The notes under the pieces are model-generated. The model was not told where the DNA came from, made no database searches, and worked only from the letters and a program-made list of their open reading frames with translations. A stretch of DNA of 64,000 nucleotides from an uncultured bacterium (lineage in GTDB: Bacteria; Pseudomonadota; Gammaproteobacteria; Burkholderiales; Burkholderiaceae_E): the NCBI GenBank assembly GCA_903907905.1, contig CAIVPX010000033.1, positions 1 to 64,000 on the forward strand, in the 5' to 3' direction. Below, one piece after another: positions 1 through 64,000 of the stretch (positions are counted from its first letter, which is position 1; each line of letters starts with the position of its first letter). Position numbers and translations under genes: made by a program.

Positions 1-28
1 GCACGCGGGCGCTTCGAGACCCGCCGGC

Positions 29-1540
29 TCATTGCCCCGGACCGTCGCTCAGGTAGCGACGCAGGGGATAGGGTTGCGCCGCGAAAGCAGGGCAAAAGGA
101 CGAGACGACCGGCTCGAGCAAGTCGAAGAGCCGCTTGTTGTCGGCATTGAGTGCCTCGAGCCGTTCGCGGGCGGCCTCGGCTTCGCGTGCCAGGCGCTTG
201 AGGTCGAGCGTCAGCAGTTGCCCATCGCGTACGACGAAACGCCCACCGATCATGACATGGCGAACGCTCAGGCTGTCTTCGACGTGTACGAGCTGATTGA
301 CCGTCCAGTTGTGCGGAATCCAGTTGATCGCCTCACGATCGAGAAATACGATGTCAGCCTTTTTTCCGGGGGCGATCTCGCCGATGTCGGTGAAGCCCAG
401 TGCCCGGGCCGAGCCCTGTGTGGCGGCGCGGTAGATTTCTTCGGCACTGGCCCAGCGAGCAGGGTCGGGGCCCTGCACCTTGGAGAGCATGGCGGCATAG
501 CGCATGGCCTCGTACATGTTCTGGTTGTCCGAGCAACTTGCGCCATCGGTGCCCAGACCGATGTTGACGCCGAGGTCGTACGCCTCGCGAAAGCGGAACA
601 TGCCATTGCCCAGCCGCATGTTGCTGCCTGGATTGTGGGCAAGCGATGCGCCCCGGTCTCGCATGATCTTCAGGTCGTCATCATCGAGCCAGACCGCGTG
701 GGCGGCCGTGAACTCCGGGCCCACCAGTCCAAGGGAATCGAGGTGGGCGAGCAGGGTGCGACCGTAGCGCCGGATGCCGGTCAGCGCCTGAACCTTGCTT
801 TCACCAACATGGCTGTGCAGGCCCAGGTTGAAGTCGCGCGCCAGATCCCGACAGCCGCACAGAAAGCCGTCGGAGCAGTGGTGAGGGATGGTGGGCGCCA
901 CCGCGGCGCGGATGTCGTGAGCGTTCCAACGCCAGCCGGAGATGATCTCGCGCATGGCATCCAGCGAGCGCTCCCAGGCGGGCAGACGCAAGCGGTCGAC
1001 CTGCGCACGCAGTGGATCGGGCAAGGCTTCGTACAGACCGGGGATGGCTTCGTAGACGGTCCGGTCGGCCACCATCGGCGCGATGACTGCCCGCATGCCG
1101 ACCTCGGCATAGGCCTCGGCCACTGCGTCCAGGCCCTCCCGCGTGGGCAGCGGAAACTCCGAGTAGAGATCGTAGGCGGCTGTACACCCCTTGAGCAGCA
1201 TTTCGGCGGCGATGATCTGAGTGGTGAGCTTCTTGTCCTGCACCGACCGGTTGCCGCCGATCCAGGGGGCTGCGGCGAGCAGTAACTCCAGCGTCCACCG
1301 GTCTCCCTGGCCGCGCGACAGTCCCCCATGACCGTGGGTGTGGGCGTTGATCAGCCCGGGGTGCACGATGTAGCGCGACGCGTCGATGCTGCCCGCACCG
1401 GCGGGGGCGTCGAGGCGACTGCCGACGGCCGTGATCAGACCGTCTTCGATGAGGATGTCGGTGGCTTGCGCGCGCCGCTTGCCCGGATCGGCCAGCAGGG
1501 CATTTCGAAGCAGGATGACGCCGGGTTCGGCATGGGCCAT
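29..1540 (-). CDS. TRZ/ATZ-family amidohydrolase (guanine/8-oxoguanine deaminase-like)
   Basis: This 503-residue cytosolic metal hydrolase of the amidohydrolase superfamily probably deaminates a purine, pterin or triazine-like ring. Visible metal and catalytic motifs are NAHTHGHGG (His67, His69), HSHVGES (His242, His244, Glu247), His281 in AAHAVW and GTDGAS (Asp332), in the order seen in the TRZ/ATZ, 8-oxoguanine and SAH/MTA deaminase group. Length is slightly above the usual 440 to 480 because of a charged C-terminal helix (about 448-490). It follows the adenosine-deaminase-like gene with a 3-base gap, so the two form one minus-strand operon, and two purine-type genes lie on the other arm of the divergon. 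The family is secure; the substrate is an inference from context. Confidence 0.85.
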   Translation of the reverse strand: MAHAEPGVILLRNALLADPGKRRAQATDILIEDGLITAVGSRLDAPAGAGSIDASRYIVHPGLINAHTHGHGGLSRGQGDRWTLELLLAAAPWIGGNRSVQDKKLTTQIIAAEMLLKGCTAAYDLYSEFPLPTREGLDAVAEAYAEVGMRAVIAPMVADRTVYEAIPGLYEALPDPLRAQVDRLRLPAWERSLDAMREIISGWRWNAHDIRAAVAPTIPHHCSDGFLCGCRDLARDFNLGLHSHVGESKVQALTGIRRYGRTLLAHLDSLGLVGPEFTAAHAVWLDDDDLKIMRDRGASLAHNPGSNMRLGNGMFRFREAYDLGVNIGLGTDGASCSDNQNMYEAMRYAAMLSKVQGPDPARWASAEEIYRAATQGSARALGFTDIGEIAPGKKADIVFLDREAINWIPHNWTVNQLVHVEDSLSVRHVMIGGRFVVRDGQLLTLDLKRLAREAEAARERLEALNADNKRLFDLLEPVVSSFCPAFAAQPYPLRRYLSDGPGQ

Positions 1541-1543
1541 GGT

Positions 1544-2644
1544 TCAGGGTCTCTTGTTTGGGCTTGAGTTGATCGAGGGAAGGCACGAGGCGCTCTGTGG
1601 TGGGTGGCCCGCCGCGGATAGGTCGCCCAGGGCTGCCTTCAGCGAGCGTCGCAGCTGCGATTTTCCCGGTTCGTCCAGCCAGCAGGCATCGATGCTGGTC
1701 TCGCAGACGGCACGCAGACCGGGAACATCCACATCCGGAAAAATCCGCTGGTAGGCGTCGGCAATGTCGGTGTCAAACATGGCCGGGTCGTCGGTGGCGA
1801 GCGTGACCCTGAGGCCGGCCTCGAGCATTGCCCGGATGGCACCCAGGCGGATCGGATCCCGCTCGCGGGTCGAGGGCTTGGGGCACACCGTGAAGATCGC
1901 GCCGTCGTCGCGCGCCCGGGCCACGACCGCCGGATCGGTCATGACGCGATAGCCATGGTCGAATCGCTCGCAGCCGAGCAGGTCGCGACAGGCGAGATAG
2001 TTGGCCGCGGGGGTGGGCGCATAGTCTTCGCAGACGTGCGCGGTGCGGCGCAGTCCGGCCGCAGCGATCTGGGCAAATATTGCTGCGAATGCTTCAGGCG
2101 GCCCGCGGTCTTCCGGGCCGTCCAGACCCATGCCCACGACTTCGTCCGGCCGATTTGATAGTACGTCCGCCAGCACCTGCGCGGCCATGTCGGCACCAAA
2201 CTCCCGGTCGACAGAGGGCACCAGCAGCGCGCTCACACCGAAATCGCGCTTCACCGCGCGAATGCCGCTCAGCAGGCCGTCAAGTTGAGTGCGGTAGGTG
2301 ACGCCTTGGGCATAGTGATAGCTGGGGTTGAAAAAAAATTCAACGTGGGCGAGTGCCCCCCGGCTGTGCGCATCCTCGACGTATTCATAGAGTGCCCGTT
2401 CGAAATGCTCCGCACGCAGGAGCACCTGCGAGGCGAGCCTGAAGATCTCGATGAAATCGTAGAAATTTTGGTATCGGTACAACTGGTCGGCCGCTCTCGG
2501 CAGGGCAAGCCCGGCCTCACGGGCCAGTTCCGCCAGCGTGCCCGCGCGCAGCGATCCCACCACATGCACGTGCAGCTCCACTTTGGGAATCCGGGCCAGC
2601 AGCGCCGACCAAGGTGCCTGCGTCACATTGTTGCCTGCAGTCAT
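1544..2644 (-). CDS. adenosine deaminase-like protein with altered substrate residues
   Basis: A 366-residue member of the adenosine/AMP deaminase family. Zinc ligands His25 and His27 lie in VELHVHVVGS, followed by His203 and the catalytic Glu206 in AHVCED, His230 in FDHGYR and Asp285-Asp286 in LATDDP, so the metal centre and general acid look complete. However, the position that is Asp or Glu in typical enzymes (HxHLDG/HLEG), which touches the ribose in mammalian adenosine deaminase, is Val29, and the common VCPTSN loop reads VCPKPS (253-258). Deamination of a purine-like base is likely, but adenosine itself may not be the substrate. It is the first gene of a two-gene minus-strand operon and diverges from the Bug receptor/adenine deaminase pair only 53 bases away. 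Confidence 0.8.
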   Translation of the reverse strand: MTAGNNVTQAPWSALLARIPKVELHVHVVGSLRAGTLAELAREAGLALPRAADQLYRYQNFYDFIEIFRLASQVLLRAEHFERALYEYVEDAHSRGALAHVEFFFNPSYHYAQGVTYRTQLDGLLSGIRAVKRDFGVSALLVPSVDREFGADMAAQVLADVLSNRPDEVVGMGLDGPEDRGPPEAFAAIFAQIAAAGLRRTAHVCEDYAPTPAANYLACRDLLGCERFDHGYRVMTDPAVVARARDDGAIFTVCPKPSTRERDPIRLGAIRAMLEAGLRVTLATDDPAMFDTDIADAYQRIFPDVDVPGLRAVCETSIDACWLDEPGKSQLRRSLKAALGDLSAAGHPPQSASCLPSINSSPNKRP

Positions 2645-2656
2645 TGAACCTATACT
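2628..2656 (+). promoter_or_regulatory. predicted sigma-70 promoter of the Bug receptor-adenine deaminase operon
   Basis: TTGTTG (2628-2633), a 17-base spacer and TATACT (2651-2656) make a good -35/-10 pair reading towards the receptor gene at 2698. The -35 box lies inside the first codons of the divergent adenosine-deaminase-like gene, so transcription of the two arms should interfere or be co-regulated. Motif match by eye only. Confidence 0.5.
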
Positions 2657-2697
2657 CCCACGCCTGTGCTCATGCTACCCCTCTGAGGAGAACTCCG

Positions 2698-3690
2698 ATG
2701 AAACGCTTGCGTCTGTGGTCCGTGCTCGCGCTGGCGTCCTGCGCCGCCCTGTTGGCCGGCATGGCCTCTCCGGCCGGGGCCCAGACCTATCCATCCAGGC
2801 CGATCTCGATGATCGTGCCTTTTGCGGCCGGAGGCAATGTCGATGCGGTGGCGCGTTGGGTCGGCCCCGAACTGAGCAAGCGGCTCGGTCAGCCGGTGGT
2901 CATCGAAAATACGGCCGGCGCGGGCGGTGTGATCGGCACCGAGCGTGCCGCGCGGGCTGCGGCGGATGGTTACACGCTGCTGCTGTCGGTCGAGAGCACC
3001 ATCGTCATCGCCAAAATGGTGTCGCCCTCTGTCGTGAAGTACGACGGGCTCAAGGATTTTTCGCCGGTGACCCTGCTCTCCAGTGCGCCACTGGTCCTGG
3101 TCGGCAAGCCCGCGCTGCAGGCCGGCAACCTGAGCGAGTTGCTGGCGATGATGCGCCGGGAGCCCGGCAAACTGAGCTATGCCACCTCGGGCACGGGAAC
3201 GTCCCTGCACGTGGCCGGCGAGATGTTCAATCAGTTGGGCAAGGTCAACATGGTGCACGTGCCCTACAAGGTGGGCGCGCAGATCGTGTCCGACCTGATG
3301 GGCAATCAGATCGATCTGGCCATGTTGCCCATTCCGCTGGCGGGCGAGCAAGTCAAGGCCGGCAAGCTCAAGGCCTACGGGGTGACCGAAGGCGCCCGCT
3401 CGCCGGCGCTGCCGGATGTGCCCAGCATGGCCGAGCATCCGGATCTCAAGGGCGTTGACGTCACCGTCTGGTTTGGTGTGTTTGCGCCGGCGGGCACGGA
3501 CCCGGCCATCGTCGCCCGCCTCAATCGCGAGCTCACCGAGGTCTTGCGCGATGAGGGGCTCCGGCAAAAGTTTGCGGTGATCGGCATGCGAACGCTTGGT
3601 CTGGGGCCGGAGCCCTTCGCGAAGTTTCTGGTGGGCGAGACTGAAAAATTTGGCGCGATCGTCAAGGCCGGCAACATCCGGGCCGAATGA
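2698..3690 (+). CDS. Bug/TctC-family periplasmic substrate-binding protein
   Basis: A 330-residue receptor of the tripartite tricarboxylate transporter (TTT) Bug family. The ATG at 2698 is preferred over upstream in-frame starts because CTGAGGAG lies just before it and it begins a classic signal peptide (charged start, hydrophobic core, cleavage near AGAQT, about residue 31). Family motifs are YPSRPISMIVPFAAGG, the ligand loop ENTAGAGGVIG and HVPYK in the second lobe. It is the first gene of an operon with adenine deaminase, overlapping it by ATGA (3687-3690), which suggests a purine or related heterocycle as ligand. No TctA/TctB membrane partners occur in the window, as is common for Bug proteins, so how ligand crosses the membrane is unknown. 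Confidence 0.9.
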   Translation: MKRLRLWSVLALASCAALLAGMASPAGAQTYPSRPISMIVPFAAGGNVDAVARWVGPELSKRLGQPVVIENTAGAGGVIGTERAARAAADGYTLLLSVESTIVIAKMVSPSVVKYDGLKDFSPVTLLSSAPLVLVGKPALQAGNLSELLAMMRREPGKLSYATSGTGTSLHVAGEMFNQLGKVNMVHVPYKVGAQIVSDLMGNQIDLAMLPIPLAGEQVKAGKLKAYGVTEGARSPALPDVPSMAEHPDLKGVDVTVWFGVFAPAGTDPAIVARLNRELTEVLRDEGLRQKFAVIGMRTLGLGPEPFAKFLVGETEKFGAIVKAGNIRAE

Positions 3691-5456
3691 ACGAGCTGGT
3701 TTCCATCGACACGCGCCAGCGGGCGATTCACGCAGCCCAAGGTCGCGCGCCGTTCGACCTGCTGCTGTGCAATGCCCGGGTGGTGGACGTGGCGACCCTG
3801 GAGGTGCGCGAGGCCGACGTGGGGCTGGTGGGCGAGTTGATCGCCAGTGTCCATCCTCGCGGGCGCTTCGCCCAGGCCATCCGGACCATTGACCTCCATG
3901 GCCAGTATCTCGCGCCCGGCCTGATCGACGGCCACGTGCACTTCGAATCCTCGCACATGCTGCCGCATCACTATGCTTCGGTGGTGGTGCCGCAGGGTAC
4001 AACGACCATCTTCTGTGATCCCCACGAACTCGCCAATGTGCTGGGCATCGAGGGCGTGCGGTATGCGGTGGCGGCCAGTCGGGGGCTCCCGCTTCGATTC
4101 ATCGTTCAGGCCTCGTCGTGTGTGCCGGCTGCACCGGGGCTCGAACTGTCGGGCGCCGACTTTCAGCAGGGCGAGATCGATGCACTGCTCGCCATGCCCG
4201 AGGTGGCTGGCCTGGCCGAGGTCATGGACATGCGGGCGGTGCTCGAGGCCAGCCCGCGGATGATGGGTATTCTCTCGGCGGCGCTCGCCAGCGGCAAACT
4301 CATCGAGGGTCACGCGCGTGGCCTGTCGGCTGAGCGATTGCAGGCCTATCTGGCCGCAGGCATCAGCGCCGATCATGAGATCACCTCGGGCGCCGATGCG
4401 CTCGAAAAGCTTCGGGCGGGCATGACCGTGGAGCTGCGCGGCTCGCACGACTACCTGCTGCCCGATGTGGTGGCGGCCATCCGGACTTTGCCGGTCGTAC
4501 CGACCAGCCTCACGGTCTGTACCGACGATGTCTTCCCCGACCAGTTGGTCGACAAGGGGGGAATGATCGATGTGGTGCGACGGTTGGTGCGATACGGGCT
4601 GGACCCGCTGCAGGCCCTGCGCTGCGCGACCATCAACAATGCCTATCGCCTCAAGCGCGACGACCTCGGCTGGGTGGCCGCCGGGCGGCGCGCCGATCTC
4701 ATCGTGCTGCGCGACCTGGTCGACTTTCAGGTTAGTCAGGTGTTTGCCAACGGTGTCGAGGTGGCCGCCGGGGGCCGTCTGCTGCAGGCGCTCGAAGCTG
4801 GCGAGACGGCGCTGCCGACCCGAAGCATGAAGCTCGGTCGCCTGTCTGCCGCGGATTTCGCGCTGAAGGTGCCCGAGTTGCGCCAAGGGCGGGCAGTGGT
4901 GCGGGCCATCAAGGGCGCACGCTTCACGGAATGGGTGGAGATCGAAGTCGAGGTGTCCGACTCGGTGGCGTCTGTCCCCGACCACCTTTCTCGCATGACG
5001 GTCATTCATCGTCACGGGCGCTCGGAGGCGGGGCCCCAGACCGCGATCATCGACGGCTGGGGCCGTCTGGCCGGTGCCTATGCCACCTCGTATGCTCACG
5101 ACTCACACAATCTGGTCGTTTATGGCGCCGACCCGCAGGACATGGCGGTTGCCGCCAACGCGGTGATCGACCTGGGTGGCGGCAGTGTCGTGGTGCGGCA
5201 GGGCCAGGTCATTGCATCAATCGCGTATCCGGTGGCCGGGCTACTGTCGAGCGACGAACCGCAGGCGGTGGCCCGGGCGCATCAGGCACTGGTGGACGCG
5301 GCCGGCAGTGTGGTCGAGTGGCAGGGGCCTTACCGGACCTTCAAGGCGCTGTCGGGGCAGTGCCTGGCCTGCAACGCCGGCCCGCACCTCACCGATCTGG
5401 GGCTTACCGACGGGACCACCCGTGAGGTGCTGCGTCCGTTCGTACGGGCCCTCTGA
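3687..5456 (+). CDS. ade: adenine deaminase
   Basis: A 589-residue cytosolic enzyme that deaminates adenine to hypoxanthine in purine salvage and catabolism. It matches the bacterial adenine deaminase family over its length: metal motif DGHVHFESSHM (His83, His85), the CDPHE segment, EGHARG, the DHE motif in ISADHEITSG and the TDDVFPD loop, followed by the characteristic C-terminal domain with NLVVYG and a GGG(S/I)V segment. Usual length is about 570 to 600. The start overlaps the receptor stop by four bases (ATGA), so the two are translationally coupled. The enzyme is Mn/Fe-dependent in characterised members; nothing here suggests loss of activity. Confidence 0.92.
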   Translation: MNELVSIDTRQRAIHAAQGRAPFDLLLCNARVVDVATLEVREADVGLVGELIASVHPRGRFAQAIRTIDLHGQYLAPGLIDGHVHFESSHMLPHHYASVVVPQGTTTIFCDPHELANVLGIEGVRYAVAASRGLPLRFIVQASSCVPAAPGLELSGADFQQGEIDALLAMPEVAGLAEVMDMRAVLEASPRMMGILSAALASGKLIEGHARGLSAERLQAYLAAGISADHEITSGADALEKLRAGMTVELRGSHDYLLPDVVAAIRTLPVVPTSLTVCTDDVFPDQLVDKGGMIDVVRRLVRYGLDPLQALRCATINNAYRLKRDDLGWVAAGRRADLIVLRDLVDFQVSQVFANGVEVAAGGRLLQALEAGETALPTRSMKLGRLSAADFALKVPELRQGRAVVRAIKGARFTEWVEIEVEVSDSVASVPDHLSRMTVIHRHGRSEAGPQTAIIDGWGRLAGAYATSYAHDSHNLVVYGADPQDMAVAANAVIDLGGGSVVVRQGQVIASIAYPVAGLLSSDEPQAVARAHQALVDAAGSVVEWQGPYRTFKALSGQCLACNAGPHLTDLGLTDGTTREVLRPFVRAL

Positions 5457-5483
5457 GGCGCAATGCTGGCTGGCCCGACCGCT

Positions 5484-6107
5484 CTAGGCTGATTGCGCCC
5501 AGGCCGTGACCTCGGTCTCCACCAGAATGTCGGGATCGAAAAAATTCGCCACCCCGATGAAGGACAGCGCAGGCCGCACGCCGACGACGATTTCGGCATG
5601 GGCGCGCGCTGCGTCGGCCCAAAGCGTGGTGTCCAGCATGTAGATTCGCGTGGCGACCACGTCTTGCCAAGTCATCGAGGCGGCTTCGAGGGCCGCACCG
5701 ATCACGCTGAGGCTTTGCCGCGTCTGACCATATACGTCGCCAAGGAACAGGATGCGCCCCTGTGCATCGGCCGGTGAGGTGAGCGATGTCTGGAAGAAGG
5801 GGCCCACGCGTACCGCCCGGGAGTAGGAAAAACGGGTCTCCCAAGGGCGCCCGCTGGTCACCTCCAGACGGCCCGGCGGCGCCTTTTTGAGTGCAACAAA
5901 GCTGCCAGAGCCGCGGGTTCGGGTGATGAGCCCTTCGGCCACCAGTTCGCGCATGGCGCGGTTGACGGTCATTCGGCTGACGTCAAAGCGCTGCATCAGC
6001 GCGTGTTCGCTGGGCACGGCATCGCCCGCTTGCCATCGCCCCGAGGTGATGGGCCGGCTGATGTGGTTCTTGATGCGCTGGTAAGCGGGTAGAGCTTGTC
6101 GATTCAT
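5484..6107 (-). CDS. GntR winged-helix/RidA-domain fusion regulator
   Basis: A 207-residue protein in one open frame. Residues 1-72 are a GntR/HutC-type winged helix (YQRIKNHI, GDAVPSEHAL, FDVSRMTVNRAMREL, GLITRTRGSGSFV). Instead of the usual UTRA or FCD ligand domain, residues 82-207 are a RidA/YjgF domain (GRPWETRFSYSRAV, GQTRQSLSVIGAALE, VVATRIYMLDT, ending LVETEVTAW). The arginine that binds substrate carboxylate in catalytic RidA (Arg105 of E. coli, in PARS) aligns by eye with Leu181 (PALS), so it is more likely a sensor than an enamine/imine deaminase. ATG at 6107 starts at the expected N-terminus; the longer open frame upstream reads into the ABC gene in antisense and is rejected. It diverges from an amino acid ABC transporter and probably represses it and itself. 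Confidence 0.85.
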   Translation of the reverse strand: MNRQALPAYQRIKNHISRPITSGRWQAGDAVPSEHALMQRFDVSRMTVNRAMRELVAEGLITRTRGSGSFVALKKAPPGRLEVTSGRPWETRFSYSRAVRVGPFFQTSLTSPADAQGRILFLGDVYGQTRQSLSVIGAALEAASMTWQDVVATRIYMLDTTLWADAARAHAEIVVGVRPALSFIGVANFFDPDILVETEVTAWAQSA

Positions 6108-6126
6108 CCGCGAAAGTGTATCGAGT

Positions 6127-6155
6127 TTGACTAAAGTTGTATAGGCAACTAAGCT
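6127..6155 (+). promoter_or_regulatory. operator-like inverted repeat with overlapping promoter
   Basis: AGTTG (6135-6139) and CAACT (6146-6150) form a perfect inverted repeat around TATAGG, giving a core close to TTGTATA-type half-sites known for HutC-like GntR regulators. It is the only clear palindrome in the 57-base divergent region. TTGACT (6127-6132) and TAAGCT (6150-6155), 17 bases apart, could be the -35/-10 boxes for the ABC genes, which would place the repeat inside the spacer. Confidence 0.45.
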
Positions 6156-6164
6156 CCTCGCACC

Positions 6165-6941
6165 ATGACCCAGAGCCCCATCTCCTCGCCCCTGCCCGCG
6201 CCCTTGTCCTCGATGGTCAGTATCGAGCGGCTCGACAAGTGGTTTGGGGCGTTTCAGGTGCTGCGCGACATCAGCCTCGAGGTCAGCCCCGGCGAAAAAG
6301 TGGTCATCTGCGGGCCCTCGGGCTCGGGAAAATCTACGCTCATCCGTTGCATCAATCAGCTCGAGCGACATCAGTCGGGGCGCATCGTGGTCGATGGGGT
6401 CGAACTCACCGGCGATCCGCAGCAGCTTGCCCGGGTGCGCTCCGAGGTTGGCATGGTGTTCCAGAGCTTCAACCTGTTCCCGCACCTGACTGTGCTGCAG
6501 AATCTTTCGCTTGCGCCGATGCGCGTGCGCGGCCTGTCGCGCGAGGAAGCCGAGGCGCTCGCCATGCAACTGCTGGGCCGGGTCCGCATCGCCGAGCAGG
6601 CGCACAAGTACCCCTCGCAACTGTCCGGCGGGCAGCAACAGCGGGTAGCCATCGCCCGATCCCTGTGCATGAAGCCCAAGGTGATGCTGTTTGACGAGCC
6701 CACCTCTGCGCTCGACCCGGAGATGATCAACGAGGTGCTCGAGGTGATCGAGGATCTGGCCCGCGAGGGCATGACCATGCTGGTGGTCACCCATGAAATG
6801 GGCTTCGCGCGCCGTGCGGCCGACACCATGGTGTTCATGGACAAGGGGGAGATCGTCGAGACGGCCGCTCCGGCCGATTTCTTCTCCGCGCCCCGCACCG
6901 AGCGCTGCAAGCTCTTTCTCAGCCAGATCCTGAGCCACTGA
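6165..6941 (+). CDS. polar amino acid ABC transporter ATP-binding protein (GlnQ/HisP-type)
   Basis: A 258-residue cytoplasmic ATPase. Walker A is GPSGSGKS, the Q-loop is FQSFNLFPH, the signature is LSGGQQQR, Walker B is VMLFDEPTSALD and the switch is VTHEMGF, all in the pattern of the polar amino acid uptake group. About 16 residues precede the conserved core; a second ATG at 6213 (MVSIERL) is an alternative start. The stop shares one base with the permease start (TGATG), so the two are coupled. The cognate binding protein is likely the convergent gene at 7793-8599. Regulation is probably by the divergent GntR-RidA protein through the palindrome at 6135-6150. Confidence 0.92.
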   Translation: MTQSPISSPLPAPLSSMVSIERLDKWFGAFQVLRDISLEVSPGEKVVICGPSGSGKSTLIRCINQLERHQSGRIVVDGVELTGDPQQLARVRSEVGMVFQSFNLFPHLTVLQNLSLAPMRVRGLSREEAEALAMQLLGRVRIAEQAHKYPSQLSGGQQQRVAIARSLCMKPKVMLFDEPTSALDPEMINEVLEVIEDLAREGMTMLVVTHEMGFARRAADTMVFMDKGEIVETAAPADFFSAPRTERCKLFLSQILSH

Positions 6942-7693
6942 TGAAGCGTCCCCTGATTCTTTTGCTGCTGGCCTGTGCCAGCGTGCTGGCGGGTTGCGGC
7001 GGCGGCTACAACTGGGCCTGGTATGTCGTGTCACCTTTTACCGACAAGGGAATCGGCAATATCCAGTTTCTGGTTTCGGGCGTCGGCTGGACGGTGCTGC
7101 TGGCGCTGTGCGCCATCAGTTGCTCGGTGCTCATCGGTCTGCTGGTTGCGCTCCTGGGGCTGTCGCGCAATCCCGTCGCGCGCCTGCTCAATCGTTGCTA
7201 TGTCGAACTGATGCGCGCCATTCCCATGCTGGTGATGGTGCTCTGGGTGTACTACGGATTGCCGATCGTCACCGGGATCAAGCTCGACGTATTTACCGCG
7301 GGGCTGATCGCGCTGGCCTTGTGCGACAGCGCCTTCGAGGCCGAAATTTTCCGGGGGGGCATCCAGTCGATCGACCGGGGGCAGACGGAGGCGGCGGGCT
7401 CGCTGGGCCTCAACTACCTGGACACGATGCGCTTCATCATCCTGCCGCAGGCCTTACGGCGAGTGTTGCCGCCCTTGGGCAATCAGTTCGTCTACATGTT
7501 GAAGACGTCATCGCTGGTGTCGGTGGTGGGTCTGGCCGAACTCACGCGCAAGGCCAATGAGCTGGTGGTTACCGAGTACCGGCCGCTCGAGATCTATACA
7601 TTTCTCATTCTCGAGTATCTGGTGCTGATTTTGCTGGCCTCGAGCGCGGTGCGCTGGCTCGAGCGCCGCATGGGCGTTGCCGACCGTCGCTAG
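6941..7693 (+). CDS. amino acid ABC transporter permease with lipobox-like N-terminus
   Basis: A 250-residue inner-membrane permease of the HisMQ/GlnP group with about five hydrophobic segments. The typical core is present: the MRAIPMLVMVLWVYYGLP segment, the DSAFEAEIFRGGIQSI region and the EAAGSLGLNYLDTM loop that contacts the ATPase. The N-terminus reads like a lipoprotein signal (LLACASVLAGC, Cys19, followed by GGGYNWAWYV); similar starts occur in some relatives, but whether the cysteine is lipidated is unknown. It is coupled to the ATPase gene by a one-base overlap, and a strong hairpin follows at 7730-7775. Confidence 0.9.
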   Translation: MKRPLILLLLACASVLAGCGGGYNWAWYVVSPFTDKGIGNIQFLVSGVGWTVLLALCAISCSVLIGLLVALLGLSRNPVARLLNRCYVELMRAIPMLVMVLWVYYGLPIVTGIKLDVFTAGLIALALCDSAFEAEIFRGGIQSIDRGQTEAAGSLGLNYLDTMRFIILPQALRRVLPPLGNQFVYMLKTSSLVSVVGLAELTRKANELVVTEYRPLEIYTFLILEYLVLILLASSAVRWLERRMGVADRR

Positions 7694-7729
7694 GCGCAAG
7701 GCCCTGACACCTCCGGGCCGTCTCAGCGT

Positions 7730-7775
7730 CCGGTCGGCTCCCTGGGCGAGCCGCAGCTCTCCCAGGGCTGACCGG
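7730..7775. terminator. large stem-loop between convergent transporter genes
   Basis: CCGGTC (7730-7735) pairs with GACCGG (7770-7775), and inside it CCCTGGGCGAGC (7740-7751) pairs with GCTCTCCCAGGG (7756-7767) with one mismatch. The loop is four bases. There is no T-tract, so it may act as a bidirectional 3-prime end protector or a weak terminator for the permease and binding-protein transcripts. Confidence 0.5.
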
Positions 7776-7792
7776 AGCCTGGCGACTCCCGA

Positions 7793-8599
7793 TCAGTTCT
7801 GACCGATGATGCCCCACTTCTTGTTCAGTTCGGCGAAGTAGCCATTCTGACGCTTGATGACGATCCAGTTGTTCACGAAGTTGATCCACACCTGATCATC
7901 AATCGCCACGACGAAGCTCATCGGAATGCTGTTGCGCGGCTTGTCCATGAGGATCATGGTCATGTCGGGGTGCTGCTTGACCAGTTGCGCGCCCTCGAAC
8001 AGGCTGGTGACCGTGTAATCGACGCGGCCGGCGAGCAGTTCCTGCCAGTCGCGCGCAGGCGACTCGACCCGACGCACGCCCGACTTGGGCAGTGCCGACT
8101 GCACGAACTGCTCCATGGTGGTGCCCAGGTTGAAGCCGGCCGTGACCGAGGGCTGGTTGAGATCTTCCCAGTCCTTGTACTTGTCGGCGTTCTTTTTCAG
8201 CACCAGCGGAAAGAAGGCGTTGTGCCCCCAGGGGATGGTGAAGCCGGCGGTCTTGGCCCGGGCCACGCTCATCGATGCGCCCGTCATGGCGATGTCGTAC
8301 TGTCCCGCCTGCACGCCCTGGACCAGCGTTTTCCAGTCGGTTGGCACGAACTCGATCTTGACGCCCAGATCTTTGGCCAGTTCCTTGGCGGCGTCGATCT
8401 GGTGGCCGGTGAGTTCCTTGGTGTTCGGATCGCGGAAGGACATCGGGTTGTAGTCGCCCGTCGTGCCGACCTTGAGCACGCCCGCCTTCTGAATACGGTC
8501 GAGTCGGGAGCCTTGCTGGGGCGTCTGGGCGTGGCTGAAGCCAAAGCTGAGGGCTGCGCCTGCGGTGAGCAGGGTCGCGAGTGCGCGCGCGAAAGTCAT
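7793..8599 (-). CDS. periplasmic amino acid-binding protein of ABC transporter
   Basis: A 268-residue solute-binding protein of family 3. The ATG at 8599 is chosen because it starts a signal peptide (MTFARALATLL..., cleavage near SHAQT) and AGGATCC lies just upstream; the longer open frame has no signal. Family marks are VLKVGTTGDYNPMSFRD, the KELTGHQIDAAKELAKDLG segment, a D-I-A-M-TG region and PSVTAGFNLGTT, similar to the cyclohexadienyl-dehydratase-like/PheC branch of binding proteins. It faces the ATPase-permease pair tail to tail and probably delivers an amino acid or small acid to it, although it is not in the same transcript. Confidence 0.88.
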   Translation of the reverse strand: MTFARALATLLTAGAALSFGFSHAQTPQQGSRLDRIQKAGVLKVGTTGDYNPMSFRDPNTKELTGHQIDAAKELAKDLGVKIEFVPTDWKTLVQGVQAGQYDIAMTGASMSVARAKTAGFTIPWGHNAFFPLVLKKNADKYKDWEDLNQPSVTAGFNLGTTMEQFVQSALPKSGVRRVESPARDWQELLAGRVDYTVTSLFEGAQLVKQHPDMTMILMDKPRNSIPMSFVVAIDDQVWINFVNNWIVIKRQNGYFAELNKKWGIIGQN

Positions 8600-8744
8600 G
8601 GAAGGATCCTGAGGGTGGAAGGAGTCGGGATCGTAGGGGGGCCGCGCGGCGCAGTCAATCGGCGTGGGAATCTTCTCTGCAAGGGCCGCCTGAGCGGGGC
8701 CGCAGGCGGTTGCGAGCGGGGCGGGGCGGTGGCCGACCCCGGGT

Positions 8745-8774
8745 TTGCCTGCGACAGGGCGCTTCGGGGACAAT
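8745..8774 (+). promoter_or_regulatory. possible promoter of the oxidoreductase operon
   Basis: TTGCCT (8745-8750), an 18-base gap and GACAAT (8769-8774) resemble -35/-10 boxes 57 bases before the Gfo/Idh start. Seen by eye; moderate match. Confidence 0.3.
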
Positions 8775-8830
8775 CACCCCGTCACGCCCGCTGTCCGGGG
8801 CCCGTCTTTCCGTTGCAGGGAGTTCATTCA

Positions 8831-9850
8831 ATGATTCGTGCCGCCATCATCGGCCTGGGGGTCTGGGGTCAGAACCTCGTCCGCCATGTTCAGGGACAGA
8901 GTGCCGACATCCGCTTTACCGCTTTTGCTACCCGCACGCCCGACAAGGCCAGAGCCTTTGCCGATCAACACGGGCTCAAGCAGTACGCCAGCTACGAGGC
9001 AGTGCTGGCTGATCCGGACATCGACGCCGTGGTGCTGGCCACGCCCCACACCCAGCATACCGAGCAGATCATTGCGGCCGCTGCGGCGGGCAAGCACGTC
9101 TTCAGCGAAAAGCCGATGGGGCTCGACCCCGCCAGCGCCGAGCGGGCCGCGCAGGCTTGTGCGCAGGCTGGCGTCACGCTGAGCATCGGCTACAACTGGC
9201 GCTACCAGCCGGCCCTCAGAAAGATCCGCGAACTGATCGATGACGGCACGCTCGGGCGCGTGCTTCACATCGAGGGTAACTTTTGCGGCCCCAGCGCCTA
9301 TCGCTTTCCCAAAGGGCATTGGCGTCATGATCGCGAGGAGTGCCCGGCAGGCGGCATGACCGGGCGGGGCGTGCATGTGGTCGACGCCATGATCTACCTG
9401 GCGGGTCCGATCGCGCAGGTGAATGCGCAAAGCTTTCGGCTGGCACAGGATTTCGGCATGGATGACACCACCTCGATGCTGATGCGGTTTCGCAGTGGCG
9501 CCACCGGCTACCTGGGCACGGTGATCGCCTCGGCCGAAACCTGGCGCATGCAGGTCTTCGGCACGCGCGCCTGGGCCGAGGTGGGCGATGTCGAACACCT
9601 GCATACCTGGGACCTGAAGCTTTGCAAGATCGACCCCGACCAGGTCACGGTCAAGCAAAAGCCCGAGATCTTTACCTTCGAGAGCACCAGCACCGAGCGG
9701 GCCGAACTCGAGCATTTCGCGCGTGCCGTGGCGGCCCGCCAGCCCCTCGCGCTGCCCGGCGGCGACGCGGTTCACAACGTCGAGGTCTTCGAGGCCATCA
9801 AGGCCTCGATTCTCAGCGAGCAGTCCGTCCGGATCGGCTCGGCCAGCTAG
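8831..9850 (+). CDS. Gfo/Idh/MocA-family oxidoreductase
   Basis: A 339-residue NAD(P)-dependent dehydrogenase of the glucose-fructose oxidoreductase/inositol dehydrogenase family. The Rossmann motif is GLGVWGQN (about 8-15), the conserved EKP (FSEKPMGL, about 95-102) supplies the active-site lysine, and GYNWRYQPALRKI opens the C-terminal alpha/beta domain. ATG at 8831 has GGGAG upstream; the same frame is open for 860 bases further upstream but that part is antisense to the binding-protein gene. Substrate is probably a sugar, polyol or sugar acid derivative. It is the first of three plus-strand genes with a Bug receptor and a deacetylase, separated by 11 bases and a 4-base overlap. Confidence 0.88.
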   Translation: MIRAAIIGLGVWGQNLVRHVQGQSADIRFTAFATRTPDKARAFADQHGLKQYASYEAVLADPDIDAVVLATPHTQHTEQIIAAAAAGKHVFSEKPMGLDPASAERAAQACAQAGVTLSIGYNWRYQPALRKIRELIDDGTLGRVLHIEGNFCGPSAYRFPKGHWRHDREECPAGGMTGRGVHVVDAMIYLAGPIAQVNAQSFRLAQDFGMDDTTSMLMRFRSGATGYLGTVIASAETWRMQVFGTRAWAEVGDVEHLHTWDLKLCKIDPDQVTVKQKPEIFTFESTSTERAELEHFARAVAARQPLALPGGDAVHNVEVFEAIKASILSEQSVRIGSAS

Positions 9851-9861
9851 GAGCATTCACC

Positions 9862-10881
9862 ATGAAGACCGCAAGCTTTCGCCGGCATCTGCTCACAGTG
9901 GCCCTGCTCGTTGGATTGGCTGCGCAGGCTTCGATCGTGGCGGCGCAATCCGCCGCGACGCCGCAGCCGATGCCCCGGGATTACCCCAGCAAGCCCATTC
10001 GGGTGGTTGTGCCCTCGCCCCCGGGAGGGCCGCCCGATCTGGTGCTGCGCGCGATCACGCCGCGGCTCAGCGCCATCCTGGGCCAGCCCGTGGTGGTCGA
10101 GAATCGGGCCGGGGCGGGCGGCATGGTCGGCACGGCCTACCTGGCGCGCTTGCCGGCCGATGGTTACAACTGGCTGTTCACGACGGCCTCGCACGCCAAC
10201 ATTCCGCCGTTCAACGAAAACGTCAGCTACGACCCGGTGAAGGACTTCACCCATGTCACGCTGGCCGCGCAGAATTTCGGCCAGGCGCTGGTCGTGCATC
10301 CCTCGGTCGAGGCGAGAAATCTGGCCGAGCTGATTGCGCTCGCCAGGAAAAGCCCCGGCAAGCTCACCTACGCCAATGCCGGCTTCGGTACCGCCAGTCA
10401 CATTCCTGCCGAGGTCATGAAGGCGATGACCGGGACCGATATTCTCTCGGTTCCCTACAAGGCCATTCCCGAGGCGGTCACGGACCTTATCGCTGGGCGC
10501 ATCGACATGTTCTTCGTGGGTACGCAGATCGCGTTGCAGCACGTGCAGACCGGCAAGCTTCGGGCGATCGCGCTTACGGGCGCCCGACGCTGGCAGGGCA
10601 TGCCCGAGGTCCCCACGCTGGCCGAGCAGGGGCTCAAGGGCTTCAATGTCGTCAACTGGTTCGGGCTCTGGCTGCCGGCGGGAGCTCACCCCGATCTGGT
10701 GCAGAAGCTTCACGCTGCAGTGGCCCAGTCGGTAGCCGACCCGGATGTGAAGAAACAGTTCGAGACGCTCGGGCTGGAGGGCGTGGCCATGAAGCCCGAC
10801 GATTTCGAGAAGTTCGTAGCGAGCGAAGCGCGTGCCGCCTACGATATTGCCCGTCGACTCAAACCGGAGGCCGCCAAATGA
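9862..10881 (+). CDS. Bug/TctC-family periplasmic substrate-binding protein
   Basis: A 339-residue receptor with a signal peptide (MKTASFRRHLL..., cleavage near VAAQS, about residue 30) and the Bug motifs YPSKPIRVVVPSPPGG, ENRAGAGGMVG and SVPYKA. The first-lobe loop reads SPPGGPPD instead of the common PFAAGGxxD, which may alter ligand contact. ATG at 9862 follows the oxidoreductase stop by 11 bases and the stop overlaps the deacetylase start (ATGA, 10878-10881), so it belongs to a three-gene operon. The ligand may be the substrate of the flanking enzymes; this is context inference. Confidence 0.9.
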   Translation: MKTASFRRHLLTVALLVGLAAQASIVAAQSAATPQPMPRDYPSKPIRVVVPSPPGGPPDLVLRAITPRLSAILGQPVVVENRAGAGGMVGTAYLARLPADGYNWLFTTASHANIPPFNENVSYDPVKDFTHVTLAAQNFGQALVVHPSVEARNLAELIALARKSPGKLTYANAGFGTASHIPAEVMKAMTGTDILSVPYKAIPEAVTDLIAGRIDMFFVGTQIALQHVQTGKLRAIALTGARRWQGMPEVPTLAEQGLKGFNVVNWFGLWLPAGAHPDLVQKLHAAVAQSVADPDVKKQFETLGLEGVAMKPDDFEKFVASEARAAYDIARRLKPEAAK

Positions 10882-11771
10882 ACGCCCCTCAGCTCGAACC
10901 CTGGCAGTGGCCCGAGGCGCAATGGCGCCAGATCGTCAATCATGTTCGCGCGGGGCGCAGCCTGCGCCCGAGCAGCTGGCCGGGCGGTGCGCGTTTCGCT
11001 GTTGCGCTGTCCTTCGATTCCGACCACGAAACCAACGAACTGCGCGAAGGCGGTGAGTCCATCGGCAAACTGTCTCACGGGCAGTATGGGGCGCGGCAAG
11101 GCATTCCGCGCATTCTCGATCTGCTCAAGCGTCATGGCGTGCCGGCGAGCTTCTACGTGCCCGCGGTGACGGCCATGCTCTATCCCGACGAGCAGCGCCG
11201 GGTGGTGGCCGAGGGGCATGAAATCGGCATTCACGGCTGGATCCACGAGCGCAACTCCGTGCTGCCCGAGGCCGCCGAGCGCGACCTGATGATGCGAAGC
11301 GCCGAGGTGCTCGAGACCATCACGGGTGTGCGGCCGGTGGGCATTCGCACGCCGTCCTGGGATTTCAGCCCCTTCACGCTGGCGATCACGCGCGACATGG
11401 GGCTGATCTACGACTCCTCGCTCATGGCCGACGTCGACTGCTACGAACTGCTGCTCGATGGCCAGAACACCGGGGTGATCGAGTTGCCCGTGGAGTGGAT
11501 GCGCGACGATGCGGTCTATTTCAACATGAACCGCTATGCGGGTCTGCGCCCGTACACGCCTCCCGAGGGCGTCTTCGACATCTTTCGGCGCGAGCTCGAG
11601 GCGGCGGCCCAGGAGGGCGGAATCTTCCAGCTCACCATGCATCCGCACATGATCGGCTACCGCTCGCGCATCTGGATCATCGACGAGCTGATCCGTCTGG
11701 CGAGGTCGCTGGGCCCGGTGTGGTTCGCCACCCATGCCGATATCGTCCGGCACGCGAAGGCGCATGGTTGA
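10878..11771 (+). CDS. NodB/PuuE-type polysaccharide deacetylase-family hydrolase
   Basis: A 297-residue protein of the NodB-homology fold, closest in style to the PuuE allantoinase/cytosolic deacetylase branch rather than to secreted chitin deacetylases: there is no signal peptide. Metal-site motifs are SFDSDHET (catalytic Asp pair), HGWIHE (His pair), RTPSWDFSP and the late QLTMHPHMIGY. It is translationally coupled to the upstream Bug receptor. It probably hydrolyses an amide or N-acyl bond in an imported compound. Confidence 0.85.
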   Translation: MNAPQLEPWQWPEAQWRQIVNHVRAGRSLRPSSWPGGARFAVALSFDSDHETNELREGGESIGKLSHGQYGARQGIPRILDLLKRHGVPASFYVPAVTAMLYPDEQRRVVAEGHEIGIHGWIHERNSVLPEAAERDLMMRSAEVLETITGVRPVGIRTPSWDFSPFTLAITRDMGLIYDSSLMADVDCYELLLDGQNTGVIELPVEWMRDDAVYFNMNRYAGLRPYTPPEGVFDIFRRELEAAAQEGGIFQLTMHPHMIGYRSRIWIIDELIRLARSLGPVWFATHADIVRHAKAHG

Positions 11772-11775
11772 TGGA

Positions 11776-11791
11776 GCGCGGCTTGCCGCGC
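11776..11791. terminator. stem-loop after deacetylase gene
   Basis: GCGCGGC, a TT loop and GCCGCGC form a perfect 7-base-pair stem five bases after the stop codon. No T-tract follows. A second perfect stem (GGCCGG, TTG, CCGGCC) lies at 11832-11846. Likely 3-prime end structure of the three-gene operon. Confidence 0.4.
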
Positions 11792-11950
11792 AGGGCGTCT
11801 GGTCGGTACAACCCCGCGGCCATTCCGGCCGGGCCGGTTGCCGGCCGTCAAGTGTCTGACAACGGTGTCTGATCCCGGATTGGATGGCAGCACCGTGGCT
11901 TGCGAGGGGTCAATCGCGCCAGGATAGCGTAGTACGAGACTCGTGGCCTT

Positions 11951-11968
11951 CCGCCCCGGCCGGGGCGG
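11951..11968. promoter_or_regulatory. perfect 18-base GC palindrome in lipoprotein leader
   Basis: CCGCCCCGGCCGGGGCGG is fully self-complementary and lies just before the AAGGAGAG ribosome-binding site of the fibronectin-domain lipoprotein. A possible promoter, TTGCGA (11900-11905) and GATAGC (11923-11928) with a 17-base spacer, would put the palindrome in the 5-prime leader, where it could fold as a hairpin. Function unknown. Confidence 0.35.
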
Positions 11969-11990
11969 TCCAGCAAGGAGAGCCACGAAC

Positions 11991-13103
11991 ATGCAGAAAT
12001 CAGACAGCAACCATCCAGTCGGGCGGGTTGTGCGAGTCACGGTGGGAGCGTTGACCTTGGGGGCGCTGCTCGCTTGTGGGGGAGGGGGATCGTCGGGTGT
12101 GTCGTCCCCCGATCCCGGAACCGGCACCGCCAATCTGCCGCAGCCCGTCACCGGACTGACCGCGACTGTTGGCAACTCGCCGACGGTGACCCTCAGTTGG
12201 GTCGAGCCCGAGAGTGCTACCTCGTTCAATCTCTACTGGTCGGACCGTCCCGGTGTGGCGCCTGCCTCGGCACAAAAAATCGCCGGTGTTCGTCCGCCCC
12301 ATATTCATGACGGCTTGACCGGCGCCAAATCGTATTACTACGTCGTGACAGCGACCAACGCCGTGGGCGAGAGTGTGCCCTCGGCTGAGGTGTCTGCGGT
12401 ATTGCCGCCAGATGCCCCAACTGCAGTATCGGCCCTGCCGGGTGATGGGGTCGTGGCGATCCGGTGGGCGGCTGTCGACGGTGCAACCCAGTACAAGGTC
12501 TACTGGTCCCCTAACCCGGGGATCAGCAAGTCGAGTGGTATTCCGATTCCCGGTGTCTCCAGCCCCTTCCTCCATCAGGGCCTGGTCAACGGTACCCGTT
12601 ATTACTATTCGGTGAGCGCCTTGGGTTCCGGCGGGGAAGGTCCGCTCTCGGCGACAGTATCGGCGCTGCCCATGGTGCCGGCCCCGAGCGCGCCAAGCAA
12701 TGTGTCGGCAACCCTGGTCCCGGGGTCAAGCCCCGTCGTGTCGATTGATTGGTCCGCCCCTGCGGTACCGGTCGACCCCGCTGCCGTGCTGTACTACAGG
12801 CTCTATCGCAGTCAATCGCCCGGGATCGCAAGCAACCTGGCCGCAGCATCGATGGTTGATCTCTTGACCGGCGCGCCCTACCTCGATCCCGTTCTGGCTG
12901 GCGGTCTCACTTATTACTATGTGATGACCGCTGTGACGGCGGCGGGTGAGGGCGAAGCCTCCGCAGAGGTGTCGGTGATGGTCCCGGAAATTGGCGGGGG
13001 CACGGGCGGCGCATCAGGCGGGGGGAGTGGCGGGTCGAGTGGATCAGGGCAGTGCACGGAGGTTTATGTCACCTGCTGGCAAGAGGCGCCAGCGATGCAA
13101 TAA
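11991..13103 (+). CDS. fibronectin type III-domain lipoprotein
   Basis: A 370-residue exported protein. ATG at 11991 is preferred over an earlier in-frame ATG because of the AAGGAGAG site and because it starts a lipoprotein signal ending LGALLACGG (Cys29). After a Gly/Ser/Pro spacer come three fibronectin type III-like repeats, about residues 50-133, 134-222 and 225-333, each with a Trp in strand B (or equivalent) and a YYY(V/S)(V/M)(S/T)A strand near the end. The tail is Gly/Ser-rich and ends with a short segment holding two cysteines (CTEVYVTC), which may form a disulfide. It probably sits on the outer membrane as a binding or adhesive protein. It is convergent with the type I secretion genes; a functional link is only suggested by proximity. 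Confidence 0.8.
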   Translation: MQKSDSNHPVGRVVRVTVGALTLGALLACGGGGSSGVSSPDPGTGTANLPQPVTGLTATVGNSPTVTLSWVEPESATSFNLYWSDRPGVAPASAQKIAGVRPPHIHDGLTGAKSYYYVVTATNAVGESVPSAEVSAVLPPDAPTAVSALPGDGVVAIRWAAVDGATQYKVYWSPNPGISKSSGIPIPGVSSPFLHQGLVNGTRYYYSVSALGSGGEGPLSATVSALPMVPAPSAPSNVSATLVPGSSPVVSIDWSAPAVPVDPAAVLYYRLYRSQSPGIASNLAAASMVDLLTGAPYLDPVLAGGLTYYYVMTAVTAAGEGEASAEVSVMVPEIGGGTGGASGGGSGGSSGSGQCTEVYVTCWQEAPAMQ

Positions 13104-13110
13104 CCGCGGA

Positions 13111-13140
13111 TCACCGAGCCCCGCTTGCGGGGTTCGGTGA
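13111..13140. terminator. 14-base-pair stem-loop between convergent genes
   Basis: TCACCGAGCCCCGC (13111-13124) pairs with GCGGGGTTCGGTGA (13127-13140) with one G-T pair and a 2-base gap. It lies in the 76-base gap between the convergent lipoprotein and secretion adaptor genes. There is no T-tract; probably serves both transcripts. Confidence 0.5.
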
Positions 13141-13179
13141 CCGAGCGCACGGGGCTTCCGGTGGTCCGCGGCGCAGCCT

Positions 13180-14529
13180 TCAGCGCTCGGTCATTCCCCG
13201 TCGGATTTGCTCGCGGATCGGCTTGGTCAGATAGTCAAACGGCGTGCGCTGGCCGGCGACCAGGTAGACCTCGGCCGGCATACCGGGCTGCAGAACGATG
13301 TCGCCCAGTATCGCGGTATCGAGTTCGACTCGGGCGACGTAGTAAGCCTTGCCGCGCGAGGTGTCGGCAAAGCGGTCAGCCGAGATGCGGCTGAGTCTGG
13401 CGGGGAACACCGGCGTGGTCCGGGTGTTGAACGCGGTAAAGCGAACCTCTGCGGGCATACCGACCCATACCCGGTCGATATCCTCGGGCTGGACCTGAGC
13501 TTCGACCACCAGTCTGTCATCCAGCGGAACGATCTCCATGATGGCTGCGCCGGGTTTGATCACACCGCCGGGCGTATGGACCTGAAGGCCCATGACAGTA
13601 CCCGTGTCAGGTGCGAGGACCTCGACCCTGTCCAGCGCGTCCCGGGTTGCATCCAAGCGCTCCGATGCGTCGCGCAAACGGGCTCGTACATCCTGAATCC
13701 GATCGGTGACTTCCTTGCGGACCTGGTTGCGCAGGTCAATCATCCGCAGGTCCGCTTCACCGATTTGCGCCTCGGTCTCGGCGATATCGGCGGTCAATCG
13801 ACCAATCAACCCTTCGAGATCGGCCTCGGATCGCTTCAACGCGAAATATCGGGTCTTGAGATACATGCCCGTCTCGAGCAGGGACTCAGCGCCGAAGATC
13901 TCCTCCTGGATGAAACCCAATTTTGTCTTCGTGGCCGAAATCTCGGTGATCCTGCCCGCAATCTTCTCTCTCGCCTGATATTGCCGCTGCACCAGAACGT
14001 CAAACTGGCCCTTGAGGGCTGCACGGCGACTATTGAAGAGATTGAGTTCGCCGTCGATCAGACCCGCCACCTCGCTGTCGGCCCGCCGGCTGAGCAGCGA
14101 TGCGCTGAAGATGGGTGAGGCACGCTGATCGCGCTCGGCCTCCAACCTTGCGAGTTCGGCCGACAGAGCGTCATGCTCGACTCGGACCAGCGCGTACCGC
14201 GCCCGAGCGGTGACGTCAGAGAGCCGCAAGAGAACCTGCCCGGCCTCGACGCGCGAACCCTCCCGGACCAGAATCTCCCGGATGATCCCGCCTTCCAGGT
14301 GCTGGATGGTCTTTCGCTCTCCTGATACCTTGACGATCCCGGGGGCGATCGTGGCGGTTCTCAACGGAGCCAGCGCAGCCCACCCGCTCAGGGTGCCGAA
14401 GCCGATCACGATAATCGCCACGCCCGCGACAATCAGTCTGCGCTTGCTGTGGCCATAACGCAGCACCGCAGGGTCAACCGATTCGATTTGTGCGTCATTG
14501 GGCGAATGAGTCTGCTCCGCAGTGTTCAT
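13180..14529 (-). CDS. type I secretion membrane-fusion (HlyD/PrtE-type) adaptor
   Basis: A 449-residue periplasmic adaptor that would link the inner-membrane ABC exporter to a TolC-like outer-membrane channel. It has one N-terminal membrane segment (about residues 30-52), a lipoyl half-motif (KTIQHLEGGIIREI), a long coiled-coil hairpin region (about 130-290), the second lipoyl half (GTVMGLQVHTPGGVI) and a beta-barrel/C-terminal domain (PGMPAEVYL). The ATGA overlap with the ABC gene (14526-14529) shows one operon. No TolC homologue is present in the window, so the outer-membrane partner must be encoded elsewhere. Probable cargo is the RTX protein two genes upstream. Confidence 0.9.
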   Translation of the reverse strand: MNTAEQTHSPNDAQIESVDPAVLRYGHSKRRLIVAGVAIIVIGFGTLSGWAALAPLRTATIAPGIVKVSGERKTIQHLEGGIIREILVREGSRVEAGQVLLRLSDVTARARYALVRVEHDALSAELARLEAERDQRASPIFSASLLSRRADSEVAGLIDGELNLFNSRRAALKGQFDVLVQRQYQAREKIAGRITEISATKTKLGFIQEEIFGAESLLETGMYLKTRYFALKRSEADLEGLIGRLTADIAETEAQIGEADLRMIDLRNQVRKEVTDRIQDVRARLRDASERLDATRDALDRVEVLAPDTGTVMGLQVHTPGGVIKPGAAIMEIVPLDDRLVVEAQVQPEDIDRVWVGMPAEVRFTAFNTRTTPVFPARLSRISADRFADTSRGKAYYVARVELDTAILGDIVLQPGMPAEVYLVAGQRTPFDYLTKPIREQIRRGMTER

Positions 14530-16292
14530 GCTGCCACCTCGCTGGCTGATTGGGCGATCGATTTATCCGGCTCGGGTGCTACGGTTTGCGCTGCTTTCCG
14601 ACGGGTAGCCGGTGTCTCCGCCAAGGCGAGCTTGCTCATGACGCTTGTGCGGGAGCCAAAGGCCTCTACCGCGCCGTGTCGCAGGACGAGTAACTTGTCT
14701 GCCTGCTTGAGCAGGGCGCTCTGATGCGTGATGATCACGACGGTCGCCCCCAAACCCTTGGCATGAGCGATGGCACGGACCAGACCCGCTTCGGCTGCAG
14801 CATCGAGGTGGGCGCTCGGTTCGTCCAGCACGATTAGCCTCGGGTTGCCGAAAAAGGCCCGTGCGATCGCGATGTGCTGCCGCATTCCAGCCGAAATGAG
14901 GGAGCCACCCTCGCCGACGACCGTGTCATAGCCTTTGGGTAACTGTTCGATCTCCGCGTGCAGTCCAACGATGCTTGCGGCCTGCTCGGCGGCAGCGACA
15001 GATTCGGGGGTGTCTGCAAGACGGGCGATGTTGCTGCGGATCGTGGTGTTGAATATCTGAACCTCCTGGGAGAGGTATCCGATCAGCGAGCCGAGCGAGT
15101 CGGCGCCCCGCTCGGCGGGCTGTGTGCCTTCGATCCGAACCGTGCCGGCTTTCGGTACGCAGAGGCCCAGGATGACCCGCCCCAGGGTCGATTTTCCCGC
15201 GCCGGAGGGGCCCACGATACCAAGCAGTTGGCCCGCGGCGAGATCGAAGGACACGCCCCGCAGGACGAACCGTTCGCCACCGGTTGAAGCGATGCTGACC
15301 TTGTCCAGGCTGATCTTTCCAATCGATGATCTGGATATCGCATCGCGGTCGCCCGACCCGGACAGTGCAGTCGCCAATTCGGACTTCAGGTGCGCGTAGG
15401 CGTGACGGGCATCGACCAAGCCACGCCATGCGCCCATCAAACCCTCGATGGGTGCGAGCGCGCGGCCCATCAGGATGGAGGCGGCGACGATGGCGCCGAC
15501 CATCACCTGACCGTCGACATAGAGCCACGCCCCGGTGGCATACAGTCCGACCTGCAACAGCACTCGGACGAAGCGTGTTCCGCTTCTTGCGACCCCAGTC
15601 CGATCGGCACCGATCATGGTCGCGTCAACCGATCTGATCTGAATCTTTCGCCATTGCCGCGTCGCAGCCGAGATCATGCCCATCGACAAGATCGCCTCGG
15701 CACCCCGTGTGTATTCATCAAGGATTCGATTGAGGCTCCGACTGGACTGAATGGCCTCGCCGATGGGGCCGCGCGCGATCCATTCGTTCAAGATCGCCAG
15801 GCAGATCAGCAGCACTGAGCCAATCGTTGCAAGCGCGCCGAGCGCCGGATGGAGCAAGAAGACGACAGCCAGGTAGAGTGGGACGAAAGGGACGTCGAAC
15901 AAGGTCAACATTCCCGAGCCCGCCAGAAAGGTTCGCAGGGCCGAGACGTCCTTGATCGCATTTCCGCCTCCATGGGTCCGGTTCGACGCTGCGGTGATCG
16001 ATCGCTGCAGGGCGACGGGACCGAGTTCGGACTCGAGCGAGGCGCCCATTCGCACCAGCAACCTTGAGCGCACCAGATCGAGCAGCGCCTGGACGCACAG
16101 CGCAGCGATGGCGGCAGCCGTGAGCAGCGCAAGCGTATCCTGGCTCCGACTGGTCAGCACATGAGAAAAGACTGCCAGCATGTAGAGCGGCGTAGTCAGC
16201 ATCAGTACATTGAAAAACACACTGAAAATCCAGAGTACGATCACGGCAGAGCGGTGTCGTTTGATGATTGATCCCATATCGTCAGTGGTCAT
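14526..16292 (-). CDS. type I secretion ABC exporter (PrtD/AprD-type) with degenerate signature
   Basis: A 588-residue half-transporter with an N-terminal six-helix membrane domain (about 10-300; no C39 peptidase or CLD domain in front) and a C-terminal ATPase. Walker A is GPSGAGKS (361-368), the Q-loop LSQEVQIF, Walker B LIVLDEPSAHLD and the switch ITHQ. The ABC signature, normally LSGGQRQR in PrtD relatives, reads ISAGMRQH, losing both the second glycine and the glutamine. ATG at 16292 has an AAGGGCC site; ATGs at 16319 and 16340 are alternatives. It should export the RTX protein encoded upstream in the same direction. An intrinsic terminator lies between the two, so the exporter is probably made at a lower level than its cargo. 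Confidence 0.9.
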   Translation of the reverse strand: MTTDDMGSIIKRHRSAVIVLWIFSVFFNVLMLTTPLYMLAVFSHVLTSRSQDTLALLTAAAIAALCVQALLDLVRSRLLVRMGASLESELGPVALQRSITAASNRTHGGGNAIKDVSALRTFLAGSGMLTLFDVPFVPLYLAVVFLLHPALGALATIGSVLLICLAILNEWIARGPIGEAIQSSRSLNRILDEYTRGAEAILSMGMISAATRQWRKIQIRSVDATMIGADRTGVARSGTRFVRVLLQVGLYATGAWLYVDGQVMVGAIVAASILMGRALAPIEGLMGAWRGLVDARHAYAHLKSELATALSGSGDRDAISRSSIGKISLDKVSIASTGGERFVLRGVSFDLAAGQLLGIVGPSGAGKSTLGRVILGLCVPKAGTVRIEGTQPAERGADSLGSLIGYLSQEVQIFNTTIRSNIARLADTPESVAAAEQAASIVGLHAEIEQLPKGYDTVVGEGGSLISAGMRQHIAIARAFFGNPRLIVLDEPSAHLDAAAEAGLVRAIAHAKGLGATVVIITHQSALLKQADKLLVLRHGAVEAFGSRTSVMSKLALAETPATRRKAAQTVAPEPDKSIAQSASEVAA

Positions 16293-16350
16293 GGTGGCCC
16301 TTGTTTGATGGCGATTCATGTCTGCTCTGTGGCCAGGCACTGCAGGCCCA

Positions 16351-16386
16351 AGAAAAAGGGCGGGTGCGGCGTTGCCGCACCCGCCC
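16351..16386 (-). terminator. intrinsic terminator/attenuator between RTX gene and exporter gene
   Basis: On the minus strand a perfect 13-base-pair stem (GGGCGGGTGCGGC with GCCGCACCCGCCC, 3-base loop) is followed by TTTTTCT. It starts 34 bases after the RTX stop codon and is the clearest minus-strand terminator in the window. Read-through would give the downstream secretion genes; otherwise they need their own promoter, which was not found in the 58 bases left. Confidence 0.85.
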
Positions 16387-16420
16387 TCACTTCTTCGTGA
16401 GTGTGGAAGAGACTAGAAGT

Positions 16421-18196
16421 TCAAACCACTTCGATATTGATCGAGCTCAGCAACTCCGTGAGTGAATCGATCCCGTCTGCACTTGGCGCAATACCCATGT
16501 CCCGAAGCACGATCGAATCCTCCGATCCTCCGGTCCAGCTGTCGTTGCCGTCCCGGTTGAACCAGATCGTGACATCGGTACCGTCGTCGACGACTTGCAC
16601 CAGGGCCTCGAGTTCGGCAACAGTATTGACCTCCGGATCGTCGACCTCGAAACGCAAGATGTCGATCAGTGAGGGGTCCAGAACGTAGTCGGTGCTCATG
16701 ATGTCGCTGTCGTCCAGCCAACTCGAGATGCCTTCCTCGCCCTGTACCGCGTGCACGTTGAAGACGAACTTGTCGGAGCCCGCCCCGCCCGTCATCGTGT
16801 CGTCCTGCTCGCCTCCAAGGATGGTGTCATTGTCAGCGCCACCATTGATGAAGTCGTTGCCGTTGCCACCACAGACCGTGTCCTTGCCGCCCTCGCCGAA
16901 CAGACGGTCCTGCTGGTCACCTCCAGACAGCATGTCGTCCTGAGCACCGCCGCGCAATGTGTCATCGCCCTCGCCGCCAAACATCATGTCCAGCCCGAGG
17001 CCGCCGAGCAACTGGTCGTTGCCCTCGTTCCCGCACACGAGGTCATTGCCCGCACCACCATCCTCGAAGTCGTCGCCAAGCCCGCCGTGCAGTGTGTCGT
17101 TGCCGCCGTCCCCGCGCATGGAGTCATCGTTGTCGCCACCGTCGAGGTTATCGGCGCCCTCGCCGCCGGCAAGCGTGTCGTCACCTGCATCGCCCATCAG
17201 CACGTCGTTGCCAGCACCGCCATCAAGCAGGTCATTGCCGGTGCCGCCATTGGCGCTGTCGTTGCCGTTCTCTCCCAAGACCTGATCGTCGCCATCGTCC
17301 CCGAAAAGCAGATCGTCGTCGTCGCCGCCGCTGACAGTGTCGTTTCCTGAGCCACCGTTAAGCGTGTCGAAGCCGCCGTTATCGGTCACGAGGTCGTTGC
17401 CTTTACCGCCATCGAGAACATCGTCACCCGAGTTCCCGAACAGGGTGTCGTTGCCGTTGTCGCCGGTGAGAATGTCATCGTCGCTACCGCCGTCGATGTT
17501 GTCCGCACCGTCTCCGCCGTGGAGTTCATCGTTGCCGGCTTCGCCAAGCAGGGTGTCGTCACCCGTACCGCCGTTGACCGTATCGTCGCCGTCGCCGGCG
17601 TTCACGCGGTCGCGTCCCGCGTCGCCGGCGATGAGGTCGTTGCCGCCGCCACCGGTGATCGTGTCGTTGTCGGCACCGCCGTTGATGTCATCGTTTCCGG
17701 CATCGCCCGAGAGCACATCATCACCGGATCCTCCCCTCAGCGTGTCGTCACCTTCATTGCCGTTGAGTCGGTCGTTGCCAGCATCGCCTGCGAGGACATC
17801 CATTCCTGCGCCGCCTGCCAGCGTATCGTCATCGTCACCCCCATTGAGCGTATCAGCGCCAACGCCGCCGCTCAGGTTGTCCATTCCGGCGTCGCCGCTC
17901 AGCACATCGTCGCCCGCGTCACCAAGTAAGGTGTCATTACCTTCGTTGCCATTGAGTTGGTCGTTCTCGGTTCCGCCGGACAGGTAGTCGTCGCCCAGGC
18001 CACCCGAGAGGGTGTCCATGCCCGACTCGCCATAGAGCTTGTCATTACCGGACTCTCCGTTGAGTTCGTCATCGCCATCCCGGCCATAGATCGAGTCATT
18101 GCCGCCACCTGCGAATACGCGTGCATTCGATCCAGCAACGACATCCTTCCAGAGGTTGTTGCTTGACGAGAGCACATAGGTTTTGTCGAACGCCAT
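16421..18196 (-). CDS. RTX protein with 50 uninterrupted nonapeptide repeats
   Basis: A 591-residue predicted secreted protein. ATG at 18196 has a TGGAGAAC ribosome site and lies downstream of a sigma-54 promoter; an upstream in-frame ATG at 18298 would overlap that promoter and is rejected. Residues 1-29 are a short cap, residues 30-479 are fifty consecutive GGxGxDxLx-type calcium-binding nonapeptides without a linker, and residues 480-591 are an acidic C-terminal domain ending SINIEVV, a hydrophobic/acidic tail typical of uncleaved type I secretion signals. No protease, lipase or other catalytic domain is visible. Two cysteines occur inside repeats 40 and 46, which is unusual for RTX proteins. 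Calcium-triggered folding outside the cell into a beta-roll is expected; role could be surface coat, adhesion or matrix. Confidence 0.9.
   Translation of the reverse strand: MAFDKTYVLSSSNNLWKDVVAGSNARVFAGGGNDSIYGRDGDDELNGESGNDKLYGESGMDTLSGGLGDDYLSGGTENDQLNGNEGNDTLLGDAGDDVLSGDAGMDNLSGGVGADTLNGGDDDDTLAGGAGMDVLAGDAGNDRLNGNEGDDTLRGGSGDDVLSGDAGNDDINGGADNDTITGGGGNDLIAGDAGRDRVNAGDGDDTVNGGTGDDTLLGEAGNDELHGGDGADNIDGGSDDDILTGDNGNDTLFGNSGDDVLDGGKGNDLVTDNGGFDTLNGGSGNDTVSGGDDDDLLFGDDGDDQVLGENGNDSANGGTGNDLLDGGAGNDVLMGDAGDDTLAGGEGADNLDGGDNDDSMRGDGGNDTLHGGLGDDFEDGGAGNDLVCGNEGNDQLLGGLGLDMMFGGEGDDTLRGGAQDDMLSGGDQQDRLFGEGGKDTVCGGNGNDFINGGADNDTILGGEQDDTMTGGAGSDKFVFNVHAVQGEEGISSWLDDSDIMSTDYVLDPSLIDILRFEVDDPEVNTVAELEALVQVVDDGTDVTIWFNRDGNDSWTGGSEDSIVLRDMGIAPSADGIDSLTELLSSINIEVV
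16760..18109 (-). repeat. array of 50 tandem RTX nonapeptide codon units
   Basis: I counted 50 contiguous 27-base units with no insertion or loss of frame, encoding x-x-G/D-N/D-D-x-L/I/V-x-G. Consensus positions four and five are almost always ND or DD. Unit 19 ends NA and unit 27 ends TD instead of G, the last unit ends FVF, and several units have Met or other residues before Asp. Codon-level sequence differs between units, so it is an old array and not a recent expansion. Confidence 0.9.
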
Positions 18197-18282
18197 GTCT
18201 GTTCTCCATTTCGAGCGGTTGATCTGCGCGTCCTCCGCGCAGGTCACGGCGTAATGCTGTTGCCGTGGCGAGATCGTCATGC

Positions 18283-18297
18283 GCAAGTCTTGTGCCA
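18283..18297 (-). promoter_or_regulatory. sigma-54 (-24/-12) promoter of the RTX gene
   Basis: Minus-strand sequence TGGCACAAGACTTGC matches the RpoN consensus TGGCAC-N5-TTGC exactly, with the required 10 bases between the GG and GC doublets. The start of transcription would be about 18271, leaving a 75-base leader before the RTX ATG at 18196. The gene directly upstream encodes a sigma-54 activator. Confidence 0.85.
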
Positions 18298-18346
18298 TCT
18301 ACGCAAGTGACTGATCTTTCTGGAAGGTGGCCGCCGTATTTGGTCT

Positions 18347-18357
18347 GGGTCAAACCC
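18347..18357. promoter_or_regulatory. candidate activator-binding inverted repeat upstream of RTX promoter
   Basis: GGGT-CAA-ACCC lies about 80 bases upstream of the predicted RTX transcription start, a usual distance for sigma-54 enhancer sites. The GGTCAA core recurs at 19489, 19586 and 19600 around the 5-prime end of the activator gene. Short motif, so weak on its own. Confidence 0.3.
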
Positions 18358-18385
18358 GGGCTGTAATGACATTGATGCGTGTGTT

Positions 18386-19480
18386 TCACGAACGTTGCAG
18401 GCACCTTTCGCTGTCGGCCGGTTTCCGATGGCCGGGATCCAGGTTCAAGCGGCGCATCATTCGGTAAAGCGTGACGCGCGATACGCCCAGTTGACGAGCT
18501 GTCGTGGAGACGCGGTGCCCGTTTGCCTGCAGCGCGTCCGCCAGCACAGAGCGCTCGAAGTTGTTTCGTGCGTCGGTCAGGCTGCTTGGGTCGGGTTGCT
18601 CCGCGACGCCCGCCAATCCGAGATCGATCTCGTTGATCAGATCGCCCTCGCTCATCACCACCGCACGGCGAATACGGTTCATCAGTTCCCGGACATTGCC
18701 CGGCCAGCGATATTTCCGGATTGCGGCGATTGCCGATCGGCTCAGCATCGGGCCGGGCGCTCGCCGGCCATCCTCTCTGGTGTAAAGCCGCCTGAAGTAT
18801 TCGGCAAGGTGCAGGATGTCGTCGCCTCGCTCGCGCAGAGCCGGCAGGTGAAGGGACAGAACGTTCAGCCGAAAGTAGAGATCGGACCGAAAGCCTCCCT
18901 CCTCAACCTGTTTTTCGAGATCGACGTGAGTGGCCGCGACCACGCGGAAGTCAACCGGTATCGGGACGGTCGATCCGACCCGCGTCACGGACTTCTCCTG
19001 CAGCGTTCGAAGTAGTGATGCTTGCTGGTCCAGCGGCAGGTCGCCGATCTCATCGAGGAACAGTACCCCCTTGTCGGCGGCTTCGACGCTACCGATTTTC
19101 CGATAGGTTGCACCCGTGAACGCGCCCTTTTCATGCCCGAAGAGTTCTGACTGGACCAGGTTTGACGAGATGGAGCCGCAATTGACGACGGTCATCGGAG
19201 CGTCGTGGCGCCGCGAGTGTCGATGGATCGCGCGTGCCACCAGCTCCTTTCCCGTGCCGGTCTCGCCGCCGATGAGTACGGATGCATCCGAAGCGATGAC
19301 CTTGCTCAGTGACCTAAAAAAATCAGCCATCGCGACGCTGGATCCGCAGATGCCGAATTGCCCGGGTGGTTCGGGTACCGGTTGGCGTGATTCATCCTGA
19401 CGCTTCGGTTCAAGGCGCGCGGGGCGGGGGAGCTGATCTTGGTGATCGGTCAATCGTTTACCCTTCAGCGTGATTCGCAT
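18386..19480 (-). CDS. sigma-54-dependent transcriptional activator without sensor domain
   Basis: A 364-residue bacterial enhancer-binding protein. After about 45 residues of Pro/charged sequence with no receiver, GAF, PAS or V4R domain, it has a full AAA+ domain: Walker A GETGTGKE (72-79), the sigma-54 contact loop GAFTGA (119-124), Walker B LFLDEIGD (140-147) and RWPGNVREL near the end, followed by a Fis-type helix-turn-helix (STTARQLGVSRVTLYRMMRRL). The lack of an N-terminal sensor is as in the PspF/HrpS group, so control is likely by partner protein or by its own expression. The best target is the RpoN promoter 89 bases downstream of its stop. It diverges from eutB, which lacks an evident -24/-12 promoter. 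Confidence 0.92.
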   Translation of the reverse strand: MRITLKGKRLTDHQDQLPRPARLEPKRQDESRQPVPEPPGQFGICGSSVAMADFFRSLSKVIASDASVLIGGETGTGKELVARAIHRHSRRHDAPMTVVNCGSISSNLVQSELFGHEKGAFTGATYRKIGSVEAADKGVLFLDEIGDLPLDQQASLLRTLQEKSVTRVGSTVPIPVDFRVVAATHVDLEKQVEEGGFRSDLYFRLNVLSLHLPALRERGDDILHLAEYFRRLYTREDGRRAPGPMLSRSAIAAIRKYRWPGNVRELMNRIRRAVVMSEGDLINEIDLGLAGVAEQPDPSSLTDARNNFERSVLADALQANGHRVSTTARQLGVSRVTLYRMMRRLNLDPGHRKPADSERCLQRS

Positions 19481-19483
19481 TGG

Positions 19484-19501
19484 GGCAGGTCAAAGCCTGC
19501 C
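19484..19501. promoter_or_regulatory. inverted repeat at the start of the activator gene
   Basis: GGCAGG-TCAAAG-CCTGCC is a perfect 6-base inverted repeat ending three bases before the activator start codon. It could be an autoregulatory operator or an RNA hairpin that masks the start, since no clear ribosome-binding site is seen outside it. Confidence 0.35.
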
Positions 19502-19650
19502 AGGACCGCGAAACATAGCGTCGAATCAGCTCACCCCGGTTGCGAGGTATCAAGCGGCCAAGCATGGAATCCCGCCTGGCTTCAGGGTCAAGTCTGCCGG
19601 GTCAAAATAGATCGGGTTCGTGCGCGCTTTGTCTGGTCCCAGTAAGCTCT

Positions 19651-19674
19651 TGCCGGGCTGCACCGGCACAGCCC
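19651..19674 (+). promoter_or_regulatory. alternative hairpins in the eutB leader
   Basis: TGCCGG (19651-19656) can pair with CCGGCA (19663-19668), and the overlapping GGGCTG (19655-19660) can pair with CAGCCC (19669-19674). The two stems exclude each other and end 20 bases before eutB. No cobalamin-riboswitch consensus box was recognised in the 214-base region, so this is only a structural observation. Confidence 0.25.
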
Positions 19675-19694
19675 CTAAGCGGTGAGGCGATCCA

Positions 19695-21089
19695 ATGAGT
19701 CGATATGCGTTTGTTCTGGGGAATGTTCGATTCGTATTCGAAGATCTCAAGACGCTGTTGGCACGCGCGACGCCGCTTCGCTCCGGCGACTGTCTGGCCG
19801 GGGTCGCGGCGCAAAGCGCCGAAGAGCGCGTGGCCGCGCAGATGTGCCTGGCCGAGGTGCCGCTTTCGCGCTTTCTCGAAGAGCCACTCGTTCCGTATGA
19901 GCAGGACGAGGTGACCCGGCTGATCATCGACACGCACGACGCCCAGGCCTTCGAGCCGATCAGGCATCTGTCGGTCGGCGAATTTCGCAACTGGCTGTTG
20001 CGCGAGCAGACCGATCACACCGCACTGAGCGCGCTCGCGCCCGGCATCACGCCCGAGATGGCCGCTGCGGTATCCAAGATCATGCGCGTGCAGGATCTGA
20101 TCCTGGTGGCGAGCAAGTGCCGGGTGATCAGTCGCTTTCGAAACACCCTGGGCCTGCCGCGCCGACTGGCCATTCGACTGCAGCCGAACCATCCCACCGA
20201 CGACGCCTCGGGGATCGCTGCCAGCATCGTCGATGGTTTGCTATATGGCGCGGGCGATGCGGTGATCGGCATCAATCCGGCCTCGGACAACGTGCCGCAG
20301 GTGATCCGCATTCTCACCATGCTCGACGAGGTGATCCGAGAATACGGTATTCCCACGCAATCCTGCGTACTCACGCACGTGACCAACACGCTCGAGGCCG
20401 TCGCGCGCGGCGCCCCGGTCGATCTCGTGTTTCAGTCGATCGCGGGGACCGAGCAGGCCAATCGCAGCTTCGGCATCAATCTCTCGCTCTTGGCGCAAGC
20501 GCAGCAGGCCGCGCTGTCGCTGGGGCGAGGAACGGTCGGCAACAACGTGATGTATTTCGAGACCGGGCAGGGCAGTGCGCTCTCGGCGGGCGCGCATCAC
20601 GGCATGGATCAGCAAACCTGCGAGGCGCGGGCTTACGCGGTAGCCCGGCACTTCAGCCCTCTGCTCGTCAATAGCGTGGTGGGCTTCATCGGCCCCGAGT
20701 ACCTGTATGACGGCCGGCAGATCATGCGTGCGGGACTCGAGGATCACTTCTGCGGAAAACTCATGGGACTGCCCATGGGCTGCGACATCTGCTATACCAA
20801 CCACGCCGAGGCCGACCAGAACGATGTCGATGCGCTCCTGACCCTCCTGTGCACCGCCGGTTGCAATTTCGTCATGGGGGTGCCGGGCTCGGACGACATC
20901 ATGCTCAATTACCAGTCCACGTCCTTTCACGACGGGCTCTATGCCAGGCAGTTGCTCGGGCTTGCGCCCGCGCCCGAGTTCGAGGCGTGGTTGCGAACCA
21001 TGGGCATTCTCGAGGCGCGGGAGGGCTTTGCACTGGTCCAGGCCTTGCCGGCGGCTTTTGAGCGCGGACTTGCGCGACTGGGGGCCTAG
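19695..21089 (+). CDS. eutB: ethanolamine ammonia-lyase large subunit
   Basis: A 464-residue large subunit of the adenosylcobalamin-dependent lyase that converts ethanolamine to acetaldehyde and ammonia. Length and sequence fit EutB throughout: [14 protein letters not shown], the [13 protein letters not shown] segment, the [15 protein letters not shown] stretch and the [16 protein letters not shown] region with [20 protein letters not shown] at 19695 has GGTGAGG upstream. The small subunit starts one base after the stop. No microcompartment, aldehyde dehydrogenase or reactivase genes follow, so this is the short cytosolic type of pathway seen in non-enteric proteobacteria. Confidence 0.95.
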
Positions 21090-21090
21090 G

Positions 21091-21972
21091 GTGAGTTCGA
21101 CCAAGGACGGTGGGTCGGGATCGACGCAATCCGCTGGTGCGCCCGGTTCGCCTGATGCAGGTGCGGCCCGCGAGGCGGCTGCGATCGTCATCGACAACCC
21201 GTGGTCGGCGCTCAAGCGCTTTACACCCGCGCGGATCGCCTTGGGGCGGGTGGGCGCGAGCCTGCCCACACGCGCTCACCTGGAGTTTCAACTGGCCCAT
21301 GCCCAGGCGCGAGACGCCGTGCATCGTCCGTTTGATGGGTCGGGCCTATGCCGTGACCTCGCGGCCGACGTGGCGCCGATGGGACTGGATTGCCTGCTGC
21401 TCGACAGTGCGGCCGGGACGCGGGCGGTGTATCTGCAACGCCCCGACCTCGGTCGCCGGCTCGATGAGGCGTCGCGCCGTTGCTTGGCCGACCTGGCACC
21501 GCCCGCGCAGTCGCCTGCACCCCGCCTGGCATGGGTGATCGCGGATGGGCTCTCGGCGTTGGCCATCGAGCGTCAGGCCCGGCCCTTTCTGGCGCAGGTG
21601 ATGCCCGGTCTGGCGGCCGCGGGCTGGGGGTTCGCGCCGCTCTGCGTAGTACGCCAGGGGCGGGTGGCGATCGGCGATGAGATCGGCGAGCGCTTGGGCG
21701 CAGACCTGGTGGTGGTGCTGATTGGTGAACGCCCGGGACTGAGCTCGCCCGACAGCATGGGGCTTTATCTCACCTGGGCACCGCGCGTGGGGCTCACCGA
21801 TGAGCGCCGCAACTGCATCTCCAACATCCGCCCCGCGGGCTTGAGCACCGAGGAGGCGTCGCTGCAGCTTCAATGGCTTGTGGCGCGGGCGAGGCAGTTA
21901 CGCCTGTCGGGGGTGGCCCTCAAGGACGAGCGCGGCTCGCCCGCATTGAGCGCTGCCGACACGCCGCGCTGA
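21091..21972 (+). CDS. eutC: ethanolamine ammonia-lyase small subunit
   Basis: A 293-residue small subunit carrying part of the cobalamin site. The GTG at 21091 is chosen because it lies directly after the eutB stop in the right frame and gives a usual EutC length; no ATG fits the N-terminus. Recognisable segments are [20 protein letters not shown] near residues 45-65, the [17 protein letters not shown] region, [30 protein letters not shown] and NCISNIRP. The first 25 residues are Gly/Ser/Ala-rich. It would form the heteromeric enzyme with EutB. Confidence 0.93.
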
Positions 21973-22003
21973 ACCCGAGGCGAGGCCTGGCTGAGGACGG
22001 GGC

Positions 22004-22978
22004 TCAGTCGGCGCGCGCGCCCACGCTGCGCGAGAGGGCTGTCCACTTGGTGATTTCCTGCGCGATGAATCGACCGAAGTCTTCCGGGCTGCCGCCAATG
22101 GGATCGAGGCCGCCTCCCACCAGCTTGTCGCGGATGGCGGGGCTGTTCATGACGCGATTGAGTGCGTCGTTGAGCTGCTTCACCACGGCGGGCTCCATGC
22201 CGGCGGGACCGAGCAACCCCTGCCAGGCGGTGGCCTCAAAGCCTGGCAGGCCCGATTCGGCGATCGTGGGGATCGAGGGGGCATTGGGCGACCGAGCAGC
22301 AGTGGCCACCGCCAGCGCCTTGAGCTTGCCGCTCTGAACGTAGGGCATGAGGTTGGCCTGATCGCCGAGCGACAGCTGAATCACCCCACCGACGAGGTCG
22401 GTGACCATGGGGCCGCCGCCCTTGTACGGGACATGCAGCATATCGATGCCCGCCTGGGCCTTGATCAGCTCGGTGCCCAGATGCGGCAAGGACCCGCTGC
22501 CGGCCGAGCCATAGCTCAGACGACCGGGCTGGGCGCGGGCGTAGGCGATCAGTTCCTGCACCGTGCTGAAGGGCGTCGACGGATGCGCGGCCAGCACGTA
22601 GTTGACGTTGACAGTGCGCAGAACGGGCGTGAAATCCTTGATCGGATCGTAGGGCATGCTGGGATAGATGCCGACGTTGATCGCCATCGAGGCGATGTTG
22701 CCGAGCACCAGCGTGTGGCCATCCGGCGCTGCCTTGGCCACCATGCCCGCGCCCACCATGCCGCCCGCACCGCCCCGGTTGTCGATGACCACGGGCTGGC
22801 CCAGCGACTCGGCCAGGGCGTTTTGCACGACCCGCGCGAAGAAGTCGACCGCGCCCCCCGGCGGAAAGGGCACCACGATTCGGATGGGTTTCGAAGGATA
22901 GGCTTGCGACCAGGCGGCCGGCAGGAGCGCCGCCAGCAGGGCGGTGAAGGCCGCCAATCGGAACATCTGCGCTTTCAT
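22004..22978 (-). CDS. Bug/TctC-family periplasmic substrate-binding protein
   Basis: A 324-residue receptor. The ATG at 22978 starts a signal peptide (MKAQMFRLAAFTALL..., cleavage near AWSQA, about residue 25); the frame remains open upstream but that part is antisense to the enolase-superfamily gene. Motifs: YPSKPIRIVVPFPPGG, DNRGGAGGMVG and HVPYKGGGPMVTDL. It diverges from the enolase-superfamily gene 55 bases away, and both probably respond to the same substrate. Convergent with eutC. No membrane partner in the window. Confidence 0.92.
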   Translation of the reverse strand: MKAQMFRLAAFTALLAALLPAAWSQAYPSKPIRIVVPFPPGGAVDFFARVVQNALAESLGQPVVIDNRGGAGGMVGAGMVAKAAPDGHTLVLGNIASMAINVGIYPSMPYDPIKDFTPVLRTVNVNYVLAAHPSTPFSTVQELIAYARAQPGRLSYGSAGSGSLPHLGTELIKAQAGIDMLHVPYKGGGPMVTDLVGGVIQLSLGDQANLMPYVQSGKLKALAVATAARSPNAPSIPTIAESGLPGFEATAWQGLLGPAGMEPAVVKQLNDALNRVMNSPAIRDKLVGGGLDPIGGSPEDFGRFIAQEITKWTALSRSVGARAD

Positions 22979-23033
22979 GAACAGCCTCTGCGTCTCTATG
23001 ATGTCGCTTGACTTTACACGAGCCGGAGCGCCC

Positions 23034-24167
23034 ATGACCGTCACGATCGATCGAATCGAATGCTGGGTGCACCGGGCGCCGATCGATGTGCCCGTGGCCA
23101 ACGCGTTCGGGGCGATGAGCAACCGTCCAGCGCTTTGGTTGCGCCTGACCGACAGCGATGGCGGTTCCGGTTGGGGTGAGGTCTTCTGCAACTTTCCGCA
23201 GGTTGGCGCCGAGCATCGTGCACGCCTCATCGACAGCCTGTTCGTGCCGCTTCTGAAGGGGCTCGAGGCCAGTGACCCGGCGCCCGTGCGTGCGCATCTC
23301 GAGCGGCGCACGCATCGGATGGCCATTCAGTGCGGCGAGCCCGGCCCGTTTGCCCAGATCATCGGTGCCGTCGATCAGGCGATGTGGGACCTCTGCGCGC
23401 GGCGGGCCGGGCAACCGGTGTGGCGCTACGCCGGCGGTGGCCGGGCCTGTGTGCGCCCTTACGCGAGCGGGATCGGGCCGGATGGGGTCGCCGAGACGGT
23501 GCGGGCGCGCTGGCAGCAGGGCTATCGGGCCTTCAAGCTCAAGCTCGGCTTCGGTCTTGAACGTGACCTTGCCAACCTTGCCGAGATGCGCTCGGTCATT
23601 GGCCCGGACACGCCGCTGATGTGCGATGCGAACCAGGCCTGGGACTTGAGCGAGGCGCGGGCGATGCTTGAGGCGATCGAAGTCTTCAAACCGTTCTGGG
23701 TGGAGGAGCCTCTGGCGGCTGACCGCCCCCTGAGTGAGTGGCGTGAGCTGGCAGCGTCGTCTCCGCTGGCACTGGCCGCAGGCGAAAACATCCGTGGCGA
23801 GGGCGACTTTCTGGCGATGCTCGACGCCGGGTGTCTGCGCTTTGTCCAGCCTGACGTCGGCAAGTGGGGTGGCTTGAGCGGCGGGCTCCAGATTGCGCGA
23901 CGGGCCCGCGCCCTGGGGGTGGCGTACTGCCCGCACTGGCTGGCCGGGGGGCTGGGTCTGGCCGCCTCGATGCATGCGCTCGCCGCTAGCGGCGACACGC
24001 AGGGATGGGCCGAGGTCGATGCCAACCCGAACCCCTTGCGCGAGTCGATATTCCCGTTTCAGATCCAAGACGGACTGGTCACGCTGGGCGATGCGCCGGG
24101 CTTTGGCCTCGAGCCCGATCTCGAGGCCTGCCGGGCCTGGCGGATCGATCATCATCGCGTCGGCTGA
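23034..24167 (+). CDS. mandelate racemase/muconate lactonizing enzyme-family protein
   Basis: A 377-residue enolase-superfamily member. The capping domain (1-125) is followed by a barrel with KLK at Lys168-Lys170, metal ligands Asp198 (CDAN), Glu224 (VEEP) and Glu251 (AGEN), and HWLAGGLGLAASMH near the barrel end. This pattern fits sugar-acid dehydratases or racemases that abstract a proton next to a carboxylate. ATG at 23034 is preferred over one at 23000 because it opens directly into the first strand (MTVTIDRIECW) and has a GGAG-type site. It diverges from a Bug receptor and precedes a nitronate monooxygenase-type gene by 49 bases. Confidence 0.88.
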   Translation: MTVTIDRIECWVHRAPIDVPVANAFGAMSNRPALWLRLTDSDGGSGWGEVFCNFPQVGAEHRARLIDSLFVPLLKGLEASDPAPVRAHLERRTHRMAIQCGEPGPFAQIIGAVDQAMWDLCARRAGQPVWRYAGGGRACVRPYASGIGPDGVAETVRARWQQGYRAFKLKLGFGLERDLANLAEMRSVIGPDTPLMCDANQAWDLSEARAMLEAIEVFKPFWVEEPLAADRPLSEWRELAASSPLALAAGENIRGEGDFLAMLDAGCLRFVQPDVGKWGGLSGGLQIARRARALGVAYCPHWLAGGLGLAASMHALAASGDTQGWAEVDANPNPLRESIFPFQIQDGLVTLGDAPGFGLEPDLEACRAWRIDHHRVG

Positions 24168-24216
24168 CTGACCCAGCGAGACGGCCGGGCCGATCCCTTC
24201 ATGAGCGAGGCAACTG

Positions 24217-25335
24217 ATGTACACCGAAATCTGTGAGCGGGCGGGCATCCGCTATCCCATCTTTGCGTTCTCCCATTGCCGCGACGTGGTCGCCGCGGTG
24301 AGCCTCGCGGGCGGCCTGGGCGTGTTGGGCACCACCCGGTATTCACCCGAGCAACTCGATCGTGAACTCAGCTGGCTGGATCGAAAGCTCGAGGGCCGTC
24401 CCTACGGCGTGGATCTCATCTTCGGGGGGGAGAGCGCCCCCGAGCCCGAGGCTTTGGATCAGTCCGCGCGGCTGCCCGAGGGCCACAGGCGCTTTGTCGC
24501 GTCGCTGATCGATCGACTCCAGATTCCCCGCTCAGGTGGGCACGCGATCGAGCAGTTTGGCGTCGGTCGTAACCTGGTGATGACCGCGCGCCATGCGCAA
24601 GAACTCTGCGAGGTGACGCTGCGACATCCGGTGCGTCTGCTCGCCAGTGCCCTGGGTCCAGCCCCCGGCGAGATCGTTGAACAGGCTCACGCGCGGGGCA
24701 TGTTGATCGCCGGCCTGGTTGGCCGCGTCGAGCATGTGCGCCGGCACCTGTTCGGGGGGAGCGACTTGCTGGTGGCCACGGGGACCGAGGCGGGCGGGCA
24801 TTGCGGCGAGATCGGCGTGATGGCGCTGGTGCCGCAGGTGGTAGCGGCCGCAGGACCGATCCCGGTGCTGGCCGCCGGCGGGATCGCGACCGGCAGTCAG
24901 ATTGCGGCCAGCCTGGCCCTGGGCGCCCAGGGCGTGTGGACCGGGTCGATCTGGCTCACCACCACCGAGAGCGACCTCGACCCCCTGATCAAGCAAAAGC
25001 TGCTGGCGGCCCGTTCGCTCGACACCATTCGGTCCCGGGCCATGACGGGCAAGCCCTCGCGCCAACTGCTCAATGCCTGGATCGAGGCCTGGCATCAGCC
25101 GGGCGCACCCGACCCGCTGCCTGCGCCCTGGCAGGGCATGCTCAACGAAGGTGCGCTGGTGGGGGCCTACGAGCAAGGGATGACCTCGGTGATGGGCACA
25201 CCGGTCGGGCAGGGCGTGGGCATGATGAATACGGAAGACAGCGTTCGAGACGTGTTCTATCGGCTGCTCGAGGGGTATGGGGTGGCCGCCGAGCGGTGCC
25301 AGGCGGTGTACTCGGCATCGATCAACCAGGCCTGA
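24217..25335 (+). CDS. nitronate monooxygenase-family FMN protein
   Basis: A 372-residue TIM-barrel flavoprotein of the 2-nitropropane dioxygenase/nitronate monooxygenase family. Typical parts are IRYPIFAFSHCRDVVAAVS with GGLGVLG at the start, the TGTEAGGHCGEIG segment that contains the phosphate-binding and catalytic histidine region, and PVLAAGGIATGSQIAASLALGAQGVWTG near residues 220-250. Relatives also include enoyl reductase-like enzymes, so nitronate oxidation is not certain. It lies between the enolase-superfamily gene and a Bug receptor in one plus-strand group. Confidence 0.85.
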   Translation: MYTEICERAGIRYPIFAFSHCRDVVAAVSLAGGLGVLGTTRYSPEQLDRELSWLDRKLEGRPYGVDLIFGGESAPEPEALDQSARLPEGHRRFVASLIDRLQIPRSGGHAIEQFGVGRNLVMTARHAQELCEVTLRHPVRLLASALGPAPGEIVEQAHARGMLIAGLVGRVEHVRRHLFGGSDLLVATGTEAGGHCGEIGVMALVPQVVAAAGPIPVLAAGGIATGSQIAASLALGAQGVWTGSIWLTTTESDLDPLIKQKLLAARSLDTIRSRAMTGKPSRQLLNAWIEAWHQPGAPDPLPAPWQGMLNEGALVGAYEQGMTSVMGTPVGQGVGMMNTEDSVRDVFYRLLEGYGVAAERCQAVYSASINQA

Positions 25336-25418
25336 GCCGCTATGATGGTCGATGAGTTCCTGCGATTGTGCGGGCCATGGTGTGGCCATGACAATCGCCC
25401 CATCGAGGAGATCACGCA

Positions 25419-26393
25419 ATGAAGACTCACCGCTTTTCCGTCCTCGCAGGCCTGCTCGCGCTCGGCCTCAGCGCCCCTTGCGCCGCGCAGGCGCAGAGCT
25501 ATCCGTCCAAGGCCATTCGCGCGATCGTGCCCTTTGCCGCTGGCAGCGCAACCGACCAATTAGGCCGCGCCTTTACGCAGAAAATGGCTGACACTTTGGG
25601 TCAGCCGATCGTCATCGAGAACCGCGCCGGGGTCAATGGCATGCTCGGCGCCGATGCGGTGGCCAAGTCGGCGCCCGATGGCTACACCCTGCTCGTCGGC
25701 ACCAATAGCACCAACGCGGCGCTCAAGAGCCTGATGAAGAAGCTGCCCTACGACCAGGACACAGCCTTCGCGCCCGTGGCGTTTCTGGGCTCGGTGCCGC
25801 TCATCGTCGGCATCAACCACGATGTGCCCGCCAAGACGCTGCGCGAGTTCGTCGACCTGATCAAGGGCCGGCCCGGGCAGCTTGCGTTCGCCAGTGCCAG
25901 TGCGTCGCAGCGCGTATCGGCCGAAATGCTGCTGAGCATGGCGGGCATCCAGATGACCCATGTTCCGTACAAAAGCGGTCCGGCGGCCATGACCGATCTG
26001 CTAGGCGGGCAGGTGCAGATGTTCACAGCCGACTTTGCGGTCATGCTGCCGCAGGTCAGGGCCGGCAAGGTGCGCGGCCTGGCGGTCACGTCCACGCAGC
26101 GCTCCAAGGCCATCCCTGAATTGCCCACCGTGAATGAGGCCCTCGGGCTCAAGGACTACGAGCTCATCGCTTACTTCGCGCTGTTTGCGCCTGCGGGCAC
26201 GCCGGCCGACATCATCCTCAAGCTCAACCGGGCGGCCAACGCAGCGGCGACCGATCGCGAATTGCAGGAAAGATTTGCCTCGATCGGCTTTGAGACCGCG
26301 CCGGGTTCGCCCGAGGCGCTGGCCGAGCGTACCCGCACCGAAACCGCCAAGTGGGCCAAGGCCATCCGCGAGGCGAAGATCGAGGCCGAGTGA
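25419..26393 (+). CDS. Bug/TctC-family periplasmic substrate-binding protein
   Basis: A 324-residue receptor with signal peptide (MKTHRFSVLAGLLALGL..., cleavage near AQAQS, about residue 26) and GAGGAG upstream of the ATG. The ligand loop reads PFAAGSATDQLG, with Ser in place of the usual second Gly, and ENRAGVNGMLG in place of ENRAGAGG. HVPYKSGPAAMTDLLGG is normal. It follows the nitronate monooxygenase-type gene by 83 bases on the same strand. Confidence 0.92.
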   Translation: MKTHRFSVLAGLLALGLSAPCAAQAQSYPSKAIRAIVPFAAGSATDQLGRAFTQKMADTLGQPIVIENRAGVNGMLGADAVAKSAPDGYTLLVGTNSTNAALKSLMKKLPYDQDTAFAPVAFLGSVPLIVGINHDVPAKTLREFVDLIKGRPGQLAFASASASQRVSAEMLLSMAGIQMTHVPYKSGPAAMTDLLGGQVQMFTADFAVMLPQVRAGKVRGLAVTSTQRSKAIPELPTVNEALGLKDYELIAYFALFAPAGTPADIILKLNRAANAAATDRELQERFASIGFETAPGSPEALAERTRTETAKWAKAIREAKIEAE

Positions 26394-26442
26394 GCATCGC
26401 ACGGCCGAACCCGGTTCGGGTGATTGCGCGCTGAAGGCCTCC

Positions 26443-26460
26443 GCCCGGTAGACACCGGGC
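26443..26460. terminator. stem-loop between convergent Bug receptor and oxygenase genes
   Basis: GCCCGGT, loop AGAC, ACCGGGC: a perfect 7-base-pair stem in the 74-base gap. CCGAACCCGGTTCGG nearby (26405-26419) is a second palindrome. No T-tract. Confidence 0.4.
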
Positions 26461-26467
26461 CTTGCGC

Positions 26468-27439
26468 TCAGGCGCCGGTGGCCAGAATTTTCGACAGCCG
26501 GTATTGGCCGGCCAGCACCGGCGGGTGTCGGGGCGGGTTGTCCGCCGACGCGCAGGTGGGAAGGCACTCGATCAGCAGGTCTTCGCGCGGATTGGCGAAG
26601 AAGGCGAGTGACTGGCGCTGCTCGCTTGCGGCCAGCGCCTGGCTGGGATTGCCCACCCGGTGCAGGTTCGAGAGCCATCGGTCATTGGTCCAGCGCATCA
26701 TCAGGTCGCCGATGTTCACGACGAAGGAGTCCTCCGGCGCCAGCACGTCGATCCAGTCGCCGGCGCGCGTGCGCACCTGCAGACCGCCGCTCGCATTCTG
26801 GGCGAGCAGGATGGTGAAGGCGCCGTAGTCGGTGTGGGCCCCCGCGCGAATCTGGCCGGGCAGGGGCGCTTCGGGCTGTGCGGGGTAGTGGTTGACGCGC
26901 AGCGTGCTGTTGTGGCCGTCCATCACGCCCTCAAAAAAACCGGTCGGCAGATCAAGCGCCTGTGCAAACAGCGTGAACATCGCCTGGCCGAGTTCGCTAA
27001 TGGCCGCGTAGTAACACTCGAGGGCTGCGCGCAGGGCAAGCGGTGTGTCGGGCCACACATTGGCGCTGTAGAAGGCGCGCGCCGCGGCCGTCACGCCCTC
27101 GGGCAGTCGGGGCGGGCCCATGCCGAAGCTCTCGCGGATGTCGCTGGGGGGCGCAAGCTGCCCGCTCGAGCGCGCGAGTGAGGCAGCGCCTGGCGGCACG
27201 AAGCCTCTGGGCGAGCCCTTGGCCGTGGAGCGGATGCGCATCTTGTCGGCGAGCGGCAGGGCAAAGAAGTTGCGCGCCTCGGCATCGGCAAGGCGAACCC
27301 GCTCGGGGTCGATGCCATGGTCGACGATGATGAAGAAGCCGATCTGGGTGAGCGCCTCGTCGACCTCGCGCGCCAGTTCGCTCGCTTCGCCTGGCGTGCC
27401 GTGCAGTCGCTTGAGACTGATGATCGGGATTGCGTTCAT
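26468..27439 (-). CDS. isopenicillin N synthase-like 2OG-Fe(II) oxygenase
   Basis: A 323-residue cytosolic non-haem iron enzyme. The DIOX_N region (1-115) has PIISLKRL and FFIIVDHGID; the jelly-roll core carries the iron triad His202-x-Asp204 (AHTDYG) and His260 (NLHRV), with the 2-oxoglutarate-binding Arg275-x-Ser277 (RQS). All key residues are present. ATG at 27439 gives the usual N-terminus; the frame upstream is open but unlike the family. It sits between two Bug receptor genes and follows the minus-strand one (27543-28505) by 103 bases. Substrate unknown. Confidence 0.88.
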   Translation of the reverse strand: MNAIPIISLKRLHGTPGEASELAREVDEALTQIGFFIIVDHGIDPERVRLADAEARNFFALPLADKMRIRSTAKGSPRGFVPPGAASLARSSGQLAPPSDIRESFGMGPPRLPEGVTAAARAFYSANVWPDTPLALRAALECYYAAISELGQAMFTLFAQALDLPTGFFEGVMDGHNSTLRVNHYPAQPEAPLPGQIRAGAHTDYGAFTILLAQNASGGLQVRTRAGDWIDVLAPEDSFVVNIGDLMMRWTNDRWLSNLHRVGNPSQALAASEQRQSLAFFANPREDLLIECLPTCASADNPPRHPPVLAGQYRLSKILATGA

Positions 27440-27542
27440 GGCGCCTTGAGTTCGGAAGCGGGTCGCAAGCAGTCTGGATCGGGGCGAGAGGGGCCGCGCC
27501 GGCCAATCGCGGGCGCGCGACGGAGGTGCCCGCCCGGCCGGC

Positions 27543-28505
27543 TCAGTCGGCCTTGACCTTGGCGGCTGAGACCACCCGCGCCCACTTGGCCAGATCCTGC
27601 GCGATGAATTCGCCGAAGCTCTCGGGTGTGGTGACCACCGACTCGGCACCCATGCCGGCGAATTTCAGGTTCACCTCCGGATCGCCCAAGGCCTTGACGA
27701 TGGCTGCATTCAGGGCCCGCACCGCCTCGGTGGGCGTGCCTGCGGGGGCCATGACGCCCAGCCAGCCACTGACCTCGACCCCCGTGAGCCCTGACTCGGC
27801 GACCGTCGGTACGCCCGGCGCGCCGGCATAGCGCTTGTCGCTGCCCATCGCGTAGGCCTTGAGCTTGCCAGCCTGAACATACTGCAGCACCGAGCTCAGT
27901 TCGCTGAACAGAATGTCGACGGTACCGCCCACCACGTCGTTGACCGCCTCGGCATTGCCCTTGTACTGCACGAAGGTGAGCCGGATACCCGCCTGCTGCG
28001 CGAACAACTCGCCCGCGAGGTGCCCGGACGAACCGGCACCGAAGGAGGCATAGGTGACCCGCCCGGGGTTCGCCTTGGCATAGTCGACCAGTTCGCGCAC
28101 GTTGCTGTAGGGAAGGCCGTTGCGCCCGACCAGCATGCGCTGGTTGCGCACGGCAAGGGCGACCGGAACGAAGTCACGCCGCAGGTCGTAGCTGAGCTTG
28201 CTGAACACCGAGGCAGCGATGGTCTGGCCGGCTGAGGCCATGACCAGGGTGTAGCCATCGGCAGGCGAGCGTGCAGCCGCCTCCATGCCGATATTGCCTG
28301 AGGCACCCGCGCGGTTCTCGACGACGACGGTGGCCCCGATGCTGGGGCCGATATGTGCCGCCAGAATACGTGCCGTGAGGTCGGTGGCGCCGCCGGGCGT
28401 GTAGGGCACGATGAGACGGATGGGCTTGTCGGGCCAGGCGGCGAGGGCGGCGGCCGGGACTAGTGCGACGCTGAGGCTCAGGGCGGTAATGATCGATCGC
28501 AGCAT
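27543..28505 (-). CDS. Bug/TctC-family periplasmic substrate-binding protein
   Basis: A 320-residue receptor. The signal peptide is MLRSIITALSLSVAL..., with cleavage near ALAAW (about residue 22), and AAGGAG precedes the ATG. Motifs: WPDKPIRLIVPYTPGGATD, ENRAGASGNIG and FVQYKGNAEAVNDVVGG, where VPYK has changed to VQYK. It is upstream of the 2OG-Fe(II) oxygenase gene on the same strand, so the two may act on one compound. Confidence 0.92.
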   Translation of the reverse strand: MLRSIITALSLSVALVPAAALAAWPDKPIRLIVPYTPGGATDLTARILAAHIGPSIGATVVVENRAGASGNIGMEAAARSPADGYTLVMASAGQTIAASVFSKLSYDLRRDFVPVALAVRNQRMLVGRNGLPYSNVRELVDYAKANPGRVTYASFGAGSSGHLAGELFAQQAGIRLTFVQYKGNAEAVNDVVGGTVDILFSELSSVLQYVQAGKLKAYAMGSDKRYAGAPGVPTVAESGLTGVEVSGWLGVMAPAGTPTEAVRALNAAIVKALGDPEVNLKFAGMGAESVVTTPESFGEFIAQDLAKWARVVSAAKVKAD

Positions 28506-28971
28506 GAGGGCTCCTTGGTGCGGCGAGGGAAAGAACGTAGAGGGTGGAATCGAAAAGCTTCAGGTCAGCGTGCGGCGCGCCTGAATGCCGAGACCGTTGA
28601 GGCGGGCGCTCACCAGGCCCGCCCGAGCGCGCACATCGGTGCAGCCGCCGAGCCGATAGCCCGATAGAACATCCCTGGATGCATCCAGGCGCCGATGCTC
28701 GCGCGCGCGTCGTCCATCGTCAATCCGGCGGTTTCATTTCCGTGAGATTGTCGGTCCAGGCGGGTGTGACGTGGGTCGTGCGCCGGGTCCGCACGTCGAA
28801 GCAAACGTCGGTGACGATGGTCCCGGGCATGGAGTCCTTGGCGAGCACGCGGTTTGACGCCCCGAGCCGGGGCATTGCAGAATCAGCCCGCCTGCGCGCG
28901 ACGGCAGGTGGGTCCTGGGCGAAGCCAGCGGCTTCGATGCCGGATCACTCGAACGACTCAGGGAGAATGCC
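28506..28971. other. 466-base gap without a secure gene
   Basis: This gap separates the divergent Bug receptor (minus) and SDR (plus) genes. A minus-strand frame at 28720-28875 encodes 51 residues (starts MPRLGASNRVL, ends LTEMKPPD) with codon use like the neighbours, and it continues open upstream to about 28945 without a start. It may be the 3-prime end of a lost gene, but I do not recognise the family. The rest should hold the two promoters; no convincing boxes, hairpin or repeat was found. Confidence 0.35.
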
Positions 28972-29886
28972 TTGCAAGCAGCCAGTATGGAAGACAAAGT
29001 GGTCATCGTGACCGGGAGCGGTCGCGGGATCGGTCGGGAAATCGCCCTGCTCATGGCTGAGCATGGCGCCAAGGTGGTGGTCAACGATACCGGCGCCTCG
29101 GTCTCCGGTCAGGACGAGGCCGCATCGCCTGCCGATGAGGTGGTGGAGCTCATCCGGTCGCGCGGGGGCGAGGCTGTCGTCAGCCGGGACAGCGTGGCCG
29201 AGTGGCCCAGTGCCCAGCGCATCGTTGCGGCTGCGCTCGACAATTTCGGCCGCCTCGATTGTGTCGTCAACAACGCGGGCATCCTGCGGGACCGGATCTT
29301 TCACCAGATGACGCCAGAAGAGTGGCTGCCCGTCATCAACGTTCATCTCAACGGCAGTTTCTTCATGAGTCGGGCCGCGGCCGACAGTTTCAAGGCGCAG
29401 CGCTCGGGTGCCTTCGTGCACATGACGTCCACCTCGGGCATCGTGGGCAATTTCGGACAGGCCAACTATGCGGCAGCCAAGATGGGTATCATCGGCTTGT
29501 CCAAGTCGATCGCTCTCGACATGCAGCGCTATGGCGTGCGTTCCAACTGCATCTCGCCCTTCGCCTGGAGCCGCATGATCGGCGCCATTCCTGACAACCC
29601 CGAGCAGCGCGAGCGGGTGGAAAAGATCAAGACCATGACCCCCGACAAGATCGCACCTTTCGCGGTCTTTCTGGGTAGCGATGCCGCCAAGGACATCAGC
29701 GGCCAGATCTTCGGGGTGCGCCGCAACGAGGTCTTCCTGTTCAGCCATATCCGGCCGGTCCGTTCGGTGCATCGCGCCGAGGGCTGGACGCCCGAGACTA
29801 TCGCCAGCCATCTCGTACCGGCGCTACGCAGTTCGTTCGCGCCGCTCGATCGGTCCCCCGAGGTCTTTTCCTGGGATCCCATCTGA
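28972..29886 (+). CDS. short-chain dehydrogenase (3-hydroxyacyl-CoA dehydrogenase-like)
   Basis: A 304-residue SDR similar to the dehydrogenase domain of peroxisomal-type multifunctional enzymes. NAD site TGSGRGIG, NNAGILRD, and catalytic Ser/Tyr/Lys in STSGIVGNFGQANYAAAK are all present. An unusual TTG start at 28972 is favoured because AGGGAGA lies 7 bases before it, whereas the first ATG (28987) has no ribosome site; the TTG adds five residues. The C-terminal extension (VRSVHRAEGWTPETI...) is typical for this branch and may bind CoA substrates. It precedes a Bug receptor and an acyl-CoA dehydrogenase, suggesting breakdown of an imported acid through CoA thioesters. Confidence 0.85.
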   Translation: MQAASMEDKVVIVTGSGRGIGREIALLMAEHGAKVVVNDTGASVSGQDEAASPADEVVELIRSRGGEAVVSRDSVAEWPSAQRIVAAALDNFGRLDCVVNNAGILRDRIFHQMTPEEWLPVINVHLNGSFFMSRAAADSFKAQRSGAFVHMTSTSGIVGNFGQANYAAAKMGIIGLSKSIALDMQRYGVRSNCISPFAWSRMIGAIPDNPEQRERVEKIKTMTPDKIAPFAVFLGSDAAKDISGQIFGVRRNEVFLFSHIRPVRSVHRAEGWTPETIASHLVPALRSSFAPLDRSPEVFSWDPI

Positions 29887-29970
29887 TCACGCTCTGAAGA
29901 CACCCGCAGGCGGCCTGTTTACGGGCCGCTCGAGCGCGTGTCCGGTTGACCTAATTCTCAGGAGATCGGC

Positions 29971-30942
29971 ATGAAGATCGGAATACTTATTGCAAGTCTG
30001 ATGGCCTTGCCCCTGCTTGGGCCAGGAGCGGCCCATGCGCAGGCCGACTGGCCTACGAAACCCATTCGCTTCATCGCGCCGTTTGCGACCGGCGGGCCGT
30101 TGGATCAGGCCTCGCGCGCCGTCGCGCCACGCCTTGCCGAACTGCTCGGCAAGCCGGTGATCGTTGAAAATGTGGCCGGCGCCGGCAGCACGCTCGGCGT
30201 CGCGCGGGTGGCGCAATCGGAGCCGGACGGTCACACGATCGGGCTGGCGCATGTGGGGTCGCTGTCGATGGCGCCCCACATGTACGACAAGCTCGCCTAC
30301 GACCCGCTCAAGAGCCTCTCACCGATCACGCTGGTGTCCGACTACGTCAATGTATTGGTGGTCAAGGCCGATGAGCCGTATCAAACGGTGGCAGACCTGC
30401 TGCGAGCGGCGCGCGAGAACCCCGGCAAGCTCACCTACGGGTCCTCCGGTATCGGCTCGTCCAACCACCTGTCCGGCGAGTTGCTGGCCAGCATGGCGGG
30501 CGTGCAGATGACCCACGTGCCTTACAAGGGTAGCGCGCCGTCCATGGTCGACCTCATCGGCGGGCGGCTCAACTTCATGTTCGATGTACTGCTCAATTCC
30601 ATGCCGCACATTCAGTCGGGCAAGCTGCGGGTGCTTGGCGTAACCAACCTTGATGGCGTGTCGGCGCTGCCGGGTATCGCGCCCATTGCCAACACGATTC
30701 CGGGTTATGAGGTTCTGGGCTGGGTAGCCGTTGTGGGCCCGGCCGGCATGCCCCGACCCGTGGTCGACCGGCTCAATGCCGAATTTGCCCGGATCATGAA
30801 GATGCCCGATGTCGTGAAATCATTCGCGGGCATCGGCTTCGATTCCCGAACCAGTACGCCCGAGCAATTGCACGCGCTCATTGACAAAGACCTGAAGCTC
30901 TGGGGGCCGATCATCCGGTCAGCCGGGGTCAAGGCCAACTGA
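29971..30942 (+). CDS. Bug/TctC-family periplasmic substrate-binding protein
   Basis: A 323-residue receptor with signal peptide (MKIGILIASLMALPLL..., cleavage near AHAQA, about residue 24) and CAGGAGATCGG before the ATG. Motifs: WPTKPIRFIAPFATGGPLDQ, ENVAGAGSTLG and HVPYKGSAPSMVDLIGG. It lies 84 bases after the SDR and 17 bases before the acyl-CoA dehydrogenase, so it belongs to an acyl-CoA catabolic operon. Confidence 0.92.
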   Translation: MKIGILIASLMALPLLGPGAAHAQADWPTKPIRFIAPFATGGPLDQASRAVAPRLAELLGKPVIVENVAGAGSTLGVARVAQSEPDGHTIGLAHVGSLSMAPHMYDKLAYDPLKSLSPITLVSDYVNVLVVKADEPYQTVADLLRAARENPGKLTYGSSGIGSSNHLSGELLASMAGVQMTHVPYKGSAPSMVDLIGGRLNFMFDVLLNSMPHIQSGKLRVLGVTNLDGVSALPGIAPIANTIPGYEVLGWVAVVGPAGMPRPVVDRLNAEFARIMKMPDVVKSFAGIGFDSRTSTPEQLHALIDKDLKLWGPIIRSAGVKAN

Positions 30943-30959
30943 CCCTGTCTGGACCCATC

Positions 30960-32120
30960 ATGAATTTCAGCTACAGCGACACGCAGATCGAAATCACCGA
31001 GGCCGTCCGGGCGCTGGCTACCAGTTTCCCTGCCGATTACTGGCGCCGTTGCGATGCTGAGGGCATCTACCCCGAGGCCTTCGTTCAGGCCATGACCAAG
31101 GCTGGTTGGCTGGCGGCGCTCATCCCCGAGCAGTACGGCGGGTCGGGACTGCCCCTACTCGATGCCTGCCTCATCCTGCAGGAAATCAACCGTCAGGGCG
31201 GCAACGGCGCGGCCTGCCACGCGCAGATGTACACGATGGGCAGCGTGCTCAACCACGGCAGCGAGCAGCAAAAGCAGAGCCTGCTGCCCCGAATTGCCAG
31301 CGGCGAGTTGCGCCTGCAGGCCTTCGGCGTGACCGAGCCGGATGCGGGCTCGAACACGCTGAAGATCAAGACCTTCGCGCGGCGCATCAACGGCGGCTAT
31401 GTCATCAACGGGCAGAAGATCTGGACCTCGCGCTTCAAGCAGTCGGACATGTATCTGCTGCTGGCCCGCACCACGCCCTATGAAGAGGTCAAGCGCAAGA
31501 CCGATGGCCTGAGCCTCTTCCTGGTCGATATCGCGCGGGCGGGCAAGTCGCTGCAGTCGCGGCCGATCGACACCATGCTCAATCACCACACCAATGAAGT
31601 CTTCATCAACGATCTCGAAATCAGCGATGAATGGCGCATCGGGGAAGAGGGCAAAGGTTTTACCTATCTGCTTACTTCGCTCAACGCCGAACGCCTGCTG
31701 GTGGCGAGCGAATGCGTCGGGGACGGGCACTGGTTCATCGAACGGGCGCGCCGCTATGCCACCGATCGTGTGGTGTTCGACAAGCCCATCGGCGCCAACC
31801 AGGGTGTGGCCTTCCCGATCGCGCGCGCCCACATGTCCGTCAGCGCAGCTGAGCTCATGCGCAATCAGGCGGCCTCGCTGTATGACGCGGGCAAGCCCTG
31901 CGGCGGGGAGGCCAATATGGCCAAGTACCTGTGCAGCGAGGCGTCCTGGGAGGCTGCCGAGGCCGCGATGACCACCTTCGGTGGCTATGGCGTGGCCACC
32001 GAGTACGACATCGAGCGCAAGTGGAAGGAAAACCGACTCATGCGAACCGCGCCGATTTCGAACAATCTCGTGCTCGCCTATGTGGCGCAGCACCTGCTTG
32101 AAATGCCGCGCTCCTACTGA
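30960..32120 (+). CDS. acyl-CoA dehydrogenase
   Basis: A 386-residue flavoprotein that introduces a double bond into an acyl-CoA, passing electrons to ETF. Family marks are FGVTEPDAGSNT, the KIWTSRFKQSDMYLLLART stretch, GFTYLLTSLNAERL, the AAMTTFGGYGVATEYDIERKWKENRL region and the C-terminal helices. Length is normal. It follows a Bug receptor by 17 bases and precedes the MmgE/PrpD gene by 16, so they form one unit. Chain length or branching of the substrate cannot be told. Confidence 0.92.
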   Translation: MNFSYSDTQIEITEAVRALATSFPADYWRRCDAEGIYPEAFVQAMTKAGWLAALIPEQYGGSGLPLLDACLILQEINRQGGNGAACHAQMYTMGSVLNHGSEQQKQSLLPRIASGELRLQAFGVTEPDAGSNTLKIKTFARRINGGYVINGQKIWTSRFKQSDMYLLLARTTPYEEVKRKTDGLSLFLVDIARAGKSLQSRPIDTMLNHHTNEVFINDLEISDEWRIGEEGKGFTYLLTSLNAERLLVASECVGDGHWFIERARRYATDRVVFDKPIGANQGVAFPIARAHMSVSAAELMRNQAASLYDAGKPCGGEANMAKYLCSEASWEAAEAAMTTFGGYGVATEYDIERKWKENRLMRTAPISNNLVLAYVAQHLLEMPRSY

Positions 32121-32136
32121 GCGGCCATTCATACCG

Positions 32137-33555
32137 ATGAGTACGATCACTTTCGATACCGGTTTTCTTCCTGCCTGGCAGGCTTGCTACCTCAGTGCCC
32201 AGGCCGCCGTCACCGACTCGGCCTTGCTGCAGGCGCGGCGCAGTTGGCTCGACACCCTGGCCTCGATCGCGGCCGGCGCCCGTGAGCGCTGCACCCAGGC
32301 GGCACTGCACGCCTGCGAGGCCTCCGTCGAGGCGGGGGCGGTCGGGCAGCCGAGCTCGACGGCGGGGCTGGCTTTACCCTTGTCGGCGGGCGATGCAGCC
32401 CTCGTGCTCGGGACCGCCTCGCATGCGCTCGACTACGACGATGTCTGCATGCTGGCGGCCTGTCACCCCAGCGCACCGCCCGTGGCGGCCCTGCTTGCGA
32501 TGCTGCCGGCCATTGACGCCCGACGCCCGGCCTTCAGCCTGCGCGATCTGCTCAGCGCCTACCTGGTCGGCACCGAAACCTTGCTCAGGCTCGGTCAGTG
32601 GCTGGGCTTTCGTCATTACGCGCTGGGCTTTCACGCCACCTCCACGCTGGGTGTCGTCGGGGCGGCCGCCGCCTGCTCGCATGCGCTGGGGCTACCCATC
32701 GAGCAAGCCCGCGTGGCGCTGTCCATCGCAGCCAGCAGTGCCTGTGGCCTGCGGGCCAATTTTGGAACCGACGTCAAACCGCTGCACGTGGGTTTCGCCG
32801 CTTCGCAGGCCATTCGCGCGGTGCTGCTGGCGCAGGCGGGCGCGAGTAGCAGCGATGATGTGTGGGGTGCCACGGGGTATTCGCTAGCGTTCAACGGTGC
32901 CGAGCCCCCGGCGACGGCGGGCTGGCGCGCGGGCGAGCCCTGGGCCATCGATCAGCCCGGGTTCGAGCTCAAACGTTTTCCCAGTTGCTACATGAGCCAC
33001 CGCCTGATCGCAGGCATCCTGGCGCTGCGCCACCGTGCGCCGGCGGCCGAGCGGGCGGTGGCGGCACGCATCCTGATCGAGATCCCCCGTAACGGGCAGG
33101 CGGCGCTCAAGCACCCCGATCCGGGCAATGGGCTCGAGGCCAAGTTCAGTGGCCCCTACTGCGCGGCGGCGGCCTGGATCGATGGCCGGGTTGATCTGGC
33201 GACCTTTGACGATGCAGCCGTATCGCGTCCTGCGCTGCGCGAGCAAATGCAGCGGGTCAGCATCGTCGAGCGAACCCTCGAAGGTGAGGCGCTCGAGTCG
33301 GCGCCGGTCAATGTCCGCATCGAGGCCGGGTCTTTCTCGGAGACCGTCTGCGTCGACTGGGCGCCGGGCTCATTGCGCGACCCCATCACCCGGAAGGAGT
33401 TGCTCGACAAGTGGGGCGACTGCGTTCAGCGCTCGGGTCTGTCGATCGACGAATCGCTGGCCATGGCGGTGCTGGATGCGACGGATGCGACGCAGGCCGA
33501 ATCGGTGCTCGGCCCGCTCAGACGCCTGCTGCTCGAGGCGATCGTGCGTGCCTGA
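32137..33555 (+). CDS. MmgE/PrpD-family protein
   Basis: A 472-residue member of the family that includes 2-methylcitrate dehydratase, cis-aconitate decarboxylase and related lyases or isomerases. The helical domain with SHALDYDD, GTETLLRLGQ and GFHATSTLGVVGAAAA and the later FELKRFPSCYMSHR segment are characteristic. ATG at 32137 is used; the same frame is open further upstream inside the acyl-CoA dehydrogenase gene in another frame and is rejected. Together with the preceding Bug receptor and acyl-CoA dehydrogenase it suggests catabolism of a tricarboxylate-like or branched acid. Confidence 0.88.
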   Translation: MSTITFDTGFLPAWQACYLSAQAAVTDSALLQARRSWLDTLASIAAGARERCTQAALHACEASVEAGAVGQPSSTAGLALPLSAGDAALVLGTASHALDYDDVCMLAACHPSAPPVAALLAMLPAIDARRPAFSLRDLLSAYLVGTETLLRLGQWLGFRHYALGFHATSTLGVVGAAAACSHALGLPIEQARVALSIAASSACGLRANFGTDVKPLHVGFAASQAIRAVLLAQAGASSSDDVWGATGYSLAFNGAEPPATAGWRAGEPWAIDQPGFELKRFPSCYMSHRLIAGILALRHRAPAAERAVAARILIEIPRNGQAALKHPDPGNGLEAKFSGPYCAAAAWIDGRVDLATFDDAAVSRPALREQMQRVSIVERTLEGEALESAPVNVRIEAGSFSETVCVDWAPGSLRDPITRKELLDKWGDCVQRSGLSIDESLAMAVLDATDATQAESVLGPLRRLLLEAIVRA

Positions 33556-33585
33556 TGGCCCAGGCTGCGATGACGCGCCCGCGCC

Positions 33586-33978
33586 TCAGGCGAGTTCTGA
33601 GATTTCGATGAGGTTCAGGTCGGGGTCACGGACGTAGACCGAGCGGATCTTGCCGGTGGCGCCCGTGCGCATCACGGGCCCCTCGATGATGGGCCAGCGT
33701 GCGGCCTCCAGGCGTTTGATCACCTCGGCGAGCGGCACGCTCGCGATGAAGCACAAATCGAGGGCGCCCGGCACGGGCAGGTGAGCCTTGGGATCAAATT
33801 CCCGGCCCTTCACGTGCAGGTTGATTTTTTGATCGCCGAAGCGAAACGCCTTGCGTTCGACCGGGGGCGTGCCCCCGATGAACTGTTCCAGGGCCATGCC
33901 CATCACGCGCGTGTAAAAGTCCACGCACGCCGCTTCGTCGACGGTGGTGAGCACGAGATGGTCGAGATGATCGATCAT
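33586..33978 (-). CDS. VOC-family (glyoxalase fold) protein
   Basis: A 130-residue single-domain vicinal oxygen chelate protein. HLDHLVLTT at the start carries the first metal histidine, RKAFRFGDQKINLHVKG holds the second, and NLIEISEL near the end provides the glutamate. Such proteins include glyoxalase/fosfomycin-resistance-like and virulence-protein-like members; the function here is open. It is convergent with the MmgE/PrpD gene and divergent from the next Bug receptor. Confidence 0.85.
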   Translation of the reverse strand: MIDHLDHLVLTTVDEAACVDFYTRVMGMALEQFIGGTPPVERKAFRFGDQKINLHVKGREFDPKAHLPVPGALDLCFIASVPLAEVIKRLEAARWPIIEGPVMRTGATGKIRSVYVRDPDLNLIEISELA

Positions 33979-34088
33979 GAGAGCGTCCCTCCTGCTGAGT
34001 GCGCGTGGCAAGATAGCATGCTGCGCTGTCGCTTCGTCGCCTTGGCGGCGGAGAGGCATCCCTCTCGAGTTCGTACGGTTTGAAGCCC

Positions 34089-35090
34089 ATGAAGATCGCC
34101 ATCGGTTCATCGCGAGTGTTTTGGTCAACGGCCCGGGGGCTGTGTCTCGGACTGGTCGCCGCCGCCTCCGGATTGGCAGCGGCCCAGTCCGACTACCCCA
34201 GCCAGCCCATCCGGTTTCTGGTCCCCCAGGCGGCAGGCGGCTCCACCGATTCGCTGGCACGCGATGTGGGCTCACGCCTGCTGGAAGCCTGGGGCCAGCC
34301 GGTGGTGGTCGAGAACCGGCCGGGGGCCAACGGCATCATCGGTACCGATCTGGTGGCCAAGGCCAGGCCCGACGGCTACACGCTGCTGATCGGGGGGACG
34401 GGCAGCATGGCCATCAACCCCACGCTGTACCCGAAACTGCCCTACGACCCGGTCAGGGGCTTTGTGCCGGTCGCCATGTTCGGTTATTCCACCAGCGTGC
34501 TGGTGGTCAATCCCGCCGTACCGGTGAAGACCATTGGCGAACTGATCAGCTATGTCCGAGCCCGGCCGGGCCAGGTCCGCTATGCCTCGGCCGGCATCGG
34601 CAGTTCCCCGCATCTCACGGCCGAGATGTTCAGGCAAATGACCGGTGTCGACATTCAGCACGTGCCCTACAAGGGATCCACCCCCGGCGTGGTCGCCACC
34701 ATCTCGGGTGAGACGGGGATGATGTTCACGGGTGTTGCGTCGGTGCTGCCGCATATCCGCTCGGGGCGGGTCACCGCCTTGTCCATCAGCGGGCCAAGAC
34801 GCTCGTCGGCGCTGCCCGAGGTACCCACGGCCCATGAGTCGGGGCTGCCAGGTTTCGAGGCCGATTTCTGGATCGGGCTGTTTGCGCCGGCCGGGACGCC
34901 CGAGGCGATCGTCACCCGTCTCAACACCGAGGTAAACCGGGCTCTGGCAGGGCGCGCCGCCCAGGAAAAGTTCGTCACCATGGGGGCCGACCCAATGCCC
35001 CTGTCGCTCGCGCAGTTCGGCGAGGTACTCAGGCGCGATATCGATCGCTGGGCGGCCACGATCCGCGCGGCCGGCGTGACGGCGGACTGA
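34089..35090 (+). CDS. Bug/TctC-family periplasmic substrate-binding protein
   Basis: A 333-residue receptor. ATG at 34089 is chosen; a TTG three codons upstream is possible. Neither has a clear ribosome-binding site. Signal peptide with cleavage near LAAAQS (about residue 32). Motifs: YPSQPIRFLVPQAAGGSTD, ENRPGANGIIG and HVPYKGSTPGVVATISG. It is the seventh Bug receptor in the window and is followed by a stretch of decayed acyl-CoA genes, so its original operon partners may have been lost. Confidence 0.92.
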   Translation: MKIAIGSSRVFWSTARGLCLGLVAAASGLAAAQSDYPSQPIRFLVPQAAGGSTDSLARDVGSRLLEAWGQPVVVENRPGANGIIGTDLVAKARPDGYTLLIGGTGSMAINPTLYPKLPYDPVRGFVPVAMFGYSTSVLVVNPAVPVKTIGELISYVRARPGQVRYASAGIGSSPHLTAEMFRQMTGVDIQHVPYKGSTPGVVATISGETGMMFTGVASVLPHIRSGRVTALSISGPRRSSALPEVPTAHESGLPGFEADFWIGLFAPAGTPEAIVTRLNTEVNRALAGRAAQEKFVTMGADPMPLSLAQFGEVLRRDIDRWAATIRAAGVTAD

Positions 35091-35195
35091 CGCGAGACCC
35101 ATGACCCGCCAGGGCGACGCCCCTGATGGACCGACGGCAGGGGCCTGTCGCGAAGCCCTCGATGGAGGCAGACAGTTGGTTCGTACGAAGACCGA

Positions 35196-35462
35196 TCAAG
35201 CGGTGCAGGTGGGCTGCGGTGCCTTGAGCGGGGGCAGCACAGCCGCGTAGCCCTTGTCGGTGACTTGCCCGCGCTGGTACACGGCTTCAGGCGTGAGCTT
35301 GACCCGACCCCGGTCACCGATCCAGTTGGCGAGCATGACCGACAGCCAGGAAATGCGCGACGGGCCGCAGTCGTGGGCCTCGGGCACGCCCACGCTACGG
35401 GCGAGCGGCGTGTCCCGGTGCACGGCTTCGGGAGGTGCAGGGATGCTGTGGCGGTTGTACAT
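35196..35462 (-). pseudogene. remnant of a MaoC-like acyl-CoA dehydratase
   Basis: An 88-codon minus-strand frame (MYNRHSIP to the TGA at 35196) keeps the second half of a MaoC/FAS1-N hydratase: RDTPLARSVGVPEAHDCGP, SRISWLSVMLANWIGD, then a jump to VYQRGQVTDKGYA, with the middle strand and the usual NQRGEVT tail missing. Intact relatives are about 150 residues or more and continue at both ends, so this looks like a decayed copy. It lies downstream of a CoA-transferase remnant on the same strand. Confidence 0.6.
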
Positions 35463-35547
35463 CGCGGCCGAGGTGGTGTCGGGCGATGAAGTCGTACCAG
35501 TGGCCTTGCGACCAAATAAAGAGTCCGCCTCCTGCCTGCTCGAAGCA

Positions 35548-35823
35548 CACCGAGACGATGCTTTGTTCGACCAGGGCGGCGATCTGCACCCCTGTGTCGC
35601 TGAGCGACGCGAGCACCTTGAGGGTGTGCGCGCCCAGCATGGGTGAGGCGCGGTACTGGCTGGCGTCGAAATCATCGAACGGCAATGCGGAGCCCACCAA
35701 TTCGACCTCACCGGCATCGCCTCGCCGGAGAAAGTCGCGATCGGGGTGGCGGCCGCACTTGGGAATGTCAAGCGCGGTGGGGGAGATTCGGACCGTGGCG
35801 CATTTGCGGGCGGAGGGGCTCAT
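35548..35823 (-). pseudogene. remnant of a CaiB/BaiF CoA-transferase C-terminus
   Basis: The minus-strand frame contains VELVGSALPFDDFD, then YRASPMLGAHTLKVLASL, then a degraded IAALVEQSIVSV, which is the C-terminal signature of family III CoA-transferases (normally ...RRAPPMLGEHTxEVLxxLG...IAALxxxGVV). About 350 N-terminal residues are absent. The frame stays open to 35395, but the extra part does not resemble the family. Confidence 0.6.
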
Positions 35824-35861
35824 GCTCTAATCGAGTGCAACCCTCGCCGCGCACGCCTGTC

Positions 35862-36183
35862 ATGCACCATTCCCCGTCGTCGTCCGACCGATCTCGAGGC
35901 GCCCTGTCCAGGCTGAAGGTGCTCGACTGCTCCTGGGTGCTGGGCGGGCCGCTGGCCGCACAAACGCTGGCCGATCACGGCGCGGACGTCATCAGGATCG
36001 AGCCACCCCAGCGGCGTTCCGGCCAAGCTGTCGCGAACGCCCGGGTCGGTGCTGCGGCCGCCGCCGCAATTCAACGAGCATGTGGATGAAATCCTCCGGG
36101 AGGCCCGGTTTTCGCCTGAGTAGATCACGGCCTTGCGCGAGCAGGGGGGCGGTCGGCGGGCCGCGCAGGCACTAGTCGAGTAA
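35862..36183 (+). pseudogene. CaiB/BaiF CoA-transferase pseudogene with internal deletion, frameshift and nonsense codon
   Basis: The ATG at 35862 begins an N-terminal fragment (RLKVLDCSWVLGGPLAAQ, then ADHGADVIRIEPPQ) typical of family III CoA-transferases. From about 36028, in the next frame, comes the C-terminal fragment (LSRTPGSVLRPPPQFNEH, VDEILREARFSPE, stop, ITALREQGG). Thus the central 300 or so residues are deleted, the frame shifts, and a TAG (36121-36123) stands where relatives have an amino acid (probably CAG, Gln). The remnant ends with TAA at 36181, eight bases before the KDPG-aldolase gene. Confidence 0.8.
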
Positions 36184-36190
36184 AAACCCC

Positions 36191-36814
36191 ATGCAACTCC
36201 CCATTTTCCGTTCCCGAGTGGTCCCCGTCGTCTCGATCGAGTCGGCCGATGAGGCGCTGCCGCTGGCCGAGGCGCTCCTCGAAGGTGGCATCGACGTGAT
36301 CGAACTCACCCTGAGGCGGCCGGGCGGCTTGCCGGGGATCGAGCGCCTCAGCCGGGAGTTGCCGCAAATCTGTGTCGGCGCGGGCACCCTGCTCAGCGTC
36401 GAGGACATGGCGAGGGCGCGTGATGCCGGCGCGCGCTTTGGTCTGTCGCCCGGCGCAACGCCGGCGCTGTTCGAGGCGGCGCACCGCACCGGGTTGCCGT
36501 TCATTCCCGGGGTGATGACCCCCAGTGAGGCGATGCAGGCGCGAGCGGCGGGCTTCGGATTGCTCAAACTGTTCCCGGCGGCGCAAGCGGGCGGGCTCGG
36601 CATGCTGCGGGCGATTCGCGGCCCGCTGCCCGATCTGGCCTTTTGCCCCACGGGTGGAATCGACGCCAGCAACCTGCGCGAGTTTCTCGCGCAATCCAAT
36701 GTAAAGTGCGTGGGCGGGTCCTGGATCACCCCAGCGACCTGCGTTCAGTCAGGAGACTGGCCGGCCATCACCCGACTTGCGCGGGAGGCGTCGGCCATCG
36801 CAGCCGAGGCGTAA
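36191..36814 (+). CDS. eda: 2-keto-3-deoxy-6-phosphogluconate aldolase-family protein
   Basis: A 207-residue class I aldolase of the KDPG/KHG family. The catalytic glutamate (Glu38 in VIELTLR) and Schiff-base lysine (Lys126 in LLKLFPA) are present, as are CVGAGT, LSPGAT, FIPGVMTPSE, FCPTGGI and CVGGSW. It would cleave a 2-keto-3-deoxy sugar acid to pyruvate and an aldehyde. No phosphogluconate dehydratase (edd) is next to it. It directly follows the CoA-transferase pseudogene, has no good ribosome site, and may depend on read-through or a distant promoter. The symbol denotes the family; the in vivo sugar acid may differ. Confidence 0.85.
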   Translation: MQLPIFRSRVVPVVSIESADEALPLAEALLEGGIDVIELTLRRPGGLPGIERLSRELPQICVGAGTLLSVEDMARARDAGARFGLSPGATPALFEAAHRTGLPFIPGVMTPSEAMQARAAGFGLLKLFPAAQAGGLGMLRAIRGPLPDLAFCPTGGIDASNLREFLAQSNVKCVGGSWITPATCVQSGDWPAITRLAREASAIAAEA

Positions 36815-36884
36815 GGCGGCGAGACTCGATGCCAGGTGAGGCGGGGGCTCGTGCGCGTCGCTTCACTTTCGAGGACTCGCCGAC

Positions 36885-38927
36885 ATGCGTTCAACCATTC
36901 CCGTGGTGCCGATGGGCACCCAGGCCGCTGACCCGCTCTGGGAGCCACTCGACATCGGTCCCATGCGGGTGCGCAACCGGGTGATGATGAGCGGCCATGC
37001 GCTGCTCTATGGCGAAGAGGGCGTGCTGTCCCAGCGCCACATCGACTACTACCGTGAGCGGGCAGCGGGTGGTGCCGCCCTGCTGGTGACCGAGCAGCAG
37101 GCGGCGCATCCGTCCGGCGCCAACTACCTGCAGGGGTGCAGGGCCTACGATCCGCGCGCCATTCCCTGGTACGCGAGACTTGCGGATGCGGTGCATGCGC
37201 AGGGCGCGAGGGTGCTGGTGCAACTCTTTTGCGGGGGGGCGCAGGGATCGGGGACTCAGTACACCGATGAATGGCGGCCCCTCTGGGCGCCGTCCCCCAT
37301 TGCCTCGACCCAGTTTCACGAGCAGCCCAAGGTGATGAGTGCCGACGATGTGCAGTCGGTGATCGACAGCTTCGTCCAGTCGGCCCTCAACGCCCAGGCG
37401 GGCGGCTGCGACGGGGTCGAGATTCACGCGGCCCATAGCCAGTTGCTGGGCATGTTCCTGTCGCCTGCCTTCAATCACCGCAGCGATCGCTACGGCGGCA
37501 ATGCCACCGACCGATGCCGGATCGTGCTGGAGATTGGCGAAGCGGTCAGGCGGGCGGCCGGAGACGACTTTTGCCTCGGACTTCGTTTGTCGATCGAGGA
37601 GCGGCTGGCCTTTGGCGCCGGGATTCGCGAGGACAGCTTTCTGGCCCAGCTCGAGGTCTTTGCCGCGAGCGGGCTCTTTCATTTTTATGACCTGTCGGCA
37701 GGTGGTTATTTCGCCAAGCATGTGTCGGTCACGCCCATGACCACCGATGAGCCCTGGGCCTTTCTGGCGCCGGCGGCCGGCCGCGCCCGCGCGCAGTTGG
37801 CGGGACGGGGCAAGGTGTTCGTGGTGGGCCGCGTGCGCGACGTGGCCACAGCGCGCGGGGTGATCGCATCGGGGGCGGCCGACATGGTGGCCATCACCCG
37901 GGGGCAGATCGCCGACCCGCAGTTCGTGCGCAAGGCGCGGGAAGGGCGCGAGGCCGACATCACGCGCTGCATCGGCGCCAACGTCTGCATCCGCCGGGTG
38001 GCCGAGAACAATCACGTCGTGTGCGTGATGAACCCGGCTGCAGGCCGGGAAGCAAACTACGGCACGGGCAGCATTCGCCGTACCCAGCGTGCCCGCGACA
38101 TCGTGGTGGTGGGCGCTGGGCCGGCCGGTCTGCGCTTTGCGGGCACGGCCGCCCTGCGCGGACATCGGGTGCGGGTCTTCGACCGAGCCGCCTCGCCCGG
38201 CGGCCGACTGCGGCAGCTTTCAGTGCTTCCCGGACGCGAATCCTGGGTCGGGGGAATCGAGAATCTGCTCCATCCGCTGGAGAAGGCGGGCGTCACGCTG
38301 GCGTTGTCGACCGGGTTCAGTCCCGCGCAGTGGGCCGAATCGGGTGCGGACGAACTGGTGCTGGCGACCGGGGCCCGCTTCGATCGCAGCGGCTACAGCG
38401 CCTACCGCCCGGAACGGCGAGGCATTCCGGGCGCCGGGCAGGCTCACGTGCTGGGTCTGGATGAGGCGATTGAGCGGGCAGGCCGCGACCCGTCCTTGCT
38501 GGGGCGGCAGGTGCTGATCGTCGATGACGGTTACGACGAGCTCGTGGCGGGCCTGGCCGAGTGGCTGGCGCGGGCCGGCGCCCGGGTGAGCATTCTCACG
38601 CCGCGGCTGTGGTGGGGCGAGACCTTGCAGCGTACCTACGACCTGGCCTTCGTGATGCCTCGGCTGCGCGCGGCGGGCGTGCAGATTCTGACCCAGCACA
38701 TGGTCGAGCAGATCGGGACGACGGAGGTGGGGGTCTACGAGTTGTGGCAGCCCGAGTCATCGCGCCGTGAACTCATGGCCGACACGGTCGTACTCGGCTT
38801 GGGGCGCGAGGTGGTGGTGCCCTCAGAGATCGATGCCCTGGCGACCCGGCGGCTCGGCGACTGCGTGGCCCCGCGCTCCATCGAGGCGGTGATCTTTGAG
38901 GGCGAGCAATTGGCGCGAGCCATCTGA
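36885..38927 (+). CDS. old-yellow-enzyme/FAD two-domain reductase (TMADH/2,4-dienoyl-CoA reductase type)
   Basis: A 680-residue enzyme. Residues 15-360 are an FMN-binding TIM barrel (MRVRNRVMMSGHALLYGE, GCDGVEIHAAHSQLLGMFLSP, NHRSDRYGG); the rest is an FAD/NAD(P)-binding domain (VVVGAGPAGLRFAGTAALRG). The linker normally holds a [4Fe-4S] cluster with CxxCxxC...C; here it reads CIGANVC...C with Cys362, Ala365, Cys368 and Cys380, so the second cysteine is missing. Relatives with this Ala are known to me in several FMN/FAD proteins, so a cluster with another ligand or none is possible. Substrates in the family are amines (di/trimethylamine, dimethylglycine, stachydrine) or enoyl compounds. ATG at 36885 has GAGGA upstream. 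Confidence 0.85.
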   Translation: MRSTIPVVPMGTQAADPLWEPLDIGPMRVRNRVMMSGHALLYGEEGVLSQRHIDYYRERAAGGAALLVTEQQAAHPSGANYLQGCRAYDPRAIPWYARLADAVHAQGARVLVQLFCGGAQGSGTQYTDEWRPLWAPSPIASTQFHEQPKVMSADDVQSVIDSFVQSALNAQAGGCDGVEIHAAHSQLLGMFLSPAFNHRSDRYGGNATDRCRIVLEIGEAVRRAAGDDFCLGLRLSIEERLAFGAGIREDSFLAQLEVFAASGLFHFYDLSAGGYFAKHVSVTPMTTDEPWAFLAPAAGRARAQLAGRGKVFVVGRVRDVATARGVIASGAADMVAITRGQIADPQFVRKAREGREADITRCIGANVCIRRVAENNHVVCVMNPAAGREANYGTGSIRRTQRARDIVVVGAGPAGLRFAGTAALRGHRVRVFDRAASPGGRLRQLSVLPGRESWVGGIENLLHPLEKAGVTLALSTGFSPAQWAESGADELVLATGARFDRSGYSAYRPERRGIPGAGQAHVLGLDEAIERAGRDPSLLGRQVLIVDDGYDELVAGLAEWLARAGARVSILTPRLWWGETLQRTYDLAFVMPRLRAAGVQILTQHMVEQIGTTEVGVYELWQPESSRRELMADTVVLGLGREVVVPSEIDALATRRLGDCVAPRSIEAVIFEGEQLARAI

Positions 38928-38961
38928 GCCTTCTGCTCGAGGGTCGGCGGTGATGACCGTA

Positions 38962-38978
38962 ATGGGAGAAATTTCCAT
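38962..38978. promoter_or_regulatory. upstream copy of 17-base inverted repeat operator
   Basis: ATGGGAGAAATTTCCAT has half-sites ATGGGA and TTCCAT (one mismatch) around a 5-base AT-rich centre; it is followed by TTATTGA. It matches 14 of 17 positions of the copy at 39021-39037, whose centre is 59 bases downstream. Confidence 0.5.
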
Positions 38979-39015
38979 TTATTGAGGTGTTTTCCGGCGG
39001 GGCGCTCTTTTCGGA

Positions 39016-39044
39016 TTGATATGGGAAAAAATCCCATGTATTAT
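39016..39044 (+). promoter_or_regulatory. strong sigma-70 promoter with operator in the spacer
   Basis: TTGATA (39016-39021), a 17-base spacer and TATTAT (39039-39044) form one of the best promoters in the window. The spacer is filled by a perfect inverted repeat, ATGGGA-AAAAA-TCCCAT (39021-39037), the classic place for a repressor operator. A related repeat lies 59 bases upstream. It would drive the lipoprotein gene at 39086 with a leader of about 35 bases containing AAAGGAG. Confidence 0.7.
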
Positions 39045-39085
39045 CCGGTCATCAATGAATCACGGATGGCTGAAAGGAGCGCGCG

Positions 39086-40693
39086 ATGCACGGCAATCAA
39101 TGGTCCGGACTCGGCAGTCTGGCGGCGATGGCGGCCTTGGGGTTGTCGGCCTGCGGGGGCGGAGGGGGGAGCCCGGGCGTCGCCGGGCTCACGCCGCCCG
39201 TGGCTGCCGCGCCCGCGCAACTGGCCAGTGGGGTGGTCACGGGCTTCGGGTCGGTCTATGTGGACGGCGTGAAGCTGGAGGACACCGAGGCTCAGGTCCT
39301 CACCGAGTTGGCCGACGGCAGCACCCGCAATGTCGCGTTGCAGCTTGGGCAAAGGGTTCGGGCCAGCCATGACGGCAATGGCCGGGCATCGCGTCTGGTG
39401 GTCGACTCGGCCGTGATCGGCAGTGTGGCCAGCGTCGCCAGCGACAGCCTGGTCGTGGCCGGTCAGCCCGTCACTGTCAACGCCGACGCCACGCTCGGGC
39501 CGGTCACGGTGTTTGGTGGCGGTCTCGTCGCCCTGGGCGATCTGGTGGCGGGCGACCTGGTGGAGGTTCATGGCAGCCCGGTGCTCGTTGCGGGCAGCTG
39601 GACGCTTCGGGCCACCCGAATCGAGAAGCTCGGGGCCGTGGATTCGGTCAAGGTGACCGGATCAGTGTCGCAATTCGTCGCGGGCTCCAGCGGAAAAACC
39701 TTTCAGCTGGGGGCGCTGACGGTGGATTTTGCCCAGGCGGCCGCCGCCGGCCGCGTCCGGCCCTCGGAGACCGCGATTGCCGATGGCGTGGTGGTGCGCG
39801 TGTTCGCGGCGCCGGGCGCGTTGGTTGGCAATACGCTTACGGCCAGCGCCGTGCGCCGGGTGTCCGCAGGCGACGACGCCGAGGTCAGTGCCCGCGTGCA
39901 GTGGGGTGGCCTGGTCAGCGATTACGATGTCACGACCCCGAGCTTCAAGCTTCAGGGAACCCTGGTGCGCTTGGGCTCGGCGGACGTGTCGCCGACTGGC
40001 GCCGCGCTGGCCAACGACGCCTGGGTGAAGGTCGACGCCGTGCTGGCGGCCGACGGCGCGCTCGACGCTACCCGAGTGGAGATCCGGCAGGCCAGTACCG
40101 ACAGCGGGCTGGCGAGCATCAAGCTGATCGGGCCTCTCAGCGGACTGGTGGATCCCAACAGCTTCATCGTGCGCGATGTGCCGGTGGACGCCTCGGCGGT
40201 GTCCACGCGGCCCGGGTGCGGCGTACTGGCCGACGGAGCGGTGGTCTCGGTGGTGGCGACCATGCAGGCGGGTACCGACGTCGTTCGGGCCGAGTCCGTC
40301 AGTTGTGAGCTGCGTCCGCCCGTGGTGGTGCGGCCCGTTGGGGGCATCATCGCGACAGTGAATGCGGCCGCGCAGATCTTTTCCGTGACAAACCGCGAGG
40401 GTGCATCGAGCACGGTTCGCTGGACCGCAGATACCGCTTTCGTCGGTGCCGACCTCAGCAATGCCAGTGGTTTGGTGGCCGGGTTGGCGGTACATGCCGA
40501 GGGCGTGATGGACGGCGCATCCCTGGTGGCCAAGGTGATCAGTGTGCACGGGGCACGACCCGTGGATCGTTTCCGTGAGCAACCGCAGGCTCGGGAGGGG
40601 GCGCCCACCGATCCGCAGAGCGCGGCCACCGCCGCCCGTGCTGAGGCCTTACGTAACTGGACCGAATACCGCGCGCGTCCGCCACGCCGCTGA
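39086..40693 (+). CDS. DUF5666-like lipoprotein
   Basis: A 535-residue exported protein. The signal peptide ends LGLSACGGGGG, giving a lipoprotein with Cys23. The mature part consists of repeated small beta-barrel-like units with the pattern VTGFGSVYVDGVKLED, LxLGQRVRA, then A-x-x-V/I-x-G-x-V; VKVTGSVSQF, VQWGGLVSDY, IKLIGPLSGL and GGIIATVNAA start further units, giving about five. This is the style of DUF5666 proteins, of unknown function. ATG at 39086 has AAAGGAG upstream, preceded by a strong promoter with palindromic operators, and a perfect terminator follows at 40791: it is a single-gene, tightly controlled transcript. No partner genes are adjacent. Confidence 0.75.
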   Translation: MHGNQWSGLGSLAAMAALGLSACGGGGGSPGVAGLTPPVAAAPAQLASGVVTGFGSVYVDGVKLEDTEAQVLTELADGSTRNVALQLGQRVRASHDGNGRASRLVVDSAVIGSVASVASDSLVVAGQPVTVNADATLGPVTVFGGGLVALGDLVAGDLVEVHGSPVLVAGSWTLRATRIEKLGAVDSVKVTGSVSQFVAGSSGKTFQLGALTVDFAQAAAAGRVRPSETAIADGVVVRVFAAPGALVGNTLTASAVRRVSAGDDAEVSARVQWGGLVSDYDVTTPSFKLQGTLVRLGSADVSPTGAALANDAWVKVDAVLAADGALDATRVEIRQASTDSGLASIKLIGPLSGLVDPNSFIVRDVPVDASAVSTRPGCGVLADGAVVSVVATMQAGTDVVRAESVSCELRPPVVVRPVGGIIATVNAAAQIFSVTNREGASSTVRWTADTAFVGADLSNASGLVAGLAVHAEGVMDGASLVAKVISVHGARPVDRFREQPQAREGAPTDPQSAATAARAEALRNWTEYRARPPRR

Positions 40694-40790
40694 GATCGCC
40701 CTCTCAGCGAGCGGCGCCAGCCTGAAGACAAGGCGCGCCAGCGTGACGTGGGCGGGGTGAGGCGGGTGGGCTGCCCGCTTCACCAGGATT

Positions 40791-40818
40791 GGGGCCGGGA
40801 AACCGGCCCCTTTTTTTT
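40791..40818 (+). terminator. intrinsic terminator of the DUF5666-like gene
   Basis: GGGGCCGG, loop GAAA, CCGGCCCC, then eight T residues: a textbook rho-independent terminator on the plus strand, 98 bases after the stop codon. The only other feature of the 225-base gap is a smaller GC-rich repeat just before it. Confidence 0.92.
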
Positions 40819-40918
40819 GGTGCACCCGGCATGGGCGCGCACCTGCGAACGAACGGCTCGATCGAACGACACGCTGCCTGGTCGAGGGCGGCGCTTATAT
40901 TGAGAAGCGACGGCCCGC

Positions 40919-42358
40919 TCAGCGACGGCCCGCCCGTGCGACCACCCCGGCCAGCGCCGCCGAAGCCATTCTCGAGGCCGGCGGATCCGCGCGGCTGGTG
41001 AGGGCGATCGGGACCCGAGCGCCCAACACCACCCCGCACCCCGCCGCTCCCGCGAGGTACTCGAGTTGTTTGGCGAGCATGTTGCCCGCCTCCAGATCTG
41101 GCACCACAAGGATGTCAGCCTGACCGGCGACGGGCGAGTCGATGCCTTTGAGCCGGGCCGCCTCGACCGATATCGCGTTGTCAAACGCGAGAGGCCCATC
41201 AAGCACCGCGCCGATGATCTGACCGCGCTGGGCCATCTTGCAAAGCGCCGCGGCGTCGACCGTCGAGGTGAGCCTGGGGGTGACGGTCTCGACCGCCGAC
41301 AGCAGGGCGACCCGCGGTTGCACGATGCCAAGGGCATGGGCCAGATCGATGGCGTTCTGCACGATGTCGCGCTTTTGTTCCAGATCGGGGGCGATGCTGA
41401 TCGCGGCGTCGGTGATGAGCAGCGGCCGGGGGTAGGCGGGAATTTCGAAGCGAAAGACGTGCGACATGCGTCGGCCCGTTCGCAGGCCCGCCTCGGCCAG
41501 CACAGCCTGCATCAGCTCATCGGTGTGCAGGCTGCCCTTCATCATCATGCCGACGCGGCCCTGCGCGGCTAGTGACGCCGCACTCGCGGCCGAGGCATGG
41601 CTGTGCGGTGTGTCGATGAGTTCGATGCCGTCGAGTGACAGACCGTGCTGCGCGGCCAGCGCCCGCACCCGCGCGATGGGGGCCAGCACCACCGGGGTGA
41701 TCAGCCCCGCATCACGGGATTCAAGCATGCCCCGCAGGGAGACCTCATCGCAGGGGTGAACCACTGCGCACCGCTCCGGCGAGGCCGCCTCCAGGCTAGC
41801 GACCCAGTGCTGCAAGCGGGCCGAGGCATCAAAGAGCAGCATGGCTGGGGCGATGCCGCGTTCGCGCGTGGTTCGGCTGTTTGGCGCACACACCAGCGCG
41901 TGGCCCGAGACGATCGGATGCCCGTGCTGGTTCGTGGCGCTGCAGTCGATCCGCACATGGTGATTGGCATCGTCCTTATCGACGACCTTCAGCGAGACCT
42001 TGACCGTGTCGCCCACGCGTAGCGCCGCGTGAAAGCGCAGGTGCTGCTCGAGTTGAACCGTGCCCGGCCCCGGCAGTTGGTTGCTGATCAGGCTGGCGAT
42101 CAGCGCCGCCGACCACATGCCGGGCGCTGTGAGCGGCTCGGTTGGTTCACCGTCGCGCTCATCCGGGGCCTCAAGACGGTCGGGGTCGAGATCGCCCGAC
42201 ACCACCGCGAATGCGCGCAGGTCTTGCGGTGTGAGGCTGCGGGAGGTGCTCAGCGACTGGCCGACCCGCAACTCATCAAACGTGAAGTTCGAGAGGGTGG
42301 CCGGCGCGGCGGGAACGGCGGAGTCCGGCAAGTCTGAAGGCGTCTGGGTCTGGGACAT
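40919..42358 (-). CDS. MaoC hydratase-phosphate acetyltransferase fusion
   Basis: A 479-residue bifunctional protein. Residues 20-165 are a MaoC-like hot-dog domain (FTFDELRVGQSLS, then FAVVSGDLDP, with LTAPGMWSAALIASLI); residues 180-470 resemble phosphate acetyl/butyryl-transferase (PCDEVSLRGMLESRDAGLI, GMMMKGSLHTDELM, RRMSHVFRFEIPAYPRPLLITDAAISI, LEAGNMLAKQLEYLAGA). This fusion is a known annotation class, and an acetate or butyrate kinase is often nearby, but not here. ATG at 42358 is the best start; ribosome site weak. The MaoC half is at the low end of similarity and its hydratase residues (Asp...His) could not be confirmed by eye. Confidence 0.85.
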   Translation of the reverse strand: MSQTQTPSDLPDSAVPAAPATLSNFTFDELRVGQSLSTSRSLTPQDLRAFAVVSGDLDPDRLEAPDERDGEPTEPLTAPGMWSAALIASLISNQLPGPGTVQLEQHLRFHAALRVGDTVKVSLKVVDKDDANHHVRIDCSATNQHGHPIVSGHALVCAPNSRTTRERGIAPAMLLFDASARLQHWVASLEAASPERCAVVHPCDEVSLRGMLESRDAGLITPVVLAPIARVRALAAQHGLSLDGIELIDTPHSHASAASAASLAAQGRVGMMMKGSLHTDELMQAVLAEAGLRTGRRMSHVFRFEIPAYPRPLLITDAAISIAPDLEQKRDIVQNAIDLAHALGIVQPRVALLSAVETVTPRLTSTVDAAALCKMAQRGQIIGAVLDGPLAFDNAISVEAARLKGIDSPVAGQADILVVPDLEAGNMLAKQLEYLAGAAGCGVVLGARVPIALTSRADPPASRMASAALAGVVARAGRR

Positions 42359-42480
42359 GGGGGCTGTGAATGTGTGTGACGAATCGACCTTACTTGACAG
42401 CGCGCTGGCGCGGCTTGCCCTCGCTTGCTGCAAAATCCGGCTCGTTTGATCTGAAACAACGTTGGTTTGGGAGCGTCACG

Positions 42481-44154
42481 ATGACCTCGCATCATGCCCG
42501 ATCGACCGAGCCCGAAGCGCCGCGGGGGCTGCTTGCCTTCCTCTTTCGCTGGCTCTTCGACTTTCGCTTTGAGCGGGGCTATGCCGCCCGCCTCGACTAC
42601 GCCATTGCGGTGCTGATCATCCTGAGCGTGCTGGCCCTTATCGCCGAGCACGTTCAATTGCTTCCGACCGCCTATCTGCGCTGGTTCGATCTCTTCGATG
42701 CGCTCACGGTGGGCGTGTTCACCCTCGAATACCTGCTGAGGCTGGCAACGGCGCCGCTCAGCCCCGAGTTCGCGCGCTCGCGCTACCCGCGTCTTCGCTA
42801 CGTGTTCAGCTTTTACGCGCTGGTGGACCTGCTGGCGATCGTGCCCTTTTACCTGGCCGGGTTCATGGCCGGTGACCTCGAGGCCGCGCGGGCGCTGCGG
42901 CTCCTTCGGCTGATGAGGATCTTCAAGCTGTCGCGCCACCTGGTGCCGGCGTGGCAGGAATTCATGGCGCTCAATCGCCACCATGACCTGCGAGGCAAGA
43001 TCCATGCGCTGATCGAGCCCACCGGGCATTCCGGCAAGCTGCACGCCTACGTGGATAACTTCATCATTTTCTGGGTGCTGCTGTCGATCGTGTGCGTGGT
43101 GCTCGAGTCGGTGGAGTCGGTACATCGGGTGCTTGAATTCGAGTTCAAGGTCATCGATGCGATGGCTTTCACGGTCTTCATCGTCGAGTACGCCGCTCGC
43201 CTGTATGTCGCGCCGGAGCGCCCCGAGTTCCGTCACCTGCGCTGGCGCCGCTGGGCGCATCTGCGCTCGCCCGCAGCCATCATCGACATGCTGGCGATCC
43301 TTCCCTATGTGCTCACCGTGCTGTTTCCGAACGAGCTCGACTTGCGGGTGCTGAGGGTGTTCCGGCTGATGCGGCTGCTCAAGCTCACGCGCTACACCTC
43401 GGCCACCGTGACACTCTACAAGGTGGTTCGGCGCGAGTGGCAGGTCATTCTTGCTGCCGTGTTCGTGATGCTGCTTCTCGTCGTGCTGACTGCGAGCATG
43501 GGTTACCTGTTCGAGCACGACGCGCAGCCGGATAAATTCGAGAACATCCCGCAGTCGATCTACTGGGCGGTGGTGACGCTTGCCTCGGTAGGCTATGGCG
43601 ATATTTCACCGGTCACCCCCATGGGGCGCGCCTTGACGGTGGTCCTGTCGCTGATCGGCATTGGTATCTTTGCGATTCCGGCGGGTCTGCTTGCTTCGGC
43701 GTTCACCGATCAGTTGCGCATCGACCGCGAGGAATTCAAGCGGCGCCTGTTGCACGCGTACGAGGGTGGCACGATCAGCCCGCATGCGCGCGCGCTGATC
43801 GCGGCCGAAACCGACCGACTGCACCTGTCGGCAGAGGATGTGAGACGCCTGACGCAGGAGGCGAAGGAGGCCGTGGAGGCGCGAAAGCAGGAGCTTCATT
43901 CCGGCGGCCAGGCCTTGCTGATTGATCCACGCGGACAGCCTGAGTTGGCGATGAAGCAGTTGCGCCTGCTGGCCTCGCAACTTCAGCTCTTGAGTGCCGC
44001 CGCCGGCAATGCGGCCTTGCAGGCACAGATTCGCGAGAACGACGGCGATGCCGAGCTGCTGAGACGTCTCTTGCAGGCGCTGGAGACCGCGGACTCAGCG
44101 GCGCACCCGGCTTCGGGGCTGCCGGCTGACCGGAGCGCCGGCCCGTCCCGTTGA
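42481..44154 (+). CDS. ion channel with two voltage-sensor domains and one K+-type pore
   Basis: A 557-residue inner-membrane protein with about ten transmembrane helices. The first voltage-sensor-like unit has S1 38-60, S2 69-92, S3 108-130 and an arginine-rich S4 136-153 (RALRLLRLMRIFKLSRH) but no pore. A second complete channel unit follows: S1 191-213, S2 222-243, S3 264-283, S4 287-305 (RVLRVFRLMRLLKLTRY), S5 321-343, filter TLASVGYGD (366-374) and S6 383-408. A cytoplasmic helical tail (415-557) is rich in Glu/Gln/Leu. Usual bacterial Kv-like channels have one sensor and about 250-300 residues. ATG at 42481 is chosen as it leads straight into the conserved part. It is divergent from the MaoC-Pta gene and overlaps the LysR gene by 60 bases tail to tail. 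Confidence 0.88.
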   Translation: MTSHHARSTEPEAPRGLLAFLFRWLFDFRFERGYAARLDYAIAVLIILSVLALIAEHVQLLPTAYLRWFDLFDALTVGVFTLEYLLRLATAPLSPEFARSRYPRLRYVFSFYALVDLLAIVPFYLAGFMAGDLEAARALRLLRLMRIFKLSRHLVPAWQEFMALNRHHDLRGKIHALIEPTGHSGKLHAYVDNFIIFWVLLSIVCVVLESVESVHRVLEFEFKVIDAMAFTVFIVEYAARLYVAPERPEFRHLRWRRWAHLRSPAAIIDMLAILPYVLTVLFPNELDLRVLRVFRLMRLLKLTRYTSATVTLYKVVRREWQVILAAVFVMLLLVVLTASMGYLFEHDAQPDKFENIPQSIYWAVVTLASVGYGDISPVTPMGRALTVVLSLIGIGIFAIPAGLLASAFTDQLRIDREEFKRRLLHAYEGGTISPHARALIAAETDRLHLSAEDVRRLTQEAKEAVEARKQELHSGGQALLIDPRGQPELAMKQLRLLASQLQLLSAAAGNAALQAQIRENDGDAELLRRLLQALETADSAAHPASGLPADRSAGPSR

Positions 44155-45057
44155 GGCCCTCGACCGGACCGGCGTTTCACGGTCTCTGGCCACCTGCGAT
44201 CGAAATGCCTCGAGAAAGGTCTGCGCCATCGAGGACAGCCGGCGCGAACTGGCGCAGACGATGGCAATGTGAACGTCAATGGCGGGCTCGATGCGAACCG
44301 GCCAGACGCCTTGCGTGGCAAAGTCTGCGACCGAGAAAGGGTCGACGATGGCAATGCCCGCGCCGCAGGACACCATGGCGCACGCAATGCCCGACAGCGG
44401 CGTGGTGGCGACGATCTCGCAATTGAGACCAGCCAGCAGTCGGTCGGTTCGAGAGCCGAAAATGGTGGGCTCGGCCAGGGCGATCAATCGTTCACCCTGA
44501 AGGTCGGCGGCTCGAACCGATCGGCGCCGCGCCAGTCGATGGGTTTCGGGCACTGCGAGCACGGCCTTGGCCTCGAGCGGTTCAATGTGCAGGCCGGGCC
44601 GCTCGATCGGCGCGGCAGCGATGCCGATGTCGGACTGACCAGCACTGACGGCCTCGATCACCAGATGCGAAGGCATGCCATGCAGGCTGACGTTTGATAG
44701 CGGCCGGTCGCGCAGAAAGCCGGCCACGAAGCGCGGCAGGTAGCCCATGGCGATGGCCGGAAGCGCCGCCACCCGCAGCGAGCCGCGTCGGCGCGAGCGC
44801 AGCTCCTCGGCAAAGCGCGAAATAGCCCGAATACCCGTGGCATAGCGCTCCACCTCGTCGAGCAGCAGGCTGGCCTCGGGGGTCGGTGTGAGCTGATTGC
44901 CTCGGCGTTCGAACAACACGAGCCCGGACTCGGTTTCGAGGTCGCGGATGAGCCGGCTGGCGGCAGGTTGGCTGATGCCGAGTTCGGCCGCAGCGGCAGT
45001 GACCGACCCGCGCAGCATGACCCAGCGAAACGCCTCGATCTGTCGGGGATTGAGCAT
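44095..45057 (-). CDS. LysR-family transcriptional regulator
   Basis: A 320-residue regulator. The N-terminal helix-turn-helix begins MLNPRQIEAFRWVMLRGSVTAAAAELGISQPAASRLI, which fixes the start at 45057; a longer frame to 45162 is unlike the family. The effector domain (about 95-300) has the usual two-lobed pattern with RRRGSLRVAALPAIAMGYLP and GIAAAPIERPGL. The last 20 codons overlap the end of the channel gene on the opposite strand. It diverges from a Pot-type ABC/amine oxidation operon, which it most likely controls. Confidence 0.92.
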   Translation of the reverse strand: MLNPRQIEAFRWVMLRGSVTAAAAELGISQPAASRLIRDLETESGLVLFERRGNQLTPTPEASLLLDEVERYATGIRAISRFAEELRSRRRGSLRVAALPAIAMGYLPRFVAGFLRDRPLSNVSLHGMPSHLVIEAVSAGQSDIGIAAAPIERPGLHIEPLEAKAVLAVPETHRLARRRSVRAADLQGERLIALAEPTIFGSRTDRLLAGLNCEIVATTPLSGIACAMVSCGAGIAIVDPFSVADFATQGVWPVRIEPAIDVHIAIVCASSRRLSSMAQTFLEAFRSQVARDRETPVRSRASTGRAGAPVSRQPRSRVRR

Positions 45058-45079
45058 TCGCGAAAGCATAACAAAAACG

Positions 45080-45109
45080 CATGAAAGCATGATGTAGAAG
45101 TATTTGACA
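45080..45109 (+). promoter_or_regulatory. possible LysR site and -35 box in divergent region
   Basis: CATG-AAAG-CATG (45080-45091) is a perfect short inverted repeat, and TTGACA (45104-45109) is a consensus -35 box reading towards the ABC operon; the -10 region near 45127 is poor, which fits an activator-dependent promoter. A second palindrome, GGTTG-TT-CAACC, lies at 45198-45209 in the leader. Confidence 0.35.
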
Positions 45110-45232
45110 GTATGAACGGCGCCGCATGATGATCGAAATTCGCCTCTTCGCGTAGGCGACATGTCCGGTCAGCGTGCGTTGACGCGCCGGGCCCGATGGT
45201 TGTTCAACCGGATATACGGGAGACCTTGCACC

Positions 45233-46273
45233 ATGATCAGACGCTGCCTTCTTTCATCAGCCGTTCTGGCGCTGCTTGCCTCGGCCTCACTCGCGCAGGC
45301 GCAAACGAAGTCCTTCACCCTTGCCGGGTACGGCGGGTCGTTCGAAAAAACGATGCGTGAGCAGGTGATTCCGCCGTTTGCCGCCAAGCACGGCGTGCGG
45401 GTCGAGTATGTCGCCGGCAATTCAACCGACACCCTCGCCAAACTGCAGGCGCAAAAGGGCAATCAGGTGATTGACACGATCATCGTCGACGACGGCCCCA
45501 TGTATCAGGCGGTGGAACTCGGCTTTTGCGCGGCGCTTGTGCCCGCAGAGGTCTACAACGACATCTATTCGGTGATGCGCTTCAAGTCGAACAAGGCGTT
45601 GGGCATCGGCATGGTCGGTACCGGCATCATGTACAACAAGAAGGTCTTTGAGCAAAACGGCTGGGCGGCGCCCACGTCGTGGGAAGACCTGAAGGACCCG
45701 AAGTACCGCAAGAAGCTGGTCGTCCCGCCCATGAACAACACTTACGGGCTGCATGCGGTGGTCATGATGGCCATGGTCCGCGGTGGCAGCGAGCGCAATA
45801 TCGACCCGGGTTTCAAGGCCTTCAAGGACGACATTGGTCCGAATGTGCTGGCCTATGAGCCCTCGCCTGGCAAGATGACCGAACTCTTCCAGTCGGGGCA
45901 GGCCGTCATCGGCGTGTGGGGCTCGGGGCGCGCCAAGGCCCTGGCCGATCAAACCGGTTTTCCGATCGAGTTCGTGTACCCCAAGGAGGGCGGTATTGTG
46001 CTCGGTGTCGCGGCGTGCCCGATTGCAGGCTCGCGCAATGCTGCCGAAGCCCAGGCCTTCATGCAGTACCTCGCTACCCCCGAGGTGCAGTTCATTCTCG
46101 CTCGTGATGCCGGCTTCGGTCCCACCAACCAGAAGGTCAAGCTTTCGCCCAAGGAGCAGTTGGGGTTGCCCTATGGCGATCAGGTGAAGGCGCTCAAGAA
46201 CGTCGACTGGGATGTCATCAACCCGGCGCGCGAGAACTGGAACCGTCGCTGGACCCGAGAAATCGAGCGCTGA
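45233..46273 (+). CDS. Pot-type ABC transporter periplasmic binding protein
   Basis: A 346-residue solute-binding protein of family 1 (PotD/PotF-like, polyamine, opine or similar). ATG at 45233 opens a signal peptide (MIRRCLLSSAVLALLAS..., cleavage near AQAQT) and has CGGGAG upstream. Family segments: FTLAGYGGSFEKTMREQVI, DTIIVDDGPMYQAVELG, YNKKVFEQNGWAAPTSWEDL, PGKMTELFQSGQAVIGVWGSGR. First gene of a plus-strand operon with ATPase and two permeases, then amine-oxidising subunits, so the ligand is probably oxidised by the latter. Confidence 0.92.
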   Translation: MIRRCLLSSAVLALLASASLAQAQTKSFTLAGYGGSFEKTMREQVIPPFAAKHGVRVEYVAGNSTDTLAKLQAQKGNQVIDTIIVDDGPMYQAVELGFCAALVPAEVYNDIYSVMRFKSNKALGIGMVGTGIMYNKKVFEQNGWAAPTSWEDLKDPKYRKKLVVPPMNNTYGLHAVVMMAMVRGGSERNIDPGFKAFKDDIGPNVLAYEPSPGKMTELFQSGQAVIGVWGSGRAKALADQTGFPIEFVYPKEGGIVLGVAACPIAGSRNAAEAQAFMQYLATPEVQFILARDAGFGPTNQKVKLSPKEQLGLPYGDQVKALKNVDWDVINPARENWNRRWTREIER

Positions 46274-46283
46274 GTACCGAGCG

Positions 46284-47450
46284 GTGGGTTTTCTCGAGCT
46301 TGAGCGGCTGAGCAAGCGCTACGATACAAGCCTCGCCGTAGACGAACTCTCGCTGTCGGTCGGGCAGGGGGAGTTCGTCGCGCTGCTGGGTCCCTCGGGC
46401 TGCGGCAAGACCACCACACTGCAAATGATCGCGGGCTTCGTTGCGCCCAGTTCCGGGCGTATCGTGCTCGATGGCCGCGATCTCGGGTCGGTGCGGCCGG
46501 CGCAGCGTGGCCTCGGCGTTGTGTTTCAAAGCTATGCGCTTTTTCCTCATATGACCGTCGCCCAGAACGTGAGCTTCGGTCTCGAAATGCAGGGCGTCGA
46601 GGCTTCGGACCGACGGAGCCGTGTCGCCGAGGTCCTCGACATGGTGGGTCTCACCGCCCTGGCCGATCGCTATCCCCGGCGCATGTCGGGCGGCCAGCAG
46701 CAGCGGGTCGCGCTGGCGCGGGCGCTGGTGGTTCAACCCCGCGTGCTGCTGCTCGACGAGCCGCTCTCCAACCTTGACGCCAAATTGCGCGAAGAGATGC
46801 AGCTCGAGCTGCGGCAGATTCAGCGCTCGCTCGGCACCACCACCATCCTGGTCACGCATGATCAGAGCGAGGCCATGGCGCTTGCCGACCGCGTCGTTGT
46901 CATGAGCGCCGGGCGGGTCGAGCAGGTCGGGCCGCCTCACGAGGCCTACGAATGGCCTGCCACGCCCTTTGTCGCCGACTTCCTGGGCAAGACCAACCTT
47001 TTCGAGGCCGAGATCGACAAAGACGGCCGACGCGTCAGCCTGGGGGCGGTGCGCTGGCTGCTCGACCCGGCGGGTCACCCCGAAGGGCGTCGCTTGCGCC
47101 CGGGGCCGGTTGCCATGTCGGTGCGGCCGGAACGGATGACGCTTCGCCGGCAGGCGGGGGCGGGCGAGGCGCCCCTAGCGTCCGGTTCAGCCGCGTCGAT
47201 GGCCGAGGTGCGCGCGGCGTCGGGTTCGGGCGTGTCCGATACAGATGCGTACGCCGAGGTGGCCGGGATCGTTCGGGCGCGGGTATTCCAGGGCAACCAC
47301 TGGCTGTATCAGGTCGAGGCCCTCGGTCGTCTTCGCACGGTCATCGCGCAAAATCGCGGCGAGCCTGCGGCCCAGGAGGGCGATGCTGTCTGGCTTGGAT
47401 GGGCGGCGCGTGACATGCGTCTGCGTACTGCCGAAGGGCAATTGCTGTGA
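46284..47450 (+). CDS. Pot-type ABC transporter ATP-binding protein
   Basis: A 388-residue PotA-like ATPase. GTG at 46284 (GFLELERLSKRY) is chosen because it starts at the first strand and lies 10 bases after the binding-protein stop; an in-frame ATG at 46212 would overlap that gene by 62 bases. Walker A GPSGCGKT, signature MSGGQQQR, Walker B LLLDEPLSNLD and switch VTHDQSEA are intact. The C-terminal TOBE region (about 240-388) holds an extra Ala/Ser/Gly-rich insert (about 305-335), which makes it longer than many relatives. Its stop overlaps the GTG of the first permease. Confidence 0.92.
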   Translation: MGFLELERLSKRYDTSLAVDELSLSVGQGEFVALLGPSGCGKTTTLQMIAGFVAPSSGRIVLDGRDLGSVRPAQRGLGVVFQSYALFPHMTVAQNVSFGLEMQGVEASDRRSRVAEVLDMVGLTALADRYPRRMSGGQQQRVALARALVVQPRVLLLDEPLSNLDAKLREEMQLELRQIQRSLGTTTILVTHDQSEAMALADRVVVMSAGRVEQVGPPHEAYEWPATPFVADFLGKTNLFEAEIDKDGRRVSLGAVRWLLDPAGHPEGRRLRPGPVAMSVRPERMTLRRQAGAGEAPLASGSAASMAEVRAASGSGVSDTDAYAEVAGIVRARVFQGNHWLYQVEALGRLRTVIAQNRGEPAAQEGDAVWLGWAARDMRLRTAEGQLL

Positions 47451-48373
47451 ACTCGGCAGGGCCTGCCAGCTCGCTGCCCGAACCAGCCCCCACCGCCAAC
47501 GCCCGCGCTGGCGTCACGGCTGCGTGCGGCCGGCCATACTGGCTGAGTTTGCCTGCGCTGCTGCTGTTCATGCTCATCGTGCTCGTGCCCCTAGTGATGA
47601 CGGTACTGCTGTCCTTTCACGACTGGGGGCAGTACAAGGGAATCGAACCGGTCTTCATCCTCAAGAACTGGCGCGAGGTGATCGAGGACGATTACTTTCA
47701 CGAGGTGCTGGCGCGAACCCTGCGCATCGCACTGAGCGTGACCCTGCTGGCCGCGCTGTTCGGTGCGCCCGAGGCCTACATCCTCAATCGCATGCGTAGT
47801 CCCTGGCGGGCCATCTGCCTACTGGTGGTGTTGGGGCCCCTGCTCATCTCTGTGGTCGCCCGAACCCTCGGTTGGGCGCTCCTGTTTGGCGGCAACTCGG
47901 CGGTGGTGAATCGGCTTCTGATGTCGGCCGGTCTCATCAGCGATCCGGTCAATTTCATGTTCACCGAGACCGGCGTCGTGGTGGCGCTCACCCACGTGCT
48001 CATGCCCTACATGGTGTTGTCGGTCTGGGCCAGCCTGCAGCGGCTGGACCCCCAGGTCGAAAATGCGGCGGCCTCGCTTGGCGCAAGCCACGCCAGAATT
48101 CTGCTTCGCATCGTGTTGCCACAGATCGTCCCAGGGATGCTGGCCGGCAGCATTCTGGTCTTCGCACTGGCGGCCAGCGCGTTTGCCACCCCGGCGATCA
48201 TCGGCGGTCGTCGGCTCAAGATGGCCTCGACCCTCGCCTACGACGAATTTCTCAATACCCTCAACTGGCCGCTCGGTGCCGTCATCGCGGTGCTGCTGCT
48301 GCTCGCCCTGGTGCTCATCGTCACGGTCGCCAACCGGCTCGTCGAGCGTCGTTACGCCGAGGTGTTCCGATGA
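47447..48373 (+). CDS. Pot-type ABC transporter permease (PotB-like)
   Basis: A 308-residue inner-membrane permease with six hydrophobic segments. It starts at GTG within GTGA overlapping the ATPase stop. The ATPase-contact EAA loop reads ENAAASLGASHARILLRIVLPQIVPG. A proline/alanine-rich, non-conserved N-terminal tail of about 30 residues precedes the first helix. It pairs with the PotC-like permease downstream. Confidence 0.92.
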   Translation: MNSAGPASSLPEPAPTANARAGVTAACGRPYWLSLPALLLFMLIVLVPLVMTVLLSFHDWGQYKGIEPVFILKNWREVIEDDYFHEVLARTLRIALSVTLLAALFGAPEAYILNRMRSPWRAICLLVVLGPLLISVVARTLGWALLFGGNSAVVNRLLMSAGLISDPVNFMFTETGVVVALTHVLMPYMVLSVWASLQRLDPQVENAAASLGASHARILLRIVLPQIVPGMLAGSILVFALAASAFATPAIIGGRRLKMASTLAYDEFLNTLNWPLGAVIAVLLLLALVLIVTVANRLVERRYAEVFR

Positions 48374-49176
48374 GACGTAACGGCCCGCTCGCGCTCGCCT
48401 ACCACCTGCTGTTCATCTCGTTCACGCTGGCACCCATCCTGGTGGTATGCGCGGTGGCCTTTACACCCGAGTCTTACCTGTCGCTGCCTACCGACGTTTG
48501 GTCGCTGCGCTGGTTTCGCGCGATTGCCGACTATCCCGAATTCATTCGGGCCTTCTGGCAGAGCGTGCAACTCGGCGCGCTCTCGTCGGCGCTGGCGATC
48601 AGCGTGGCGGTCCCGGCTGCGCTGGCGCTTGCGCGTCACCGGTTTCGTGGGCGCGAGGCCATGATGGCGCTCTTTCAGTCGCCACTCATGATTCCGCACG
48701 TGGTGCTCGGCATTGCGTTCTTGCGCTTTTTCACCGAAATCGGTCTGAGCGGTACCTTTGTCGGGCTGGTGTTGTCCCACCTCGTCATCGTCTTTCCCTT
48801 TGCGCTGCGGCTGACACTCGCCTCGGTGGTGGGCATGAATCCCCAGATTGAGCAGGCGGCTGCCTCACTCGGGGCAAGCGAGGGCGTCGTGCTTCGACGC
48901 ATCACTCTGCCACTGGTGCTGCCAGGGCTGGTGAGCGGCTGGGCACTGGCCTTCATCAATTCTTTCGACGAGGTGACGATGTCGGTGTTCATCGCCACCC
49001 CGGGCACCGAGACGCTGCCCGTGCGCATGTTTCTCTACATTCAGGACAATATCGATCCGCTGGTCACTTCGGTGTCGGCGGCGGTCATTCTCGTGACGGT
49101 GCTCGCAATGGTGCTGCTCGACCGCCTCTACGGGCTCGAGACGCTGCTCATCGGGCGCGGGCGCGACGACTCCTGA
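48370..49176 (+). CDS. Pot-type ABC transporter permease (PotC-like)
   Basis: A 268-residue inner-membrane permease with six helices. ATG at 48370 overlaps the PotB-like stop (ATGA); the long frame upstream is out of register with that gene and rejected. EAA loop: EQAAASLGASEGVVLRRITLPLVLPG. Completes the ABC importer. The next gene, an FAD oxidase-like subunit, starts 25 bases later. Confidence 0.92.
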   Translation: MRRNGPLALAYHLLFISFTLAPILVVCAVAFTPESYLSLPTDVWSLRWFRAIADYPEFIRAFWQSVQLGALSSALAISVAVPAALALARHRFRGREAMMALFQSPLMIPHVVLGIAFLRFFTEIGLSGTFVGLVLSHLVIVFPFALRLTLASVVGMNPQIEQAAASLGASEGVVLRRITLPLVLPGLVSGWALAFINSFDEVTMSVFIATPGTETLPVRMFLYIQDNIDPLVTSVSAAVILVTVLAMVLLDRLYGLETLLIGRGRDDS

Positions 49177-49201
49177 GGGCATTCAAGCAAGGTGATCTGG
49201 G

Positions 49202-50338
49202 GTGAGCACGAAATCTGCAGGCGGTGACTATGATGTGGCGGTGGTCGGGGGCGGCTTGCTGGGTGCCTGCGTCGCCTGGGGCCTGGCGAGGGCGGGCCAG
49301 CGCGTCGTGGTGCTTGATGAGGGTGACCTCGCGGTCAGAGCCTCTCGGGGCAACTTCGCACTGGTGTGGGTGCAGGGCAAGGGCATGGGGCTGGCCCCCT
49401 ACAGCCGCTGGACGCTGGGTTCGGCCCAAACCTGGCCCCGACTGGCGGCCGAATTGCTTGACGAGACCGGGCTGGATGTCTGTCTTGAGCAGCCGGGTGG
49501 TTTTCACATTTGCCTGAGCGAGACCGAATTCGAGCGGCGCAGCGACTTTGTGAGGCGATTCCATGCACAGCCCGACGTGGCGGCCTACCAGACCGAGATG
49601 CTCGGTCGCCATGCCCTGGAGCGTGTGCTACCCGACATCGGTCCTGAGGTCGTGGGGGCCAGTTGGTGCGCGCACGATGGCCATGTCAATTCGCTCCGGC
49701 TGTTTCGTGCCCTGCACACGGGCCTGGCCTGCCGTGGGGCTGATTACCGCGCCAACCAGACCGTGACATCGATCAGCCGTGAGGGCGGAGAATTCATTCT
49801 GCGTGGCGGACGGGCCGAGGTTCGCGCCGGCAAGGTGGTATTGGCTGCGGGCAATGCCAACGCCAGTCTGGCGAGTCTCGTCGGGCTGCATGCGCCAATG
49901 AAGCCCGAGCGCGGCCAGATCGTGGTCACCGAGCGGGTTCGCCCGTTTCTGCATCACCCGCTTTCCACCATCCGTCAGACCGACGAGGGGTCAGTCATGA
50001 TCGGCGACAGCCGCGAAGAGGGCACCGATCCGGCGGCGATGAACATGCCCATCAATGCCACCATGGCTTCGCGGGCGGTGCGCACCTTCCCGATGCTCGC
50101 CAATCTCAATGTGGTGCGCACCTGGCGCGCCATTCGTGTCATGCCGGCCGACGGTTTTCCGATTTACGAGCAGTCCGTCTCGCATCCGGGTGCCTTCGTG
50201 GTGACCTGCCATTCGGGGGTCACCCTGGCGGCCGCGCATGCGCTGAAGCTCGCCCCCATGATTGCGGCAGGGCGGCTCGACGGGCGTGAACTCGAAGCAT
50301 TCAGTGCCAGGAGATTCAATGTTCCAGCGATCCAGTGA
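49202..50338 (+). CDS. FAD-dependent oxidoreductase (DAO family), first oxidase-like subunit
   Basis: A 378-residue protein of the glycine/D-amino acid oxidase family. It begins with GTG at 49202 (preceded by GATCTGGG). The dinucleotide motif is VVGGGLLGACVAWGLARAG, and the C-terminal part has TWRAIRVMPADGFPIYEQS and VVTCHSGVTLAAAHA. This branch resembles large or beta subunits of heteromeric amine/opine/hydroxyproline dehydrogenases (OoxB, NoxB, LhpB, HcnC). It overlaps the [2Fe-2S] gene by 20 bases. Unusually, a second oxidase-like subunit ends the same operon. Confidence 0.88.
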   Translation: MSTKSAGGDYDVAVVGGGLLGACVAWGLARAGQRVVVLDEGDLAVRASRGNFALVWVQGKGMGLAPYSRWTLGSAQTWPRLAAELLDETGLDVCLEQPGGFHICLSETEFERRSDFVRRFHAQPDVAAYQTEMLGRHALERVLPDIGPEVVGASWCAHDGHVNSLRLFRALHTGLACRGADYRANQTVTSISREGGEFILRGGRAEVRAGKVVLAAGNANASLASLVGLHAPMKPERGQIVVTERVRPFLHHPLSTIRQTDEGSVMIGDSREEGTDPAAMNMPINATMASRAVRTFPMLANLNVVRTWRAIRVMPADGFPIYEQSVSHPGAFVVTCHSGVTLAAAHALKLAPMIAAGRLDGRELEAFSARRFNVPAIQ

Positions 50339-50615
50339 GGCCGGCGGCGAGCCGGTGAGCCTGACCATTGACGGCAGGGCGGTGAGTGCGCGGGCCGGTG
50401 ACACCGTGGCCGTGGCATTCCTGCTGGCCGGCCTCGACCATTGCCGTACGACCCCGGTGAGCGGGGCGCCGCGTGCCCCCTACTGCATGATGGGGGTGTG
50501 TTTCGACTGCCTGGTCAGTATCGACGGGCAGGGCAACCAGCAGGCCTGCATGGTGCCGGTTCGCGAGGGTATGGTGGTGGCCTCGCAGCAGGGGCGCCGG
50601 GAGGCCGGGCAATGA
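50319..50615 (+). CDS. small [2Fe-2S] ferredoxin-like subunit of amine dehydrogenase
   Basis: A 98-residue protein with a single 2Fe-2S domain (HcnA/OoxA-N/NoxC-like). Cluster ligands are Cys56, Cys61, Cys64 and Cys77 (C-x4-C-x2-C-x12-C). ATG at 50319 has CAGGAG; the start lies inside the previous gene and its stop overlaps the next start (ATGA), so it is strictly co-translated. It would carry electrons between the FAD subunits and the acceptor. Confidence 0.9.
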   Translation: MFQRSSEAGGEPVSLTIDGRAVSARAGDTVAVAFLLAGLDHCRTTPVSGAPRAPYCMMGVCFDCLVSIDGQGNQQACMVPVREGMVVASQQGRREAGQ

Positions 50616-52024
50616 GGCGCGCGCACGATGTGGTGGTGATCGGCGCGGGGCCGGCCGGACTTGCTGCGGCGGCGCTGAGCGCGCGGGCCGGTCTCGATAC
50701 GGTGGTGTTCGACGAAAATATCGCGCCTGGCGGGCAGGTCTACCGGTCCATCGACCGCACTCCCTTGCGTCGCCGCGAGGTGCTCGGCGCCGATTACTGG
50801 GCTGGCGAATCATTGCTTGAGCAGGCTCTGTCAGCCGGGGCACGAATCGAGTCGGCCACCACCGTCTGGAGCCTTGATGGTGAGCGCGAGCTGGGTGTCG
50901 TGCGCGACGGTTCGGCGCGCATGGTGCAGGCCGCAGAGGTGATCATCGCAACGGGTGCCCTTGAGCGACCCTTTCCCATTCCGGGCTGGACCTTGCCGGG
51001 GGTCATGACGGCGGGTGCCGCGCAGACCCTGCTCAAGTCCGCCGGTGTCGTGGCCTCGGGACAGGTCGTGCTGGCGGGCTGCGGTCCGCTGTTGTGGTTG
51101 CTGGCAGCGCAGACGATTCGTGCCGGCGGACGCATCGCCCTCATCCTCGACACCACGCCGCGTACGGCCATCTTTCGTGCGGCCGCGCATCTGCCCGCCT
51201 TCATCGCGTCGCCGCTGTTTCGCAAGGGTCTCGCGCTGATGCGCGAGGTCCGGGCCCAGACCAAGGTGATCACGGGCGTGGTCTCGCTGGCGGCCGAGGG
51301 CGAGGGTCGCCTGCAGGCCGTGAGCTGGACCTGTGCCGCGGGCGCCTCAGGGCGGATGGAGGCGGAGCATCTCTTGCTGCATCAGGGGGTGGTGCCCAAC
51401 CTCAACCTGGCGATGTCGGCGGGCGTCGAGCATCGGTGGGACGAACTGCAACTGTGCTGGCGGCCGGTGCTCGATACCTTCGGCGGCAGTTCGGTACCCT
51501 CCATTGCCGTGGCCGGAGATGGTGCCGGCATTGCGGGGGCGTGGGCCGCCGAGGCGCGCGGGCGCCTCGCGGCCATCGCAGCCGTACGCCGCTGCGTGGG
51601 CATGCAATCGTCGGCCGCGTCCGAGGCCAGCGAGCGGGCCGCGCGCGAGGACTTGCGCCGTCACGAGGCTGGGCGAGCCTTTCTGGACCATGTCTACCGG
51701 CCGGCGCCGCAGTTTCGCCTGCCCGAGGGCGATACGCTGGTGTGCCGCTGCGAAGAGGTGAGCGCACGCCAGATCGTTGACACGGTGGCACTCGGTTGCG
51801 AGGGGCCCAATCAAATGAAGGCCTTTCTTCGATGCGGCATGGGGCCCTGCCAGGGGCGTCTGTGCGGGCTCACGGTGACCGAGTTGATCGCGCGTGAACG
51901 CAAGCTGAGCCCGCAGGCGATCGGCTATTACCGGCTGCGTCCGCCGGTCAAGCCGATTGCGCTCTCGGCGCTGGCCAACATGCCGGTCGACGAGGGCGCG
52001 GTCAAGGCCGTGGTGCGGGGCTGA
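50612..52024 (+). CDS. FAD/NAD(P)-type dehydrogenase subunit with BFD-like [2Fe-2S] domain (HcnB/OoxA-like)
   Basis: A 470-residue alpha-type subunit. FAD site VVVIGAGPAGLAAAALSARAG, then ALERPFPIPGWTLPGVMTAGAAQTLLK, a second nucleotide fold (QVVLAGCGPLLWLLAAQ) and AVAGDGAGIAGAWAAEARG. The C-terminal BFD-like part has Cys378-x-Cys380 and Cys408, Cys413, Cys418 (CGMGPCQGRLCG). This is typical for opine, D-hydroxyproline and HCN-forming glycine dehydrogenases. Coupled to the [2Fe-2S] gene by ATGA. Confidence 0.9.
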   Translation: MRRAHDVVVIGAGPAGLAAAALSARAGLDTVVFDENIAPGGQVYRSIDRTPLRRREVLGADYWAGESLLEQALSAGARIESATTVWSLDGERELGVVRDGSARMVQAAEVIIATGALERPFPIPGWTLPGVMTAGAAQTLLKSAGVVASGQVVLAGCGPLLWLLAAQTIRAGGRIALILDTTPRTAIFRAAAHLPAFIASPLFRKGLALMREVRAQTKVITGVVSLAAEGEGRLQAVSWTCAAGASGRMEAEHLLLHQGVVPNLNLAMSAGVEHRWDELQLCWRPVLDTFGGSSVPSIAVAGDGAGIAGAWAAEARGRLAAIAAVRRCVGMQSSAASEASERAAREDLRRHEAGRAFLDHVYRPAPQFRLPEGDTLVCRCEEVSARQIVDTVALGCEGPNQMKAFLRCGMGPCQGRLCGLTVTELIARERKLSPQAIGYYRLRPPVKPIALSALANMPVDEGAVKAVVRG

Positions 52025-52028
52025 GGCC

Positions 52029-53162
52029 TTGGCGCGCACCGCCGAGGCGATCATCATCGGCGCGGGCATCCACGGATGTTCGACCGCGCTGCACCTGGCC
52101 TTGCGGGGCATTCGGGCGGTGGTCATCGAAAAGGACCATGCCGCCCGGCACGCCTCGGGGGTGAACGCGGGAGGCGTGCGGCAGCTGGCGCGTCACGTGG
52201 CCGAAATTCCCCTGTCGGTTTCATCCATGGCCATCTGGGAGCGCATCCAGGACCTTACCGGCGACGACTGTGGCTTTGAGAGCCACGGGCAGGTGCTGGT
52301 CGCCGAAGACGAGGCCGAGCTGGCGGGCTTTCGCGAGCGGGTGGCTGATCTCAATCGGCGAGGGTTTCAGCACGAGGAACTCATCGACCGCGACGAATTG
52401 CGCAGGCTGCTGCCCGCGGTGTCCGAGCACTGCCCGGGCGGCATCGTGTCAAGGCGCGATGGCGCGGCCGATCCCTTTCGTTCGACTCAGGCCATCCGGC
52501 GCGCCGCCCTCCGCGCGGGGGCGGTTTTCCGGGAAGGCGAGCGCGTCATGTCGATTGCCCGCGCGGGGGCTGCGTGGTCGGTCGAAACGGCCTCGGGCGC
52601 GTCCTATGAGGCGCCGGTGATCGTCAACGCCGCCGGCGCCTGGGCCGACCGGATCTGTGCTGCCCTGGGCGAGCCCGTGCCGCTCGAAGCAGTGGGCCCG
52701 ATGCTGATGATCACCAGCCGGGTGGCGCCCTTCATCAAGCCGGTGGTCATCCTGCGGTCGCGCAAGCTCTCGTTCAAGCAGTTCGCCAACGGCACGGTGA
52801 TGATCGGCGGTGGTCATCTTGCCGTCGTCGACCGTGACCGCAATCACACCCGCATCGACTGGACCAAGCTGCAGCAGAGCGCGCGCACCGTGTGGGAGCT
52901 CTTTCCGGTGATGCGCGAGGCGCAGATCAATCGGGCGTGGGCGGGTATCGAGGGCCGGATGAGCGATGACATTCCGGTGTTCGGGCGCAGCAGCACCGCC
53001 GAAGGCGTCTATCATCAGTTCGGCTTTTCGGCCCATGGCTTTCAGTTGGGGCCGGGGGCGGGCGCGGCCATGGCCGAACTCATCACCACGGGCCGATCGA
53101 GCGTGGCCGTCGAGGGTCTCGATATCCGGCGCTTTGCCGCATGCGCGTCATCAGGACGCTGA
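52029..53162 (+). CDS. FAD-dependent oxidoreductase (DAO family), second oxidase-like subunit
   Basis: A 377-residue oxidase-like protein. No ATG fits; TTG at 52029, four bases after the previous stop, begins ARTAEAIIIGAGIHGCSTAL with the FAD motif in the normal place. ASGVNAGGVRQLARHVAEIP and the HQFGFSAHGFQLGPGAGAAMAELI ending match the paralogue at 53151-54263 closely, more so than the gene at 49202. It overlaps that convergent paralogue by 12 bases. Together the four plus-strand genes should form a heteromeric, membrane-associated dye-linked dehydrogenase. Confidence 0.87.
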   Translation: MARTAEAIIIGAGIHGCSTALHLALRGIRAVVIEKDHAARHASGVNAGGVRQLARHVAEIPLSVSSMAIWERIQDLTGDDCGFESHGQVLVAEDEAELAGFRERVADLNRRGFQHEELIDRDELRRLLPAVSEHCPGGIVSRRDGAADPFRSTQAIRRAALRAGAVFREGERVMSIARAGAAWSVETASGASYEAPVIVNAAGAWADRICAALGEPVPLEAVGPMLMITSRVAPFIKPVVILRSRKLSFKQFANGTVMIGGGHLAVVDRDRNHTRIDWTKLQQSARTVWELFPVMREAQINRAWAGIEGRMSDDIPVFGRSSTAEGVYHQFGFSAHGFQLGPGAGAAMAELITTGRSSVAVEGLDIRRFAACASSGR

Positions 53163-54263
53163 AAATCGCGTGATGCTGAAGGCCTCGAGCGGCACGTCGG
53201 TGCGGCCGTCGAGCACCAGTTCGGCCATGATCGCGCCAATGCTAGGCCCCAGTTGAAAGCCATGTCCCGAGAATCCGAAGGCGTGCCACAGTCCCGGCGT
53301 GGTGCGGCTGGGTCCGATGACCGGAATCTTGTCAGGCAGATCCCCGTCGATGCCCGACCATGAGCGGATGACCTGCGCGCCCGCCAGCGCCGGGGCCAGC
53401 GCCAGTGCCAACTGCATGCCGCGCAGGGTCACCTCGGGCAGCGGCCGCGACCATGGGATGGCGGGGTCACATTCGCCATGACCGGCGCCCACGATGATGT
53501 TGCCGCGCGGAATCTGCCTCAGATACACGTTGCCGCCCACCACACCCAGGTTGGGGCGGATGAAGTAGGGGATCGGTTCGGTGACGAACATGTTGGGCGA
53601 GTGCGCGCTGATGGGCACAGGCTCGCCGAATTGCGCAGCGACCCGACCACCCCAGAAGCCAGCCATGTTGACCATCACCGGCGCGCTCAGGCGCAGACCC
53701 GCGCGCGTGGTGAGCTGAAAGCGGGAGCCGTCATGGGTGGCCTCGAGTACCTCGGCATGCTCGCGAATGTCGGCGCCTGCAGCGCGCGCGGCGTGGGCGA
53801 GCGAGGGCGCGAGCAGCCTGGGGTTGGCGCAGCCATCTTCGGGGGCAAGCGAGCCCGCCACGACTGTTTCGCCCAGCCAGGGATACTCACGGTGCACCTG
53901 CTCGCGGTGCAGCATTCGCAGCGGCAGACCGTGATCCCGCGCCACATCGAGGTAGGCCACCAGCGTGGCCTCTTCCTCGGCGTTTCGGGCCAGCTTGAGG
54001 TGACCCGTCTGGACAAACTCGATGTCGTGGCCCACCAGTTCGGGCATGCGCCGCCACAGTTCGTGCGAGCGACGCGCGATCGGCAACTCTGCAGGGTGTC
54101 GACCCTGCTGGCGTACGCCGCCGTAGTTGACGCCAGAGGCCTGACCGCCAACCGCGCCGCGCTCGAGCAGCACCACCCGCGCGCCGCGCCGGGCCAGGTG
54201 CAGCGCCGTGGAGCAACCGGCGCCGCCACCGCCCTGGATGAGGACGTCACAGGCGATATTCAT
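53151..54263 (-). CDS. FAD-dependent oxidoreductase (DAO family), oxidase-like subunit of second module
   Basis: A 370-residue oxidase-like subunit. FAD motif LIQGGGGAGCSTALHLARRG (with GGGGAG for the common GxGxxG), then QASGVNYGGVRQQGRHPAELP and WHAFGFSGHGFQLGPSIGAIMAELV, paralogous to the plus-strand gene that ends on it. ATG at 54263 overlaps the upstream FAD subunit stop (ATGA). It is the last gene of a long minus-strand operon that includes a Dpp-type importer and hydantoinase genes. Confidence 0.9.
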   Translation of the reverse strand: MNIACDVLIQGGGGAGCSTALHLARRGARVVLLERGAVGGQASGVNYGGVRQQGRHPAELPIARRSHELWRRMPELVGHDIEFVQTGHLKLARNAEEEATLVAYLDVARDHGLPLRMLHREQVHREYPWLGETVVAGSLAPEDGCANPRLLAPSLAHAARAAGADIREHAEVLEATHDGSRFQLTTRAGLRLSAPVMVNMAGFWGGRVAAQFGEPVPISAHSPNMFVTEPIPYFIRPNLGVVGGNVYLRQIPRGNIIVGAGHGECDPAIPWSRPLPEVTLRGMQLALALAPALAGAQVIRSWSGIDGDLPDKIPVIGPSRTTPGLWHAFGFSGHGFQLGPSIGAIMAELVLDGRTDVPLEAFSITRFSAS

Positions 54264-55639
54264 TGCGCCTGCGCCTCGCTGCGAATGGGAATCGGCTTGA
54301 CCGGCGGTTGCGCGCGAACCCGCCCCACCTGATCAATGGGGCACTGCAGGTGAGCGGCCATGATTTCGGCGGCGGCCGCCCCGCATACCCGCCCCTGGCA
54401 GCGGCCCATACCGATGCGCGTGAAGGCCTTGGCGCGGTTCAGTTCGTGCGCCAGCCCCGGGGCAGCGGCCTCGGAGGCGGCTGCGCGAAGCTCTCCAACC
54501 CGGATGGCCTCGCAGCGACACAGCAGCGTGTCGTCGTCGAGCGAGCGGGCCATGGCAGCGGGAAAGGGGAAGGCGCGTTCGAGCGCAGCACGAAATCGGG
54601 CGTGCCCCGCCATGCGCTGATCGAGCGTGCGGGCCCGGGCCTGATCAAAGGGCTGGCCGGCGTCCTCAAGGAGGGCCAGCGCCGCGCGTGCGCCGGCGAG
54701 CTCGGCGAGGTCGGCGCCGCCAATGCCGGCGCCATCGCCGGCCAGGTAGAGACCTTTGACCGACGTCCGGCCGCGGGCATCGTGCGAGGGATTCCAGTTG
54801 TGCTGCACGCTGTCGAAGGCAAAGGGAACGCCCGCGAGGTCGGCCAGTTGCGATTCGGGACGCAGGCCCCAGCCGATGGCCGCAGCGTCGCAATCGACCC
54901 GGTGCTCACGGCCGCTCCGGTCTCGCCAGCGCAGGCCCGTGACCGCATGCTCGCCTTCGATGCTCAGGGCGCTCGCGCCCTCGAAGACGGGTATACCGCT
55001 CAGTCGCAGGCCCAGCGTGAACCAGAGGCCCTTGAGGAAGGTGGCGCCGCCACAGACCAGGGCTGCGGCATGCCGGGCCTTGAGGCTGAAAGGCGTGGTG
55101 TCGACGAGGGCGGCGATGCGGGCGCCCGACTTGAGATACTGCCAGGCCAGCAGCCAGAGCAAGGGGCCGGTGCCCGCGAGCGCAACCTGCTCACCGATGG
55201 CGCAGCCCTGGGTCTTGAGGGCGATCTGCGCGCCGCCCAGGGTGGTGACCCCCGGCAGGGTCCAGCCCGGCACCGGGATGACCCGATCCATGGCGCCGGT
55301 GCAGAGCAAGGCGGCATCGTAACTGAGCTGCCCCGTCTGACCCTTGTGAAGCGTGCTGAGCTGCCGCTCGCCCGGGCGAATGTGCCAGACCAGCGTGTCG
55401 GGCCGCCAGTCGGCTCGGGGCTTGAGGGAATCGAGCGTGGCGTGCAGCGCCTGAGCGCGCTCGGCTTCGAAACCATAGAGCTGGCGCGGGTCCCGGGTCA
55501 ATGCCGTGGGTGGTCGCTGGTAGATGCGTCCCCCGCCATCCGGCGCTTCATCGATCCAGACCGGACGATGCCCGGCGGCGACCAGGACCTCGACCGCCCG
55601 CACACCGGCGGGGCCGGCGCCCACCACCGCGATCTTCAT
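54260..55639 (-). CDS. FAD/NAD(P)-type dehydrogenase subunit with BFD-like [2Fe-2S] domain, second module
   Basis: A 459-residue HcnB/OoxA-like subunit. FAD site IAVVGAGPAGVRAVEVLVAAG, the conserved RVIPVPGWTLPGVTTLGGAQ segment, QVALAGTGPLLWLLAWQ and LYLAGDGAGIGGADLAE. The C-terminal cluster region has CRCEA and MGRCQGRVCG, so three or four cysteines; the cysteine preceding GMG in the first module is Ile here (RIGMG). Overlaps both neighbours by four bases. Confidence 0.9.
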   Translation of the reverse strand: MKIAVVGAGPAGVRAVEVLVAAGHRPVWIDEAPDGGGRIYQRPPTALTRDPRQLYGFEAERAQALHATLDSLKPRADWRPDTLVWHIRPGERQLSTLHKGQTGQLSYDAALLCTGAMDRVIPVPGWTLPGVTTLGGAQIALKTQGCAIGEQVALAGTGPLLWLLAWQYLKSGARIAALVDTTPFSLKARHAAALVCGGATFLKGLWFTLGLRLSGIPVFEGASALSIEGEHAVTGLRWRDRSGREHRVDCDAAAIGWGLRPESQLADLAGVPFAFDSVQHNWNPSHDARGRTSVKGLYLAGDGAGIGGADLAELAGARAALALLEDAGQPFDQARARTLDQRMAGHARFRAALERAFPFPAAMARSLDDDTLLCRCEAIRVGELRAAASEAAAPGLAHELNRAKAFTRIGMGRCQGRVCGAAAAEIMAAHLQCPIDQVGRVRAQPPVKPIPIRSEAQAQ

Positions 55640-55911
55640 CGGCGAATGATCTCCATACCGTCCTCGGCGAGCGTGCTGCAGGCGCGCACCCGCCCGCTGC
55701 CCTTCACCTCGACCCAGCAGTCCTGACAGGCGCCCATCAGGCAGAAGCCAGCCCGGGCCCCATCACCGAATTCGCTTTGACGCAGGTGCCCGGCCTCACC
55801 CGCCAGCAGGGCGGTGAGCAAGGTGTCGCCCGCCATTGCGTTGAGCGCGTGGCCGTCGAGCATCAGGCGAATAGGGGGGCGTGTGGTATCGCGCAGTCGT
55901 CTGAGCTTCAA
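55636..55911 (-). CDS. small [2Fe-2S] subunit, second module
   Basis: A 91-residue ferredoxin-like subunit with cluster cysteines Cys57, Cys62, Cys65 and Cys78, the same spacing up to the last ligand as the 98-residue protein of the first module. ATG at 55911 overlaps the SDR stop (ATGA), and its stop overlaps the FAD subunit start. It lacks the extra N-terminal and C-terminal residues of its paralogue. Confidence 0.88.
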   Translation of the reverse strand: MKLRRLRDTTRPPIRLMLDGHALNAMAGDTLLTALLAGEAGHLRQSEFGDGARAGFCLMGACQDCWVEVKGSGRVRACSTLAEDGMEIIRR

Positions 55912-56603
55912 AGCGTATCCTCGTGCCGGCAGTTGATCAGCAACTCGGCAACGGTGGCGGTGTTGGGCAGGCGCAGAACGCTTTCGATCATGGCTGCGAT
56001 GTCATCGGGACTGGACATCTTTTCGCGCGGAAAGCGGTCGATGCCGGCCGTCATGTCGGTGGCGACGAAACCCGGGCATACGGTGCAGGCACGAATGCCC
56101 AGATCCCAGCCGCGGCGCCGCACCTCCTGAGTGAGCGCCATCATCGCGAACTTGCTCATCGCATAGCCGAGGTTGTCGTTGCGCACGCGCTTGCCCGACA
56201 GCGAAGAAATATTGATGACTCGCCCCTCGCCACAGGCAACCAGATGCGGCCACGCCGCGCGGATGACGCGCATGGGCGCCTTGGTGTTGACGGTCCACAT
56301 CGTGTCGAGGTTGGTTTCGTCGAAGTCGAGCAAGGTGGCGGGAATCATGATCCCCGCGACATTCACAACCGCGTCGATCCGCCCATGCAAGGCAAAGGTT
56401 TCGGCGACCCAGCGATCAGCCGATGGGGTGGTGCCGGCATCCCAGGCATGCGCGCTGAGCCGATCGTGCGCGGGCATGTCGGCCGGGCGTCGCACCCCTG
56501 CGCTGACGGTGAAGCCCGACTGCAGCAGGCGCTCGGCGAGCGCGCGCCCGATGCCGCGCGAGGCACCGGCGATCAGGACCACCCGGCCGTCCGGATTCAG
56601 CAT
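55908..56603 (-). CDS. short-chain dehydrogenase/reductase
   Basis: A 231-residue classical SDR. NAD(P) site IAGASRGIGRALAERL, NVAG (for NNAG), catalytic SSLSGKR...YAMSK, then CPGFVATDM. ATG at 56603; the open frame continues upstream without family similarity. It is inserted between the Dpp-type transporter and the amine dehydrogenase module and may reduce or oxidise the carbonyl product of that enzyme. Confidence 0.88.
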   Translation of the reverse strand: MLNPDGRVVLIAGASRGIGRALAERLLQSGFTVSAGVRRPADMPAHDRLSAHAWDAGTTPSADRWVAETFALHGRIDAVVNVAGIMIPATLLDFDETNLDTMWTVNTKAPMRVIRAAWPHLVACGEGRVINISSLSGKRVRNDNLGYAMSKFAMMALTQEVRRRGWDLGIRACTVCPGFVATDMTAGIDRFPREKMSSPDDIAAMIESVLRLPNTATVAELLINCRHEDTL

Positions 56604-56736
56604 GGAAGGACTCCACGACCGGGCTCGCGATGGGCCCGGGGGCCCTGAGACGGTAGGAGACCCGCGCTGGGCAAGCGTCCGATTGCATTGGGCGGAGCGC
56701 GCCCGATGAGGCGTCGGCGCTGTCGATGAAAGGGGC

Positions 56737-57822
56737 TCATCGCGACAACTCCTCGGCGCGCAGACAGGCGATCTGGCGACCTGGGGCCCCGGGAAGCGGG
56801 GCCATTGACGGGATCTGCTGCCCGCACTGGGCCTGTGCCATGGGGCAGCGCGTACGAAATACGCAGCCGGAGGGCGGTGAGGCGATGCTCGGTACCTCGC
56901 CGCTGAGGGCGCCGGCGCCGGTGCTGCGGCGGCGCAATGAGGGCGTGGCCGCAAGCAGCGCCCGGGTATAGGGATGGGCTGGTGCCTTGAACAGATCCTC
57001 GGCCGGGCCTTCTTCCATGACCCGGCCCAGATACATCACGACGACGCGGTCGCAGAGGTGTCGGACGACATGGAGATCGTGGCTGATGAAGAGGAGCGAC
57101 AGCCCCAGTTGCGCACGCAGATCGGCGAACAGATTGACCACCTGAGCCTGGATCGATACGTCGAGCGCGGACACTGGTTCGTCGGCCACGATGAAGTCCG
57201 GACGCGTCGCCAGTGCCCGGGCGACGGCGATTCGCTGGCGCTGACCGCCCGAAAATTCATGCGGCAGACGACCGGTATGGCCAGGGTCCATGCCCACCTG
57301 GCGCAGCAGGCCGGCCACCTCATCGCCCACGCCCTGGCGGTCACTCAGGCCGTGGATGAGCATACCGTCGGCGATCTGGGCGCCGACGCTTCGGCGCGGA
57401 TCCAGGCTGAGGAAGGGATCCTGAAAGACCATCTGCATGCGGCGCCGCAGCGCCCGCAGTCGTGCGGCAGAGAGCGAGGAAAGATCTTCGCCCTCGAAGA
57501 ACACCCGTCCGCTGGTGGGCTTGAGCAGGTGGATCAGTACGCGCCCGAGCGTGCTTTTGCCGCAGCCCGATTCGCCGACGACACCGACCGCTTCAGCGCG
57601 ACGGATACTCAGATCGACCCCGCGCAGGGCGAGCAGCGGTGCGCCCCGACTGAAGACGCCGCCGCTGCGCTGAAACGCCCGCGTGAGCGCTTCAGCCCGC
57701 AGCAATTCGTCGGGGGCGGTGTCCGGGGGTATGGCACTGTCTTCGGGGACAGGGCTGCCAGGGCGGGCTCGGCCCCCTGCGGCGATCACCGATCCCAATC
57801 CGATCATCGTGTGCAGAGTCAT
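56737..57822 (-). CDS. Dpp/Opp-type ABC transporter ATP-binding protein (DppF-like)
   Basis: A 361-residue peptide-class ATPase. ATG at 57822 overlaps the stop of the upstream fused gene (ATGA). After a 45-residue variable N-terminus come Walker A GESGCGKS, FQDPFLSLDPR, signature FSGGQRQR, Walker B FIVADEPVSALD and a C-terminal oligopeptide domain with the four-cysteine-style segment CVFRTRCPMAQAQC. The 133-base gap to the SDR gene holds a stem (ATTGGGCG with CGCCCGAT, 56687-56707) without a T-tract. Confidence 0.92.
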   Translation of the reverse strand: MTLHTMIGLGSVIAAGGRARPGSPVPEDSAIPPDTAPDELLRAEALTRAFQRSGGVFSRGAPLLALRGVDLSIRRAEAVGVVGESGCGKSTLGRVLIHLLKPTSGRVFFEGEDLSSLSAARLRALRRRMQMVFQDPFLSLDPRRSVGAQIADGMLIHGLSDRQGVGDEVAGLLRQVGMDPGHTGRLPHEFSGGQRQRIAVARALATRPDFIVADEPVSALDVSIQAQVVNLFADLRAQLGLSLLFISHDLHVVRHLCDRVVVMYLGRVMEEGPAEDLFKAPAHPYTRALLAATPSLRRRSTGAGALSGEVPSIASPPSGCVFRTRCPMAQAQCGQQIPSMAPLPGAPGRQIACLRAEELSR

Positions 57823-59675
57823 GCAAGCTCCTGCCATCGAAGGCAGCGTGAGCGATGCCGGGGGCCCACCTCGACCATAACGATTTCGCCCGATTCGCTG
57901 CAGCGCTCGGTCGCCATCGCGCAGCGCGGTGCGAATCGGCATCCGGCCGGCATGGCCCAGGGCTGCGGGACCGTACCCGGGATGGCGGTCAGGCGGTCGG
58001 CATCATCCTCGGGCATGCTGGCAATGAGCGCGGCGGTGTAGGGATGGCGCGGCGCCGTGAAGACCTGATCCACGGGTCCCTCCTCGACGACCTCACCGGC
58101 GTACATCACCAGCACTCGGTCGGCAATGGTGGAGACCACGGCCAGGTTGTGGGTCACGAAGATCATGCCCATCGCGTTTTCGGTGTGCCGGAGCTCGGTC
58201 AAGAGGGACAGAATCTGGGCCTGTACCGTGACGTCAAGGGCTGTCGTGGGCTCATCAGCGATCAGCAGTCGCGGCCGATTGGCAATCGCGGCGGCGATCA
58301 TGACGCGCTGGCGCTGCCCGCCCGACACCTGGTGTGGGTAGGCATCCGCCTGGCGGGCGGGGTCGGGCAGGCCGACTCGCCCGAGCAGTTCGAGCACGCG
58401 CTCCCGCAGACCGCTGCGCTGGCCGTGCGAGTACAGACTTTCGGCGACCTGGCTACCGATTCGCAGCACCGGGTTGAGGCTGCTCGAGGGGTCCTGAAAA
58501 ATCATGGCCAGCTCGCTGCCACGAAGCTTACGCAGGGTACTTTCCGGGGTGCGCAGCAGATCGAGGGTACGGCCGTCCCGGCTGCGCAGCTCGATGTGTC
58601 CACCAACCGGCTTGACGGCCGATGGCAGCAGTCCCATCACCGCGAGGCCTGTCAGGGTTTTGCCGGAACCGCTCTCGCCGACGATCGCCAATGTCTCGCC
58701 CGGTACCAGTTCAAGGCTCAACTTGCGCACGACCTGAACCGGACCGCGCGGCCCCTGCACCTCGAGTGACAGGTCATCGACCCGCAGCAGTTCGGGCGCC
58801 GACTGGGTACCCAGCGCCGGAGGAAGAGCTATCAGCCGACGCAGAAAGCCAGGCCGGCCGCTGGCCTGGCCACGCGGATCGATGGCGTCGCGCAGCCGGT
58901 CACAGAACAGGTTGAACACCACCACGGTACCGGTAAGAGCCAGGCAGGGCCAGAAGAGTTGCAGGGGCGCCATTTCCATGCTGGCGCGCGCGCCCCGGAT
59001 CATCAAACCCCAGGACGGGGAGGGCGGGACAACGCCAAGCCCCAGAAAGGATAGACCGCTCTCGAGCACCATGGCTGCAGCCACAGTCAGGGAAAACTGC
59101 ACGATCAGCGGCGGCGCGATGTTCGGCAGGACGGTGCGCAGCAGAATCCGCCCTGTTCGCGCGCCGAGCGCCTTCTGGGCCGTGACGTAATCGAGTTCGC
59201 GGGCAGTCAGCGTTTCGGCGTAGGCCACCCGCGCAAACCCGGGCGCAAACAAAATGGCCAGCGCAATGCCCAGGGTGCTGGCCCCGGGCCCCATCAGTGT
59301 GACGACCAGCAGCGCAAGAAGCAGCGGCGGAAAGCACAGGACGATCTCAGCGACGCGGACCGTGAGGAGCTCGACGAGCCCGCGGAAGTAGCCGCCCAGA
59401 ATACCGATCAGGGTGCCGACGATGGCTGCAACGGCTGCGGATGCGAAAGCGACAGAGAGCGATACCCGGGCCCCCCAAAGAATACGCGTCAGGATGTCCC
59501 GACCATATTCGTCCTGCCCCAGCCAGTGGCCGGCTGAGGGACCCGTCAGCCGATTCGCGATGTCTTGCTTGACCGGGTCGGGCAGAGGCAGCAGCGGCGC
59601 GAGGAGTGCGAGCAACAGAATGAGCGCGATGAGCGCGCCGGGCACCCACAGCGCATGCAGGCCGGTTGCGCGCAT
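57819..59675 (-). CDS. fused Dpp-type permease-ATPase (DppC-DppD)
   Basis: A 618-residue single protein. Residues 1-265 are a DppC-like permease (GQDEYGRDILTRILWGARVSL, GGYFRGLVE, AQKALGARTGRILLRTVLPNI, SFLGLGVVPPSPSWG). A linker of about 40 residues leads to a DppD-like ATPase: Walker A GESGSGKT, FQDPSSSLNPV, signature VSGGQRQR, Walker B LLIADEPTTALD, and the C-terminal cysteine motif CRFAPRCAMATERC. No frameshift is needed, so the fusion is real in this sequence; such fusions are known in some bacteria. ATG at 59675 overlaps the DppB-like stop by one base. Confidence 0.9.
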   Translation of the reverse strand: MRATGLHALWVPGALIALILLLALLAPLLPLPDPVKQDIANRLTGPSAGHWLGQDEYGRDILTRILWGARVSLSVAFASAAVAAIVGTLIGILGGYFRGLVELLTVRVAEIVLCFPPLLLALLVVTLMGPGASTLGIALAILFAPGFARVAYAETLTARELDYVTAQKALGARTGRILLRTVLPNIAPPLIVQFSLTVAAAMVLESGLSFLGLGVVPPSPSWGLMIRGARASMEMAPLQLFWPCLALTGTVVVFNLFCDRLRDAIDPRGQASGRPGFLRRLIALPPALGTQSAPELLRVDDLSLEVQGPRGPVQVVRKLSLELVPGETLAIVGESGSGKTLTGLAVMGLLPSAVKPVGGHIELRSRDGRTLDLLRTPESTLRKLRGSELAMIFQDPSSSLNPVLRIGSQVAESLYSHGQRSGLRERVLELLGRVGLPDPARQADAYPHQVSGGQRQRVMIAAAIANRPRLLIADEPTTALDVTVQAQILSLLTELRHTENAMGMIFVTHNLAVVSTIADRVLVMYAGEVVEEGPVDQVFTAPRHPYTAALIASMPEDDADRLTAIPGTVPQPWAMPAGCRFAPRCAMATERCSESGEIVMVEVGPRHRSRCLRWQELA

Positions 59676-60628
59676 CAGTTGTGCCTGACCCTGGGATCGA
59701 GCACCGCGTACAGCACGTCGACGAGGAAGTTGAGTAGTACAAAGAGCGCCGATATGACGAGTACGATCCCGACCACCTCGGGATAGTCGCGCGCTTCGAC
59801 CGCCCGCACCAGATAGCCTGACAAGCCCGGCCAATTGAAGACATATTCGACCAGCACCGTGCCCCCCAGGAGCGATCCCAGGTGCAGCGCGATCACGGTG
59901 ATGACTGGTGTGAGCGAATTGCGCACGACGTGCCGAAAGACAATGCGCGAGACCGATACGCCTCGCGCTTGCGCCGCGCGGACATGCTCGCGCTCGAGCA
60001 CCTCGAGGACCGAGTTGCGCATCACCCGGAACACCACGGCACTGAGCCCCACAGCGATGGTGCAGGCGGGCAGGGCGAGCAGGGTCAGGTGACGCGAGGG
60101 ATTGGTCGCGAACGGGACGAACCCCCCGGCTGGCACGAGCTTGAGTTGCTGCGCAAGGATGAGCACCGCCAACGTGCCGACCACAAAGACCGGAATCGAC
60201 AGTGCAAAACCCGCCCATGCCGATAGCACGCGATCAAGCGGGCCTCTGACACGCAGCGCGGCGAGCACCCCGAGCGGTAGGCCGACCACAATCGATATGA
60301 GGCCCGCCGCACCGACCAGCTCGAGTGTGCGGGGCAGGCGCAGCGCGATCTCCTCGGCGATGGGGTGTTCGTCTTGCAGCGACAGGCCGAAGTCGCCACG
60401 CAGCAGCCCGGCCATGTACTGGGTGTACTGCGCCCAGAGTGGCTCGTTCAGGCCGAGGCGTTCGCGCAGCTCGCGCACCACCTGTGGGTCCGGGGCGACC
60501 CCACCCAGGGACAGCAGCAGCTCCGCCGGGTCGCCTGGGACGATGTGGATCACCATGAACACCAGTGAGGCCACGACCCAGACGAGACCCAGCGACAGCA
60601 GCAGTCGCCTTGCCGCAAATGCCAGCAT
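59675..60628 (-). CDS. Dpp-type ABC transporter permease (DppB-like)
   Basis: A 317-residue permease with six helices. Typical opening LLLSLGLVWVVASLVFMVIHIVPGDPAE, the LRERLGLNEPLWAQY segment, and the ATPase-contact loop RAAQARGVSVSRIVFRHVVRNSL. Starts four bases after the binding-protein stop. Pairs with the permease half of the fused protein. Confidence 0.93.
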   Translation of the reverse strand: MLAFAARRLLLSLGLVWVVASLVFMVIHIVPGDPAELLLSLGGVAPDPQVVRELRERLGLNEPLWAQYTQYMAGLLRGDFGLSLQDEHPIAEEIALRLPRTLELVGAAGLISIVVGLPLGVLAALRVRGPLDRVLSAWAGFALSIPVFVVGTLAVLILAQQLKLVPAGGFVPFATNPSRHLTLLALPACTIAVGLSAVVFRVMRNSVLEVLEREHVRAAQARGVSVSRIVFRHVVRNSLTPVITVIALHLGSLLGGTVLVEYVFNWPGLSGYLVRAVEARDYPEVVGIVLVISALFVLLNFLVDVLYAVLDPRVRHN

Positions 60629-60632
60629 GCGA

Positions 60633-62162
60633 TCAGCTCACGTCGGCCGTCTCGAAGGTCATCCCCGAGTAAAAGGTGAGCGCGCCGGGCATGTTCTTGA
60701 AGCCCGAGACCTGCTTGCGCATGGCGTAGCCCTGGCTGCGCCAGGTGAGCCCGACCATGGGCGCTTCCTGGATCGCCAAACGCTCCACTTCGCGATAGAT
60801 GTCTCTGCGCTTGGCCTGGTCAAACTCGGCCCGCCCCTTGGCCAGCAGCTCGGTGATGCGGGGAACGGACAGTCCGGCGCTACGCACATACGAGGGCGAG
60901 AGCGAGCCGTCGATGAAGCTGGCGAGGCCGTCCGGGTCGTTGCTGTCCGCGGCTGTTCCCATCACTGCCATGTCGTACTGGCCCTTGTTGCCCAAGGCCA
61001 CGCGGGTGGCCCAGTCGGGCATGTTGAGTTCGACCTTGATGCCGACGGCCGCGAGGTGCTGCTGCACCACCTCGGCGGTGTCCTTGTGCATGCCGTACTG
61101 TGCCGTGGACAGCAGCGAGCAACTGAAGCCGTTCGGGTGGCCCGCCTCGGCAAGCAGCTTCTTCGCCAGCGCAGCGTCGTAGCGCCAGCCGTCCTTGAAT
61201 TCGCGGTTGTAGAAGGGGGCGGATTCGGCAATGGGCAGTTGCTGGAGCGCCGAGCCCCGTCCGAAAAAGGCCGCCTTGACGAGTTCGTCGCGCTTGATGG
61301 CGTGTGCCACAGCCTTGCGCACACGCGGGTCGTTGAAAGGCGCGCGTGTGCCGTTGAACACCAGAAACATGAAGGCGCCATCGACGCTGTCGAGGCTGAG
61401 CGCGGGGTCTTTGGTGATGGCGTCCATCGCCTGCCAGGGCACGTATTCGATCAGGTCGACATCGCCCGAACGCAGGGCCGCCACCCGCAGGTTTTCATCG
61501 GCGTAGGCCACGGCGCGAAGTCCTTTGAGCTTGGGCAGACCCTTGCGGTGGAAGTTTGCAAAGGGTTCGAGCTCGATCGCCACGCCCCGCTCCTGGCTCT
61601 TGATCATGAAGGGCCCAGCACCGACGAAGGTCCCTCGCGCCGACGAGCGCGAGATGATCGGCATGTGGTAGGACGCCATCCACTCGGGCAACATGGAAAC
61701 CGGCGATTTCATGATGATGCGCACGGTGCGGTCATCGGGCGTTTCAATGGCCTCGGCGTCGCGGAACTGATTGCGGAAATGCGCGGTGGAGCTGTCGGCG
61801 GCCACCTGCTCGAGGGTCCACTTGACGTCAGCCGAGGTGAATTTCTGGCCGTTGTGAAAGGTGGCATCGCGCAGCTTGAATTCCCAGCCCGTGGCGCCCA
61901 CCTGTCGCCACGACTCGGCGAGTTCGGGCCGCAGTGCCCCGTCCGGACCATAGGACGTCAGCCCGCGATAGATCATCAGCTTGACCGTACCCGCCGCAGT
62001 GCCTGTATTGGCCCAGGGCGCGATGGTGGGTGGGAAGCTCGACAGACCAAAGGTCAGATAGCCGGGTTTGGCGGCGCGGGCTTCAGGCAGGTGCACGAAG
62101 GGCAGCACGGCCGAGGCCGCGGTGCCTGCCAGCAGGGTACGGCGTGAAACGCTGAGGGCCAT
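60633..62162 (-). CDS. Dpp-type ABC transporter periplasmic binding protein with Tat-type signal
   Basis: A 509-residue family 5 solute-binding protein for peptides, opines or similar. ATG at 62162 has AAGGAGAAG. The signal peptide carries SRRTLLAG, a twin-arginine motif, with cleavage near ARAAK (about residue 31). Family parts are MIYRGLTSYGPDGALRPELAESW, DATFHNGQKFTSADVKWTLE, VAYADENLRVAALRSGDVDL and VRKAVAHAIKRDELV. It lies between the hydantoinase B gene (46-base gap) and the permease. Confidence 0.92.
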   Translation of the reverse strand: MALSVSRRTLLAGTAASAVLPFVHLPEARAAKPGYLTFGLSSFPPTIAPWANTGTAAGTVKLMIYRGLTSYGPDGALRPELAESWRQVGATGWEFKLRDATFHNGQKFTSADVKWTLEQVAADSSTAHFRNQFRDAEAIETPDDRTVRIIMKSPVSMLPEWMASYHMPIISRSSARGTFVGAGPFMIKSQERGVAIELEPFANFHRKGLPKLKGLRAVAYADENLRVAALRSGDVDLIEYVPWQAMDAITKDPALSLDSVDGAFMFLVFNGTRAPFNDPRVRKAVAHAIKRDELVKAAFFGRGSALQQLPIAESAPFYNREFKDGWRYDAALAKKLLAEAGHPNGFSCSLLSTAQYGMHKDTAEVVQQHLAAVGIKVELNMPDWATRVALGNKGQYDMAVMGTAADSNDPDGLASFIDGSLSPSYVRSAGLSVPRITELLAKGRAEFDQAKRRDIYREVERLAIQEAPMVGLTWRSQGYAMRKQVSGFKNMPGALTFYSGMTFETADVS

Positions 62163-62208
62163 CGATCTTCTCCTTGGGTTGAACGTGAGGGACTGTGTCG
62201 AGCGGGGT

Positions 62209-63858
62209 TCAGGCGCTGAAATCGTAGGCGTCACGGGCGGTGGCGGCGCTGATCGCGCCTTCGGCCAGATCGCGTGCAACCATTTTCTTGTCGCGGGCTG
62301 ACGCGGGGCCATAGCCGCCGGCGCCGGGACTCACGATGGCAAACCATTGACCGGCTTTGAGCGAGGCGCTGTCGCGATCGAAGACCACGCCGGGTCCGCA
62401 CTCGATCGCGCCATGGCCGCCTGAGCCACCGCCCTGCAGCCCCCAGGATTTGGAGGTGACGCGCGAGACATCGACCCGCACCCGGCAGTCTGCATCGGCC
62501 CGGTAGACGCGGCGCAGACCCATGCCACCCCGATTCATCCCCACGCCACCCGAGTCGTCCACCAGTTCGTAGCGCAGCAGCGTGAGCGGATACTCGTTTT
62601 CGAGCGCCTCGACCGGCAGGTTGGAGGTGTTGGTCACGTGCATGTGAACGCCGTCGAGCCCGTCTTTGGTGGCACGCGCGCCGCCACCGCCGCCCATGGT
62701 CTCGAGGTAGACCCAGATCGCGCCATCATCCTTGCGCTGGCCGATAAAGGTGGCCACGGTACACACCGAATTGGAGCAGGCCGTGACGCGCTCGGGCACG
62801 GCCTGGGCCAGTGCACCGAGGATGAGGTCGGACACGCGCTGGCAGGTTTGCACGCGGCCATTGACCGCGGCCGGGTGGGTGCAGTTGAGGATGGTGCCCT
62901 CGCGAGCACGAACCATGAGCGGACGCGACAGGCCCGAGTTGGGCAGGATGCTGGGGTCGACGACCGATTTGGCCACGTAATACACGGTGGCGAGCAGGGC
63001 CGTGTAAGTCATGTTCATACCCGCCCGGTACTGGTCGGGTGACTCGAAGTCGAAGTGCATTTCGTCGCCGCTGATGGTGACCTTCACCTTGAGCGGAATC
63101 TGGTGATCGACCTCGGAGCTTTCGAAGACGTCCTCGAAGGTCCAGCTGCCGTCGGGCATGGCGGCGATACCCGCCCGCATCTTGCGCTCGGCATAGTCGA
63201 GCAGGGCGGAGCCTGCGGCCATCACCGTGGGCACGCCGTACTTGGCGCAAAGCGCCTGAAAGCGCTGCACGCCCACGCGGTTGGCGGCCATTTGTGCGCG
63301 CAGGTCGGACAGGCGCTCGCGCGGTACCTGGCAGTTGAGCAGGATGAGGTCGAGCACATCCTTGTTGAGCTCGCCGGCTCGATAGAGTCGTACCGGGGGG
63401 ATACGCAGGCCTTCCTGGTAAATGTGCGCATGGCCCCGGTCCGCGAAGTCGGAGTGATGGGCAAGGTTCACCGTCCAGGCGACGATCTGTCCATCGACAA
63501 AGATGGGCTCAGCCAGCACGATATCCGGCAGGTGCGTGCCGCCCCCTGCGTAGGCATCGTTGCCGATGAAGACGTCGCCAGGGCGCATGTCCTCCAACGG
63601 ATGAAGCTTGAGGATATGCGGCACGATGCCGATGAAACTGCCCAGGTGAATGGGGATGTGTTCGGCCTGGCACAGGGTGTTGCCCGCCGTGTCGAAGAGC
63701 GCCGTGGAGCAGTCGCGCCGCTCCTTGATGTTGGTGGAATAACTGGCGCGGATCAGCGCCTCGCCGGTCTCTTCCACGATGGAGTGCAGCGCCGCGCTGA
63801 TCACCTCTACGGTGATCGGGTCGAGCGAGAGTGCACGGGGGTTCGGTGCGTGGTTCAT
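62209..63858 (-). CDS. hydantoinase B/oxoprolinase-family protein
   Basis: A 549-residue subunit of an ATP-dependent N-methylhydantoinase, acetone/acetophenone carboxylase or oxoprolinase-like enzyme. Family marks: DPITVEVISAALHSIVEETGEALIRASYSTNIKERRDCSTALFD (start), GDVFIGNDAYAGGGTHLPDI, HHSDFADRGH with metal-binding histidines, and GGGGGARATKDGLDGVH later. ATG at 63858 overlaps the hydantoinase A stop (ATGA). With the downstream importer and FAD enzymes it suggests that a cyclic amide or related nitrogen compound is opened in the cytoplasm. Confidence 0.92.
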   Translation of the reverse strand: MNHAPNPRALSLDPITVEVISAALHSIVEETGEALIRASYSTNIKERRDCSTALFDTAGNTLCQAEHIPIHLGSFIGIVPHILKLHPLEDMRPGDVFIGNDAYAGGGTHLPDIVLAEPIFVDGQIVAWTVNLAHHSDFADRGHAHIYQEGLRIPPVRLYRAGELNKDVLDLILLNCQVPRERLSDLRAQMAANRVGVQRFQALCAKYGVPTVMAAGSALLDYAERKMRAGIAAMPDGSWTFEDVFESSEVDHQIPLKVKVTISGDEMHFDFESPDQYRAGMNMTYTALLATVYYVAKSVVDPSILPNSGLSRPLMVRAREGTILNCTHPAAVNGRVQTCQRVSDLILGALAQAVPERVTACSNSVCTVATFIGQRKDDGAIWVYLETMGGGGGARATKDGLDGVHMHVTNTSNLPVEALENEYPLTLLRYELVDDSGGVGMNRGGMGLRRVYRADADCRVRVDVSRVTSKSWGLQGGGSGGHGAIECGPGVVFDRDSASLKAGQWFAIVSPGAGGYGPASARDKKMVARDLAEGAISAATARDAYDFSA

Positions 63859-64000
63859 TCGGACACCTCGAGAATCAGGTTGAGCGTGGCATCGACGCGC
63901 GCATGCATGCCCGGCAGCACGACGGTGGTCGTGTCCATCTGCTCGACGATCGCCGGGCCGACGAAGCGGTTACCGGGCCGAAGCTTGTCGCGACTGTAGA
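63855..64000 (-). CDS. hydantoinase A/oxoprolinase-family protein (C-terminal end, cut by window edge)
   Basis: The last 47 codons of a minus-strand gene: YSRDKLRPGNRFVGPAIVEQ, then MDTTTVVLPGMHARVD and NLILEVSE before TGA at 63855-63857. This is the ending of HyuA-type subunits (GPAIVEExxSTTVVPPG...VDxxGNLIL). The rest lies beyond the window. It partners the HyuB-type protein directly downstream, coupled by ATGA. Confidence 0.85.
   Translation of the reverse strand, partial: YSRDKLRPGNRFVGPAIVEQMDTTTVVLPGMHARVDATLNLILEVSE

Follow-up and report, generated by a model that had tools for sequence, protein, structure and literature searches.

Can a Rid domain serve as the ligand-sensing half of a transcription factor? 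The question is raised by a gene in the window, the whole 64-kb stretch of DNA analysed here, whose product joins a HutC-type winged helix to a Rid domain. GntR regulators are classified by their effector domain, and a Rid domain in that role would be a new effector type. To our knowledge no GntR-Rid regulator has been characterised, and no paper describing one was found in the openly licensed literature. The gene and its parts are as follows.

5484–6107, reverse strand: fusion gene encoding a HutC-type winged helix and a Rid domain (open frame, Pfam, even codon usage)
5895–6083, reverse strand: GntR/HutC-type winged helix, residues 9–71 (PF00392, TIGR02018, structure model)
5871–5891, reverse strand: short linker LKKAPPG of about 7 residues, residues 73–79 (from the end of the GntR match to the start of free-standing Rid proteins)
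5487–5870, reverse strand: Rid domain of the Rv2704-like subgroup, residues 80–207 (PF01042, PDB 3i7t by sequence and fold, tree)

The 207 codons form a single open frame from an ATG at 6107 to a TAG at 5484–5486, with no internal stops. Pfam places the GntR domain (PF00392) at residues 9–71 with an E-value of 1.4e-20 and a score of 73.1 bits against a cut-off of 27, which identifies a member of the GntR superfamily. The best NCBIfam match of the first 76 residues is the HutC model TIGR02018 (E 1.2e-28), and the alignment ends there: it covers only positions 1–76 of the 226 in the model and scores 100 bits, below the cut-off of 220. The recognition helix reads VSRMTVNRAMREL. PF01042 (Ribonuc_L-PSP) matches residues 93–202 with an E-value of 6e-18, above the Pfam cut-off, and marks a Rid superfamily domain. 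Structure models were made as single chains, with the two halves modelled from separate alignments. The winged-helix half, modelled with its own relatives in the alignment, has the expected helices and wing at a pLDDT of about 70–94. The Rid half is predicted with confidence and has the Rid fold, with PDB 3i7t (Rv2704 of M. tuberculosis) as its top Foldseek match and also as the closest PDB entry by sequence.

Neither UTRA nor FCD was found in the fusion by a Pfam scan that does detect UTRA in an ordinary GntR regulator. The aminotransferase-like C-terminal domain that characterises MocR/GabR proteins is likewise absent by Pfam, and matches to MocR/GabR models cover the winged helix only. The open frame and the Pfam and NCBIfam matches therefore bear out the original prediction of a HutC-like DNA-binding domain and a full Rid domain in one uninterrupted frame without UTRA or FCD. 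We do not file the protein as HutC, despite its repressor-like, HutC-type predicted mode of working, because the UTRA domain that defines HutC is missing; nor is the Rid half filed as RidA, because it lacks the catalytic arginine. GC content by codon position is equal in the two halves (0.65/0.52/0.75 in one and 0.65/0.51/0.77 in the other), so no frame break is visible at the join, which is placed at the point where free-standing Rid proteins start. The gene lies 5.5 kb inside a 174.5-kb contig; the draft genome consists of 190 contigs and has 2.1% contamination.

Two positions in the Rid domain bear on what it might bind.

5781–5783, reverse strand: codon of Leu109, in the place of the Gly in the RidA 'SG' motif (alignments)
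5565–5567, reverse strand: codon of Leu181, in the place of the RidA catalytic Arg (alignment with the archetypal RidA of the same genome and with the nearest relatives)

Alignment with the archetypal RidA of the same genome agrees with the earlier reading that Leu181 stands at the catalytic position, where RidA proper, an imine deaminase, has Arg105. At this position each of the 66 scored Rid relatives carries T, C, S or A, a count taken from the well-aligned part of an earlier alignment; the other conservation counts come from a later one. Among the four nearest free-standing relatives, Leu109 is present in all and Leu181 in three, and we accordingly rejected both residues as changes specific to the fusion. 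Loss of the arginine is older than the fusion, because free-standing Rv2704-like relatives already lack it. The proposal that Leu181 marks an enzyme turned into a sensor within the fusion is thus not supported. Judged by kinship with Rv2704 in sequence and fold, the Rv2704-like Rid proteins are probably Rid6 (YjgF_like_6 of CDD), the group to which Rv2704 belongs.

The arginine is needed for imine hydrolysis and is missing from Rid4–Rid7, Arg-less proteins whose role and activity are not known (PMC4433059). In E. coli TdcF, Arg105 holds the carboxylate of the ligand (PMC1884159). An imine/enamine or keto-acid ligand, as first suggested, is therefore unlikely for the fusion if bound in the RidA manner, because the carboxylate-holding Arg is absent. 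The source genome has ten Rid-domain matches, one of them an archetypal RidA, so the fusion is not required as the cell's imine deaminase. A separate observation concerns contig C60 of genome G000, where a 399-residue frame at 22852–23922 (L006, L008) carries three Rid domains, a 3x-Rid arrangement; the 3x-RidA arrangement has been described (PMC4433059).

What might the protein control? On the other side of a short gap stands a transporter.

6135–6150, no strand: predicted operator AGTTGTATAGGCAACT (palindrome, sole match in the window, motif linked to HutC-type genes)
6165–6941, forward strand: ABC transporter ATPase of the polar-amino-acid type, predicted target (Pfam/NCBIfam, 68–72% identity to the ATPases beside the nearest Rid genes)
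6941–7693, forward strand: ABC transporter permease, predicted target (Pfam, NCBIfam, comparison with the relatives' transporters)
7793–8596, reverse strand: substrate-binding protein of the transporter, on the opposite strand with its own promoter (SBP_bac_3, 59–60% identity to two Rid clusters)

That the fusion faces an amino acid transporter was correctly foreseen: Pfam and NCBIfam identify a divergent ATPase of the polar-amino-acid type and a permease, with a predicted HutC-type operator between them and the fusion. Uptake transporters belong to HutC regulons (PMC5343134). Within the 57 bp that separate the fusion from the ATPase gene lies one palindrome with perfect arms, AGTTGTATAGGCAACT. 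When one mismatch is allowed, TTGTATAGRCAA has a single match in the window, at 6135–6150, where 0.01 would be expected. Two further TTGTATANRCAA sites occur in the genome, both within coding frames.

The motif was also examined at 31 loci with GntR-type genes (96 kb) in the relaxed form TTG[TC][ACT]TANRCAA. This gave 13 strand hits, equal to 7 distinct sites in 6 of the 31 loci, which stand for about four independent lineages because three of the six are close kin. Each of the seven precedes, by at most 400 bp, a gene that encodes a HutC-type recognition helix, and there are none elsewhere in the 96 kb; in loci picked for their Rid genes the relaxed motif has one match in 567 kb. The published HutC site is TGTA-N2-TACA (PMC12977541), and AGTTGTATAGGCAACT has one good half, with its right half off this consensus. 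Judged by its letters and position, the palindrome is a predicted HutC-type operator at the fusion's own promoter. No sigma-70-type promoter passed a consensus scan of 5440–6240. A separate full-length HutC is encoded on contig C144 of the source genome. Elsewhere in the genus, relatives of the permease and binding protein lie near creatininase-like genes and, where examined, sarcosine-oxidase-like genes; within the stretches fetched, these transporter loci had no match to the fusion and no operator motif.

The origin of the Rid half ties it to the same transporter. Its four closest free-standing relatives (L180, L181, L182 and L183) come from Alphaproteobacteria and are 45–57% identical to the fused domain, which is nested among free-standing relatives in the tree with a support of 95 for the sets of four and five. 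Each of the four genes has, at most a few kb away, an ABC transporter with an ATPase 68–72% identical to that of the window, and in two of the four genomes the permease (64–65%) and the binding protein (59–60%) match as well. A comparable transporter was found at none of 80 other Rid loci, where the sole ATPase match was weak (33%). From this pairing of Rid relatives with a matching transporter it follows that a pathway-linked Rid protein seems to have been turned into the effector half of the transporter's repressor.

The relatives' clusters contain varying sets of creatininase, Rieske oxygenase, 2OG-Fe(II) oxygenase, glutamine synthetase III and glutamate-synthase-like genes, from which we guess that the pathway handles a nitrogen compound that is N-methylated or cyclic. 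The Rid genes L180–L183 differ from the fusion in being unfused and in their creatininase, Rieske oxygenase and glutamine synthetase III neighbours, which are missing beside the fusion. Genome G1328 has perfect TTGTATATACAA sites at L188:2566–2577 and L190:8080–8091, in the regions upstream of its transporter and its creatininase/glutamine synthetase operon. These two sites suggest that in other bacteria, too, a GntR-type repressor may govern the pathway; no GntR gene was found on the G1328 contig that carries them. The G1328 cluster also includes a Gfo/Idh oxidoreductase 43% identical to that of the window. In Alphaproteobacteria, L185 and L187 both show Rid, ABC transporter, creatininase, Rieske oxygenase and glutamate-synthase-like genes as a recurring cluster, to which L185 adds a 2OG oxygenase and glutamine synthetase III; the cluster may encode a pathway for an N-methylated compound. 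An apparent acceleration of evolution after the fusion was considered and dropped: the branch of the fused domain, 2.59 long where the median was 0.37, shrank to 1.14 when its nearest free-standing relatives were included.

The joined form itself appears to be rare. The whole protein was used as a query against partly overlapping sets of genomes: 74 from the family, 399 from the order, 369 from the class, 398 from the phylum, 28 from a family in which close Rid relatives abound, and 385 from Alphaproteobacteria. In these roughly 1,650 sampled genomes, only the match in the fusion's own genome spans both domains among the matches listed, and 72,556 plasmids and 50,697 phage records likewise yielded no second fusion. 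It is also missing from the genus's four other genomes. In a set of 84,980 species genomes, the 80 Rid relatives that ranked best carry no GntR domain on their frames; the fusion itself, run against the same 84,980 genomes and against viral contigs through short peptide patterns that reach close kin only, returned no relative. All these searches sample the databases, and fusions with much diverged halves could escape them. Several candidates were rejected: of four plasmid matches that at first looked as if they covered both domains, H1, H3 and H6 are Rid proteins without a GntR domain and H2 is an ordinary GntR-UTRA regulator, and H41 from Burkholderia arboris is an ordinary HutC-like protein. 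With one instance found, the 'new class' of sensor envisaged at the outset is not established, and because the instance is single, the function of the joined form draws no support from conservation.

We favour, at slightly better than even probability, a reading in which the fusion is a one-component local repressor of itself and the transporter, with the Rid domain replacing UTRA as the part that senses the inducer. The model that we infer takes in DNA binding, repression, ligand binding, the direction of the response and the oligomer. HutC-type winged helices would bind the palindrome at 6135–6150 between the divergent genes and thereby repress the ABC transporter operon as well as the fusion's own gene. 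A HutC-like ancestor would have exchanged its UTRA domain for a Rid domain from a free-standing protein linked to the same transporter's pathway. This domain would most likely bind a substrate or intermediate of the pathway, and binding would release the repressor from DNA and so induce uptake. Free-standing Rid proteins are homotrimers with ligand clefts between the subunits. If the core is trimeric and the operator has two half-sites, then either two of the three DNA-binding domains would bind or the protein would form a new dimer or hexamer; the lack of a simple fit counts against the repressor model. The broader claim, that the Rid fold can act as the ligand-sensing domain of a transcription factor through capture of a pathway-linked Rid protein by a HutC-type domain that controls the pathway's transporter, is one we hold tentatively, at a little under even odds.

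The strongest alternative is a repressor without a sensor, in which the Rid domain merely oligomerises the DNA-binding domains or persists as an inert leftover of a chance fusion, with repression either constitutive or under autoregulation alone. The single instance is compatible with this, as is the alteration in the fusion of residues conserved in free-standing relatives, including G94S, F174V and R/K152A. Yet the Rid domain is complete and keeps most conserved positions, among them the pocket Glu, and it is not clearly evolving faster than its nearest kin. It also comes from the transporter's own gene neighbourhood, which would not be expected of a random oligomeriser. We consider this alternative unlikely, if a serious one. 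A protein with two functions, whose Rid domain keeps the activity of its free-standing counterparts in the pathway while the DNA-binding domain ties transcription to its amount or activity, is more doubtful still. The nearest relatives are tied to the same transporter and have the pocket changes of the fusion, Leu109 throughout and Leu181 in three of the four, and an activity of theirs may persist. Against this, Arg-less Rid proteins have no known activity (PMC4433059), and a low-abundance repressor is a poor location for a pathway enzyme. An assembly or sequencing artefact that joined separate HutC-type and Rid genes is highly improbable: the draft state and contamination of the genome and the want of a second copy elsewhere would allow it, but the join preserves the reading frame, falls at domain borders, shows no shift in codon usage and lies well inside its contig, and a chance chimera would leave unexplained both the synteny of the Rid half with the neighbouring transporter in other genomes and the match of the DNA-binding half to the operator in the gap.

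The favoured inducible repressor has precedents for its parts. HutC (TIGR02018, the histidine utilisation repressor) has a winged helix, recognition helix and operator type in common with the fusion and, as predicted for the fusion, is a local regulator adjoining an uptake transporter; HutC senses urocanate through UTRA, whereas the fusion has a Rid domain in that place. Rv2704-like Rid proteins (PDB 3i7t) share the Rid fold, sequence kinship and the missing catalytic Arg with the fusion but are free-standing, without a DNA-binding domain. MocR/GabR regulators already combine a GntR winged helix with an enzyme-derived effector domain (PMC5320631), which in their case is a PLP-binding aminotransferase fold rather than a Rid domain. 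Among Rid proteins, E. coli TdcF has earlier been proposed as a sensor, of 2-ketobutyrate (PMC1884159); TdcF has Arg105 and no DNA-binding domain, in contrast to Leu181 and the winged helix of the fusion. If our reading is true, the free-standing Arg-less Rid proteins of the subgroup are predicted to bind the same compound, and a reporter placed on the operator would reveal the ligand of one Arg-less Rid protein (Rid4–Rid7). The fusion would also be a clear case of domain capture turning a pathway protein into the regulator of that pathway.

Other features of the window were noted in passing. An adenine-deaminase-like gene at 3687–5456 is absent from 73 other genomes of the family searched at E ≤ 1e-60, and, taken with the deaminase and amidohydrolase genes beside it, may represent an acquired island for nitrogen-ring compounds. 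By eye, the region 13180–18298 encodes an RTX-repeat protein alongside frames resembling a type I secretion ATPase and an HlyD-type adaptor, and a pair of frames at 19695–21972 resembles the ethanolamine ammonia-lyase subunits EutB and EutC.
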